Assembly (NCBI GenBank): GCA_019694215.1
Contig: JAIBCK010000023.1
Span: 1-41,146 of the forward strand
Length of the DNA stretch: 41,146 nt
Source: Thermoflexales bacterium
GTDB taxonomy: Bacteria > Chloroflexota > Anaerolineae > J036 > Brachytrichaceae
Direction of reading: 5' to 3'
Shown here: positions 1 through 41,146 of the stretch, in pieces
Numbering within the stretch: the stretch's first letter is position 1
Layout of the letters: each line of letters starts with the position of its first letter
Program-made: the position numbers and the translations under genes
Notes under the pieces: model-generated
Database searches by the model: none
What the model saw: the letters and a program-made list of their open reading frames with translations, nothing else
Told to the model about the DNA's origin: nothing

Positions 1-173
1 GCGGGCAGAGCTACTGGGAGGACACGGCCATCGGCCCGGAGCTGCGGATCCCGGTGCTTGAGGCGCAGGGAGTGCTGGTGCCGCAGTGCTACGCGGAGGG
101 GCGCTGCGAGCTGCCGGCCCCGGACCCGGGCGCGCTGCAACCCACACCCGCCGTCCGCGTCGATCCGCCCTGA
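1..173 (+). CDS. C-terminal tail of an unidentified protein (partial)
   Basis: An open frame enters from the left edge (first full codon at base 3) and ends at the TGA at 171-173, giving 56 residues. It begins GQSYWEDTAIGPELRIPVLE, includes two cysteines in PQCYAEGRCEL, and ends in a Pro-rich tail, PAPDPGALQPTPAVRVDPP. The Pro-rich end and paired cysteines would suit an exported protein, but this is weak. I do not recognise a family. The frame was chosen because it runs unbroken from the edge with normal codon use and stops just before the rplJ leader. The overlapping frame at 58-258 looks like a shadow rich in Arg and Cys. Confidence 0.55.
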   Translation, partial: GQSYWEDTAIGPELRIPVLEAQGVLVPQCYAEGRCELPAPDPGALQPTPAVRVDPP

Positions 174-179
174 TTGTGG

Positions 180-185
180 TAAAAT
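180..185 (+). promoter_or_regulatory. Candidate -10 box of the rplJL operon
   Basis: TAAAAT lies just after the stop of the upstream gene and about 180 bp before rplJ, which leaves a long untranslated leader as expected for a regulated ribosomal protein operon. No convincing -35 hexamer is visible 16-18 bp upstream, so the assignment rests on the -10 match and position. Confidence 0.4.
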
Positions 186-191
186 CACCGT

Positions 192-362
192 CTGTTACGT
201 GACTCGCCAAAGACTGCGGGTGCGCCCCTCCGGGCGCTTAATCTCCCGCATAGGTTGAGGAGCTACGACGACGACGTTCGTCCGGTTCATGCGCGACCTC
301 TCGCGCCTCAGCTGTCTGGCTGGGGCGCGTTTTTTATGTCTGAAGCGAGGAGGTGAAATCAC
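192..362 (+). promoter_or_regulatory. rplJ leader, candidate L10-type attenuator
   Basis: This untranslated stretch before rplJ contains mutually exclusive pairings. GGTTGAGG at 253-260 can pair over 8 bp (two G-U) with CCTCAGCT at 306-313. The same bases form the 5' arm of an intrinsic terminator at 302-335. In firmicutes the L10(L12)4 complex is known to control such a switch, preventing the antiterminator so that the terminator forms. A small hairpin (270-282) sits between the two halves. The architecture is seen in the sequence; the ligand is inferred from the downstream gene. Confidence 0.6.
302..335 (+). terminator. Intrinsic terminator inside the rplJ leader
   Basis: An 11-bp stem (302-312 with 319-329, one G-U pair) has a 6-nt loop and is followed by six T residues (330-335). 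It lies before the rplJ start, so it acts as an attenuator, not as an end-of-gene signal. Confidence 0.75.
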
Positions 363-896
363 TTGGCAATCTCAAAGGAAAAGAAAGGTGCCGCCCTCGG
401 CGATCTCAAGGAATGGGTCGATCGCAGCCAGGCCATCATCATCGTGAAATACGGTGGGATGACCATGCCGCAGCTCGACAAGGTCCGCAACGAGATGCGC
501 AAGGCGCAAGGCGAGTTCCACGTCGCCAAAAACACGCTGGCGACCAAGGTGCTCGAGGAGCACGGGCTGAGCGTTCCGGAGAAGTGGCTGACCGGGCAGA
601 CGGCGATGAGCTTCTGCTTCAAGGATCCAGCCGCCGTGGCGAAGTCGCTCGGAGACCTGGGCAAGGAATTCGACAAGCTCCAGGTCGTGGGTGGTGTGCT
701 CAGCGGCAAGGCGCTGGATGCCGAAGGCATCAAGGCCCTGGCCAGCCTGCCCCCGCTCGAGGTGCTGCGCGCGCAGATCCTCGGCGCGCTGTCCGCGCCG
801 GCCAGCAGCATCGTTGGTGCCCTGAATTCGGCCGTCGGCAGCGTGATGTACGCGCTGCAGGCGAAGGTCGACAAGGAGCAGCCCGCTTCGTCGTAG
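363..896 (+). CDS. rplJ: Large-subunit ribosomal protein L10
   Basis: The 177-residue product is ribosomal protein L10, which forms the base of the ribosomal stalk and carries L7/L12 dimers on its C-terminal helix. It begins AISKEKKGAALGDLKEWV and contains the typical YGGMTMPQLDKVRNEMRKA and KNTLATKVLEE segments. Length is normal for the family. The start is a TTG at 363, chosen because the Shine-Dalgarno AGGAGG at 348-353 lies 9 nt upstream and the family N-terminus begins there. It is followed 69 bp later by rplL, the usual partner. Expression is probably set by the leader terminator at 302-335. No rplK-rplA genes lie in the visible sequence upstream. Confidence 0.97.
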   Translation: MAISKEKKGAALGDLKEWVDRSQAIIIVKYGGMTMPQLDKVRNEMRKAQGEFHVAKNTLATKVLEEHGLSVPEKWLTGQTAMSFCFKDPAAVAKSLGDLGKEFDKLQVVGGVLSGKALDAEGIKALASLPPLEVLRAQILGALSAPASSIVGALNSAVGSVMYALQAKVDKEQPASS

Positions 897-965
897 GCGC
901 TCCCGGCCCCTCCGGGGGCCATCCGGTTGGTAATTCAAAATCTACGTTAGACAAGGAAAATCGAA

Positions 966-1349
966 ATGGCAGACCTGAACAAGATCGTTGAAGAGCTGAG
1001 CGCGCTGACGCTGCTCGAGGCCGCCGAGCTGAAGAAGATGCTCGAAGAGAAGTGGGGCGTGACGGCCGCGGCCGCGCCCGTGATGATGGCCGGTGGCGCC
1101 GCCCCGGCCGCCGCCGCCGCCGCGCCGGTGGAGGAGAAGACCGAGTTCGACGTCGTCTTCGATGACATCGGGCCGAAGAAGATCGAAGTCATCAAGGTCA
1201 TCCGCGCGATCACCAACCTCGGCCTCAAGGAGGCCAAGGACCTGGTCGAGGCCCCCAAGTCGGTCATCCAGACCGGCGTGTCGAAGGCCACCGCCGATGA
1301 CACCAAGAAGAAGCTCGAGGAAGTCGGCGCGAAGATCGTCCTCAAGTAG
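966..1349 (+). CDS. rplL: Large-subunit ribosomal protein L7/L12
   Basis: This 127-residue acidic stalk protein recruits translation GTPases to the ribosome. The N-terminal dimerisation domain ([20 protein letters not shown]) is followed by an Ala/Pro-rich hinge around residues 38-56. The C-terminal factor-binding domain holds the conserved segments [20 protein letters not shown] and [10 protein letters not shown]. It starts at ATG 966 behind an AAGGA Shine-Dalgarno and ends before a strong terminator (1374-1407). The operon therefore ends here; rpoB, which often follows rplL, does not follow. Confidence 0.98.
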
Positions 1350-1373
1350 GCCGATCCTCTCTCGCATCAGACA

Positions 1374-1407
1374 CGAGGGCCGCCCCAGGGCGGCCCTCGC
1401 GCGTTTT
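1374..1407 (+). terminator. Intrinsic terminator of rplJL
   Basis: An 11-bp GC-rich perfect stem (1374-1384 with 1389-1399) with a CCAG tetraloop is followed by GCG and TTTT. It closes the ribosomal operon 25 bp after the rplL stop. Confidence 0.85.
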
Positions 1408-1415
1408 CCATCTGC

Positions 1416-1421
1416 TACAGT
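1416..1421 (+). promoter_or_regulatory. -10 box of a likely leaderless promoter (M29 aminopeptidase)
   Basis: TACAGT ends 9 nt before the ATG at 1431. There is no Shine-Dalgarno, and the distance puts the transcription start at or within a few bases of the ATG. Confidence 0.5.
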
Positions 1422-1430
1422 ACTGCTGCC

Positions 1431-2681
1431 ATGCAAGATCAAATCACCCGCTACGCGCGCCTGCTCATCCAGATCGGCGTCAATCTGCAGCCCGGCCAGC
1501 CGCTCAAGATCAACGCCGAGCTGGGGCACCGCGATTTCGTCCGCACGGTGACGGCACTGGCCTATCAGGCTGGCGCCCTGTTTGTCGATGTGATGTGGAA
1601 CGACCCGCTCGTCGCGCGCGCGCGCTTTGAGCACAGCGCCGATGCGGGGCTGGATTACGCGCCGGAATACTTCACCGCCCGCGCCCGGGAGAGCCTCGAT
1701 CGCCGCTACGCGGTGCTGAGCCTCACGGGCGAGGAATACCCAGACGCCTTCGATGGCATCGATCCGGCCCGCATGCGCCGGTCACGCCTGGCCTCGTACG
1801 CGCGCGTCAGTTTCTACAGCGAGGCCCTGATGGCCGACGCGGTGCAGTGGTGCGTGGCCGCCGTCCCGACGGTGCCCTGGGCGACGCGGCTCTTCCCCGG
1901 GCTGAGCGAGGCAGAGGCCGTGGCACGGCTGTGGGGGCACATCTTTGCGACGACGCGGCTGAATGAGCCCGACCCGATTGCGGCCTGGCGCGCCCACGAC
2001 CAGCGCCTGGGCAACATCGCGCGCGCGCTCGAGCGGGCAGACATCCGCGCGCTGCACTTCGTGGACCCGACCCCGGGCCCGGATGGCAATCCGAGCACGG
2101 ATTTGACCGTTGGACTGACCGACCGGCCGGCCTGGGTGGCGGCTGCATCACACACGCCGGAGGGCACGCGTTTCCTGCCCAACATGCCCACCGAGGAGAT
2201 CTTCAGCACACCGCACCGGGACCGCGTGAATGGCCATGTGCGAACCTCAAAGCCGGTCCGCATCATGGAGCAGGAGGTCCGCGACGCCTGGATGCGCTTT
2301 GCCGATGGCGTCGTGGTGGATTTTGGCGCCGCGCACGGCGAAGCAGCGCTGCGCCAGATGTTCGAGATCGAGGGCGCGCGCAGCCTCGGTGAAGTGGCCC
2401 TGGTGGATGTCGACTCGCCGATCAACCGCAGCGGGCTGATCTTTGGCGACACGCTCTTTGATGAAAACGCCGCCTGCCACATCGCCTTTGGCAAGGCCTA
2501 CCCGCTTGGCATCCAGGGCGGCAAGACGATGGACGCAGAAGCGCTCAAAGCGTTGGGCATGAACGACGCCAAGAACCATGACGATGTCATGATCGGAACG
2601 GAGACGATGTCGGTGACCGGGATCAGCGCTGCGGGTCAGCGCATCCCCGTCATGGTGAACGGCAAGTTCGTCCTGGGCTGA
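1431..2681 (+). CDS. M29-family metallo-aminopeptidase (AmpS/AmpT type)
   Basis: This 416-residue protein matches the thermophilic aminopeptidase family M29, two-metal (Zn/Co) exopeptidases that remove N-terminal residues from peptides in the cytoplasm. The metal-site pattern is visible: NMPTEE (E255/E256), SLGE (E321), ACH (H350), AYP (Y357) and NHDD (H383, D385), with the spacing expected of AmpT-like enzymes. The length is typical. The start at ATG 1431 fits the start of family members (MQDQITRYARLLIQIG). It is the first gene after the rplJL terminator. The next gene starts directly at its stop codon, so the two are probably co-transcribed. Confidence 0.93.
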   Translation: MQDQITRYARLLIQIGVNLQPGQPLKINAELGHRDFVRTVTALAYQAGALFVDVMWNDPLVARARFEHSADAGLDYAPEYFTARARESLDRRYAVLSLTGEEYPDAFDGIDPARMRRSRLASYARVSFYSEALMADAVQWCVAAVPTVPWATRLFPGLSEAEAVARLWGHIFATTRLNEPDPIAAWRAHDQRLGNIARALERADIRALHFVDPTPGPDGNPSTDLTVGLTDRPAWVAAASHTPEGTRFLPNMPTEEIFSTPHRDRVNGHVRTSKPVRIMEQEVRDAWMRFADGVVVDFGAAHGEAALRQMFEIEGARSLGEVALVDVDSPINRSGLIFGDTLFDENAACHIAFGKAYPLGIQGGKTMDAEALKALGMNDAKNHDDVMIGTETMSVTGISAAGQRIPVMVNGKFVLG

Positions 2682-3710
2682 TTGCGCGTGTCCTGGCAGC
2701 CGATCACCGACGAGCGCACCTGGGATGCCGCCACGCTGCATCTCCCCGCCGCGCACGTCCTGCAGCGCTGGGCGTGGGGGGCGTTCAAGTCGCGCTGGGG
2801 CTGGCAGGCGGAACGCTGGCTGCTGACCGACGCGGCCGGCCCGGTTGCTGCGGTGCAGGTGTTGAAGCGCCGTCTGCGCGGCCCGCTCTCGATGCTCTAC
2901 GCCCCGCGTGGCCCGCTCGCCCGCGACGAGGCCGGCTGGGATGCGGCGCTCGCCTTTCTCGAACGCCGCGCGCGCGCGCAACGGGTGGTCTTTGCGATGG
3001 TGGATGGCGATGGTTGGACAGGCCCCGGCCCCACGGCGGAGGCCCGCGCGCATCTGGCGCAGCGCGGCTGGTCGCCCTCCCCCCAGCCCCCGCAGTTCCG
3101 CAACACCGCGCTGACCCGCATCGACCGCAGCGACGATGCGCTGCTGGCGGCCTTCAAGCCCAAGTGGCGCTACAACCTCCGGCTGGCCGAGCGGCGCGGC
3201 GTGCGCGTGCGCCTGGCGACGCCTGACGATTGGCCGGCGCTGCTGGCGCTCTACGCAGAGACTGGACAACGGGATGGCTTCATCATCCGGCCGGCGGAGT
3301 ACTACACCGATGCCTGGCGCAGCCTGCACGGGCAGGGGTTGATCGCCGAGCACGAGGGCCAGGCCCTGGCCGGCCTGATGCTCTTTCGACACGGTGCGCG
3401 GGCCTGGTATTTCTACGGCATGTCCGGGGCCGCGGGCCGCGAGCACATGCCCAACCACCTGCTGCAGTGGGAGGCCATGCGTTGGGCGCGCGATGCCGGC
3501 TGCGTCTGGTACGACTGGTGGGGGGCGCCCGAGCGCGAGGCCGATGAAACCGATCGCATGGCCGGCGTGTGGCGCTTCAAGCAGGGCTTCGATGCCACCT
3601 TCGCCGAGGGCGTTGGCGCATGGGAATATTTTCCGTTGGGCGTCGGGCGGGCCGGGATGGCGCTGCTGCGCCGGCTGCGCCCCGGCGGGCGCGCCGCCGC
3701 GGCGGGCTAA
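2682..3710 (+). CDS. FemAB/FemX-like aminoacyltransferase (GNAT fold)
   Basis: The 342-residue product resembles FemAB/FemX enzymes, which use aminoacyl-tRNA to add residues to the peptidoglycan peptide or a related acceptor. Seen here are a duplicated GNAT-like layout, the N-terminal signature HVLQRWAWGAFKSRWGW, a central FKPKWRYNLRLAERRGV segment, and the C-terminal blocks PNHLLQWEAMRWA and YDWWGAP followed by WRFKQGF, characteristic of the family. The start is the TTG at 2682, immediately after the preceding stop; a GTG at 2688 in the same frame is equally possible. Its stop overlaps the stop of the convergent smpB gene by 4 bp. Which amino acid and acceptor it uses cannot be told. Confidence 0.85.
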   Translation: MRVSWQPITDERTWDAATLHLPAAHVLQRWAWGAFKSRWGWQAERWLLTDAAGPVAAVQVLKRRLRGPLSMLYAPRGPLARDEAGWDAALAFLERRARAQRVVFAMVDGDGWTGPGPTAEARAHLAQRGWSPSPQPPQFRNTALTRIDRSDDALLAAFKPKWRYNLRLAERRGVRVRLATPDDWPALLALYAETGQRDGFIIRPAEYYTDAWRSLHGQGLIAEHEGQALAGLMLFRHGARAWYFYGMSGAAGREHMPNHLLQWEAMRWARDAGCVWYDWWGAPEREADETDRMAGVWRFKQGFDATFAEGVGAWEYFPLGVGRAGMALLRRLRPGGRAAAAG

Positions 3711-4174
3711 TGCTCGGCCAGGGCGCGCGCGATGTCGCGCTTGGCATCCCGGCTGGCGATGGCCGCGCGCTTGTCATACAGCTTCTTCCCGCGCGCGATG
3801 GCGATCTCGATCTTGGCGCGGCCGCGCTTCAGATATGCCCGCGTCGCGACGACGGTCATGCCCTTCTGCGTGGTGGCGACCTCGATGTCCGAGATTTCCT
3901 TCTTGTTGAGCAGCAGCCGCCGCTCGCGCCGCTCATCCGTGTGCGCGTTGAAGCCGGTGGCCAGGCTGTAATGCGGGATGGTGGCGTTGATCAGCCAGGG
4001 CTCGCCGGCGCGGATCAGGACAAATGCGTCGCGCAGGTCCATCCTCCCCGCCCGCACGGATTTGATCTCTCCGCCGAGCAGGGCGATGCCTGCTTCAAAT
4101 CGGGTGCCCAGCTCGTAGTCAAAGCCGGCGCGCCGGTTGCTGGCGACGGGCTTGACGCCCTCCTCCCTTGCCAT
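3707..4174 (-). CDS. smpB: SsrA-binding protein SmpB
   Basis: This 155-residue protein binds tmRNA and brings it to stalled ribosomes for trans-translation. It has the conserved OB-fold blocks (NRRAGFDYELGTRFEAGIAL, GGEIKSVRAGRMDLRDAFV and NPHY-like NATIPHYSL). It ends with the basic tail (KRGRAKIEIAIARGKKLYDKR region) that inserts in the decoding centre. The length is normal. The ATG at 4174 has a TACGAT -10 box 9 nt upstream and no Shine-Dalgarno. No ssrA (tmRNA) gene was seen nearby. It converges on the FemAB-like gene with overlapping stop codons. Confidence 0.97.
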   Translation of the reverse strand: MAREEGVKPVASNRRAGFDYELGTRFEAGIALLGGEIKSVRAGRMDLRDAFVLIRAGEPWLINATIPHYSLATGFNAHTDERRERRLLLNKKEISDIEVATTQKGMTVVATRAYLKRGRAKIEIAIARGKKLYDKRAAIASRDAKRDIARALAEH

Positions 4175-4183
4175 CGTGCGTGG

Positions 4184-4189
4184 ATCGTA
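4184..4189 (-). promoter_or_regulatory. -10 box of a likely leaderless promoter (smpB)
   Basis: On the minus strand TACGAT ends 9 nt before the smpB ATG; no ribosome-binding site fits in the remaining space. Confidence 0.5.
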
Positions 4190-4210
4190 TCATGCGGGTC
4201 CGTTCACCCG

Positions 4211-4216
4211 CAGACT
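4211..4216 (+). promoter_or_regulatory. Possible -10 box before the EEP-family gene
   Basis: CAGACT ends 8 nt before the ATG at 4225. The hexamer is a weak match, but its spacing equals that of the better examples in this window. Confidence 0.35.
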
Positions 4217-4224
4217 CTGAGCCG

Positions 4225-5001
4225 ATGATTACCGCCCTCACCTTCAACATCCGCTACGGACGCGCCGCTGATGGCGCCAACGCCTGGCGCGCGCGTCGCG
4301 CAGCCGTGATTGCGCGCATCCGCGCCCACGCGCCCGATCTGCTCGCGTTGCAGGAGTGTGAGGAGGGTCCGCAGGCGGCCTATGTCCGCGCCGGGCTGCC
4401 CGACTATTACTTCATTGGCCATCCCCGCGGGGGCGGCGATGAGACCGCCGCCGAGATGGCCCCGGTGCTCTTTCGCCGCGCCGCCTTTGCGCTGGAGGAC
4501 AGCGGGCGTTTCTGGTTGAGCGAGACCCCCGACCTGCCCGGCTCACGCTCGTGGGGGGCGCAGTTCGCGCGCACACTCACCTGGGCGCGGCTGCAACATC
4601 GGGCCAGTGGACAACGCTTGATCTTCGCCAGCACACACTTCGATCTGGTCGAGGATGCGATCATCGAGCAGGCCCGCGTGCTGGCCGCGTGGGCGCGCCG
4701 CGCTGCGGGGGATTTTCCGCTACTGATCGGCGGCGATTTCAACACGCCGCGGGATGGCCCGGCGTATCGCATCCTGACGGCGGAGGCCGGGCTGCGCGAC
4801 ACGCTGCGCGATCGTCAGCCGCCGCTGGCCGACGAGGGCACCTTTCACGGCTTTGGCACGGTCACGCCGCGCCCCTCGATCGACTTCGTGCTGGCCTCGC
4901 CCGGGTTGCGCACGCTGCGCGCGGAGATCGACACCACCGCATCCCCCGCTGGCCGCTATCCGTCGGATCACTTCCCGGTGTTGGCGGAAGTGGTGGGTTG
5001 A
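4225..5001 (+). CDS. Endonuclease/exonuclease/phosphatase-family protein
   Basis: The 258-residue product has the fold shared by DNase I, exonuclease III and sphingomyelinases: metal-dependent phosphodiesterases. Visible active-site blocks are TFNIRYG (residues 5-11), LALQECEEG (metal-binding Glu), FASTHFDL, LIGGDFNTP, PSIDFVLASPG and the C-terminal SDHFPVLAEV with the catalytic His. There is no signal peptide, so it is probably cytoplasmic; the substrate is unknown. ATG 4225 is preferred over an in-frame ATG at 4168 because the conserved fold begins at residue 2 and the longer form would overlap the smpB start. Its end overlaps the convergent PfkB gene by 34 bp. Confidence 0.88.
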   Translation: MITALTFNIRYGRAADGANAWRARRAAVIARIRAHAPDLLALQECEEGPQAAYVRAGLPDYYFIGHPRGGGDETAAEMAPVLFRRAAFALEDSGRFWLSETPDLPGSRSWGAQFARTLTWARLQHRASGQRLIFASTHFDLVEDAIIEQARVLAAWARRAAGDFPLLIGGDFNTPRDGPAYRILTAEAGLRDTLRDRQPPLADEGTFHGFGTVTPRPSIDFVLASPGLRTLRAEIDTTASPAGRYPSDHFPVLAEVVG

Positions 5002-5933
5002 CGGCCATCCGCCGAAGCGAGAAGCGCCGCCGCCTCCGCCATCGTCGGCAAGCCGGCGCGGCCGCCGAGGCGCTGGCTGTTGAGCCCCGCGACGGCGCTC
5101 GCCAGGGCCGTCGCCTGCCGCAGGGGCTCGCCGCGCAGCAAGGCAAACAGCAGCGCTCCGTGATAGCTGTCGCCGCAGCCGGTCGTGTCCACGGTGTGGG
5201 GAAAACGGAAGGCGGGCTGGTGAAAGGCCTCCCCGGCGCGGCTGTGCGCGACGCTGCCGGCCTCGCCAAGCGTCACCACCGCGATGCGCGCCCCGCGCGC
5301 CAGCAAGGCCTCGGCCGCCGCGTGCGGATCCTCCAGGCCGGTGTGGCGACGGGCGAAGTCGGCGGCCACGACGCAGAGGTCGACCTGTTCGAGCAGCGGG
5401 GCGAGCTCGGGGCGATGACGGCCCGCACCTCCGTCAAACGAAATGAGTGCACCTGCCGACCGGGCGACGGGGATGGCGGCCGCGCAGGCCGCGAGGTGCC
5501 TTCCGTTCAGGTGCAGGCTGCGCGCCCGGCGGATGACCTCCAGCGGCACTTCCTCCGGGCGCAGCTCGGCCGCGTCGCCGGGGGCATAGACGATCGAGCG
5601 CGCGCCGCGCGTGGCCTCAACCAGAATGCAGGAAGTCGCGGTCGTTGCGCCGGGCCGGATGCGCAGGTGGCGCGTCTCGACGCCCTCGGCGTGGAAGCCC
5701 GCCCGCACCTGATCGCCGCGCCAGTCATCACCGATGGCATCCAGCATCGCCGTTCGCGCCCCCAGCCGGGCCGCGGTGACCAGTGCCGTCGACACCGGTC
5801 CGCCGCCCTGTAGGACCATCTCGCGCGCCTGCATCACCTCGTCCATCGCGGGCAGGTGGTCGACGCGCGACAGCACATCCACCGTTGACGCGCCGATGCC
5901 CACGATGTCGAAGCGATCCTCTTCCGAAGCCAT
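4968..5933 (-). CDS. PfkB-family sugar or nucleoside kinase
   Basis: This 321-residue cytoplasmic kinase belongs to the ribokinase/PfkB family, which transfers phosphate from ATP to the hydroxymethyl group of a sugar or nucleoside. The N-terminal signature GIGASTVDVLSRVDHLP and the glycine pair region LQGGGPVSTALVTAARLG are present. So are the ATP-binding VVTLGEAGS and the C-terminal signature DTTGCGDSYHGALL, whose D255 is the catalytic base. The length is normal. The ATG at 5933 is chosen because the family start follows at once and a CACAAT -10 box sits 6 nt upstream. The open frame continues 153 codons further upstream, but that part runs antisense to the SnoaL-like gene. The exact substrate cannot be read from the sequence. 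Confidence 0.92.
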   Translation of the reverse strand: MASEEDRFDIVGIGASTVDVLSRVDHLPAMDEVMQAREMVLQGGGPVSTALVTAARLGARTAMLDAIGDDWRGDQVRAGFHAEGVETRHLRIRPGATTATSCILVEATRGARSIVYAPGDAAELRPEEVPLEVIRRARSLHLNGRHLAACAAAIPVARSAGALISFDGGAGRHRPELAPLLEQVDLCVVAADFARRHTGLEDPHAAAEALLARGARIAVVTLGEAGSVAHSRAGEAFHQPAFRFPHTVDTTGCGDSYHGALLFALLRGEPLRQATALASAVAGLNSQRLGGRAGLPTMAEAAALLASADGRQPTTSANTGK

Positions 5934-5939
5934 GCGTGG

Positions 5940-5945
5940 ATTGTG
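5940..5945 (-). promoter_or_regulatory. -10 box of a likely leaderless promoter (PfkB kinase)
   Basis: On the minus strand CACAAT ends 6 nt before the ATG at 5933, leaving no space for a leader. Confidence 0.4.
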
Positions 5946-5958
5946 CCAGACCGCGCTG

Positions 5959-5964
5959 TAGACT
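5959..5964 (+). promoter_or_regulatory. Candidate -10 box for the SnoaL-like gene
   Basis: TAGACT lies 26 nt before the ATG at 5991. This gene has a short leader with a Shine-Dalgarno GGAGG at 5977-5981, unlike the leaderless neighbours. Confidence 0.4.
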
Positions 5965-5990
5965 GCCGGGCATCGCGGAGGCGATTTCCG

Positions 5991-6383
5991 ATGACACTCA
6001 CCGCACAGGCCGTGATCGACTTCCTGCACCACTTCGAGCGGCTCGCCGAACAGGAGGACTTCGACCTGATCCGCGACAGCATCGATGAGGATGCCTTCTT
6101 CCGTTTCAACGATGGCGACTTCCGCGGGCGGGCGGCGATTCAAGCCGCCTTTGAGAAGACCTGGCGCGGCGACCCGAGCGTCCGCAAGGCGCGCTTCTAC
6201 CTCAGCGACATCACCGTTCTGACCCTCGATGCGGCCACGGCCAGCGCCACCTACACCTACAACTGGGAGGGCGCACAGGGTGAGAAATCGTTCGTTGTGC
6301 GCGGCCGCGGCACGCGCGTGCTGGCGCTCGGCCCACGCGGGTTCCGCATCGTGCATGAGCACCTCAGCCGTTTCCCGCGCTGA
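5991..6383 (+). CDS. SnoaL/NTF2-like fold protein
   Basis: The 130-residue protein has the length and pattern of the SnoaL/DUF4440 cone-shaped fold. It has an N-terminal helix (AQAVIDFLHHFERLAEQEDFD), a conserved FRGRAAIQAAFEKTW segment, and alternating strands ending RIVHEHLSRFPR. Such proteins are small cytoplasmic enzymes (isomerase or cyclase) or ligand-binding domains; no particular reaction can be assigned. The start at ATG 5991 follows a GGAGG Shine-Dalgarno by 9 nt. It diverges from the PfkB gene, and the two -10 boxes are about 14 bp apart. Confidence 0.82.
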   Translation: MTLTAQAVIDFLHHFERLAEQEDFDLIRDSIDEDAFFRFNDGDFRGRAAIQAAFEKTWRGDPSVRKARFYLSDITVLTLDAATASATYTYNWEGAQGEKSFVVRGRGTRVLALGPRGFRIVHEHLSRFPR

Positions 6384-6438
6384 CGCTGGCACCTCGTCAG
6401 GCGCCCGCAGTCGCCCTGGCAGCCCCTTTCAACTGCGG

Positions 6439-6444
6439 GAGAAT
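6439..6444 (+). promoter_or_regulatory. -10 box of a likely leaderless promoter (PPOX protein)
   Basis: GAGAAT ends 8 nt before the ATG at 6453, and there is no Shine-Dalgarno in between. Confidence 0.4.
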
Positions 6445-6452
6445 GGCGTCCG

Positions 6453-6929
6453 ATGAAAACCCCGCTCCTGACTGATGATGTCCTGCACGCCCTCGACAAG
6501 AGCGTCCTGTGCTGGCTGGCGACCGTGGACGGGCAGGGCAACCCGAATGTCTCGCCCAAGGAAGTCTTCGCGGCGATTGGCCGCGAGCGCATTGTGATCG
6601 CCCACATCGCGTCGCCGCGCAGCCTGCGAAACATCGCCGGGCACCCGCGCGCCTGTGTCAGCTTCATCGACATCTTTGCGCAGAAGGGCTACAAGGTGTC
6701 CGGGGCCGCCGAAATCGTCAAACGTACGGATGCGCGCTTCACCGAGTATGAGGCGCCGCTGCTGGCCATCACGCGCGGCCTCTTCCCCATCCTCGCGATC
6801 TTTGCCATCGAGGTTGAGGCAGTGGAGGCCATCCTCGCGCCAAGCTATCGCATGATCCCCGGGACCACCGAGGCGACGCAGATTGCGGCCGCGATGGACA
6901 CCTACGGCGTCACGCCCCGGACGCCCTGA
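6453..6929 (+). CDS. Pyridoxamine 5'-phosphate oxidase-like FMN-binding protein
   Basis: This 158-residue protein has the split-barrel flavin-binding fold of the PPOX family. The blocks CWLATVDGQGNPNVSPKEVF and RIVIAHIASPRSLRNIAGHP, then ACVSFIDIFAQKGYKVSGAA, match the strands and FMN-phosphate loop of family members. Members reduce or oxidise small substrates with FMN or F420; the substrate here is unknown, and it need not make pyridoxal phosphate. The protein has no signal peptide. It converges on pxpC, with 7 bp between stop codons. Confidence 0.85.
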   Translation: MKTPLLTDDVLHALDKSVLCWLATVDGQGNPNVSPKEVFAAIGRERIVIAHIASPRSLRNIAGHPRACVSFIDIFAQKGYKVSGAAEIVKRTDARFTEYEAPLLAITRGLFPILAIFAIEVEAVEAILAPSYRMIPGTTEATQIAAAMDTYGVTPRTP

Positions 6930-6936
6930 GGCGCGC

Positions 6937-7902
6937 TCAGCCCATCCCTGCGGCCTGTGCCATCCAGAGATCCGGGTCCGGACCTGCGGCCAGCCACGCG
7001 GCCTGCTCGCGTCGCGCCGCCAGGGCGTCGGCCTCGGAGCAGCGTGTGAAGCGCAGCCTGTCGCCGGCCCAGAGCTGCCCGACCAACGGCAGATCGGCGC
7101 CGATCACGCAAGCGATGAGGGGATATCCACCAGTCGTCTGCGCATCGGCACCCAGCAGGATGGGCTGACCGTCCGGCGGGAGTTGCACGGCGCCGGCCAC
7201 GACGCCCAACGAAGGAAGATCAAGCCGGTGCGCATGCGGATGTTGCGCGGTAAGGCGCAGGCCCTGGCGATTGGCCTGCGCGCTGACGACGAGGCCGTCG
7301 CCCGTCAGCCAGTCCAGCACGCCCGGAAGGCGCTCGGCGTGCGGGCCGGGAAGCACGCGCAGGCGCGGGGCCGCGGCATAGCCCGGGCGCGACGCGGCCG
7401 GCCACGCAGCGCCCACCCATCGAATATCCTCTGCCAAATCCTCGCTTCCCGCGACGAGGTCATCCAGGGCGAGGGCGGCGCCCATGTTGCCGGCCTGATA
7501 CACGCTGCGCGAGCCCAGCCACTGCGGCGCCGCGACACCACCCGGCAGCGCCAGATACGCCCGGGCCCCGAGGCCAGCGCGGCGTGCCCCAAACCGGAGG
7601 CGCGTCCCGGCCCGTGCCCAGGTCACCCGCCAGGTGTCGAGGCTGTGCCCCGCCAGCGTCATCGCGAGGTCCGCGCCGCACACCGCAAAACGCCCACCCT
7701 GTTCAACCAGAAATTCAGCGCCGCCCGCGAGCATCTCGACGCACGCCGCATCGCGCGGGTTGCCCAGCAGCGCGTTGGCGGCCGCGCAGGCGAAGGCATC
7801 CATCGCCCCGCCGCGTGGCACCCCCAGCGCGGCAAAGCCCGGCCGCCCGCCGTCCATCACCAGCGCGAGGCCACCCGGGTCGAGCACACGCAAGCGCGTC
7901 AT
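6937..7902 (-). CDS. pxpC: 5-oxoprolinase subunit C (PxpC, biotin-dependent carboxylase-like)
   Basis: The 321-residue product belongs to the KipA/PxpC family (carboxyltransferase domain, subdomain A and B), which with PxpA and PxpB opens 5-oxoproline to glutamate using ATP. The opening LRVLDPGGLALVMDGGRPGF and GVPRGGAMDAFACAAANALL are typical. So are the late QTTGGYPLIACVIGADLP and the closing strand DRLRFTR. The start at ATG 7902 overlaps the pxpB stop in an ATGA, so translation is coupled. It is the last gene of a minus-strand operon starting at thrC. The third subunit gene, pxpA, is not in this window. Confidence 0.92.
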   Translation of the reverse strand: MTRLRVLDPGGLALVMDGGRPGFAALGVPRGGAMDAFACAAANALLGNPRDAACVEMLAGGAEFLVEQGGRFAVCGADLAMTLAGHSLDTWRVTWARAGTRLRFGARRAGLGARAYLALPGGVAAPQWLGSRSVYQAGNMGAALALDDLVAGSEDLAEDIRWVGAAWPAASRPGYAAAPRLRVLPGPHAERLPGVLDWLTGDGLVVSAQANRQGLRLTAQHPHAHRLDLPSLGVVAGAVQLPPDGQPILLGADAQTTGGYPLIACVIGADLPLVGQLWAGDRLRFTRCSEADALAARREQAAWLAAGPDPDLWMAQAAGMG

Positions 7903-8567
7903 TGTGGGATGAAGCGCACCCGGTCGCCGGCGCGCAGCAGGGCGGGAGGATCCCGTTGCGGATCGAACAGGATGGCGTCGGTTCTGCCGACGAGGTGCCA
8001 CCCACCGGGCAGGCGGGCGGGATAGATGCCGGCCATCCCCGCGGCGATGGCCACCGATCCCAGCGGCACGGCCAGGCGCGGCGTGCTGCGCCGGGGCAGA
8101 CGCAGGCTCTCCGGCAGCGGCCCGAGATATGGGAAGCCCGGCGCGAAGCCGATCATCAGCACCGGCCACTCCGACCCGCACAACTGACGAACCACTTCCT
8201 CGGGCGGGAGGCCGAGTGCGCCGGCGACGTCCGGCAGGTCCGGGCCATCGGCCCCACCGAAGCGCACGGGCAGCGCGGCGACGCGGCCGGCCACGTCGGT
8301 GACGGGGAGGGCGGTGGCTTGCCGCAACAGGGCCTCGACCTTGGCGCGTGGGAGGCGCAGCGGGTCAAAGGCGATGAGCACGCTGTCCAGCGCCGGGACA
8401 ATCGATTCGATCCCATCCTCGCACCGGGCTTCACCCGCACAACGCTCAAAATAATGCGCCAGCGCGAGGGCGGCCGCATTGCGGGCGCGCGCGTCGAGGT
8501 CGGGCGCGGCCTCGAGGGTGGCCAGCATGGCGGCCTCGCCGAGCGGGTCCAGGCGCCACGCGGTCAT
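7899..8567 (-). CDS. pxpB: 5-oxoprolinase subunit B (PxpB/KipI)
   Basis: This 222-residue protein belongs to the carboxyltransferase subdomain C/D family, which includes KipI, the kinase inhibitor of Bacillus sporulation. The diagnostic block MIGFAPGFPYLGPLPESL is present, followed by PRLAVPLGSVAIAAGMAGIY and GGWHLVGRT. It acts with PxpC (overlapping gene, ATGA) and PxpA in 5-oxoproline hydrolysis, which recycles cyclised glutamate. It starts 3 bp after the thrB stop, so it is part of the thr operon. Confidence 0.92.
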   Translation of the reverse strand: MTAWRLDPLGEAAMLATLEAAPDLDARARNAAALALAHYFERCAGEARCEDGIESIVPALDSVLIAFDPLRLPRAKVEALLRQATALPVTDVAGRVAALPVRFGGADGPDLPDVAGALGLPPEEVVRQLCGSEWPVLMIGFAPGFPYLGPLPESLRLPRRSTPRLAVPLGSVAIAAGMAGIYPARLPGGWHLVGRTDAILFDPQRDPPALLRAGDRVRFIPQ

Positions 8568-8570
8568 GCC

Positions 8571-9521
8571 CTAACGCAGCGCGACCGTCGCCCCGACCGC
8601 GCTGACATCCAGCGACCAGGCCCGCGCGCGCAACCCGGCCGCGGCGAAGGCCTCCACCATGGCCTGCCCGATGCGCTCGTGCCGGGCGCGCGCGACGGCG
8701 AGCAGTCCGGGTCCGGCCCCGCTCAGGGCCACCGCGATGGCCCCCGCGTCCAACGCAGCCTGCCGAGCCGCGGGCGCGCCCGGGATGCGCGGCAGGCGAT
8801 ACGGCTCGTGGATGCGATCGCCCATCGCCCGCGCCAACAGGGAATCGTCGTAGTTGCGCAGCGCCTCGATCACCAGCATCGCGCGTCCGATGTTGTAGAT
8901 CGCGTCGGCGCGCGAGTAGGTCGCCGGCAGGGCGGCGCGCGCCTCACTGGTCGAGAACTTGAAGTCGGGCACGCACACGGCGACGCGCATGGCGGCAATC
9001 GGCAGCCGGTCGGTCAACACGTCTCCATTCTCATGGGTGACGACGATCAGGCCGCCCAGCAGCGCCGGCGCGACGTTGTCGCCATGTCCCTCCAGCGCCA
9101 CGGCCTGACTGAGAATGAGATTCTGACGTTGGGCATCCAGCGCGAAGCCCGGGCCGGCCGCGGCGGCATGCGCAAGCAGCAGCCCGCCCAGGATGGCCGT
9201 CGAGCTCGAGCCCAGGCCGCTCCCGCACGGCACGGCATTGGTGCAGGTGAGGCGGTAGCCGCGCCCGCGGCCCGGCAGCAGGTCGTGTCGCCCGAGACGT
9301 CGCCACTCATCGAGCAGGGTCTCGGCGACGATGTTGCTGCCGTCGGTCGGGATGCTGTCCGCGCCCTCGCCGGTGACGGCGACCTGGAGATTGTCTGTCT
9401 CTGCTGCGTTGTGCAGGCTGAAGGTGTTCCACAGGTCCAGCGCCACGCCCATGCAATCGAAGCCCGGGCCAAGGTTTGCGGAGGTGGCCGGGACGCGGGC
9501 GATGATCTCGTGCGGGAGCAT
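8571..9521 (-). CDS. thrB: Homoserine kinase
   Basis: This 316-residue GHMP-family kinase phosphorylates L-homoserine with ATP, the step before threonine synthase. The N-terminal RVPATSANLGPGFDCMGVAL and the ATP-binding GSGLGSSSTAILGG motif are both intact. Late blocks AIAVALSGAGPGLLAVA complete the GHMP pattern. The length is normal. It begins 3 bp after the thrC stop and ends 3 bp before pxpB, so the four genes form one transcript. Confidence 0.96.
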   Translation of the reverse strand: MLPHEIIARVPATSANLGPGFDCMGVALDLWNTFSLHNAAETDNLQVAVTGEGADSIPTDGSNIVAETLLDEWRRLGRHDLLPGRGRGYRLTCTNAVPCGSGLGSSSTAILGGLLLAHAAAAGPGFALDAQRQNLILSQAVALEGHGDNVAPALLGGLIVVTHENGDVLTDRLPIAAMRVAVCVPDFKFSTSEARAALPATYSRADAIYNIGRAMLVIEALRNYDDSLLARAMGDRIHEPYRLPRIPGAPAARQAALDAGAIAVALSGAGPGLLAVARARHERIGQAMVEAFAAAGLRARAWSLDVSAVGATVALR

Positions 9522-9524
9522 GCG

Positions 9525-10619
9525 TCAGCCCAGGGCGAGGTGGCCGAGCAGCGCGTCGATGCGCGGCGCGATGGTGATGGGTGGCTGCGTGCCGCGGATG
9601 GCGGTGTCGGGGTCCTTCAACCCGTGGCCCGTCAGCACCGCGACCACGCGCTGGCCATCGAGATTGAGCCAGCCCTCGCGGTGTCCCTTGGCGATCCCGG
9701 CCAGCCCGGCCGCGGAAGCGGGCTCGCAGAACACGCCTTCCAGTTTGGCCACCTGCCGATACGCCGCGACGATCTCATCATCGGTCACGGCGCAGATCTC
9801 GCCGTCCGACTCGTCGAGCGCCAGCAGCGCCTCGTTCCAGCGGGCCGGGTTGCCGATGCGAATGGCCGTCGCCAGCGTCTCGGGCTTCTCGACGACGTGC
9901 CCGAGCACGATCGGCGCGCTGCCGGCCGCTTGCGCACCCAGCACGCGCGGGCGCTGTCCGATCACGCCGTCGTTGAAATACTCGGTGAAGCCGAGCCAGT
10001 AGGCGGTGATGTTGCCGGCGTTCCCGACCGGCAGCGCCAGCCACTCCGGCGCAAAGCCCAGCGCGTCGACGATCTCGAAGGCCGCCGTCTTCTGGCCCTG
10101 CAGACGGGCGGGGTTGATCGAATTGACCAGCGCGATCGGCGCACGCTCGGCAGCCTCGCGCACCATGCGCAGCCCGTCATCAAAGTTGCCGTCGATGGCG
10201 ATGACCTGCGCGCCATAGCTCAACGCCCCGGCCAGCTTGCCGGCGGCGATCTTGCCATCCGGCACCAGCACAACGCACGGGATTCCGGCGCGGGCGGCAT
10301 AGGCGGCGGCCGAGGCGGCGGTGTTGCCGGTGCTGGCGCAGATCACTGCGCGCGCGCCGTCGGCCACGGCCTGGGTGATCGCGGCGGTCATGCCGCGGTC
10401 CTTGAATGAGCCGGTCGGATTGGCCGCCTCGTATTTCAGCCACAGCTCGAAGTTGGCGCGGCCCTGGCCGAGCACCCTGGCGAGCGAGGGCGCGGGCACG
10501 AGCGGGGTGTTCCCTTCGAGCAGGGTGACGGGCGGGATGGCGCGCGTGATCGCGACGCGCTCACGGTAGTGGGCGATGACGCCGGGCCAGGCGGTGCCGG
10601 CGGGGGGGGTAGCGGGCAT
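9525..10619 (-). CDS. thrC: Threonine synthase
   Basis: The 364-residue PLP enzyme converts O-phosphohomoserine to L-threonine. The PLP lysine motif [10 protein letters not shown] places K73 as the Schiff-base residue. The phosphate-binding [17 protein letters not shown] and the [13 protein letters not shown] segment match the short, bacterial type of threonine synthase. The N-terminal extension is short, as is usual for that type. The ATG at 10619 has a TAGAAT -10 box 7 nt upstream, itself only a few bases after the exoIII stop. It heads the operon thrC-thrB-pxpB-pxpC. Confidence 0.96.
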
Positions 10620-10626
10620 GCGCGAA

Positions 10627-10632
10627 ATTCTA
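10627..10632 (-). promoter_or_regulatory. -10 box of a likely leaderless promoter (thrC operon)
   Basis: On the minus strand TAGAAT ends 7 nt before the thrC ATG, in the 14-bp gap after exoIII. Confidence 0.5.
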
Positions 10633-10633
10633 C

Positions 10634-11407
10634 TCAGGCGCGCAACGTCAAACTCACCGGGCAGTGGTCGGAGCCCACCACATCGTCGTGAATCTCGGCG
10701 TCGAGAATCGAATCACGCAGGTCGGGCGTGACGAAGAAATAGTCCAGGCGCCAGCCGATGCCCTTGGCCCGGGCACCGGTGCGCTGATCCCACCACGAGT
10801 ACTTCACGGCATCCGGCTTGAGATGGCGGAAGGTGTCGATCAGGCCGGCGCTGAAGAACTCGCCCATCCCGGCGCGTTCCTCCGGGAGGAAGCCCGAGGT
10901 CTTGGCGTTCTCCTTCGGGCGCGCCAGGTCGATCTCGGCGAAGGCGGTGTTCACATCGCCGCACACGATGACCGCGCGGCCCTGCGCGCGGAAGCCCGCC
11001 ACGCGTTCGAGGAAGCGTTTGTAGAAGGCCAGCTTGTGCTGCACCCACTCCGGCCCGCGCCCGCCATTGGGGAAGTAGATGTTGAAGAAGACGAAGCGAT
11101 CAAACTCGGTGATCAGGGTGCGGCCCTCGTGGTCAAAGCGCGCGTCGTCCAGCCCCACCTCCGTGTGGCGCACCGGCAGGCGCGAGAAGGTGGCCACGCC
11201 GCTGTAGCCCTTTTTCTCCGCGCTGGCAAACGCACTGGCATAACCTGCGGGCGTGCGCAGTGCCGCGGAGAGCTGCTCGGGGTGGGCCTTCGTCTCCTGA
11301 ACGGCGATGACATCGGCGTTGCTGGCCGCCAGCCAGTCGAGGAAGCCCTTCTTCTCCGCCGCGCGGATGCCGTTGACGTTCCAGGAGATCAGTTTCAGGG
11401 TGGACAT
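10634..11407 (-). CDS. xth: Exodeoxyribonuclease III / AP endonuclease
   Basis: This 257-residue protein is an ExoIII-type AP endonuclease that cleaves DNA at abasic sites in base excision repair. Active-site blocks are clear: [11 protein letters not shown] (N10, N12), VQETKAH (E38), [16 protein letters not shown] (Asp/Asn pair), RLDYFFVT and GSDHCPVSL with the catalytic His. The length is typical of the short bacterial enzymes. It diverges from the alkA-like glycosylase across a 53-bp region in which each gene has a GATAAT box 8 nt before its ATG. A glycosylase would produce the abasic sites that this enzyme cuts. Confidence 0.96.
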
Positions 11408-11415
11408 GGGGCTCG

Positions 11416-11421
11416 ATTATC
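11416..11421 (-). promoter_or_regulatory. -10 box of a likely leaderless promoter (xth)
   Basis: GATAAT on the minus strand ends 8 nt before the ATG at 11407 and mirrors the box of the divergent gene. Confidence 0.5.
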
Positions 11422-11446
11422 GGGCCGTCGCGCCACCGCTGTCCAC

Positions 11447-11452
11447 GATAAT
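11447..11452 (+). promoter_or_regulatory. -10 box of a likely leaderless promoter (alkA-like gene)
   Basis: GATAAT ends 8 nt before the ATG at 11461, the same hexamer and gap as for the divergent xth gene. Confidence 0.5.
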
Positions 11453-11460
11453 CCGCCGTC

Positions 11461-12099
11461 ATGTCCACCGCCTCCCTGACCGCGGCCGGGCTCGCCCGGG
11501 CCGCCCGCGTGCTGTGCCGGCGCGACCCCGATCTGGCCAGGGTGGTTGCCGCGCATGGGCTTCCACCGTTGTGGGATCGCCCGACCGGCTTCGCCACGCT
11601 CACCCTGATCATCCTCGAACAGCAGGTCTCGCTCGCCAGCGCAAGGGCCACCTACGAGCGCCTGCGCGAGGCCAGCGGCGGCGCGGTCACCCCCGCGGCT
11701 TTCCTGGGCTTCGCGGACGCGGAGCTGCGCGCCTTCGGATTCAGCCGGCAGAAAACCGGTTACGTGCGCGGCATGGCCGAGCACATCCTGACGGGCCGCT
11801 TTGACCCCGACGCGCTGGCGGCGCTTCCGGATGCCGAGGTGCGCGTCCGGCTCGTCGCGCTGAAGGGAATCGGCACCTGGACGGCGGACATCTACCTGCT
11901 CATGGCGCTGGGCCGGCCCGACATCTGGCCGCGCGGCGACCTTGCGCTGATCAAGGCCGCCCACGCTGTGAAGGGACATCCGCTCAAGGCCGGGCCGGAG
12001 GCCTGGGAGGCCCTGGCCGAACCGTGGCGTCCCTATCGCGCCGTTGCCGCGCGGCTGCTCTGGCAGTACTATCTCGCTCAACGTCGGCCGGGCGCGTGA
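11461..12099 (+). CDS. DNA-3-methyladenine glycosylase II (AlkA-like)
   Basis: The 212-residue protein is an HhH-GPD glycosylase that removes alkylated bases from DNA. The helix-hairpin-helix LKGIGTWTADIYLL (residues 134-147) is followed by the catalytic aspartate in WPRGDLAL (D160). The upstream IILEQQVSLASARATYERL helix is typical of AlkA. It lacks the N-terminal domain of E. coli AlkA, so it is the short form common in many bacteria. Its divergent neighbour is an AP endonuclease. A MOSC gene follows after 27 bp. Confidence 0.92.
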   Translation: MSTASLTAAGLARAARVLCRRDPDLARVVAAHGLPPLWDRPTGFATLTLIILEQQVSLASARATYERLREASGGAVTPAAFLGFADAELRAFGFSRQKTGYVRGMAEHILTGRFDPDALAALPDAEVRVRLVALKGIGTWTADIYLLMALGRPDIWPRGDLALIKAAHAVKGHPLKAGPEAWEALAEPWRPYRAVAARLLWQYYLAQRRPGA

Positions 12100-12126
12100 C
12101 GCCTGGCCGGCCCAAACAGGAAAACC

Positions 12127-12930
12127 ATGCATCTCTCCGCCCTCTTTCGCTATCCCATCAAGTCCTGCCGCGGCATCGCGCTGAACGAAGCCCAGGTCGG
12201 CCGGCGCGGCATCGCGCAGGACCGCGCCTACCTGGTCGTGGATGAGCACGACACGTTTGTCACCCAGCGCGACCATCCGCGCATGGCCCTGATCGATGTG
12301 GCCGTGACCGCTGACGCGCTGGTCGTCTCGGCCCCGGGGCAGCACCGCCTGACGCTGCCCGCGCGACGCGACGGTGAAGCCCGCCGGGTGACGATCTGGG
12401 GCGATCAGGTCAAGGCCCTGGACCAGGGCCCGGAGGCGGCAGCCTGGTTCAGCGCGGTGATGGGCTTCCCGGCCTGGTTGGTGGGCATCGCCGATGACGC
12501 GCAGCGCCGGCTGGATCCGCGCTTTGCCGTCAGCGCCGACGATGAGACGGCGTTTGCAGATGGCTATCCTGCGTTGGTCGTCACCGCCTCGGCGCTCGAC
12601 GCGCTCAACGACCGCCTGATCGCCGCAGGCAGTGAGGGGGTGAAGATGAACCGTTTCCGCCCGAACCTCGTCATCTCCGGCGCGCCGCCCTTTGCCGAGG
12701 ACGGCTGGAAGCGGCTGCGGGTGGGGGAGATGGTCTTCCGCCTCGTCAAGCCATGCGCGCGCTGCGTGATGACGACCAACGACCAGGACACGGCCGAGCG
12801 CGGCGTCGAGCCACTGCGCACGTTGGCGACCTTTCGGACGATCAACCAGAAGGTGATCTTCGGCCAAAACGCCATCCCGGAGGCGCCGGGCATGCTGCGC
12901 GTGGGGGACCCGGTCGAAGTGCTGGCCTGA
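12127..12930 (+). CDS. MOSC-domain molybdenum-cofactor protein (YcbX-like)
   Basis: This 267-residue protein has an N-terminal MOSC beta-barrel domain (LSALFRYPIKSCRGIALNEA and GRRGIAQDRAYLVVD). A C-terminal MOSC domain with NRFRPNLVISG and the cysteine motif KPCARCVMTTND follows. Such proteins carry the sulfurated molybdenum cofactor and, in E. coli YcbX and mARC, reduce N-hydroxylated compounds with partner reductases. Here the iron-sulfur ferredoxin domain of longer YcbX proteins is absent, so it would need a separate electron donor. The start has an AGGA ribosome-binding site and the gene is probably co-transcribed with the alkA-like gene. Confidence 0.92.
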   Translation: MHLSALFRYPIKSCRGIALNEAQVGRRGIAQDRAYLVVDEHDTFVTQRDHPRMALIDVAVTADALVVSAPGQHRLTLPARRDGEARRVTIWGDQVKALDQGPEAAAWFSAVMGFPAWLVGIADDAQRRLDPRFAVSADDETAFADGYPALVVTASALDALNDRLIAAGSEGVKMNRFRPNLVISGAPPFAEDGWKRLRVGEMVFRLVKPCARCVMTTNDQDTAERGVEPLRTLATFRTINQKVIFGQNAIPEAPGMLRVGDPVEVLA

Positions 12931-12939
12931 TCTGCGCGC

Positions 12940-13680
12940 TCAAACGCGGTCGAGAAACGCGTTCGCCATCTCGACGAAGCGCGGGGTGTTGTGGCGGTGC
13001 AGACCGTGCCCGGTGCCGGGGAAGACGGCCAGACGCGCGTTGGGCAGCCACTGATACAGCCGCACGCTTTCCTCGATCGGCACGATCGGGTCGCGGTCGC
13101 CCGCCATCACCAGGGCGGGCATGCGCAACGCTGCCAGTTCCTGTTGCGAGAAGTCGGGTCGCACGGCGTCCTCGGCCGCCCAGGCGCGCAGCATGTGCTC
13201 GGGCGCGTCGCGGTGCACCTTGAGCAGGAACTGCCACCACACACCCTCTTCGCGGCGCTGACGCTCCGGATCCCAGAAATTCGTCGCCGCGCGGACGACG
13301 TCGCGGGTGACGTTGTTGCTGATCACGATCAGCGCCCGCACCCGTTCGGGGTGGCGCAGGGCCAGGTGCAGCGCGATGGCCGCCCCGGCGGAGAACCCGC
13401 ACACATCGGCGCGCGCTTCGCCCAACGTATCAAGCAGGGCTGCAATGTCATCGGCCATCTGGCGGCCATCGAAGACACCGGCCGGGTTGTCGCTCTGCCC
13501 GTGCCCGCGCAGGTCGACGCCGATGACCGGCCGGCGCTCGGCGAGCGCCGGCAGCGGCTTCTTCCAGCACGCCTCGAAGGTCTCCATCGCGCCGTGCAGC
13601 AGGACGAGCGGCGTCCCGCCTGATCCCGCACCGTGGCGCTCAAAGCGAAGCGTGACGTCCGGCAGCGCAGCGAAAGGCAT
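12940..13680 (-). CDS. Alpha/beta-fold hydrolase
   Basis: This 246-residue protein shows the alpha/beta hydrolase fold with the nucleophile elbow GFSAG (S97), an oxyanion loop LLHGAME, the acid in MAGDRDPIVP and the catalytic His in GTGHGLH (near residue 225). There is no signal peptide. The substrate cannot be deduced; family members act on esters, lactones and related bonds. It begins 6 bp after the preceding gene, as the last member of a minus-strand set with a ResB-like and an unknown gene. Confidence 0.9.
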   Translation of the reverse strand: MPFAALPDVTLRFERHGAGSGGTPLVLLHGAMETFEACWKKPLPALAERRPVIGVDLRGHGQSDNPAGVFDGRQMADDIAALLDTLGEARADVCGFSAGAAIALHLALRHPERVRALIVISNNVTRDVVRAATNFWDPERQRREEGVWWQFLLKVHRDAPEHMLRAWAAEDAVRPDFSQQELAALRMPALVMAGDRDPIVPIEESVRLYQWLPNARLAVFPGTGHGLHRHNTPRFVEMANAFLDRV

Positions 13681-13686
13681 GCCTCG

Positions 13687-14256
13687 TCAGGAGATCCCGC
13701 CAAAGAGAAACCAGAAGCGCTCCGGCGGGGTTGCGGCGCCCGCGACTTCGGGCTCGAGCAGGAAGGGGCCGGGCATAAGGCGCCCGCGCACGCCGATATC
13801 CCACGCGCACAACCGTGAAAGCTGATCCGCCGGCTGCGTCACGGCGGACGCCAACAGCTCGGCCTTGAGGCGCAGATGGACCTGGGCGAGATAGCCCCGT
13901 TGTGCAGGCGAGCCATCCGGCCCCGCGCCGCGTTGAGGGGGCAGATCTTCAAGCCACATGGCCATCGAGTCCAGGCGGCTCTTGAATTCGCGGCGGGCCT
14001 TGGCCTCGACAAGGGCGGGCACCCGCGCGCGCACGGCGGCGACGGCGGCCCTGGCCCGCTGCACGGCGTTGAGCGCTGCACTGCCCGTCGCCGCGCTCAG
14101 CCGCCACTCGGTCTCCAGCCAGGCGCCCAGCGTCAGGTCGGGCATGCGCAGGCCGTTCACGCCGCCCACGGGATAGAACAGCACCTCGGCGTGCGCGTAT
14201 TCGTCAAACTGCTCGGCGACCACGCCGGCAAAGGTGATGTCGATGTCCCAGTTCAT
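13687..14256 (-). CDS. Conserved-looking protein of unknown function
   Basis: I do not recognise a family. The 189-residue product begins MNWDIDITFAGVVAEQFDEY, has a mid-region of helices rich in Ala and Arg, and ends LEPEVAGAATPPERFWFLFG. There is no signal peptide or membrane segment. ATG 14256 is chosen because it overlaps the ResB stop in an ATGA, which couples translation. The open frame further upstream runs across the ResB gene and is implausible. Its position directly after a ResB-like gene suggests a role near the cytochrome maturation or envelope machinery, but this is only context. Confidence 0.7.
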   Translation of the reverse strand: MNWDIDITFAGVVAEQFDEYAHAEVLFYPVGGVNGLRMPDLTLGAWLETEWRLSAATGSAALNAVQRARAAVAAVRARVPALVEAKARREFKSRLDSMAMWLEDLPPQRGAGPDGSPAQRGYLAQVHLRLKAELLASAVTQPADQLSRLCAWDIGVRGRLMPGPFLLEPEVAGAATPPERFWFLFGGIS

Positions 14257-15569
14257 GCTGCACCATCCTCCGCGCGCAGGCGCGCGACGTCGCCGCGAAC
14301 CCCGCGGCCACTGGCATACACCTCGGTCCAGGTCGGACCCCGCCGCAGCACCACCCGGCGGCGCGGCCAGAGCAGGACGCCCAGGGCGCCCAGCCCGGCC
14401 AACCCCAGCCCGGCCAGCAGGATCAGCGACCCTGGCGCATAACGAACGTTGATTATGGCCCCCGGAAGGGGGTCGATACGGATCGTGACACCGGCCGCGA
14501 TCAGCTCGGAGGCCAACGTCCACTCACCCAGCGATGCACCATCCGGCAGCCGCAGCGCGCGGAGGGTGCGCGACGAGGGCTCGCCCGCGGGCGGCGGGAT
14601 GAGCACGACCATGCGGGCGCGTTCGATCAGGACCGCCTGTTCGGGATCGCCCGGGCGGTCGGTCAGGATCACCGCGGTTTCGGCCGGGGCAAAGCTGGAG
14701 ACCGTGAGCGTGAGCGGCGCGCCGGCTGCGTCGTGGGCGGTGAGGCGGTAGCGGTTGGTGTGCTGGGTGACGTTCACCGTCAGGGCGTTGGCCGACACGG
14801 CCGGGCGCTCACCTTCCCCGCTCACCGTCTGGTCGCCAAGCCGCAGCACGAGGGGGCCGGATTGTCCAACGCTTATAAGCTTTATGCTGCCGACCGGGCT
14901 GGAGGCGGGCAGCTTGAGCTCACCGCCCAGATCGATCTGCCGGTCGAGCAACTCCCAGCCGCGGGTGGCGTTCAGGCTGGCCCCAAGCGCGATTAGCACC
15001 AGGCCGAGGTGCAGGGCGATGCTGAGCAGCGCGCTGAGCGCGCCGCGGTCGGCGGCAAGGACTTCCGGATCGCCTGGCGCGCGCGCGCCAGTGCGATAGC
15101 GCAGCGCCCGCAGCCGTGCGCCGAGCGCGTCGAGCCCGGGGCCGTGCTCGGTCACACGCAGGCGCGTCTCGTCTTCCAACGTGGGGCGAGGTGGACGCAG
15201 TCGGGTCAATCGGTCGATCAGGCGGATCAGGGCGAGACCGCCCATCACGGCCATGACCAGGCGGAACCAGGCCACCCGCATGACATTGAAAAGCCCGAGA
15301 TCCGATAGCACCCCGTAGGCGCCGCCCGACACATCCTGGGCGCGGGTCTGCCACTGGCTGAAGGCGAGCGCGTTCTGCTGCCCGTCGCTGGGCATCTGCG
15401 GCAGTACGGAGGCTGCCAGCAGGCCGCCGCCGACGACGGCGACTGCCATGAGGAGCAGACCGTCCGCCGTGATGATGCGCCAAAGCTGCCGCCACCGATC
15501 ATGTTGTTCGAGGGCGTCCGGCACCTGCGGGGTGCGCGGCAAGGGGGTCGCGGGGGAAGCGGGCTGCAT
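14253..15569 (-). CDS. ResB-like cytochrome c biogenesis membrane protein
   Basis: The 438-residue protein has the ResB layout. Two early membrane segments (GLLLMAVAVVGGGLLAASVLP near residues 35-55, and VMAVMGGLALIRLIDRL) are followed by a third near LSIALHLGLVLIALGASLN. A large extracytoplasmic beta-rich domain comes next, with a last helix LILLAGLGLAGLGALGVLLW before a basic tail. ResB works with ResC/CcsA to deliver haem to apocytochrome c outside the membrane; no ResC gene is in this window. ATG 15569 is preferred over TTG 15599, which is only 3 nt from the TATAAT box. The fold call is good, the function inferred. Confidence 0.78.
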   Translation of the reverse strand: MQPASPATPLPRTPQVPDALEQHDRWRQLWRIITADGLLLMAVAVVGGGLLAASVLPQMPSDGQQNALAFSQWQTRAQDVSGGAYGVLSDLGLFNVMRVAWFRLVMAVMGGLALIRLIDRLTRLRPPRPTLEDETRLRVTEHGPGLDALGARLRALRYRTGARAPGDPEVLAADRGALSALLSIALHLGLVLIALGASLNATRGWELLDRQIDLGGELKLPASSPVGSIKLISVGQSGPLVLRLGDQTVSGEGERPAVSANALTVNVTQHTNRYRLTAHDAAGAPLTLTVSSFAPAETAVILTDRPGDPEQAVLIERARMVVLIPPPAGEPSSRTLRALRLPDGASLGEWTLASELIAAGVTIRIDPLPGAIINVRYAPGSLILLAGLGLAGLGALGVLLWPRRRVVLRRGPTWTEVYASGRGVRGDVARLRAEDGAA

Positions 15570-15601
15570 TCCGGAGTGTCGCGCATCGCGCCGACGCAAA
15601 C

Positions 15602-15607
15602 ATTATA
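15602..15607 (-). promoter_or_regulatory. -10 box for the ResB operon
   Basis: A perfect TATAAT on the minus strand lies 32 nt before ATG 15569, so this operon has a short leader. Confidence 0.5.
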
Positions 15608-15683
15608 GGGCGCGAAGGAGGGCGGTGCACCTGTGCGGGGCCGTGAAAAGGCATGGAGAATAGCCTTCGTCACGGAGACAGCC

Positions 15684-16886
15684 ATGAAACACAACCGTCC
15701 TCTTCTCTCGCTTGCGCTGGCGCTGATGCTGGCGCCCATGCTCGCCTGTGGCGTGACCCTGCGGGCACCCGACTTTCTCGGCCGCGGCGTTGCGGCAGCC
15801 ACCCCCTCGGCCGGGGACGCGGCGCGCCCCATCGCGCCGGCGGACCAGCCTGCCGCACCGAGCGCCGGGTTTGCGCCCACGCCGACGGCGATCCCGGACG
15901 CTGAGCGCGGTCAGGTCGATCAGGAGGAGCGGCTGCTGGTCAACCTGTATCAGCGCCTCAACCCGTCGGTGGTCTTCATCCAGGTGACGATGACGACGAC
16001 CGGGCGCGGCGGCGGAACGGTCTCGGGCAGTGGCTCGGGGTTCGTGCTCGACACGAAGGGCAATATCGCCACCAACAACCACGTCATCGCCGGCGCGACC
16101 CAGATCGGGGTGCGCTTCTCGGATGGCACAACGGCCAAAGCAACGCTCGTTGGCGCGGACACCTACAGCGACCTCGCCGTGATCAAGGTCGACGTGCCGG
16201 CCAGCCAGCTCGTCCCGGTGGTGCTGGGCGACTCCTCGACGTTGCGCGCGGGTCAGAAAGTGCTTGCGTTGGGCAACCCGTTTGGGCTGGAGGGGTCGAT
16301 GACCACCGGCATCGTCAGCGCGATCGGCCGCACCCTGACCGAAGGCGGCACCGCGACGACACCGGGCTTCTCCAACCCGGAGATCATCCAGACCGATGCC
16401 GCCATCAACCCGGGCAATTCGGGCGGCCCGCTCTTCGACTATCGCGGGCGCGTGGTCGGGGTGAACTCGGCCATCCGCACGACCAGCACAACGGCCGGTT
16501 CACAGCCAGCCAACTCGGGCGTCGGCTTCGCCGTCCCGGTCAATACGGTCAAGCGCGTCATCCCGCAGCTGATGGGCGGCGGCCAGGCCCGCTACCCCTA
16601 TCTGGGCGTCTCGCTCTCCGCGATCAACGCGCCCTCCGATCAGCCCAATGCCATCAAGGCCGGCGCGCAGGTGAGCAACCTCGTGGCGGGTGAAGCGGCG
16701 GAGCGGGCCGGGCTCAAGGTCGGCGACATCATCACCGCCTTCAACGGGCAGGCCGTCAAGGACCCCGATGCGATGATCGCGCTGATGCTGGCCACGACCA
16801 TGCCCGGCGACGTGGCCACCCTGAGCGTGTCGCGCGGCGGCAAGATGCAGGACATCAAGGTCACGCTCGGCGAGCGGCCGCGCTAG
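15684..16886 (+). CDS. HtrA/DegP-type S1C serine protease, lipoprotein
   Basis: This 400-residue extracytoplasmic protease and chaperone begins with a lipoprotein signal peptide ending in the lipobox MLAC (C22). A low-complexity linker follows up to about residue 75. The trypsin-like domain holds H133 (NNHVIAGA), D163 (YSDLAVIK) and S246 (NPGNSGGPL). One PDZ domain near residues 300-395 (YPYLGVSLSAI to the end) completes it. HtrA proteins remove damaged envelope proteins. The ATG at 15684 is preceded by GGAG. Longer in-frame starts would bury the signal peptide. A strong terminator follows. Confidence 0.95.
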   Translation: MKHNRPLLSLALALMLAPMLACGVTLRAPDFLGRGVAAATPSAGDAARPIAPADQPAAPSAGFAPTPTAIPDAERGQVDQEERLLVNLYQRLNPSVVFIQVTMTTTGRGGGTVSGSGSGFVLDTKGNIATNNHVIAGATQIGVRFSDGTTAKATLVGADTYSDLAVIKVDVPASQLVPVVLGDSSTLRAGQKVLALGNPFGLEGSMTTGIVSAIGRTLTEGGTATTPGFSNPEIIQTDAAINPGNSGGPLFDYRGRVVGVNSAIRTTSTTAGSQPANSGVGFAVPVNTVKRVIPQLMGGGQARYPYLGVSLSAINAPSDQPNAIKAGAQVSNLVAGEAAERAGLKVGDIITAFNGQAVKDPDAMIALMLATTMPGDVATLSVSRGGKMQDIKVTLGERPR

Positions 16887-16915
16887 TCGCCGCGCTCACA
16901 CGAGGCTGAAACACG

Positions 16916-16951
16916 GCGGCCGCCCCATCTCGGGGCGGCCGCTTGTCTTTT
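16916..16951 (+). terminator. Intrinsic terminator of the htrA gene, possibly two-way
   Basis: An 11-bp perfect stem (16916-16926 with 16932-16942) has a 5-nt loop and is followed by TTGTCTTTT. The convergent macroglobulin gene ends 40 bp further on; in its direction the hairpin is followed only by GTGTTTC, so it would be weaker. Confidence 0.8.
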
Positions 16952-16990
16952 GTGGCAGCGCTTCCGCGGAGAGCGGAGGCCGACCCTTGC

Positions 16991-19900
16991 CTAACGTGTA
17001 AACACCATCAGCGCGCCATCCGAGCGGCCGAACACCTCGGGGAAGTACTGTTCGCTCGCCTGGGCGGGGATGGTGTTGAACTCGCCGGCCTGGGTGACGC
17101 GCACGGTGTAGCTGTACTCGTAGGTCCCGCGCGAGAGATAGGGTGCGAAGATCGCGACGCGGTCGTCGCGCATCTCGGCCCGCACATACCAGCGCCACCA
17201 GTTGCCATACCAGCGCTCCAACCCGGCCCGCGTCGTGCTCACGCCGGTGGCGAGCTGGCTGGTCGTGGCCAGCCCGATGTCGACGGCCTCGGCGCCCGCC
17301 GGCAGCGTGTCCTCGAGCTGGACGTAGCGCAGCTCCGTCGGCGCGATCAGCGTGAGCGAGACCCGCAGTTCATCGCCCACCCGCGCCTGCGTCACGGCCG
17401 GGCACGCGATGCCCGCCGTGCAGCTCGCCAGCGTGTAGCGCCGCTGCACGATGATGCCGCGGTCGAGCGCCTGCACCGCCGACGCGGGCAGGGCCGCGCG
17501 CAGGTGCGCGGTGTAGTACAGCTTGCCATCGCCGGCGCTGCGTTGCAGGGTCAGGGTATTGGGCGTGTCACGCAGCAGCGCGGCGACCGGCGTGGTGAAG
17601 ACGCGGGTCTGGGCCAGGGTCTGCGCCGTCGCCACACCGTCACCAAGCTTGCGACCGTTGAGGAGCACGCTGTAGTCAAAGTTGGCGCGCAGCTCGCCGC
17701 TGGCGGCGGCGTAGTCGATCAGCGCCATCATCACCCAGGTGTTCTCGTAACTGCTCTTCCACGCCCCCTCGCCGTCGCGGGCCGCCATCAGCCAGCGCGC
17801 AGCGAGGGCACCCAGTGCGTTGCGCGCATCGAGGCGCGAGAGCGCGCTCAACGCCAGGGCCGTGCTGCGCGTGTCGCTGTTGAATCCCCACAGGTCAGGG
17901 GTGCGTTCTTCCCAGTGCGCGCCCGTCGCCGAGAGCTGCGCGTCGCGGGTCAGGTCCGCCAGCAGCACGGGCAGCCGGGCATCCTTGCCGTCGAGCCGCG
18001 CCACGGTCTGCGCCAACAGCGCGCGCCCGTACACCCCGAGGTTGTCGCGCGCGTCATACAGCTCGTTGACCCGCGTCTTGTCCGGCGTCCCGGCCTCGGC
18101 CAGCACATACAGCGCATAGGCCTGCTGATTGAACGCCCAGGGGCCGCGCAGCGTGTTCGTCGCGCGCACGATCTGCCGGGCGTAGGCCAGCCCGCGGTCG
18201 AGCATCGGCGCGTTGACGGCAAAGCCCGCCTGCCGGGCCCGCATCAGGGCAAAGCCCACCCACAGCGTGGTGTGCGCGTTGGTCTCCCCCTCGCGATACC
18301 AGCCCCAACCGCCGTCGGCGTGCTGTTGCGTGGCGAGCTTGGCGATCGCAGCAGGGATGACCTCCTTGAGGCGGGCCTGGGCATCGCCGGGGCGCGGGAA
18401 CTGCGCGAGCAGTTGATAGGAAAGAACGTTGGCCATCAGCCGTGAGGCCACGCCCTCGCTGCCTTCGTAGGGATATTCCTCCACGACCTGAAATCCCGCC
18501 TCGGTCGCCGCGATGAGCGAATGGTCCAGGCGCAGGCTGAGGGTGCCCTGCGTGTCGTCGAGCAGCTTCGGCAGAACGATCTTCTCCGTCCGCACGCCGC
18601 CCGCGTCCAGCGCGCCCGCTGTGCCGACGATCTCGCCGGCGCTGTAGCGCAGCACCTTGATTCCGCGGTTGGGGGCGGTGCTCAGCCGCGGCCGGCTGGC
18701 ATCCCCGTTCGCGCCCGCGGCGACGCGGAAGAGCAGATCGACCTGGCTGACATCCTGGACGCGCGCGCGCCAGGTGGCTGTGGCTTCACCGTTGGCCGGG
18801 ACCTCGACGGTGAGCTCGGCCGGCGTCTGCAGCGCAAGGCCCGCAGACTCGGCCAGCCACACCCGCGCCGAGACGGTGCTCGCGGTGTTGTTCTGCACAA
18901 CGGCGGCGAGCTCCACAAGGTCGCCGACCACGAGGAAGCGCGGTGTGACCGGGCGGATCAGCACCGGGCGCGTGGCAACGGTGTCGGTCTGGCGCTCGCC
19001 GACGCGCGTCTTCTCGTCGATGGCCACCGCGCGCACCACCCAGGTCGTCAGGTTGTCCGGAAGCGTGACGGTCACACGGGCGACGCCGTCGGCGTTTGTT
19101 TGTCCGTCGGCCTTCCAGAAGGCGGTGTCGGCGAAGGTCTCGCGGATCGGCGCGTCATCGGCGGCATCCTGGACGGAATAGTTGCTTTCGGCCGTGGCTG
19201 CGCGTGCGCCGAGTGCCGGGGCGGCGGCCGGCGCCCCCGTTGCGGCCGGCCGCGGGGGCTCTGCGCCGGCGGCGCCCATGCCCTTGGCATCCGCGGCCGC
19301 CTGCTGCTCCTCGGCCATGCGACGGTTCATCGACCAGGACAGCGTGGTGGCGGTCCCGACGCCATCCCCGCGCGGGCCGTAGAAGGCGTTGACGATGGCG
19401 TTGGCCTCGCGCGGGCGCAGGTTCAGCACGCCTTTGTCCACCACGTCGAGCGAGAAGCGCGCGGCGACGGGTGCCCCCAGCGCATCGGTGATGCGGATCT
19501 CGTAGCTGACCTGCGCGCCGGGCTGCGCGAGCGCGGGATCGGCGGTGATGTTGATGTTGAGCGTTTGCGCGACGGGTTTGACCGTCAGCTCGACCAGCCC
19601 GACCTTGAAGTCGGCCTGGTCGGCCACGCGCTCGCCCGCGCCCGTCAGCGGCTTGATCAGGACGACCGAGACGTAGATGTTCGGCGCGTGCGCGTCCGTG
19701 ATCGGCAGGCGGTAGAGGGCGGTGCCGCCATGCACCTGGATGACCTCGTGCGAGTACATCCGCCCGCGCTCGATCGTGACCAACGCAAAATGGTCCTCCG
19801 CGAACGGGGATGGAATCAGGATCTCGGCCGTGTCGCCGGCCACATACTCTGCCTTGTTCGCCACCAGGTTGATGCGGTCGCTGTCATCGCGCAGCCACGA

Positions 19901-22900
19901 GGCCGCCAGATCGCCGACGACGAAGACGAAGCGGCTGCTCTGCGCGAGGCGGCCCTGGGCGTCGCGCGCCCGCGCGACGATGCGCAGCGCACCCGACAGA
20001 TCCGTGGTGAACGTCGCCGTCGCTTCGCCATTCGCGTCGCTCGTCACGGTCTTGGTCATCAGCGGCGTGTCGATCACGTCGCTGCGCCACCGCCCGGCCT
20101 CCTCATCGTAGTGGCTCTTCCATGCGCGCTGCACCAGCACGGCTTCCACGCTCTGGCCGGCCAGGCGCTTGCCGTCCCAATCCACCACCACCAGGCCGGC
20201 CTCGATGGGCTTCCCGGCGCGCACGATGGTCCCCGGGCTGCTGACCCCGACATACAGGGCGGCCGGATGAATCAGCACGCTGCTGCGCCCGGCGATGCTC
20301 TGGCCATCGGCCCCGGTGGCGTTGCCCTCGATGGAGAAGCTGAGCGGGCCGAGCATGGGGGTGCTGTCCGCGCCACGGATCTCGGCCGAGATGGGCACGC
20401 GGAGGGTGAGCACGCCCGCGCCATCGGTGCTGCTGTCGCCGCTGGCGATCACCAGCCGGTTGCCCGCGGGCAGCGGGCGCAGCACCGTCGGCCCTGCCAT
20501 GCGCATCGGATATGGATGCCACGGGCTGTCAGCGTCCGCAAAACTGTATTGATCGAGTTGCGGCGGTGAGAACGTTGCGCTGGTCGCGACGATGTTCCAG
20601 CGCATGCGGGTGTTGGCCAGCCCGCCGCCCGCGAGATACGCTGCCGCCAGGTTTGCCTCGAGCGTTTCCCCGCGCGCATACGCCGGCCGTGCAGGGGTCA
20701 CAGTCACCTCGTATTCCGGGGCGCGATAGGCGGAGATCTGAAACGCCGCCGTGGCAACCTGATCCTGGTTGTGCTGAACGCTCACGCTCACCTGGCCGAG
20801 CGCCACATCGGTGGGCAGCACGAGCTCGGCATCGAAGCCGCCCTGGTCATCGAGTTTGAGGGTGGTGTTCATCAGTTGGCCGCGTGGGCCAAAGGCCGCC
20901 ACGATCACCGACTGATTGGCCGCGAGCGGCGAGTAGCGCCCGTCGTCGTCGTTGCGCAGCACGCCGCGCATCCGCACGGTCTGGCCGGGCCGGTAGATGG
21001 CGCGGTCGGTGTAGAGATGGCCCATCACCTGGCCGCCACCGTTCCCCCGGTCATAGCTCAGGCCAAAGTCATATGGCGCGATGCCACCGCTGCTGTTGGC
21101 CAGGACGATGCCGAAGGGCTGCGCGCTGAGCACCCAGCTCGCTCCCCGGGCCTGCGCATCGGTGTTCAACGGGAAGCGCGCCACCCCATCTTTTCCCGTT
21201 GTGCTCCGGGTGACATCGAAGGTTGTGGTGCCCCCGCGCGGGTCGTAGCGCTCGGTGACGGTCTGAAGGGCCACGTCGGCCAGCGGCTTGCCGGTCTTGA
21301 GGTCCGTGGCCCAGACCAACCCTTCGTCGCTGCCGAACTTGGCGGTGAGGTTGATCTCCGTGACAAAGAAGACGGCGAAGAACGGCGCGCCGCGATTGGC
21401 TTTCTCCAGCTCCGGAGCCGACATCGTGAGGAGATAGGTGCCGGGCTTGAGCCGGCCATCGCCCTCGCCGAGGGTGATGATCGTGCGTGAGACCTGGTTG
21501 AGGGCGCCCTCCGGCTTGACCTGCCACTGACGCACGGGTGTGCCGGGCGGTTTGGTCTGCATGTCAAAGCCTCTGCCGCTCAGGCTCAGCAGCTCGTCGC
21601 TGGAGATGGCGCGCAGCGCCAGGTTGAGGACGCTGACGTTGTTGCTGCTCGCCGTGACGCGCACCGGGAGATGGGCGTCGAAGCTGGCCGGGAGGCCGCC
21701 GATGTTCAGCGATGCGGCGGGGGGCAGGGCCGCCGTGCTGAAGGTGAAGCGCGTGAGCTCGGCGATGGTGTTGCCCCAACGGTCACTCACGCCGGGCAGG
21801 AGCTCGACGGTGTAGTCGCTCGAAGGGGACAGCGCAGCTTGAACGTAGAAGGAGTTGTTGTATTCGTTGTAACCGCTGAAGGCGCGGGTGAGCGAGATGG
21901 CCGGCGAGAAGCGCAGCCGCGCCCACACCGAGGCCGGATCGACCGGGGCCGTGAACTGGATGGTGATGCCGCCGTAGGGATAGGCATCCTTTTGACCGTT
22001 TTGCGGTGACGTGCCCTTGACCCGCGGGCGCGGATACGTCTTGAAGCCGGAGACCCATTGCTCGCGCGAGCCCAGGCCGCCGGATGCGCTCTTGATGCCC
22101 GCGGCAACCTTGACCGTGTAGGCGGCGTCGAAGTCCAGCCGCGCCGTTGGCGTGAAGGTCAGGGTGGCGCTGAGCACGCTGGCCGTGCCTGCGACGGTCC
22201 CGCCGCGGGCGTCCTGCAGCGCGAAGGCGGCGCGGGCGCTTTCGGCGTCGACGTCCTGGTTGAAGCGCACCCTGATGACGCTGTCCACCGGCACAGGCGT
22301 GGTGGCCTGCGGGTCGGGGCTGACGGAGAGGACGCGCGGGGCCGCCGTCGAGAACGACCAGCTGAAGGCGCCGGCAATGGGGTTGCCATCCACGTCCTTG
22401 AGCGCCCCGTCCAGCGTCAGGCGAAATTGCGTGCCGCCCGGGAGCGGCCGCGCAGGACGGAAGACCAGGATCGACGTGTTGACCCATTCCGTTGTTCCCT
22501 CGATGGCCGGCTCGATCGTGAGTGGCCGGGGCAGCTCGGGCGCGCCGACGCCGCGCGAGACCACCGTGAGCGGGACGACGGGTCGATTGAACAGGATCGT
22601 GACGGGCACCTCGGGGGTCACATCGGTTGTGCCGTCGGCGGGGATGACCTGGGCGACCTGCAAGGGGTCGCGCATGCGGTAGCGGGCGATGAAGGGCTCG
22701 CGCAGCGGCGCGCCGTCGGCGGCCCGCGCCGACTGGGCCACGCCCACATCGATCACGCCGGAGGCCGGGGTTGTCTCGGCCGGCTTGAACACCACCTTGC
22801 GGCCGCCATCGCTCCAGACAAAGCTGCCGGCCGTGGCCGGTTGCGTCTTGAAGGCGGCCTCGACCGAGGCCGTGTTCATGGCCCGGTCAAAGGTCAGGGT

Positions 22901-23284
22901 GATGGCGGAGCCGGGGGTCAGGCGTTCGCCGGCCGCCGGCAGCTGGTCGAGGACGCGCGCGGCGTCACCGGACACGGGTGAATAGGGCAGGTTGAGGCGC
23001 GGGGGCTCGGGCATGGGGGCCGGCGGCGCAACCGGTGTGCTGACCCGACTGCCGGCGGGAGGCTGCCCGGGCGAGACGCTCCCCGGCCGACCGGTGACCG
23101 CTGGACCATTGTCGATGCCACCCGAGGGCACGTAGACGGGGGCGGCCACCGTCGCGGTAGCCGGTGGGGCAGTTGGTCCGGGGGCAGGGCGCGTCGGCGT
23201 GGCCGAGGAGGGTGTGCTGGGATTGCAGGCTCCCAGAATCAGTGCGGCGAGCAGGCCCGCGGCGGGCAGTCGATTTCGGTCCAT
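16991..23284 (-). CDS. Bacterial alpha-2-macroglobulin-like lipoprotein lacking the thioester motif
   Basis: The 2,097-residue protein starts with a lipoprotein signal (LILGAC, C20) and a Pro/Thr-rich stalk up to about residue 95. SbsA-type Ig domains come first (for example TPGSAITLTFDRAMNTASV), then macroglobulin domains. The A2M core signature is present (FADTAFWKADGQTNADGVAR, then TLPDNLTTWVVRAVA), then a helical thioester-type domain and a C-terminal receptor-like domain (EDTLPAGAEAVDIG). Bacterial macroglobulins trap proteases, protecting the envelope. The site that reads YPYGCLEQ in thioester forms reads YPYEGSEG here (Y1606-G1611), so no thioester can form. A GAGGTGA Shine-Dalgarno precedes ATG 23284. 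No pbpC gene, its frequent partner, is adjacent. Confidence 0.93.
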   Translation of the reverse strand: MDRNRLPAAGLLAALILGACNPSTPSSATPTRPAPGPTAPPATATVAAPVYVPSGGIDNGPAVTGRPGSVSPGQPPAGSRVSTPVAPPAPMPEPPRLNLPYSPVSGDAARVLDQLPAAGERLTPGSAITLTFDRAMNTASVEAAFKTQPATAGSFVWSDGGRKVVFKPAETTPASGVIDVGVAQSARAADGAPLREPFIARYRMRDPLQVAQVIPADGTTDVTPEVPVTILFNRPVVPLTVVSRGVGAPELPRPLTIEPAIEGTTEWVNTSILVFRPARPLPGGTQFRLTLDGALKDVDGNPIAGAFSWSFSTAAPRVLSVSPDPQATTPVPVDSVIRVRFNQDVDAESARAAFALQDARGGTVAGTASVLSATLTFTPTARLDFDAAYTVKVAAGIKSASGGLGSREQWVSGFKTYPRPRVKGTSPQNGQKDAYPYGGITIQFTAPVDPASVWARLRFSPAISLTRAFSGYNEYNNSFYVQAALSPSSDYTVELLPGVSDRWGNTIAELTRFTFSTAALPPAASLNIGGLPASFDAHLPVRVTASSNNVSVLNLALRAISSDELLSLSGRGFDMQTKPPGTPVRQWQVKPEGALNQVSRTIITLGEGDGRLKPGTYLLTMSAPELEKANRGAPFFAVFFVTEINLTAKFGSDEGLVWATDLKTGKPLADVALQTVTERYDPRGGTTTFDVTRSTTGKDGVARFPLNTDAQARGASWVLSAQPFGIVLANSSGGIAPYDFGLSYDRGNGGGQVMGHLYTDRAIYRPGQTVRMRGVLRNDDDGRYSPLAANQSVIVAAFGPRGQLMNTTLKLDDQGGFDAELVLPTDVALGQVSVSVQHNQDQVATAAFQISAYRAPEYEVTVTPARPAYARGETLEANLAAAYLAGGGLANTRMRWNIVATSATFSPPQLDQYSFADADSPWHPYPMRMAGPTVLRPLPAGNRLVIASGDSSTDGAGVLTLRVPISAEIRGADSTPMLGPLSFSIEGNATGADGQSIAGRSSVLIHPAALYVGVSSPGTIVRAGKPIEAGLVVVDWDGKRLAGQSVEAVLVQRAWKSHYDEEAGRWRSDVIDTPLMTKTVTSDANGEATATFTTDLSGALRIVARARDAQGRLAQSSRFVFVVGDLAASWLRDDSDRINLVANKAEYVAGDTAEILIPSPFAEDHFALVTIERGRMYSHEVIQVHGGTALYRLPITDAHAPNIYVSVVLIKPLTGAGERVADQADFKVGLVELTVKPVAQTLNINITADPALAQPGAQVSYEIRITDALGAPVAARFSLDVVDKGVLNLRPREANAIVNAFYGPRGDGVGTATTLSWSMNRRMAEEQQAAADAKGMGAAGAEPPRPAATGAPAAAPALGARAATAESNYSVQDAADDAPIRETFADTAFWKADGQTNADGVARVTVTLPDNLTTWVVRAVAIDEKTRVGERQTDTVATRPVLIRPVTPRFLVVGDLVELAAVVQNNTASTVSARVWLAESAGLALQTPAELTVEVPANGEATATWRARVQDVSQVDLLFRVAAGANGDASRPRLSTAPNRGIKVLRYSAGEIVGTAGALDAGGVRTEKIVLPKLLDDTQGTLSLRLDHSLIAATEAGFQVVEEYPYEGSEGVASRLMANVLSYQLLAQFPRPGDAQARLKEVIPAAIAKLATQQHADGGWGWYREGETNAHTTLWVGFALMRARQAGFAVNAPMLDRGLAYARQIVRATNTLRGPWAFNQQAYALYVLAEAGTPDKTRVNELYDARDNLGVYGRALLAQTVARLDGKDARLPVLLADLTRDAQLSATGAHWEERTPDLWGFNSDTRSTALALSALSRLDARNALGALAARWLMAARDGEGAWKSSYENTWVMMALIDYAAASGELRANFDYSVLLNGRKLGDGVATAQTLAQTRVFTTPVAALLRDTPNTLTLQRSAGDGKLYYTAHLRAALPASAVQALDRGIIVQRRYTLASCTAGIACPAVTQARVGDELRVSLTLIAPTELRYVQLEDTLPAGAEAVDIGLATTSQLATGVSTTRAGLERWYGNWWRWYVRAEMRDDRVAIFAPYLSRGTYEYSYTVRVTQAGEFNTIPAQASEQYFPEVFGRSDGALMVFTR

Positions 23285-23405
23285 GTCATCACCTCAGAAG
23301 GAGGTTGTAACACAGTCGCACCCGTGTGGCCTGACACAGCGCTGATCATGCGCTGACAGCGCCCCGCGGCCCACCGCCTCCTGTCAGCCGGCCGAGGCTA
23401 TCGGT

Positions 23406-23447
23406 CTTCGGTCTCCTGGCGGCCGTCCGCGGTCCGCCGTCGGCGGA
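23406..23447 (+). repeat. Heptamer-phased degenerate repeat, six units
   Basis: Six successive 7-bp units follow the pattern CNNCSGT (CTTCGGT, CTCCTGG, CGGCCGT, CCGCGGT, CCGCCGT, CGGCGGA) in the 174-bp gap between the HD-domain gene and the macroglobulin start. The same family appears at 40,632-40,840. Confidence 0.7.
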
Positions 23448-23458
23448 CGCTCGCCGCG

Positions 23459-24676
23459 CTACGCTTCCCGCCCGATCACCTGGGCCAGGACCGAGCCCGC
23501 CCACTGCTCGCGGAAGAACAGCTTGCCGAGCGTCTGCACCTGCTGGCGGAAGCCGTTGCGGGTGAAGACGCGCGTGAGGCTGACGCTGCGTTCGGCATCA
23601 TCGACGGTGAACACAAATTCGTTCACCGACGGGAACATGGCGAAGACGGCGCGCAGGGTGAGATACAGCCGCGACAGGTAGATCGTCAGGAAGGTCGACT
23701 GGAAGACGAACAGATACTCGATGTTGCTCTCCTCGTACAGCGCCTGCCACTCCTGCGGGTAGCGCACCCGGCCGGTGGCCTTGAGCAGGCTGGAGAAGAG
23801 ATCGAAGTGCTCGAGATCGAACTTACTGCGGAAGTCCACCCGCCAGACAAAGCGGCCGCTGCCCGGTGTGGTCTCTCGCGCAATGCTCGCGTTGGCCACC
23901 AGCAGGTTGACCAGCACATGGGCATCACGCATGGCCTCGGACACGTTTGACTTTGCGCTGACCCGGCGGAAGCTGACATCGGTCTTGTCGGCGATGATCA
24001 CCGACAGCGTGGCCGGATCCAGGCGTTTGAACACGCCCTGTTCGGCACCGAACTCGACCTCGTGAAAGAGTGTGACTTCCAGCGCGGTCGTGAAGCTGTC
24101 GAGCGTGGCCGCATCGACCTCGGTCTGCTCGAACATCAGCGCCATGAGATACACGCCATACAGGCCGTGCAGCTTGCGGCCGATGAGGTTGCCGAGGTCG
24201 TGCATCAGGCCGCCGATCACGACCTCCTGGGCCAGGGTCTCGCGCGCCCCGAGCGGGTCGTAGGCGCGTGCCAGCGACAGCGCCTTGCGCGCGACGTTCG
24301 AGACGTGTTCGCTGCCGTGGGCGTTGAAGCCGGTCACCGTCTCACTGTCGAGCGCAACTTGCTGCAGGTCGTAGATCGGCGCCAACTGATCGATGAGATA
24401 GGCATACAGGGCGTCGGCCTGCAGCCCCAGCAGGGCGTGATAGTCCAGGCGCAGGCGCAGCCGGCCCTGCGGCGTGAGCAGCCGCTCGACGAGGTGGCTG
24501 GGCGTGTCCTGACGCCGCAGAAAGTCATCCAGCCGTTCGCCGCTGGCCACGCGGTGCAGGACATGACCGTTGGACTCCTGCTCGCGCAGGAAGTCGGCGA
24601 AGGCCGCCGGCAGCTCGAGGTGCGGAAAGCGATGCTTGAGGAGCGCAAAGGCGCGCTCGAAGCCCAGTGAACCCAT
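23459..24676 (-). CDS. HD-domain phosphohydrolase-like protein
   Basis: The 405-residue cytoplasmic protein contains an HD metal-dependent phosphohydrolase domain. Its pattern is H124 (GSEHVSNVARKALSLA), the HD pair H159-D160 (GGLMHDLGNLIGRKLHG), H205 (TLFHEVEFG) and an Asp in IADKTDV (D230/D233). The N-terminal 120 residues are helical and the C-terminal 130 residues form an additional domain without a recognised match. HD enzymes cleave phosphate esters of nucleotides, often signalling nucleotides; the substrate is unknown. ATG 24676 has a TACAAT -10 box 7 nt upstream. Confidence 0.82.
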   Translation of the reverse strand: MGSLGFERAFALLKHRFPHLELPAAFADFLREQESNGHVLHRVASGERLDDFLRRQDTPSHLVERLLTPQGRLRLRLDYHALLGLQADALYAYLIDQLAPIYDLQQVALDSETVTGFNAHGSEHVSNVARKALSLARAYDPLGARETLAQEVVIGGLMHDLGNLIGRKLHGLYGVYLMALMFEQTEVDAATLDSFTTALEVTLFHEVEFGAEQGVFKRLDPATLSVIIADKTDVSFRRVSAKSNVSEAMRDAHVLVNLLVANASIARETTPGSGRFVWRVDFRSKFDLEHFDLFSSLLKATGRVRYPQEWQALYEESNIEYLFVFQSTFLTIYLSRLYLTLRAVFAMFPSVNEFVFTVDDAERSVSLTRVFTRNGFRQQVQTLGKLFFREQWAGSVLAQVIGREA

Positions 24677-24683
24677 CCGTCCG

Positions 24684-24689
24684 ATTGTA
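24684..24689 (-). promoter_or_regulatory. -10 box of a likely leaderless promoter (HD-domain gene)
   Basis: On the minus strand TACAAT ends 7 nt before the ATG at 24676. Confidence 0.5.
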
Positions 24690-24700
24690 GTGGCCCGCGG

Positions 24701-25141
24701 CTATGGGAACTCGCGCAGCAGCTCGCCCATCTGCGCGGGCTCGATCGTCGCCACGCCGGTCTCGAGCAGGCGCCGTTCGAGCGCTCGGCCCGGATCGTTG
24801 TGCACCGTGGCCGTGCCGTTGCGGGTGACTGACAGCACGCCGTTGTAGGCCGCCAGCTCGGCGCCCGCGGCGCCCGTCACCACCAGCCTCACGCCGCGAT
24901 AGCCCAGCCTGTCGCCCTGCGCGGGGACGGGCGCGCGCACAGGCGCAGCGTCGGCATCCCGCAGCAGGGCGGCGGCCTGCGCGGGGGTGATCTGCCAGCT
25001 TGGATCCGGCCGCCCGGAGTAAAGGCCGAGCGTCACGGTCGCCGTCGAGGCGGCGGGCGTGGGAAGGCAGGCGCTGACGAGCAGCACAAACAGTGCGAGC
25101 AGGGGGCGCGCCCCGCGCGGGCGAGGCTGGCGGTGCATCAT
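24701..25141 (-). CDS. Small lipoprotein of unknown function
   Basis: This 146-residue protein has a basic start, a hydrophobic stretch PLLALFVLLV and a lipobox VSAC (C25), so it should be anchored outside the membrane. The mature part contains GLYSGRPDPSWQITPAQAAA and two or three predicted strands; I recognise no family. ATG 25141 is chosen because it overlaps the S41 stop in an ATGA, marking it as the last gene of the S41 operon; a second ATG follows immediately. It may work beside the two S41 proteins, but only context says so. Confidence 0.78.
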   Translation of the reverse strand: MMHRQPRPRGARPLLALFVLLVSACLPTPAASTATVTLGLYSGRPDPSWQITPAQAAALLRDADAAPVRAPVPAQGDRLGYRGVRLVVTGAAGAELAAYNGVLSVTRNGTATVHNDPGRALERRLLETGVATIEPAQMGELLREFP

Positions 25142-26727
25142 CGTGAAAGCGCCGTGATCGCCGCCTGCAGGACCGGGTCGGCGTCCTCGTTGCCGAAGTC
25201 GTCCCACGCGGCCGGCACGGGCACGTTCGGCGTGAGGCCCTTGCCCTCCCAGTTCCCGCCGCCGGGCAGCTGGTAGGTCTGCACGGCGATGCTCATGCGC
25301 GAGCCGTCGATCAGCCGGAAGCCCTGCAGCAGCTCGATGTTGCCGGCGCTGGGCTGACCGACCAGGATGGCACCGCGCTGGCTCTGCAGCGCGCCGGCGA
25401 AGACCTCGCCAAACGATTCGGTATCGCGGCCGATGAGCAGCGCCAGTTTGACGGAGTGCGAGTTGCCGGTCTCGATGGGGAAGAGGTCGATAGGCTCACG
25501 TTTGCCGTTGCGGTCGACGAACTCGCCCGGCGATTTCTTGACAAAGGCACCCAGCGCGGCCGAAAGCTGCGGATAGGTGCCGCCGGTGTTCTGGCGCAGG
25601 TCGAGGACGAGGCCGTCGAGCTTGCCGCCGTTCTGCTCCATCAGCTTCTCCAGCGCGTCGTCGAGCTTGTCGCGGACGGTCTTCTCGTCAAAGGTCGAGA
25701 GCCGGATGTAGCCGATCTTGCGGGCACCCGGCAGCATGCGGTAGTCGATGGCGGCATCCGGGCGGATGATCGCGCGGGTGACTGTCACGGTTCGCTCGGG
25801 CTTGCCCGGCTGGTGGAGGACGACGCGCGACGATGCCCCTTCCGTCCCACGGAGAAGACCCATCTGCGGAACGCCATCGCCATCCACCACCGGCTTGCCA
25901 TCGATGGAGACCAGGATGTCATGCAGGCGCACGCCGGCCTTTTCGGCCGGGCCGCCCGGCACCAGGCGCAGCACATACAGCCAGTGCTTGTCCTCGTTCA
26001 GGCTCACCGTCAACCCCATGCCAATGTAGGCGTCCTCGCCGAGATACGCGGCTGCCTCCTGCTGCGCCTCAACCGGGTTGAGGAAGTGCGAGTGCCCATC
26101 ACCCAGGTTGTCGATGAGGCCGGTCATGGCCGCCCAGAACTCGCCGTCGGTCATGCCGGCCTCGATGCGCTTGGAGACGGCCGCTTTCGCGCCCGCCCAG
26201 TCAATGCCACCGAGCTTGGGATCGACGTAGTTGTCCTCGATCAGCTTGGCTGCCTGGTCGAAGGTCTGCTGCTGCATCGACTTGTTGCGCGCGCCGGGAG
26301 ACGTGGTCGGGAAGACGTCGCTGCCGGTCGGCGTGCCCACGCGGGCGACCGTTGGGTTGGGGCGGGGCGTTGGGCCGGCCACAATCGTGGTGGCAGCCCC
26401 AACCGTGGCGCCCGGGCGCACGGTGGCGCGCGCTGTCGGCGCGACGGTTGCTGTGCCTGCGCGCACGGGTGCGGCTGGCGTGGCCGTTGCTTCCAGCTGT
26501 CTGCCGCCGGCCATCGCCGTGGCGAGGAGGTCGCCGCCCGCGCCGCCATCGCCGTTGTTTTGGCCGAGCGAGAGGAAGAGGATGCCGGCCACGACGACGC
26601 ACCCGCACAGCGCCAGGATCGCGGCGATGATGCCGCCGATCAGACAGCCGTTGCCCTTCTTCGGCGGTTGCGGCGCCGGGTATTGCGGTGGGTAGGGAGA
26701 CTGCGGGTATTGTTGAGGGGTTTGCAC
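25138..26727 (-). CDS. S41-family (C-terminal processing) peptidase with altered dyad
   Basis: The 529-residue protein has a short cytoplasmic Pro/Gln/Tyr-rich N-terminus, a membrane anchor (GGIIAAILALCGCVVVAGILF, about residues 31-51) and a Thr/Ala/Pro stalk. A PDZ domain (GMGLTVSLNEDKHWLYVLR onward) and an S41 core complete it. The core has LVLDLRQNTGGTY and the nucleophile region RDTESFGEVFAGAL (S438). Twenty-five residues later, where tail-specific proteases have the catalytic Lys, the sequence is GQPSAGN (N463). It may therefore be a variant or inactive enzyme. The start is GTG 26727 with AGGAG upstream. It is the second gene of a tandem pair. Confidence 0.9.
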   Translation of the reverse strand: MQTPQQYPQSPYPPQYPAPQPPKKGNGCLIGGIIAAILALCGCVVVAGILFLSLGQNNGDGGAGGDLLATAMAGGRQLEATATPAAPVRAGTATVAPTARATVRPGATVGAATTIVAGPTPRPNPTVARVGTPTGSDVFPTTSPGARNKSMQQQTFDQAAKLIEDNYVDPKLGGIDWAGAKAAVSKRIEAGMTDGEFWAAMTGLIDNLGDGHSHFLNPVEAQQEAAAYLGEDAYIGMGLTVSLNEDKHWLYVLRLVPGGPAEKAGVRLHDILVSIDGKPVVDGDGVPQMGLLRGTEGASSRVVLHQPGKPERTVTVTRAIIRPDAAIDYRMLPGARKIGYIRLSTFDEKTVRDKLDDALEKLMEQNGGKLDGLVLDLRQNTGGTYPQLSAALGAFVKKSPGEFVDRNGKREPIDLFPIETGNSHSVKLALLIGRDTESFGEVFAGALQSQRGAILVGQPSAGNIELLQGFRLIDGSRMSIAVQTYQLPGGGNWEGKGLTPNVPVPAAWDDFGNEDADPVLQAAITALSR

Positions 26728-26750
26728 GTTATGCTCCTGTTTCGTATCGA

Positions 26751-28301
26751 TCAGCGCGACAGCGCCGTCAGCGCCGCCTGCAGGACGGGGTCGATGTCAT
26801 CGGCGCCGAAGCTGTCCCAGGTTGCCGCAACCGGGACATTGGGCGTCAGACCCTTGCCCTCCCAGTTGCTGCCATTGGGCAGGCGGAACGTTTGAAATGC
26901 CAGCGCGAGCTTTGAGCCATCGCGCAGGTTGAACACGCGCAGGAACTCGATGTTGCCTGCGCTCGGTTGCCCGACCAGCAGCGCGCCCCTCGCGCTCTGC
27001 AGGCCGCCGGCGAAGATTTCGCCAAACGAAGCCGTGTCCTTGCCGATGAGGATCGCCAGCTTGACCTTCTGTGAATTTCCAATCGCCAGATCGAACACGT
27101 CGAGCGGGTTGCGGTTGCCGTTGCGATCGACGAAGTCGCCGGGCGCCTTGTTGGTGAACAGCCCCAGCGTGGAGACCAGATTCAGCTCGGTCCCGCCGTT
27201 GTTCTGTCTGACGTCGATGATCAACCCGTCCAGGTTGCCGCCCGACTGATCCATCAGCGTCTGCAACGCGTCGGTGACCTTGTCGCCGATGCCGTTCTCA
27301 TTCAGCGTGGAGAGATTGAGATAGCCGATCTTGCGCGGGCCGGGGATCAGGCGGTGCTCGATGGGCGTGTCAGCGACCAGCTTGGCCTGGGTGAGGGTGA
27401 CGGTGCGATCGGCCTTGCCCGGGGTGAAGACGACCAGCCGCGAGGTCGCGCCTTCGCGCCCCCCAAGCTCGTCCGAGCGCGAGCGGCCATCGGCGGTCAC
27501 GGCCGGCTGCCCGTCGATGCTGCGGATGATGTCGTGCGGCCGCAGCCCGGCCCGCGCGGCGGGGCTGTCCGGCATCACCCGCAGGATGTAGAGCCAGCCC
27601 TTCTCGCGGTTTGGCCGCGCGAAGACGCCAGCCTCGACGACGGTGTCCTCGCCGAGGTAGCGCGCGGCATCGATGCGGGCCTCCTCCGGGCTGAGGTAGT
27701 ACGAGTGATCGTCGCCCAGCCGGGTCAGCAGGTCGCTGATCAGGGCGTGGAATTGCGCATCGGAGATCCCGGATCGGATGCGGCCGAGCGCCGTGGCCCG
27801 TTCAGCATCCCAGTTCAGACCGTTGAACTTTGGATCGACGTAGTAGTCCTTGACCGTGAACCAGAACTGGTCAAAGACCTCCTCCTGCTGTTGCTTGTCG
27901 CCCGGCGTCCCGGATGGCGCCGTGGTCGGGCGGGCCGTGGCCCCGGCGCGCGGGGTCGGGGCGGGGGTCGCCGTGCGCACCAGCGCGCCTGCCGCTGTCG
28001 GCGCTGCCGGTGCGGACGTCGCCCGTGCCGTTGCGCGGGGCTGCGCCGTGGCGGTGGCGATGGCAAAGCGGTCGCCGCTGTCGTCCGGGAGCGCCGCCGT
28101 GGCGGCGGCTGAGGTGGCTGTGGCTGCCGCTGCATCCAGGCTTTGCCAGCCGACGACATACAGCCCGGCCAGGATGGCCGCGCAGACGCACAGCAGCGCG
28201 ACTACGGCGATGAGGCCGCCGATCAGGCAGCCGTTGCCTTTGCGGGGAGGACGTGCCACCGGGGACGAAGGTGGGGGATAGGGATAGGGCGCTTGCTGCA
28301 C
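26751..28301 (-). CDS. S41-family peptidase, tandem paralogue with altered dyad
   Basis: This 516-residue protein shares the order of its downstream neighbour: a short Pro/Tyr-rich start, the same KGNGCLIGG entry into a membrane helix, a Thr/Ala stalk, a PDZ domain and an S41 core. S425 (KDTASFGEIFAGGL) fits the nucleophile and N450 (GQPSAGN) sits where Lys is expected, exactly 25 residues away. GTG 28301 is chosen because AGGAG at 28309-28313 lies 7 nt upstream and it aligns with the GTG start of the neighbour; an ATG at 28337 abuts the -10 box and cannot be used from that promoter. First gene of a three-gene operon. Confidence 0.88.
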   Translation of the reverse strand: MQQAPYPYPPPSSPVARPPRKGNGCLIGGLIAVVALLCVCAAILAGLYVVGWQSLDAAAATATSAAATAALPDDSGDRFAIATATAQPRATARATSAPAAPTAAGALVRTATPAPTPRAGATARPTTAPSGTPGDKQQQEEVFDQFWFTVKDYYVDPKFNGLNWDAERATALGRIRSGISDAQFHALISDLLTRLGDDHSYYLSPEEARIDAARYLGEDTVVEAGVFARPNREKGWLYILRVMPDSPAARAGLRPHDIIRSIDGQPAVTADGRSRSDELGGREGATSRLVVFTPGKADRTVTLTQAKLVADTPIEHRLIPGPRKIGYLNLSTLNENGIGDKVTDALQTLMDQSGGNLDGLIIDVRQNNGGTELNLVSTLGLFTNKAPGDFVDRNGNRNPLDVFDLAIGNSQKVKLAILIGKDTASFGEIFAGGLQSARGALLVGQPSAGNIEFLRVFNLRDGSKLALAFQTFRLPNGSNWEGKGLTPNVPVAATWDSFGADDIDPVLQAALTALSR

Positions 28302-28337
28302 GATCTCACTCCTCGCCGCGCACTGCGCAGCGACCAT

Positions 28338-28343
28338 AGTCTA
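28338..28343 (-). promoter_or_regulatory. -10 box for the S41 operon
   Basis: TAGACT on the minus strand lies 36 nt before the GTG at 28301, giving a short leader with a Shine-Dalgarno. No clear -35 box is seen. Confidence 0.4.
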
Positions 28344-28444
28344 CTCCCCCACGTTCGAGCGCGGCAGGTCGGGTCTTGAACGACACTGTCAGCCTCATCA
28401 TTTGATTGTAGGGCGTCGTCGCTCGCCATCGCGCGTTTGCGCCC

Positions 28445-28472
28445 TTGCGCGTCCGGCCGGATCGGCGACAAT
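28445..28472 (+). promoter_or_regulatory. Candidate promoter of the NBR1-Ig lipoprotein gene
   Basis: TTGCGC (28445-28450) and GACAAT (28467-28472) are separated by 16 bp, about 50 bp before the ATG at 28525. Both hexamers are one or two bases from consensus. Confidence 0.45.
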
Positions 28473-28524
28473 GGCGGCGTCCCGCGCAACGACATTCCAC
28501 GCGGGACCGATTTCGGGGGACATC

Positions 28525-30285
28525 ATGTCACGATCTGGTTCGACGTTTCTGATCCTGTCAGCACTGTTGTTGTCGGCCTGTGCGGGCCTGCCCGGCCAGG
28601 CGCCGGCTGCCTCGCCCAGCGCCGCCTGTGCGGTTCCGGCCTCGTCGGCGACCCTGCAGGTTGACCCGCTCGCCTCACCCACCGGCGCGCAGGAAGTTGA
28701 CCTCGCCATCCGGCTCATCCCGGCAACCGGGCAGGCCGCGCGTGTGATCGCGCGGGGCAGCGATGCCGGCACCAATGGCGTGCTGGCCATCGAGACGCAG
28801 TCGGGCGCCTTTGGGACCAACAAGGTCAAACTGCTGCCGAACACCACGCACCGCCTGTCGGTGACCGTGGAATACGATGAAACGGTGAACGTGCCGAACT
28901 GCCCGCCGCAGACCGCGCGGCGCAAGGTCAGCACCTCGGCCGATGTGAATGGCCTCCCGCTCGTCATCGCGCAGAGCCAATCGCTGGCGGGCGCGGCGAC
29001 GCCCGTCGCGCCGGCTGCCACCGCGGCGGGGGATTCGCCGGTGGCCGGCCCGACCGTTGCCGCCTCGGTACCCACGGCGGTGCCGCCGCCCGCCTCCGGC
29101 GGATGCGTCGACACGGCCAGCTTCATCGCCGATGTCACCATCCCCGACGACAGCGAAGTGGCAGCGAACAGCGCGCTCAACAAGGTCTGGCGCGTGCGCA
29201 ACGCGGGCGCCTGCGCGTGGACGGGCGGCTACAGCGTGGTGCGCACCAACGCCAGCGCCGGCTTCAACCCGCCGGCGACGGCTGCTATCCTGTCCGTCGT
29301 CAACCCCGGCGACAGCGGCGACGTGGCCGTGGCCATGACAGCCCCCGGCACGCCCGGCTTGTATCAGGCCGCGTATCGGATGAAGGGCCCGGACGGCACG
29401 CTGTTTGGCCCGGCGCTGACCATCTCGATCAAGGTGCCCGGCACGGCGACCACGAGCTGCTCGGGGACGCCGACCATCGCCTCCTTCACCGCCGACCGGC
29501 TCAGCCCGACGAGCAACATGTTCATGCTGCGCTGGGGGGCCGTGACCAACGCCGACCGCGTCGAGCTCGACAATGGCATCGGCGGGGTCGCCTCACCCGG
29601 CGAACGGTCAATCACCATCTCCAGCAACAAGACCTACCGGCTGACGGCCAAATGCGGCGCGAACAGCGTCTCACGCGAGGTCTCGTTGGTCTACAACGCG
29701 CCGGTTGCCATCGTGAGTTTTGCGGGCAGCTGGGTGCACAACTTCGGCACCATGACGCTGTCCCAGAGCGGGACGACGGTGACGGGAAGCTATGTCAATG
29801 CCATGAGCGGTGCCAGTGGCACGATCAACGGCACCGTCTCCGGCAACACGCTGAGCGGCAACTGGAGCATCAGCGGCGGGTCGGGCACGCTGCAGTGGAC
29901 GATCAACGGCAACGCCATCGATGGCAACTGGAATGGCAGCAATCAGTGGTGCGGCGCGCGCAGCGGCAACGCCTTCCCGGCCGGCTGCGGCTTTGCCGGG
30001 AGCTGGGTGGCGTCCGTCGCCGGCAACAGCGCCTGCGCGATGAACCTGACGCAGAACGGCACCTCGGTCAGCGGCAGCTACTGCAACGGCACGCTGTCCG
30101 GCAGCGTAACCTATGCAAGCGGCTATGCGCTGCTGTCGGGCACCTGGCAGACCGGCGCCTCGGGGACCTTGAAGCTGTACCTGCTGGGCTACAACGGCGA
30201 TCAGTTCCAGGGCAACTGGAACACCAGCAATGCCTGGTGTGGCCGGCGCTCCAGCGCCAGCCTGCCCTCGCCCTGTCTGCGCTAG
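28525..30285 (+). CDS. Lipoprotein with NBR1-type Ig domain and two C-terminal beta repeats
   Basis: The 586-residue protein begins with a lipoprotein signal (LLSAC, C19). A beta-rich region (about 30-150) and an Ala/Pro linker follow. An Ig-like domain resembling that of human NBR1, common in Chloroflexota, comes next (about 193-302: KVWRVRNAGACAWTGGY). A second Ig-like module lies at about 311-395. Two tandem repeats of about 92 residues (398-489, 490-586) each open FAGSW and close with GNWN, then SN, then WCG and R. The repeats are Gly/Ser/Thr/Asn-rich and probably form small barrels. ATG 28525 has GGGGGA upstream; longer starts would bury the signal. The function is unknown; a surface or adhesion role is a guess. 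Confidence 0.85.
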   Translation: MSRSGSTFLILSALLLSACAGLPGQAPAASPSAACAVPASSATLQVDPLASPTGAQEVDLAIRLIPATGQAARVIARGSDAGTNGVLAIETQSGAFGTNKVKLLPNTTHRLSVTVEYDETVNVPNCPPQTARRKVSTSADVNGLPLVIAQSQSLAGAATPVAPAATAAGDSPVAGPTVAASVPTAVPPPASGGCVDTASFIADVTIPDDSEVAANSALNKVWRVRNAGACAWTGGYSVVRTNASAGFNPPATAAILSVVNPGDSGDVAVAMTAPGTPGLYQAAYRMKGPDGTLFGPALTISIKVPGTATTSCSGTPTIASFTADRLSPTSNMFMLRWGAVTNADRVELDNGIGGVASPGERSITISSNKTYRLTAKCGANSVSREVSLVYNAPVAIVSFAGSWVHNFGTMTLSQSGTTVTGSYVNAMSGASGTINGTVSGNTLSGNWSISGGSGTLQWTINGNAIDGNWNGSNQWCGARSGNAFPAGCGFAGSWVASVAGNSACAMNLTQNGTSVSGSYCNGTLSGSVTYASGYALLSGTWQTGASGTLKLYLLGYNGDQFQGNWNTSNAWCGRRSSASLPSPCLR

Positions 30286-30294
30286 GCGCCCTGC

Positions 30295-30300
30295 TATAAT
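30295..30300 (+). promoter_or_regulatory. -10 box of rpsU
   Basis: A perfect TATAAT lies 10 bp after the stop of the lipoprotein gene and 51 bp before the GTG start of rpsU. Confidence 0.6.
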
Positions 30301-30351
30301 CCGCCCGCTTGCCGCCCGGACAGATTGGCAAGAAAGTGGGTGATTTTTCCA

Positions 30352-30564
30352 GTGGCAACACGTGTCCTCGTCGAAGACGACGAGACGTTCGAGTCGGCGC
30401 TTCGGCGCTTCAGCAAGATGGTGCAGGGTGACCGCGTGCTCGCGGAGGTCCGCGCACGCCGCTTCTTCGAGAAGCCCAGCATCGTGAACAAGCGCAAGCG
30501 CGCCGCAAAGCTCCGCAAGAGCCGCCGACAGAGCGCCCGCCTGCTGCAGCCCGATATGCCGTAA
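30352..30564 (+). CDS. rpsU: Small-subunit ribosomal protein S21
   Basis: The 70-residue basic protein is S21 of the 30S subunit, which helps base pairing between mRNA and 16S rRNA. It starts with ATRVLVEDDETFESALRRFS and continues with RRFFEKPSIVNKRKRAAKL, matching the family. GTG 30352 is chosen because it gives the family N-terminus and has GGTGA 8 nt upstream; an in-frame TTG at 30325 would add nine residues not seen in S21. Its own promoter and terminator make it a single-gene unit. Confidence 0.95.
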   Translation: MATRVLVEDDETFESALRRFSKMVQGDRVLAEVRARRFFEKPSIVNKRKRAAKLRKSRRQSARLLQPDMP

Positions 30565-30588
30565 GCGGCGCATCGGTCCTATCGCAAC

Positions 30589-30623
30589 CAACGCCCGGGA
30601 GTCCCCCGGGCGTTGCTGTTTTT
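30589..30623 (+). terminator. Intrinsic terminator of rpsU
   Basis: An 11-bp perfect stem (30589-30599 with 30605-30615) with a 5-nt loop is followed by CTGTTTTT. Confidence 0.88.
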
Positions 30624-30637
30624 CCAGCGCAAGCTGT

Positions 30638-30643
30638 TATAGT
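30638..30643 (+). promoter_or_regulatory. -10 box of a likely leaderless promoter (yqeY operon)
   Basis: TATAGT ends 9 nt before the ATG at 30653. It lies right after the rpsU terminator, so it must start a new transcript. Confidence 0.6.
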
Positions 30644-30652
30644 CGTACGTCT

Positions 30653-31117
30653 ATGGATGCGCCACTCAAGACCAGAATCCTGTCCGACCTCAAGGACGCC
30701 TTCCGCAGCGGGGATGCCACGCGCAAGACCGTGCTCAGCCTGCTCAACGCCGGGATCAAGAACGAAGAGATCGAGGCGCGCGTGGACGCGCGCGCGGGCG
30801 TGCTCTCGGACGCCGACATTCTGGCCCTGGTTCGCCGCGAGATCAAGCAGCACGAGGAGTCGCTGCACGAGGCGAAGGGCGCCGGGCGCGCCGACCTGGT
30901 CGCCCAGCAGACCGCGGAGCTGACCATCCTGCGCGGCTACCTGCCCGCGCAGCTCACGCGCGAGCAGATCACCGAGATCGCCAGGGCTGTCATCGCCGAG
31001 GTCGGGGCCAAGTCGCCCAAGCAACAGGGCGACGTGATGAAGGCGCTGCTGCCGCGGGTGAAGGACAACGCCGACGGCAAGCTCGTCAGCGAAGTGGTCC
31101 GCGGGCTGTTGACCTGA
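30653..31117 (+). CDS. GatB/YqeY-domain protein
   Basis: The 154-residue protein matches the YqeY family, which is homologous to the tRNA-binding tail of GatB and often sits beside rpsU. Conserved helices are visible: LKTRILSDLKDAFRSGDATR, KTVLSLLNAGIKNEEIEARV, and the late LRGYLPAQLTREQI and GDVMKALLPRVKDNADG. Its precise role is unsettled; a link to tRNA or translation is inferred from the fold. It leads yqeY-pgpH-ybeY, spaced by 13 and 12 bp. Confidence 0.92.
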   Translation: MDAPLKTRILSDLKDAFRSGDATRKTVLSLLNAGIKNEEIEARVDARAGVLSDADILALVRREIKQHEESLHEAKGAGRADLVAQQTAELTILRGYLPAQLTREQITEIARAVIAEVGAKSPKQQGDVMKALLPRVKDNADGKLVSEVVRGLLT

Positions 31118-31130
31118 GCGACGAGGGGCC

Positions 31131-33284
31131 TTGGCGAAGCTGACCCTGACTGGCCGCGCGCGGGTGTTCGCCCTGATCGCCATCGGGGTGGGCGCATTTC
31201 TGGGCCTGACGCTCGCCCAGCTCTCGCGATTCTTCATCGGCGGGGGCGAGGCCTTTTCGACCGGGACCGTGGCCCCGCGCGATGTGCGGGCGCCCACGCG
31301 GGTGTCCATCGTCAATGACACCCTGACCCGCAACCAGCGCGATGCCGCCGAGGCCAATGTCGCGCCGATCTACTCGCCGCCGGACGCCCAGGTGGCGCGC
31401 AAGCAGCTTGCCACCGCGCGTGAGACGCTGGACCGCATCGCCATCATCCGCGCTGACAACACCCAGAGCGACACGAGCAAGCTGCGGACGCTGCTGGCCG
31501 TCCCGGCGGTCAAGATCGAGGAGCCGATCGCGCGGGTGATCCTGCGCGTGTCCGATCTGTCCTGGACGCGCATGGACGCGCAGGTCATCACGCTGCTCGA
31601 TCAGAACCTGCGCGAGCCCATCCGGCCGGAGGGGCTGGACATCGTGCGCGCCCGGCTGCCGGGCCAGGTCAGCCTGAGCTTCTCGGCCGACGAGACTGCG
31701 GTGATCAGCGCGCTCGGGGCGGCGCTGCTGGCGCCCAACGTCAGCTTTGATGCGGCCGCCACCGATGCGGCCAAGCGCAATGCCCGCGCCGCCGTCCAGC
31801 CCGTTCAGCTGACCTACGAGGCCAGCCAGATCATCATCCGCAGCGGCCAGGTGGTGACAGCGGCGGAGCTCGAAACGCTGGACAAGCTCAACCTTCGGCG
31901 CAGCGCGATGACCTGGCTGGATGCGCTCAACGCGCTGGCGCTGGCGGCGCTGGCGGTGGTGACGATCGGGCTGTCCATGTGGCGGCAGCACTTCGGTCAG
32001 ACGCATGAACTTCTGCACCGCCCGCTCCGCGAGAGCGGACTAAGCGCGCTGTTGATCGTCGTGGCGGTGGTGCTGGGGCGCTGGTTGCTGCCCGGGCACG
32101 GCTTTGTGCCGTATCTCGCGCCCATGCTCGCAGTTGGCATCGTGGTGGCGGCCTGGTCGGGCGTGCTGGCGGGTGCCGCGGCCGCGGCGACCACCGGCGC
32201 GCTGATCGGGATCGGGCTGGACCGGCCGATCGAGTTCGCCGCGCTGTATGCCTGCGGGGGCGTGATCGCCACCCTGAGCATCCGGCGCTCCGAGCGCGTG
32301 GGCGACTTCGTCCGCGCGGGGATCTGGGGCTTCCTCGCCCAACTCGGCGTGATCATCGCCTTTCACGCGATCGGGTTTCAGGCCAGCGATCTGGCGCAGA
32401 TCGCGCTGTATATCGTTGGCGCGTTTGCCGCCTGCATCATCGCGGCCGCGCTCGCCCTCGCGATTCTGTATCTGGCCGGGGCCGTCTTTGATTTGCCCAG
32501 CGCCATCCACATGAACGAGCTGTCCCGGCCGTCGCACCCCCTGTTGCGGCAGATGCTGAGCCGCGCGCCGGGGACGTATCACCACAGCCTGATGGTGGCC
32601 AATCTCGCCGAGCACGCCGCGGACCGCATCGGCGCCGACGCCCTGCTCACCCGCGTGGGCGCGTACTACCACGACATCGGCAAGACCGCGCACCCGTACT
32701 TCTTCATCGAGAACCAGCTTGATCGGGACCGCAACCCGCATAGTGAGATCGATCCGCTGACCAGCGCGCGCATCCTGCACAACCACGTGCTCGACGGCAT
32801 GCAGATGGCGCGCGAGCGGCGGCTGCCCTCCAGCATTCGCGCCTTCATCGCCGAGCATCACGGAACGATGGTGACGCGCTCGGCCTACGCGCGGGCGCAG
32901 AAGGACAGCGCGACGCCGGTTGAAGAAGGCCCCTTCCGATATCCGGGCCCGGTTCCGCAGCGCCGCGAGACGGCCCTGCTGATGCTGGCGGACGCCAGCG
33001 AGGCCACGGTGCGGGCGCTGCGGCCAACCAGCCCCGAGGAGATGGACCAGATCGTCCGCCGCGTCATTGCCGAGCGCGTGACGGACCATCAGCTCGACGA
33101 CAGCGGCCTGACGCTGCGCGACCTCGACCGGGTGGCGCTTTCGTTTGTTGAGACCCTGCGCGGCGCGTATCATCCGCGCATCGACTATCCACAACTCAGT
33201 GGGCCGTCGCCTGCACCGGCGAGCGTCCCCCCTCCGCCGGCCGAGATCACCCCGCCTCTCGTGGGCGGGCGCGATCAGGTGTAA
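31131..33284 (+). CDS. pgpH: 7TM-HD membrane phosphohydrolase (PgpH/YqfF-like)
   Basis: The 717-residue protein fits PgpH, a membrane phosphodiesterase that degrades c-di-AMP in other bacteria. A first membrane segment near residues 10-28 is followed by an extracellular 7TMR-HDED domain (about 40-260). About six more helices (264-475) and a cytoplasmic HD domain come next. HD residues include H484/H485 (TYHHSLMVANLAEHAA), H514-D515 (YYHDIGKTAHPYFFIENQ) and a late EHHG motif. The start is TTG 31131 with GAGGGG upstream. In many genomes the gene lies before ybeY, as here. c-di-AMP as substrate is inferred from the family. Confidence 0.93.
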   Translation: MAKLTLTGRARVFALIAIGVGAFLGLTLAQLSRFFIGGGEAFSTGTVAPRDVRAPTRVSIVNDTLTRNQRDAAEANVAPIYSPPDAQVARKQLATARETLDRIAIIRADNTQSDTSKLRTLLAVPAVKIEEPIARVILRVSDLSWTRMDAQVITLLDQNLREPIRPEGLDIVRARLPGQVSLSFSADETAVISALGAALLAPNVSFDAAATDAAKRNARAAVQPVQLTYEASQIIIRSGQVVTAAELETLDKLNLRRSAMTWLDALNALALAALAVVTIGLSMWRQHFGQTHELLHRPLRESGLSALLIVVAVVLGRWLLPGHGFVPYLAPMLAVGIVVAAWSGVLAGAAAAATTGALIGIGLDRPIEFAALYACGGVIATLSIRRSERVGDFVRAGIWGFLAQLGVIIAFHAIGFQASDLAQIALYIVGAFAACIIAAALALAILYLAGAVFDLPSAIHMNELSRPSHPLLRQMLSRAPGTYHHSLMVANLAEHAADRIGADALLTRVGAYYHDIGKTAHPYFFIENQLDRDRNPHSEIDPLTSARILHNHVLDGMQMARERRLPSSIRAFIAEHHGTMVTRSAYARAQKDSATPVEEGPFRYPGPVPQRRETALLMLADASEATVRALRPTSPEEMDQIVRRVIAERVTDHQLDDSGLTLRDLDRVALSFVETLRGAYHPRIDYPQLSGPSPAPASVPPPPAEITPPLVGGRDQV

Positions 33285-33296
33285 GCCGACCAAATC

Positions 33297-33845
33297 ATGC
33301 CCAATTCAGCCCGCCTTACCATCAGTGTCAAGTCCAAGCGTGGTCACGCCGTGCCCGGCCGGGTGGGCCTGGTGCGCAGGGCCGCACGCGCCGCTTTTGC
33401 CGCCGGCCTGCGCCGGCTGGATGGCAAGGTGCCCGTGCCGGGCGAGTACTCGCTGACCGTGCGGTTGAGCGACGACGCCGAGCTGCAGGTGCTCAACCTG
33501 CGCTACCGCAAGCTGGACAAGCCGACGGATGTGCTGTCGTTCGGTGGGGCGGGCTGGGAGGATGGCGCACTGGCACCGGCGCAGATCGGGCTGACCGACG
33601 CCGAGCTGCGCTACCTGGGTGATCTGGTAATCTCGATGGACCGTTGTGCCGCGCAGGCCGAAAGGGCCGCCCATTCTTTCGAGGCCGAGCTCTCGCTGCT
33701 GGTGGTGCACGGTGTGCTGCACCTGCTGGGGTATGACCACGAGTCGCGCTCCAGCAAGACGGCGATGTGGACGGCGCAGCAGAAAGCGTTGGGCGATCTG
33801 GACCTGCTCATGCCCACGACCGCCCACCCCGAGCGCCTGCACTGA
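33297..33845 (+). CDS. ybeY: Endoribonuclease YbeY (16S rRNA maturation)
   Basis: This 182-residue zinc-dependent RNase takes part in 16S rRNA 3'-end processing and ribosome quality control. The family motif H-x3-H-x5-H is seen at H138, H142 and H148 (VVHGVLHLLGYDHE). The substrate-site block KPTDVLSFG is also present. It follows pgpH by 12 bp. The stop lies 7 bp from the stop of the convergent DsbA-like gene. Confidence 0.95.
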   Translation: MPNSARLTISVKSKRGHAVPGRVGLVRRAARAAFAAGLRRLDGKVPVPGEYSLTVRLSDDAELQVLNLRYRKLDKPTDVLSFGGAGWEDGALAPAQIGLTDAELRYLGDLVISMDRCAAQAERAAHSFEAELSLLVVHGVLHLLGYDHESRSSKTAMWTAQQKALGDLDLLMPTTAHPERLH

Positions 33846-33852
33846 TTGACGG

Positions 33853-34482
33853 CTAGGCCGTTTCGTCCTCGTCGGAGGCTGCCGCCACTTTCTCGACCGC
33901 GGCGGCGAGCGTGGCATACGGCTGCGCGCCCATGACGAGATAACGTTCGTTCAACACCAGCGCCGGAACACCGGACAACCCGTATTCCGCCGCCTGGGCG
34001 ACATCGGCGTCCACCGCTGCGACGGCGCCGGCATCCGCGAGGGCGGCCTCGAATTCGACCACCGGCAGGCCGCATGTCGCCCACAGCCGGCGCAACACCT
34101 CCGGATTGGACAGGTCCTCGCCCTCCAGCCAGTAGGCGTTCTGCGCCTGATCGTGAAAGGCCTCGCCAGCCCCGCGCGCTTCGGCGGCCTTCTCCAGCAC
34201 CAGTGCTGCGCGCGAGGAGATTCCAAAGGGGCCGGGCTTGAGCGTGAGCCCGGTATCGCGTCGAACGCGCTCGGTGAAGGCGGGGCGACCGGCCTCGATG
34301 CGGGCGCGATGTTCGGGCGACATCGGCGGTGCGCCGGCCGGACGCAATTCATAGGAACGCCAACGCACGTCGACGCCGTGGCTGCCCTGGAGCTTCTTCA
34401 AACTGAAGAAGACGAGAAAGCAGTATGGTCAGACGAAATCGGACCAGACGTCGATGCGGACGGGTTTGGTGCTCTCAGGCAT
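33853..34482 (-). CDS. DsbA/FrnE-like thiol oxidoreductase, probable selenoprotein (U18-P-Y-C21)
   Basis: The C-terminal 180 residues match the FrnE branch of the DsbA family (thioredoxin fold with a helical insert): VRWRSYELRPAGAPPMSPEH and the cis-Pro loop GVPALVLNERYLVMGAQPY. Alone they lack the first strand and the active site. Reading upstream in the same frame restores MPESTKPVRIDVWSDFV, then TGA (34429-34431), then PYCFLVFFSL. TGA stands where the first Cys of CxxC is expected, giving a 209-residue protein with U18-P-Y-C21. A hairpin of bacterial SECIS type (34393-34411) follows. A TAGACT box 8 nt before ATG 34482 supports that start. A nonsense mutation is the alternative. Selenocysteine genes selA-selD are not in this window. 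Confidence 0.8.
34393..34411 (-). promoter_or_regulatory. Candidate bacterial SECIS element
   Basis: In the mRNA an 8-bp perfect stem CTTCTTCA / TGAAGAAG with a GUU loop starts 17 nt after the in-frame UGA; 25 nt separate the UGA from the loop. A short apical loop beginning with G, at this distance, matches what is known of bacterial SECIS hairpins recognised by SelB. Confidence 0.75.
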
Positions 34483-34490
34483 GGGGTCGC

Positions 34491-34496
34491 AGTCTA
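34491..34496 (-). promoter_or_regulatory. -10 box of a likely leaderless promoter (selenoprotein candidate)
   Basis: On the minus strand TAGACT ends 8 nt before ATG 34482 and overlaps the stop codon of the VOC gene. It supports transcription and translation starting upstream of the in-frame TGA. Confidence 0.45.
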
Positions 34497-35000
34497 GCCT
34501 GCTTCGGCCAGCAGGTCGTCCAGATCGAGCGGACGGGTATACATCGTCAGCGCGCCATCGGGCTGGCGCGGCCAGCGCTCGCGCGGGCGGTCCCAGTACA
34601 GCTCGATGCCGTTGTCATCGGGGTCGCGCAGGTAAAGCGCCTCGCTCACGCCGTGGTCGGCTGCGCCGTCGATCGCCCAGCCGTGTTCGATCAGGCGTTT
34701 GATTGCGATGGCCAGATCCCGCCGCTGCGGATACAGCACGGCGATGTGATACAGCCCGGTGGTGCCCGGTGCGGGCGGCGAGCCGTTGGCGCTCTCCCAG
34801 GTGTTCAGCCCGATGTGGTGGTGATAGCCGCCTGCCGAGACAAAGGCGACGCGCTTGCCATCACTGAGCAGCAGGTCGAAGCCGAGTAGCCCAACGTAAA
34901 AATCAAGGGCGCGCGGGATGTTGGACACCTTGAGGTGGACGTGGCCGATCGAGGCTCCGGCGGGGATGCGATACGGGGCGGTGCTTTCCGGGTTTGTCAT
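34494..35000 (-). CDS. VOC-family (glyoxalase/extradiol dioxygenase-like) protein
   Basis: The 168-residue protein has the paired beta-alpha-beta-beta-beta units of the vicinal oxygen chelate fold. Likely metal ligands are H22 (GHVHLKVS), H85 (LYHIAV) and E133 (GIELYWDRP). The closing YLRDPDDNGIELYWDRP is characteristic of catechol 2,3-dioxygenase-like members. Members bind Fe, Mn or Zn and act on glyoxal adducts, catechols or antibiotics; the substrate is unknown. It follows the FMN reductase by 5 bp and probably shares its transcript. Confidence 0.88.
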   Translation of the reverse strand: MTNPESTAPYRIPAGASIGHVHLKVSNIPRALDFYVGLLGFDLLLSDGKRVAFVSAGGYHHHIGLNTWESANGSPPAPGTTGLYHIAVLYPQRRDLAIAIKRLIEHGWAIDGAADHGVSEALYLRDPDDNGIELYWDRPRERWPRQPDGALTMYTRPLDLDDLLAEAG

Positions 35001-35005
35001 AGCGT

Positions 35006-35548
35006 TCAGGCGAGGCGTTGCGTCCAGGCGGCGAGCGCCTGGACATAGGCGGCGACCGCGTCTCGTGTGGCGGTGTCGGTCAGGTTGCCCTGCGCGTCGA
35101 ACTTGCTGGCGGCCTGATCGACATACAGCTCCGGCCGGGTCATCATCAGCATGCCCATGCCGTGCCCGATCTGACGCAGCTGGAGCTGCGCGCGCAGCCC
35201 ACCAAAACGGCCACCTGCGCTGATGATGCCGACCGGCTTGCCGGAGAAGGGCTGCTCGCGGGTTGGACGCGAGGCCCAGTCCAACGCATTTTTGAGCACA
35301 CCGGATACGGCGTAGTTGTATTCCGGGGTGGCGATGAGCACGCCGTCGGCGTCAGCCACGGCCCGTTTGAAAGCGCGCACTGCCTCTGGTGGGTTGCCTT
35401 CGAGGTCCTGGTTGAAGAGAGGGATACCCTCAAGCAGGTGAATTGTGACAGTTATGCCATCGCCCGCGGCATCGCGCGCCGCGCGCAGCAGGCCGTGATT
35501 CCACGACGCCTTGCGCAGGCTGCCCGGGAGGGCGAGGAGGCGGATCAT
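35006..35548 (-). CDS. NADPH-dependent FMN reductase (flavodoxin fold)
   Basis: The 180-residue protein shows the flavodoxin-like FMN reductase pattern. The phosphate loop GSLRKASWNHGLLRAA comes first, then ATPEYNYAVSGVLKNALDW, where the isoalloxazine binds, and PVGIISAGGRFGG. Relatives reduce FMN, quinones, chromate or azo dyes with NADPH. The length is typical. ATG 35548 has TAAAAT 6 nt upstream. It leads a minus-strand set with the VOC gene and lies before the DsbA-like gene, in a redox neighbourhood. Confidence 0.93.
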   Translation of the reverse strand: MIRLLALPGSLRKASWNHGLLRAARDAAGDGITVTIHLLEGIPLFNQDLEGNPPEAVRAFKRAVADADGVLIATPEYNYAVSGVLKNALDWASRPTREQPFSGKPVGIISAGGRFGGLRAQLQLRQIGHGMGMLMMTRPELYVDQAASKFDAQGNLTDTATRDAVAAYVQALAAWTQRLA

Positions 35549-35554
35549 GACCGC

Positions 35555-35560
35555 ATTTTA
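35555..35560 (-). promoter_or_regulatory. -10 box of a likely leaderless promoter (FMN reductase)
   Basis: On the minus strand TAAAAT ends 6 nt before ATG 35548. Confidence 0.45.
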
Positions 35561-35564
35561 TGGA

Positions 35565-35596
35565 GGTGCGCCAAGCCGCTGTCGGCGTGGCGCACC
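35565..35596 (-). terminator. Strong hairpin after yceI, terminator without U-tract
   Basis: A 14-bp stem with one mismatch (35565-35578 with 35583-35596) and a 4-nt loop starts 11 bp after the yceI stop. No T-run follows on either strand, so termination by this hairpin alone is uncertain. Confidence 0.5.
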
Positions 35597-35607
35597 CCAT
35601 CGGTCGG

Positions 35608-36132
35608 TCAGGCCTGCTTGACGATCTCGGCGTCGATGGTCAGGGTGATCTCGTCGCCGACCAGCACGCCACCCGTCTCGAGTGGCATGTTCCAGGTCAG
35701 GCCCCAGTCCCTGCGGTTGAGCTTGCCCTTGGCCTCGAAGCCGGCGCTGGTGGTGCCCCAGGGCGCCTTCGCAAGGCCGTGAAAGGTGACGTCCAGCGTG
35801 ACCGGATGCGTGACGCCCTTGATGGTGAGGTCGCCGGTCAGGCGGGCGTGTTCGCCCTTGACGCCGTCGACGCGCGTGCTCCGGAAGGTCATGCTCGGGT
35901 GGACGGCGGCTTCGAAGAAGTCGGCGCTGGCCAGGTGGCCGTCGCGCTTGGCGTCATTGGTGTTGACGCTGGCCGTCTGCACGTCCACGCTGACGCGCGT
36001 GGCCTCGGGGCGGGCCGGGTCAAACTCGACCTCACCGCTGAAGGCCTTGAACTCGCCGCGCACGGTGCTGACCATGAGGTGGCGTGCGGCGAACTGAACG
36101 CGCGTGTGCGCGGGATCGATGCTCCAAGACAT
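35608..36132 (-). CDS. YceI-family polyisoprenoid-binding-like protein
   Basis: The 174-residue protein has the YceI lipocalin-like barrel: the opening SWSIDPAHTRVQFAARHLMV, then FDPARPEATRVSVDVQTASV, SADFFEAAVHPSMTF and the late GDLTIKGVTHPVTLDV. Relatives bind isoprenoid chains; here there is no signal peptide, so this form is cytoplasmic. A good Shine-Dalgarno AAGGAG precedes ATG 36132. It diverges from a TetR gene across a region with twin palindromes, so it is probably that regulator's target. Confidence 0.93.
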   Translation of the reverse strand: MSWSIDPAHTRVQFAARHLMVSTVRGEFKAFSGEVEFDPARPEATRVSVDVQTASVNTNDAKRDGHLASADFFEAAVHPSMTFRSTRVDGVKGEHARLTGDLTIKGVTHPVTLDVTFHGLAKAPWGTTSAGFEAKGKLNRRDWGLTWNMPLETGGVLVGDEITLTIDAEIVKQA

Positions 36133-36174
36133 AACGTTTATCTCCTTCCATTGAGGCGCTCTGGCCTTGGGTTA

Positions 36175-36192
36175 AGTGGACTTGTGTCCGTT
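36175..36192. promoter_or_regulatory. Operator-like palindrome 1 (imperfect)
   Basis: AGTGGAC-TTGT-GTCCGTT is an 18-bp near copy of the perfect palindrome at 36207-36224. It sits between the yceI -10 box and the yceI start. Centres of the two sites are 32 bp apart, about three helical turns. Confidence 0.65.
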
Positions 36193-36198
36193 TATAAT
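36193..36198 (+). promoter_or_regulatory. -10 box for the TetR gene
   Basis: A perfect TATAAT lies between the two palindromes; the inferred transcription start falls next to palindrome 2, which would allow autorepression. Confidence 0.5.
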
Positions 36199-36201
36199 CC
36201 G

Positions 36202-36207
36202 ATCATA
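36202..36207 (-). promoter_or_regulatory. -10 box for yceI
   Basis: On the minus strand TATGAT lies directly beside palindrome 2 and upstream of palindrome 1, so a bound repressor would cover the promoter. Confidence 0.45.
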
Positions 36208-36224
36208 GTGGACGCGCGTCCACT
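36207..36224. promoter_or_regulatory. Operator-like palindrome 2 (perfect)
   Basis: AGTGGACGCGCGTCCACT is a perfect 18-bp inverted repeat, the size expected for a TetR dimer site, in the intergenic region between the divergent yceI and tetR-like genes. Confidence 0.75.
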
Positions 36225-36241
36225 TGTCAAGCGAGTAGAAT

Positions 36242-36913
36242 GTGAAGGTCATTAGCGTTTCGCCTGAATCCCCTGAGCCCCCGCCGCCCGCCCTGCTGGT
36301 GTTGTCGGCGGAGGGCGAGCGCCCCGAACGCGCCGACGCTGCCGCTAACCGCGCGCGCATCCTGTCGGTCGCGGAGCGTCTGTTTGGCGAGAAGGGGCCG
36401 CATGCGGTGACGATGGCGGACATCGCCCGCGCCGCGGGCGTGGGCCAGGGCACCTTGTATCGCCGCTTCCCCCGCAAACCGGACCTGTGTCTTGCGTTGA
36501 TGGACCACCAGTTCCGGGAGTTTCAGGACGCGACGCTGCGGGAGCTGGGTCGGATGACAGGCGCGCGCACCCCGCGGCTCGATCAACTGGCGTGGGTGGT
36601 GGAGCGCTTTGCGGCTTTTGCGGAGGGCAACCTCGATTTGCTGCGGGAGGCGCAGCCCGCGCTGGCGGATTCGGAGGCGGGGCTGCCAGAGTCACCGCCG
36701 TCACGCTGGCAGGCGCTCACGGTGCGTGGCCTGCTGCAGGCGGCGATCGAGGCCGGCGAAGTAGGGGCGCAGACCGATGTCGTCGTCGTGGCCGATCTGC
36801 TGCTGGCGCCGCTGCGTGCGGAGAGCCTGTGCTTCCTGCGCCACACCCGCGCCTATGCGCTACCGCGCGTCATTGCGGCGATGACGACGCTGATCCGTTC
36901 GCTGCGGGTCTAG
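36242..36913 (+). CDS. TetR-family transcriptional regulator
   Basis: The 223-residue protein has an N-terminal TetR helix-turn-helix (RARILSVAERLFGEKG, then TMADIARAAGVGQGTLYRRF, about residues 38-80). A helical ligand-binding domain follows. The start used is GTG 36242; the first 30 residues are Pro/Glu-rich and a GTG at 36299 is a possible later start. It probably represses itself and yceI through the palindromes at 36175-36224. The ligand is unknown. Its stop overlaps the stop of the convergent membrane protein by 4 bp. Confidence 0.92.
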   Translation: MKVISVSPESPEPPPPALLVLSAEGERPERADAAANRARILSVAERLFGEKGPHAVTMADIARAAGVGQGTLYRRFPRKPDLCLALMDHQFREFQDATLRELGRMTGARTPRLDQLAWVVERFAAFAEGNLDLLREAQPALADSEAGLPESPPSRWQALTVRGLLQAAIEAGEVGAQTDVVVVADLLLAPLRAESLCFLRHTRAYALPRVIAAMTTLIRSLRV

Positions 36914-37287
36914 AAGCCGTAGCCGGTCGTCACCCCGCGCAGGCCAAAGGCCGCGGTCAGCAGGCACAAGGCCGCGTAGATCAGCAGCGCGCCGCGGTCG
37001 TCGCGGCCGTGGGTGAAGGCGAAGGTCGCCGGCACGGCGATGATGACCAGCGCGCCATACAGGTAGTGGACAAAGCGCACGGCCACGCCGAGCCCCATGC
37101 TGATCATGATCAGGCCGAGGGTGAGCTGAATTAGCCCAACGACCGGACTCAAGGCAAGTGCGCCCCAGTAGTTGCCGCTGATGGTCTTCTTGCCGCGGAA
37201 GAAGTCGATAAACCCCCACAGACCGAGCAGGGTGTTGAAGAGCACCACCGAGTTGGCGATGCTGATGTGAATCTGGAGGATGTTCAT
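36910..37287 (-). CDS. Small four-helix membrane protein of unknown function
   Basis: The 125-residue protein has four hydrophobic segments (about 10-28, 43-65, 70-88 and 98-118) separated by short loops, with FFRGKKTISGNYWG after the first. I know no function for it. It starts 11 bp after the rimO stop and is probably the last gene of the rodZ-rimO transcript. Confidence 0.8.
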   Translation of the reverse strand: MNILQIHISIANSVVLFNTLLGLWGFIDFFRGKKTISGNYWGALALSPVVGLIQLTLGLIMISMGLGVAVRFVHYLYGALVIIAVPATFAFTHGRDDRGALLIYAALCLLTAAFGLRGVTTGYGF

Positions 37288-37298
37288 GCTCGCCCGTC

Positions 37299-38654
37299 CT
37301 ACAGCCGGATCAGCGGTTGCTCGCGCACAACGGTCCCGGTCAGGTCATAGGCCATGGCGCCGGTGATCTTCACGGGCACCATTTCGCCGGGCGGGACCTC
37401 GCCATCGATGACGACCAGGCCGTCGACCTCCGGCGCGTCGCGGTAGCTTCGCCCAACGCTCAATCCATCGTTGCTACCTTCGACCAGGGTCTGCAGCGTC
37501 TGCCCGACAAAGCTCTGGTTGCGGGCCAGCGAGATGCCCTGCTGGACGCGCATCAGCGCGTCGCGGCGGGCTTCCTTGACATCCTCGGGCAGCTGACCGG
37601 GCAGGGCGCCACTCGGCGAATCGGCCTCATACGAGTAGGTGAAGACGCCGACGCGGTCAAAGCGCATGGCCTCGACAAAATCGATCAGGCTCTGGAACTC
37701 TGCCTCGGTCTCGCCGGGGTAACCCACGATGAACGTTGTGCGAACCGCCAGCGCGGGCATGGCCTTGCGCATTTTCGCAACGGTCCGGTGCACCCAGTCG
37801 ATGTTGCTCGGCCGGCGCATCCGGCGCAGCGTGTCCGGGTGGGCGTGCTGGAGCGGGATGTCCAGATACTTGACCACCTTCGGGTTGTTCGCCATCACCT
37901 CGATCAGGCGATCCGAGACCGCGCCTGGGTAGGCATACATCAGGCGCAGCCAGTCCAGCGCGGGGGCCTCGCGGGTGATGTCGGTGATGAGCTGCGGCAG
38001 GCCGTCCTTCAGCCCGAGGTCGCTGCCGTAGTCGGTCAGGTCCTGGGCGATCAGAATGAGCTCGCGCGCGCCACGCGCGACCTGCGCGCGGGCCTCGGCC
38101 AGGATCAGCTCCGGGCGCCGGCTGCGCAGGGTGCCCTTGATGGCCGGGATGGTGCAGAACGCGCAGGGGCGCCGGCAGCCATCGGCGATCTTGATGTAGG
38201 CGCTGGCGCCCTGCTCGGCCACCCGCGGTGCGCCGCGCTCGTCGTCGCCAACCGTCACAGCGTCGGTCGGGAGGTGATACATCGGCTCGGGGTGGGCGCG
38301 GCCGCGGGCGCGCTCGATGAAGTCGACGATGTCCATCCAGCGGCGCGTGCCGATCACGCCATCCAGCCCGGGCACCTCGGCGGCCAGGCGCGGACCCCAC
38401 AACTGGGAAAGACAACCCGCGGCGATGAGGAGCTGGTTGCGCTTCTTGTGCCCGGCCAGCTCGCGCAGCGCCTGGATGGACTCCTCGCGGGCCGGCCCGA
38501 TGAAGCCGCAGGTGTTGACGAGCAGCACGTCGGCGCGCTCCGGGCGCTCGACGCCGCGGTAACCGTTCCCGGTCAGCAGCGTGGCCATGCTGTCGCTGTC
38601 GACGGTGTTCTTCGAGCAACCCAGCGACAGCAGGTAAAACGATTTCTTGCTCAT
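37299..38654 (-). CDS. rimO: Ribosomal protein S12 methylthiotransferase RimO
   Basis: The 451-residue radical-SAM enzyme adds a methylthio group to an aspartate of ribosomal protein S12. It has the N-terminal cluster cysteines C13 (LGCSKNTVDS), C49 (NTCGFI) and C81 (GCLSQL). The radical-SAM triad C160, C164 and C167 (CRRPCAFC) and a C-terminal TRAM domain are also present. The CSKN motif separates RimO from MiaB. ATG 38654 is chosen for the family start (KKSFYLLSLGCSKN). It begins 4 bp after the rodZ-like stop. Confidence 0.96.
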   Translation of the reverse strand: MSKKSFYLLSLGCSKNTVDSDSMATLLTGNGYRGVERPERADVLLVNTCGFIGPAREESIQALRELAGHKKRNQLLIAAGCLSQLWGPRLAAEVPGLDGVIGTRRWMDIVDFIERARGRAHPEPMYHLPTDAVTVGDDERGAPRVAEQGASAYIKIADGCRRPCAFCTIPAIKGTLRSRRPELILAEARAQVARGARELILIAQDLTDYGSDLGLKDGLPQLITDITREAPALDWLRLMYAYPGAVSDRLIEVMANNPKVVKYLDIPLQHAHPDTLRRMRRPSNIDWVHRTVAKMRKAMPALAVRTTFIVGYPGETEAEFQSLIDFVEAMRFDRVGVFTYSYEADSPSGALPGQLPEDVKEARRDALMRVQQGISLARNQSFVGQTLQTLVEGSNDGLSVGRSYRDAPEVDGLVVIDGEVPPGEMVPVKITGAMAYDLTGTVVREQPLIRL

Positions 38655-38658
38655 GCGT

Positions 38659-39900
38659 TCAGGGCAGGCGTTCGTCGCGGATGGTCCCGGCCGCATCGTA
38701 GATCCGGCGCAGCACCTCGTCGCGCGCGCCCAACGGTCCGAGTCTCTCGCCATTGACGATGGCGTCAAAGGCGGCGGCGTTGCCCGTTTCGAGGGTGAGG
38801 GTGCGGGTGACCGTCCAGCTCAGGGCGGGGCCGATTGGCGGAAGCCCTTCAAAGACCGTCGCGCCCTCGACGGTGATGCGCGCCCAGGCACGCTCGCGGG
38901 CATCCAGGGTGAAGGCCATCCCGCCGCCTGGGCGGGGCGTGAAGCGGCTGGTCGTGACGGGGGTCGCGCTGGCGGTTGGCGGGGGTTGCGTCGCGGTTGC
39001 GACCGGGCTGATCGCGGTCACGCTTGCGGCGGAAGGTGTGATGACTGACACCGCCGTCGGCGTGGCCGTGGGCGCCAGCAACTTCTGCAGGGCCGGGACA
39101 CCCAGCACGCCCACGAGCAGCAGCGCGATCAGCGCGCCGCCGCCGATCAGGCTGGGGGCCAGCCAGGCCGGGGTAGGCCGGGGGCTGCGCGCGGCGGCGC
39201 GGGTCGGAGCGTGCCCGCTCGCGCGGCGGGGGGGCAGGCGGGTGATGACGGGTGCCGTGTTGGGGTCGGCGCTGCCGCCGGGGCCACGCGGGTTTGATGC
39301 GGCGTCATAGGCGTCGACGCGCGCGGCGGTCGCGGCCATCTCGGGCGCGTAGGCGTCGTCGCCGTCGGCCTCCAGCGCCGCTTCCGCGGCATCGAGTTCG
39401 TCCAACGAACGATAGACCCGCTCCTGCGCGGCCGCGCGAGCCGTGCGCGGGGGGAGTGGCGCGGCCTCCGCGAGCGCATCCAGCTCGGCCTCCTCCGCCG
39501 AAGGCAGTGCCTTGTTCCAGCGCGTGGGACGCTGCGGCTCGGTCTGCACGGCGGGCGGCGTGTTGGGGCGTCGGCGTTTTGCCTGCGGGCGCTCGGGTGT
39601 GGGCGGGGGTGGGATGAACTCGTCGTGATGGACGAGGGCGACGTTGCCGGTGGCCGCCTCGAACTCGGCGACGCACTGGTCGGCATCCATCCCCAGGTAG
39701 CGGGCGTAAATGCGGATGAAGCCCCGGGAGGGCGGCCCATCGGGCAGCGCCATCCAATCGCTGGCCTCGATGGACTCGAGGAAGCGGCGCCGAATGCGCG
39801 TGACGCGCTCCACCTCGGCGAGGGCGTCGCCGCGCGCTTCACGCGCGTCGCGCATACGCCGTCCGAGCAGGGCGCTGTGGGGCTGAACGGGGTCGGTCAT
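38659..39900 (-). CDS. RodZ-like protein (HTH, membrane helix, DUF4115)
   Basis: The 413-residue protein has an N-terminal Xre-type HTH of the RodZ class (about residues 10-80: RRMRDAREARGDALAEVERV, then RGFIRIYARYLGMD). A long Pro/Ala/Glu-rich linker precedes one membrane helix (about 250-272), a Thr/Ala stalk and a C-terminal DUF4115 beta domain (MAFTLDARERAWARITVEG). RodZ links MreB filaments to the membrane and shapes the cell; that role is inferred. ATG 39900 has a perfect TATAAT box 9 nt upstream. Confidence 0.88.
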   Translation of the reverse strand: MTDPVQPHSALLGRRMRDAREARGDALAEVERVTRIRRRFLESIEASDWMALPDGPPSRGFIRIYARYLGMDADQCVAEFEAATGNVALVHHDEFIPPPPTPERPQAKRRRPNTPPAVQTEPQRPTRWNKALPSAEEAELDALAEAAPLPPRTARAAAQERVYRSLDELDAAEAALEADGDDAYAPEMAATAARVDAYDAASNPRGPGGSADPNTAPVITRLPPRRASGHAPTRAAARSPRPTPAWLAPSLIGGGALIALLLVGVLGVPALQKLLAPTATPTAVSVITPSAASVTAISPVATATQPPPTASATPVTTSRFTPRPGGGMAFTLDARERAWARITVEGATVFEGLPPIGPALSWTVTRTLTLETGNAAAFDAIVNGERLGPLGARDEVLRRIYDAAGTIRDERLP

Positions 39901-39909
39901 CCGCGAGGG

Positions 39910-39915
39910 ATTATA
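39910..39915 (-). promoter_or_regulatory. -10 box of a likely leaderless promoter (rodZ-like operon)
   Basis: A perfect TATAAT on the minus strand ends 9 nt before ATG 39900, after the rplI terminator. Confidence 0.6.
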
Positions 39916-39947
39916 GATGCCGGGCTCGTTGGCCCGACCCGGCGGCG

Positions 39948-39986
39948 AAAAAACAAAAGGGCGGGCAGCCCGTGAGCGCCCGCCCT
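39948..39986 (-). terminator. Intrinsic terminator of rplI
   Basis: On the minus strand a 9-bp perfect stem (39978-39986 with 39958-39966) and an 11-nt loop are followed by a T-rich tract (TTTTGTTTTTT). It separates rplI from the rodZ-like promoter. Confidence 0.88.
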
Positions 39987-40005
39987 AACGGTTCGTTCCG
40001 ATGCG

Positions 40006-40542
40006 TTACGCCGCGGGCGCTTCCGCGGCGGGGGCCTCGACTTCCGGCGCGGCGGCCTCGGGGGCGGCGGCAGCCTGGGCCTCAGCCTGCTTGGCGCCTT
40101 CCGCCTGCACGACGACGGTGACCTCGGGGGCCACATCGGCGGCCAGGCGAACGGGCACGCGATACGAGCCGACATCGCGGATGGGCTCGCGCAGCGCGAC
40201 CTTGCGCTTGTCGACTTCCTTGCCGAGCAGCTTGCTCAGTTCCGCGGCGATGCTCGCCGAGGTGATCGAGCCATACAGCTTGCCCTTCTCGCCGGCGCGC
40301 ACGATGAAGTGCACGGCTTGGCCGTTGAGCACCTGCGCGGTCGCGTCGATGTCCGACTGCATCGCGGCGCGCTGCTTGAGCGCGCGGCCTTTGACGACCT
40401 CCGACTGCTTGAGGGCAGCGCCGGTGGCCAGCACGGCCATCCCGCGCGGGAGGAGGAAATTACGGCCATAGCCATCGGCCACGGTCTTGACTTCGCCGGC
40501 ATGGCCGAGCTTGTAGACGTCCTGTGTGAGAAGCACCTTCAT
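40006..40542 (-). CDS. rplI: Large-subunit ribosomal protein L9
   Basis: The 178-residue protein is L9, which binds 23S rRNA and helps keep the reading frame. It begins MKVLLTQDVYKLGHAGEVK, followed by VADGYGRNFLLPRGMAVLA, and has the long connecting helix and C-terminal domain (EKGKLYGSITSASIA). The last 30 residues are an Ala/Glu/Pro-rich tail that most L9 proteins lack. ATG 40542 is chosen for the family start, with AGGTG upstream. A longer in-frame start would use leader sequence. Confidence 0.96.
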   Translation of the reverse strand: MKVLLTQDVYKLGHAGEVKTVADGYGRNFLLPRGMAVLATGAALKQSEVVKGRALKQRAAMQSDIDATAQVLNGQAVHFIVRAGEKGKLYGSITSASIAAELSKLLGKEVDKRKVALREPIRDVGSYRVPVRLAADVAPEVTVVVQAEGAKQAEAQAAAAPEAAAPEVEAPAAEAPAA

Positions 40543-40564
40543 GTCGCACCTGTGAGACAACAAG

Positions 40565-40586
40565 ACGCGCCCGCACCGGGGCGCGC
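40565..40586 (-). promoter_or_regulatory. Hairpin in the rplI leader
   Basis: In the rplI transcript an 8-bp stem (one G-U pair) with a 6-nt loop is followed by CTTGTTGT, 20-40 nt before the start codon. It could be a weak attenuator or a protein-binding hairpin; there is no proper U-tract. Confidence 0.4.
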
Positions 40587-40612
40587 TCATGACTGTATGA
40601 GTTGGGGTGGGG

Positions 40613-40618
40613 ATTATA
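40613..40618 (-). promoter_or_regulatory. -10 box of rplI
   Basis: A perfect TATAAT on the minus strand lies 70 nt before ATG 40542, giving a leader that contains the hairpin at 40565-40586. Confidence 0.55.
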
Positions 40619-40631
40619 CCGCAAAGAACTG

Positions 40632-40687
40632 ACCGAGGACGGAAGACCGAGGACGGAAGACCGAGGACCGAAGACCGAGGACGGAAG
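40632..40687 (+). repeat. Heptamer tandem repeat block A (ACSGARG, eight units)
   Basis: Eight contiguous 7-bp units alternate mainly between ACCGAGG and ACGGAAG without losing phase. No gene is present in 40,543-40,853, which otherwise holds the rplI leader and promoter. Confidence 0.9.
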
Positions 40688-40736
40688 CAGAGACGAACGG
40701 GCGTGGGCGGCGGTCCACGTTGCGCAGTTGCCCGCG

Positions 40737-40758
40737 CCCGTACGAGCCTGCTTCGGTC
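40737..40758 (+). repeat. 22-bp direct repeat, copy 1
   Basis: The sequence from CCCGTACG to TTCGGTC recurs exactly at 40,813-40,834, 76 bp away. Each copy runs into a heptamer block. Confidence 0.85.
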
Positions 40759-40806
40759 TTCCGTCGCCGGTCTTCCGTCGGCCGTCGGCGGTCCGCGGTC
40801 CGCGGT
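40751..40806 (+). repeat. Heptamer tandem repeat block B (CNNCSGT, eight units)
   Basis: Eight units in phase (CTTCGGT, CTTCCGT, CGCCGGT, CTTCCGT, CGGCCGT, CGGCGGT, CCGCGGT, CCGCGGT) form the complement pattern of block A, so A and B are an inverted pair. Confidence 0.85.
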
Positions 40807-40812
40807 CTACTA

Positions 40813-40834
40813 CCCGTACGAGCCTGCTTCGGTC
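40813..40834 (+). repeat. 22-bp direct repeat, copy 2
   Basis: Exact second copy of 40,737-40,758; it continues into two more heptamers (CTTCGGT, CCTCCGT; 40,827-40,840). Confidence 0.85.
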
Positions 40835-40853
40835 CTCCGTCTCCGGCCGTCCG

Positions 40854-41146
40854 TCAGCGGCCCACCACCGCCATATAGACCTGGGTGACGGTGAGGGGCA
40901 GGACCTCCGCGATCTCGGGCGGCTCGCTGCCACCGGCGGGGTCGACGATGATCTCGTCAAGCGTGCCCAGGAAATTCGGGCCGAGCGGCGAGCCCCCGAC
41001 GATGAAGGTGCCCCCATCCGACCGAAAACTCACCGGCAGGGGGGTGCCCGCGTTCAGGGTATCCCAGGCCGTTCCGTTGATCAGGTTCTGCAGCGTGAGG
41101 AAGGTGTCGGCCGGTTGCTTGCGCCGCCAGTAGGTGCTGCGCCAGG
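40854..41146 (-). CDS. C-terminal part of an unidentified, possibly LamG-like, extracellular protein (partial)
   Basis: An open frame of about 97 codons enters from the right edge on the minus strand and stops at 40854-40856. It reads in part TFLTLQNLINGTAWDTLNAG, then FRSDGGTFIVGGSPLGPNFL followed by GTLDEIIVD. The pattern of a strand, then F-x-G-T-L-D-E-I-x-V-D, resembles the end of LamG/concanavalin-like domains, which bind sugars or surfaces, but this is a weak match. A frame on the other strand (40885-41133) is Ser/Arg-rich and less likely. Confidence 0.6.
   Translation of the reverse strand, partial: WRSTYWRRKQPADTFLTLQNLINGTAWDTLNAGTPLPVSFRSDGGTFIVGGSPLGPNFLGTLDEIIVDPAGGSEPPEIAEVLPLTVTQVYMAVVGR

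Follow-up and report, generated by a model that had tools for sequence, protein, structure and literature searches.

The window, that is, the whole stretch of 41,146 nucleotides analyzed here, belongs to a draft assembly of 3.4 Mb in 184 contigs with a completeness of 96%. On its minus strand it harbors a predicted gene for a selenocysteine (Sec)-containing DsbA/FrnE-like protein (33853..34482), which starts with ATG at 34482 and ends with the stop codon TAG at 33853. An in-frame TGA at 34429..34431 (minus strand) occupies the first active-site cysteine position of the motif U-P-Y-C21 and is the putative codon for Sec18. With this TGA translated as U, positions 34482 to 33853 form a continuous frame of 209 amino acids with exactly one recoded codon (U18). 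The N-terminal part of the read-through protein is MPESTKPVRIDVWSDFV-U-PYCFLV..., with VRIDVWSDFV-U-PYC around the recoded codon. Mechanical calling of open reading frames (ORFs) yielded 33853..34401, a product of 182 amino acids with a TTG start that lacks strand 1 and the CxxC motif. The coordinates given in a preliminary description of this DNA were exact, and its statements that the apparent gene starts near 34401 without the first strand and CxxC, and that standard gene calling truncates the protein, agree with this 182-amino-acid ORF.

The Sec gene is immediately preceded, at a distance of 11 nt, by a gene of the glyoxalase/VOC superfamily (34494..35000, minus strand; Pfam PF00903, E 2.2e-15), and 5 nt upstream of this follows a gene for an NADPH-dependent FMN reductase (35006..35548, minus strand; PF03358, E 1.6e-42); both are probably located on the same transcript as the Sec gene. 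Still further upstream, a YceI-like gene with the same orientation (35608..36132, minus strand; PF04264, E 1.9e-55) possibly belongs to the same cluster. Downstream of the Sec gene, a gene for YbeY is found in convergent orientation; it is adjoined by a gene for a 7TM-HD phosphohydrolase-like protein of 717 amino acids (31131-33845, plus strand), and both of these genes are also located beside the Sec gene in a relative of the same genus. This relative has further kept the FMN reductase and VOC neighbors, and in three genomes of one family (f43) the VOC gene lies upstream of the Sec gene, accompanied by YceI in two of them (L145 and L146). Of 20 loci, 17 had no counterpart of the window's neighbors near the gene, save for a weak VOC match in one. 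Since the neighborhood is thus mostly unconserved, the physiological role of the protein is weakly supported. Elsewhere in the window (16991-23284, minus strand), we noted a gene for a protein of 2,097 amino acids in which bacterial alpha-2-macroglobulin domains are combined with Big_5 Ig-like repeats.

Residues 10 to 196 of the read-through protein match the Pfam family DSBA (PF01323; E 7.8e-28) with 98 bits against a gathering cutoff of 25.6. The protein hence combines two features of DsbA-like selenoproteins of form 1, a PF01323 score above the gathering score and a UxxC motif (U18-P-Y-C21). In an AlphaFold model built from an alignment of 39 homologues (mean pLDDT of 94.2), the strand at residues 9 to 14 runs directly to residue 18, and helix 1 begins at residue 19. 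Invariant motif columns in the protein alignment are S14, D15, 18, P19, and C21, with Sec read as Cys. V172-P173 is also invariant throughout; this pair presumably represents the cis-proline loop opposite the active site that is expected from a DsbA/thioredoxin-type fold. No signal peptide or lipobox was evident by inspection, and MPESTKPVRIDVW passes straight into strand 1.

The top five Foldseek matches were FrnE entries of Deinococcus radiodurans, then SCO1869. FrnE (PDB 5cnw, 5cp1, and 5co3) is both the best match in fold (E 2.1e-14, TM 0.81, 30% identity) and, in agreement with this, the best sequence match in a phmmer search against the PDB (E 2.1e-19). It differs from the window protein in having Cys in place of Sec and in its length of 260 residues compared to 209. 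Deinococcus FrnE also possesses a second redox motif, a C-terminal CX4C. This second motif is absent from the window protein, the last cysteine of which is C137, and we therefore term it FrnE-like and not FrnE. The DsbA/FrnE-like identity proposed in the preliminary description is borne out by Pfam and Foldseek; an assignment to full FrnE would not hold. Weaker matches (E of about 1e-8) were obtained to 2-hydroxychromene-2-carboxylate isomerase and kappa-class glutathione transferase, which share the same DsbA-derived fold. These enzymes work with glutathione and an active-site Ser or Cys and not with a CxxC or UxxC pair. To our knowledge, SCO1869, a DsbA-like oxidoreductase of Streptomyces coelicolor, is not a selenoprotein, and we know of no characterization of its function. 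It has the same fold (PDB 3gl5) and gives a full-length sequence match to the window protein (residues 8 to 196).

Homologues (E of 1e-12 or better) were found in about one-fifth of 396 sampled genomes, most of them with TGA. Among the 92 homologues with a readable motif, the codon at the active-site column is TGA in 66, TGC in 16, and TGT in 10, and TAA or TAG occurred in none of the 92. This alternation between TGA and Cys (26 homologues) at a single column is what the preliminary description had proposed to look for, and it places the in-frame TGA on the first active-site cysteine, as claimed there. The closest relative, which belongs to the same genus, retains the TGA at 64% protein identity, and further TGA homologues come from many families of the same class. 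A Cys homologue from an Anaerolineae (Chloroflexota) assembly that is included in the tree (see below) shows 48% identity. The window's own genome encodes a second homologue (C183, L002), an ordinary Cys protein with the motif DFQCPYC and an exported-looking N terminus. A TGA reported in the frame of this second gene terminates the neighboring upstream gene.

Were the TGA a real stop, the gene would be a decaying pseudogene or would give rise only to the 182-amino-acid product from TTG 34401, which is what standard gene calling yields (33853..34401). Such a product would be devoid of strand 1 and the redox motif; in addition, the 66 homologues share the TGA in a frame that is otherwise unbroken and conserved, and the codons ahead of the TGA show conservation at the protein level. 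The preliminary description had named further damage to the gene in close relatives as an argument against recoding; the window's copy has no other inactivating mutation, and no decay of the gene was seen in the closest relative. A real stop is thus very unlikely, and on these sequence comparisons we regard it as refuted by conservation. A sequencing or assembly error with TGC or TGT as the true codon is conceivable for a draft of 184 contigs, but the same TGA is present in many independently assembled species with 26 to 64% identity to the window protein, and a dedicated RNA element (see below) lies behind it. Because 66 of the 92 homologues, drawn from many independent assemblies, have TGA at the active-site column and the other 26 have TGC or TGT, we exclude chance and consider the probability of such an error negligible.

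Downstream of the TGA, we identified a predicted bSECIS hairpin (CTTCTTC-AGTTT-GAAGAAG; 34396..34414, minus strand) with a GUU loop closed by an A-U pair, located 25 nt past the UGA. It has a stem of 8 bp and a folding energy of -8.0 kcal/mol. In a published bSECIS model, one of the first loop positions is a G with a U after it, and the spacing is 16 to 37 nt (PMC13188914); loop G-U, spacing, stem, and folding energy of the window hairpin conform to it. An Rfam search of the window matched no family. As the window hairpin is not more stable than shuffled sequences in single-sequence folding (z of -0.63), comparative counts were used instead. These are based on a gapless alignment from the TGA of 47 Sec genes, with the register anchored at the UGA; the genes share a hairpin 25 nt downstream of the TGA with an A-GU-U/C-U loop; one gene (L053) with a hairpin outside the shared register was excluded.

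In these 47 sequences, the inner 5 bp are paired in 97.9% of cells. Changes on both sides occur in four of the five pairs and amount to 21 cells compared to 3.3 in shuffles, and the stem covariation score is 0.358 versus 0.122 in shuffles, with far lower values for all slid registers. Stem variants range from CTTCTTC/GAAGAAG in the window and ..CTCC/GGAG. in most relatives to GCTTG/CAAGC in one family. Ser in the loop is encoded by AGT in 45 of 45 cases, although AGT accounts for 9% of Ser codons in the rest of these genes, and for the Ser just before it TCC is used in 35 of 35, which indicates constraint on the RNA rather than on the protein. Pairing at the same positions is far rarer in the Cys homologues. 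A more distant branch (18 sequences) has another hairpin, located about 20 nt past the TGA with GTCGGCCAGGGTGTGGTCGAC as its typical sequence, and the shared hairpin sequence is apparently clade specific. Overall, the hairpin downstream of the TGA in Sec genes is conserved and covarying, and we count it among the evidence for the Sec reading.

We also searched the window's own genome (G000) for the Sec machinery, a check suggested in the preliminary description, and the complete set was recovered. A tRNA-Sec was detected by Rfam (68.7 bits) and by ARAGORN (tRNA-SeC, anticodon tca), together with SelB (279 bits), SelA (486 bits), and SelD (371 bits); curated cutoffs were exceeded in each of the four cases. 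The SelD gene of this genome (C60:29799-30731; L142:1300-2232) itself contains an in-frame TGA in CAGUAGKLGP, so that another selenoprotein of an established kind is predicted for it. Decoding of the UGA as another amino acid, such as Trp or Cys through a suppressor tRNA, or under a reassigned code has precedents, as UGA is reassigned in some other bacteria. Here, however, the TGA always stands in place of the redox Cys and not of a Trp, the genome encodes a complete Sec pathway, and a covarying hairpin would be superfluous under a reassigned code, so that we deem this explanation extremely unlikely.

The Sec form of the gene and the machinery also match across genomes. SelB scored above the cutoff in 56 of 68 homologue-bearing genomes. 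In seven genomes, a TGA gene was present but no match to SelB was obtained; six of the seven contain SelA and tRNA-Sec, and the missing SelB matches therefore look like gaps of draft assemblies or of the search. In the seventh (G368; 85% complete, 1,170 contigs), none of SelA, SelB, and tRNA-Sec was found. Conversely, five genomes with a homologue free of in-frame stops and without SelB also lack SelA and tRNA-Sec, all five of them; for one of these (G326), the absence of a stop was recorded and the motif itself was not read. Within a single genus (g57), one genome has the Sec form together with the machinery (G076) and another the Cys form without it (G103).

In a quick tree of the 92 proteins with modest support (27 of 89 inner branches starred), the Sec/Cys state required 8 changes compared to 22.6 in shuffles; given this support, and with most of the distant Cys homologues forming a different subfamily, the number of switches is only approximate. 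Four Cys genes are nested among Sec genes, which suggests, at the level of the sequences, replacement of Sec by Cys. Of these, L102 has lost the G of the loop (AATTT), L107 has lost the AGT loop, L052 has kept the loop with a damaged stem, and L117 has kept a hairpin. Two nested Cys homologues are found in genomes that retain SelB (G187 and G316). With SelB kept in these two genomes and a hairpin kept in L117, the coupling is not strict for either Sec loss or hairpin loss.

Taken together, four independent lines of evidence, namely, the machinery, the TGA/Cys alternation, the RNA element, and the match between trait and machinery, agree in favor of a Sec reading of the TGA, and the selenoprotein interpretation of the preliminary description is thereby supported. 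From sequence data, we are highly confident that the product of the gene is a cytosolic thiol/selenol-disulfide oxidoreductase and belongs to the DsbA/FrnE family, with Sec18 inserted at UGA via SelB and the hairpin. SelB would bind the hairpin in the mRNA and bring Sec-tRNA-Sec to the UGA. In the thioredoxin fold of the product, Sec18 and Cys21 would lie where helix 1 begins, with the V172-P173 loop (cis-Pro type) opposite. The low-pKa selenol of Sec18 could attack substrate disulfides or react with oxidants or electrophiles, and Cys21 would resolve the mixed selenosulfide. The most likely chemistry would thus be attack of Sec18 on a disulfide or oxidized substrate and resolution by Cys21, in the cytosol. 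As no signal peptide is evident and an FMN reductase/VOC/YceI cluster lies upstream, our guess is that cytosolic repair or detoxification is likelier than export-linked disulfide formation. A more specific and rather doubtful scenario combines several of these points: a cytosolic reductase detoxifying electrophiles or oxidants together with the codirectional FMN reductase, VOC, and YceI proteins, and not a disulfide-forming DsbA, in a lineage that repeatedly goes back and forth between Sec and Cys and whose recoding hairpin erodes along with these switches.

Selenoproteins of this kind were already reported from environmental bacteria, as the preliminary description had noted. In 2005, nine Sec-containing DsbA-like UxxC proteins (COG2761) were described from the Sargasso Sea (PMC1088965), followed in 2008 by 63 sequences of "DsbA 1" (pfam01323) in the GOS survey (PMC2398784). 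A survey of bacterial genomes listed 45 Sec-containing DsbA-like proteins in 41 organisms (PMC5029168), and a 2026 review includes them as "DsbA-like protein form 1" with PF01323 and UxxC (PMC13188914). One of the published members of this form is NIP15863.1. The published proteins resemble the window protein in the DsbA domain (PF01323), the UxxC motif, a Sec at the position of the first Cys as the single Sec, and a downstream bSECIS element (PMC1088965, PMC2398784, and PMC13188914). That the window protein is a further member of the family described in 2005 is well supported by this likeness in domain, motif, and bSECIS. In comparison to the published proteins, the family is here spread over one bacterial class, apparently with a clade-specific hairpin sequence.

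Standard gene calling annotates the gene without its active site, and its relatives in the class are probably affected likewise. The set represents a clean bSECIS case, as shown by covariation and frozen synonymous codons, and the nested Sec-to-Cys replacements allow the decay of the hairpin to be followed. It adds to the evidence that the disulfide chemistry of these environmental bacteria uses selenium; knowledge of Sec decoding is unchanged by it, and the family itself dates from 2005.

Further Sec genes or candidates were noted among the related sequences. A second, distinct Sec subfamily with the same fold is characterized by SDYI-UPWCYVGQGVV and a separate hairpin, which has the sequence GTCGGCCAGGGTGTGGTCGAC and lies about 20 nt past the TGA; the members of this subfamily are L028-L030, L116, L118-L121, L123-L125, L127-L130, L132, L133, and L135. 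A related UPWC gene in a Planctomycetaceae assembly (L053:3340-3957) is followed by a hairpin unlike the shared one. Finally, a related gene with a DsbA fold (L031; G032:C1:1458085-1458717, minus strand) contains an in-frame TGA in DVLUVWCF, and its U-V-W-C in place of U-P-x-C is possibly a further Sec variant.
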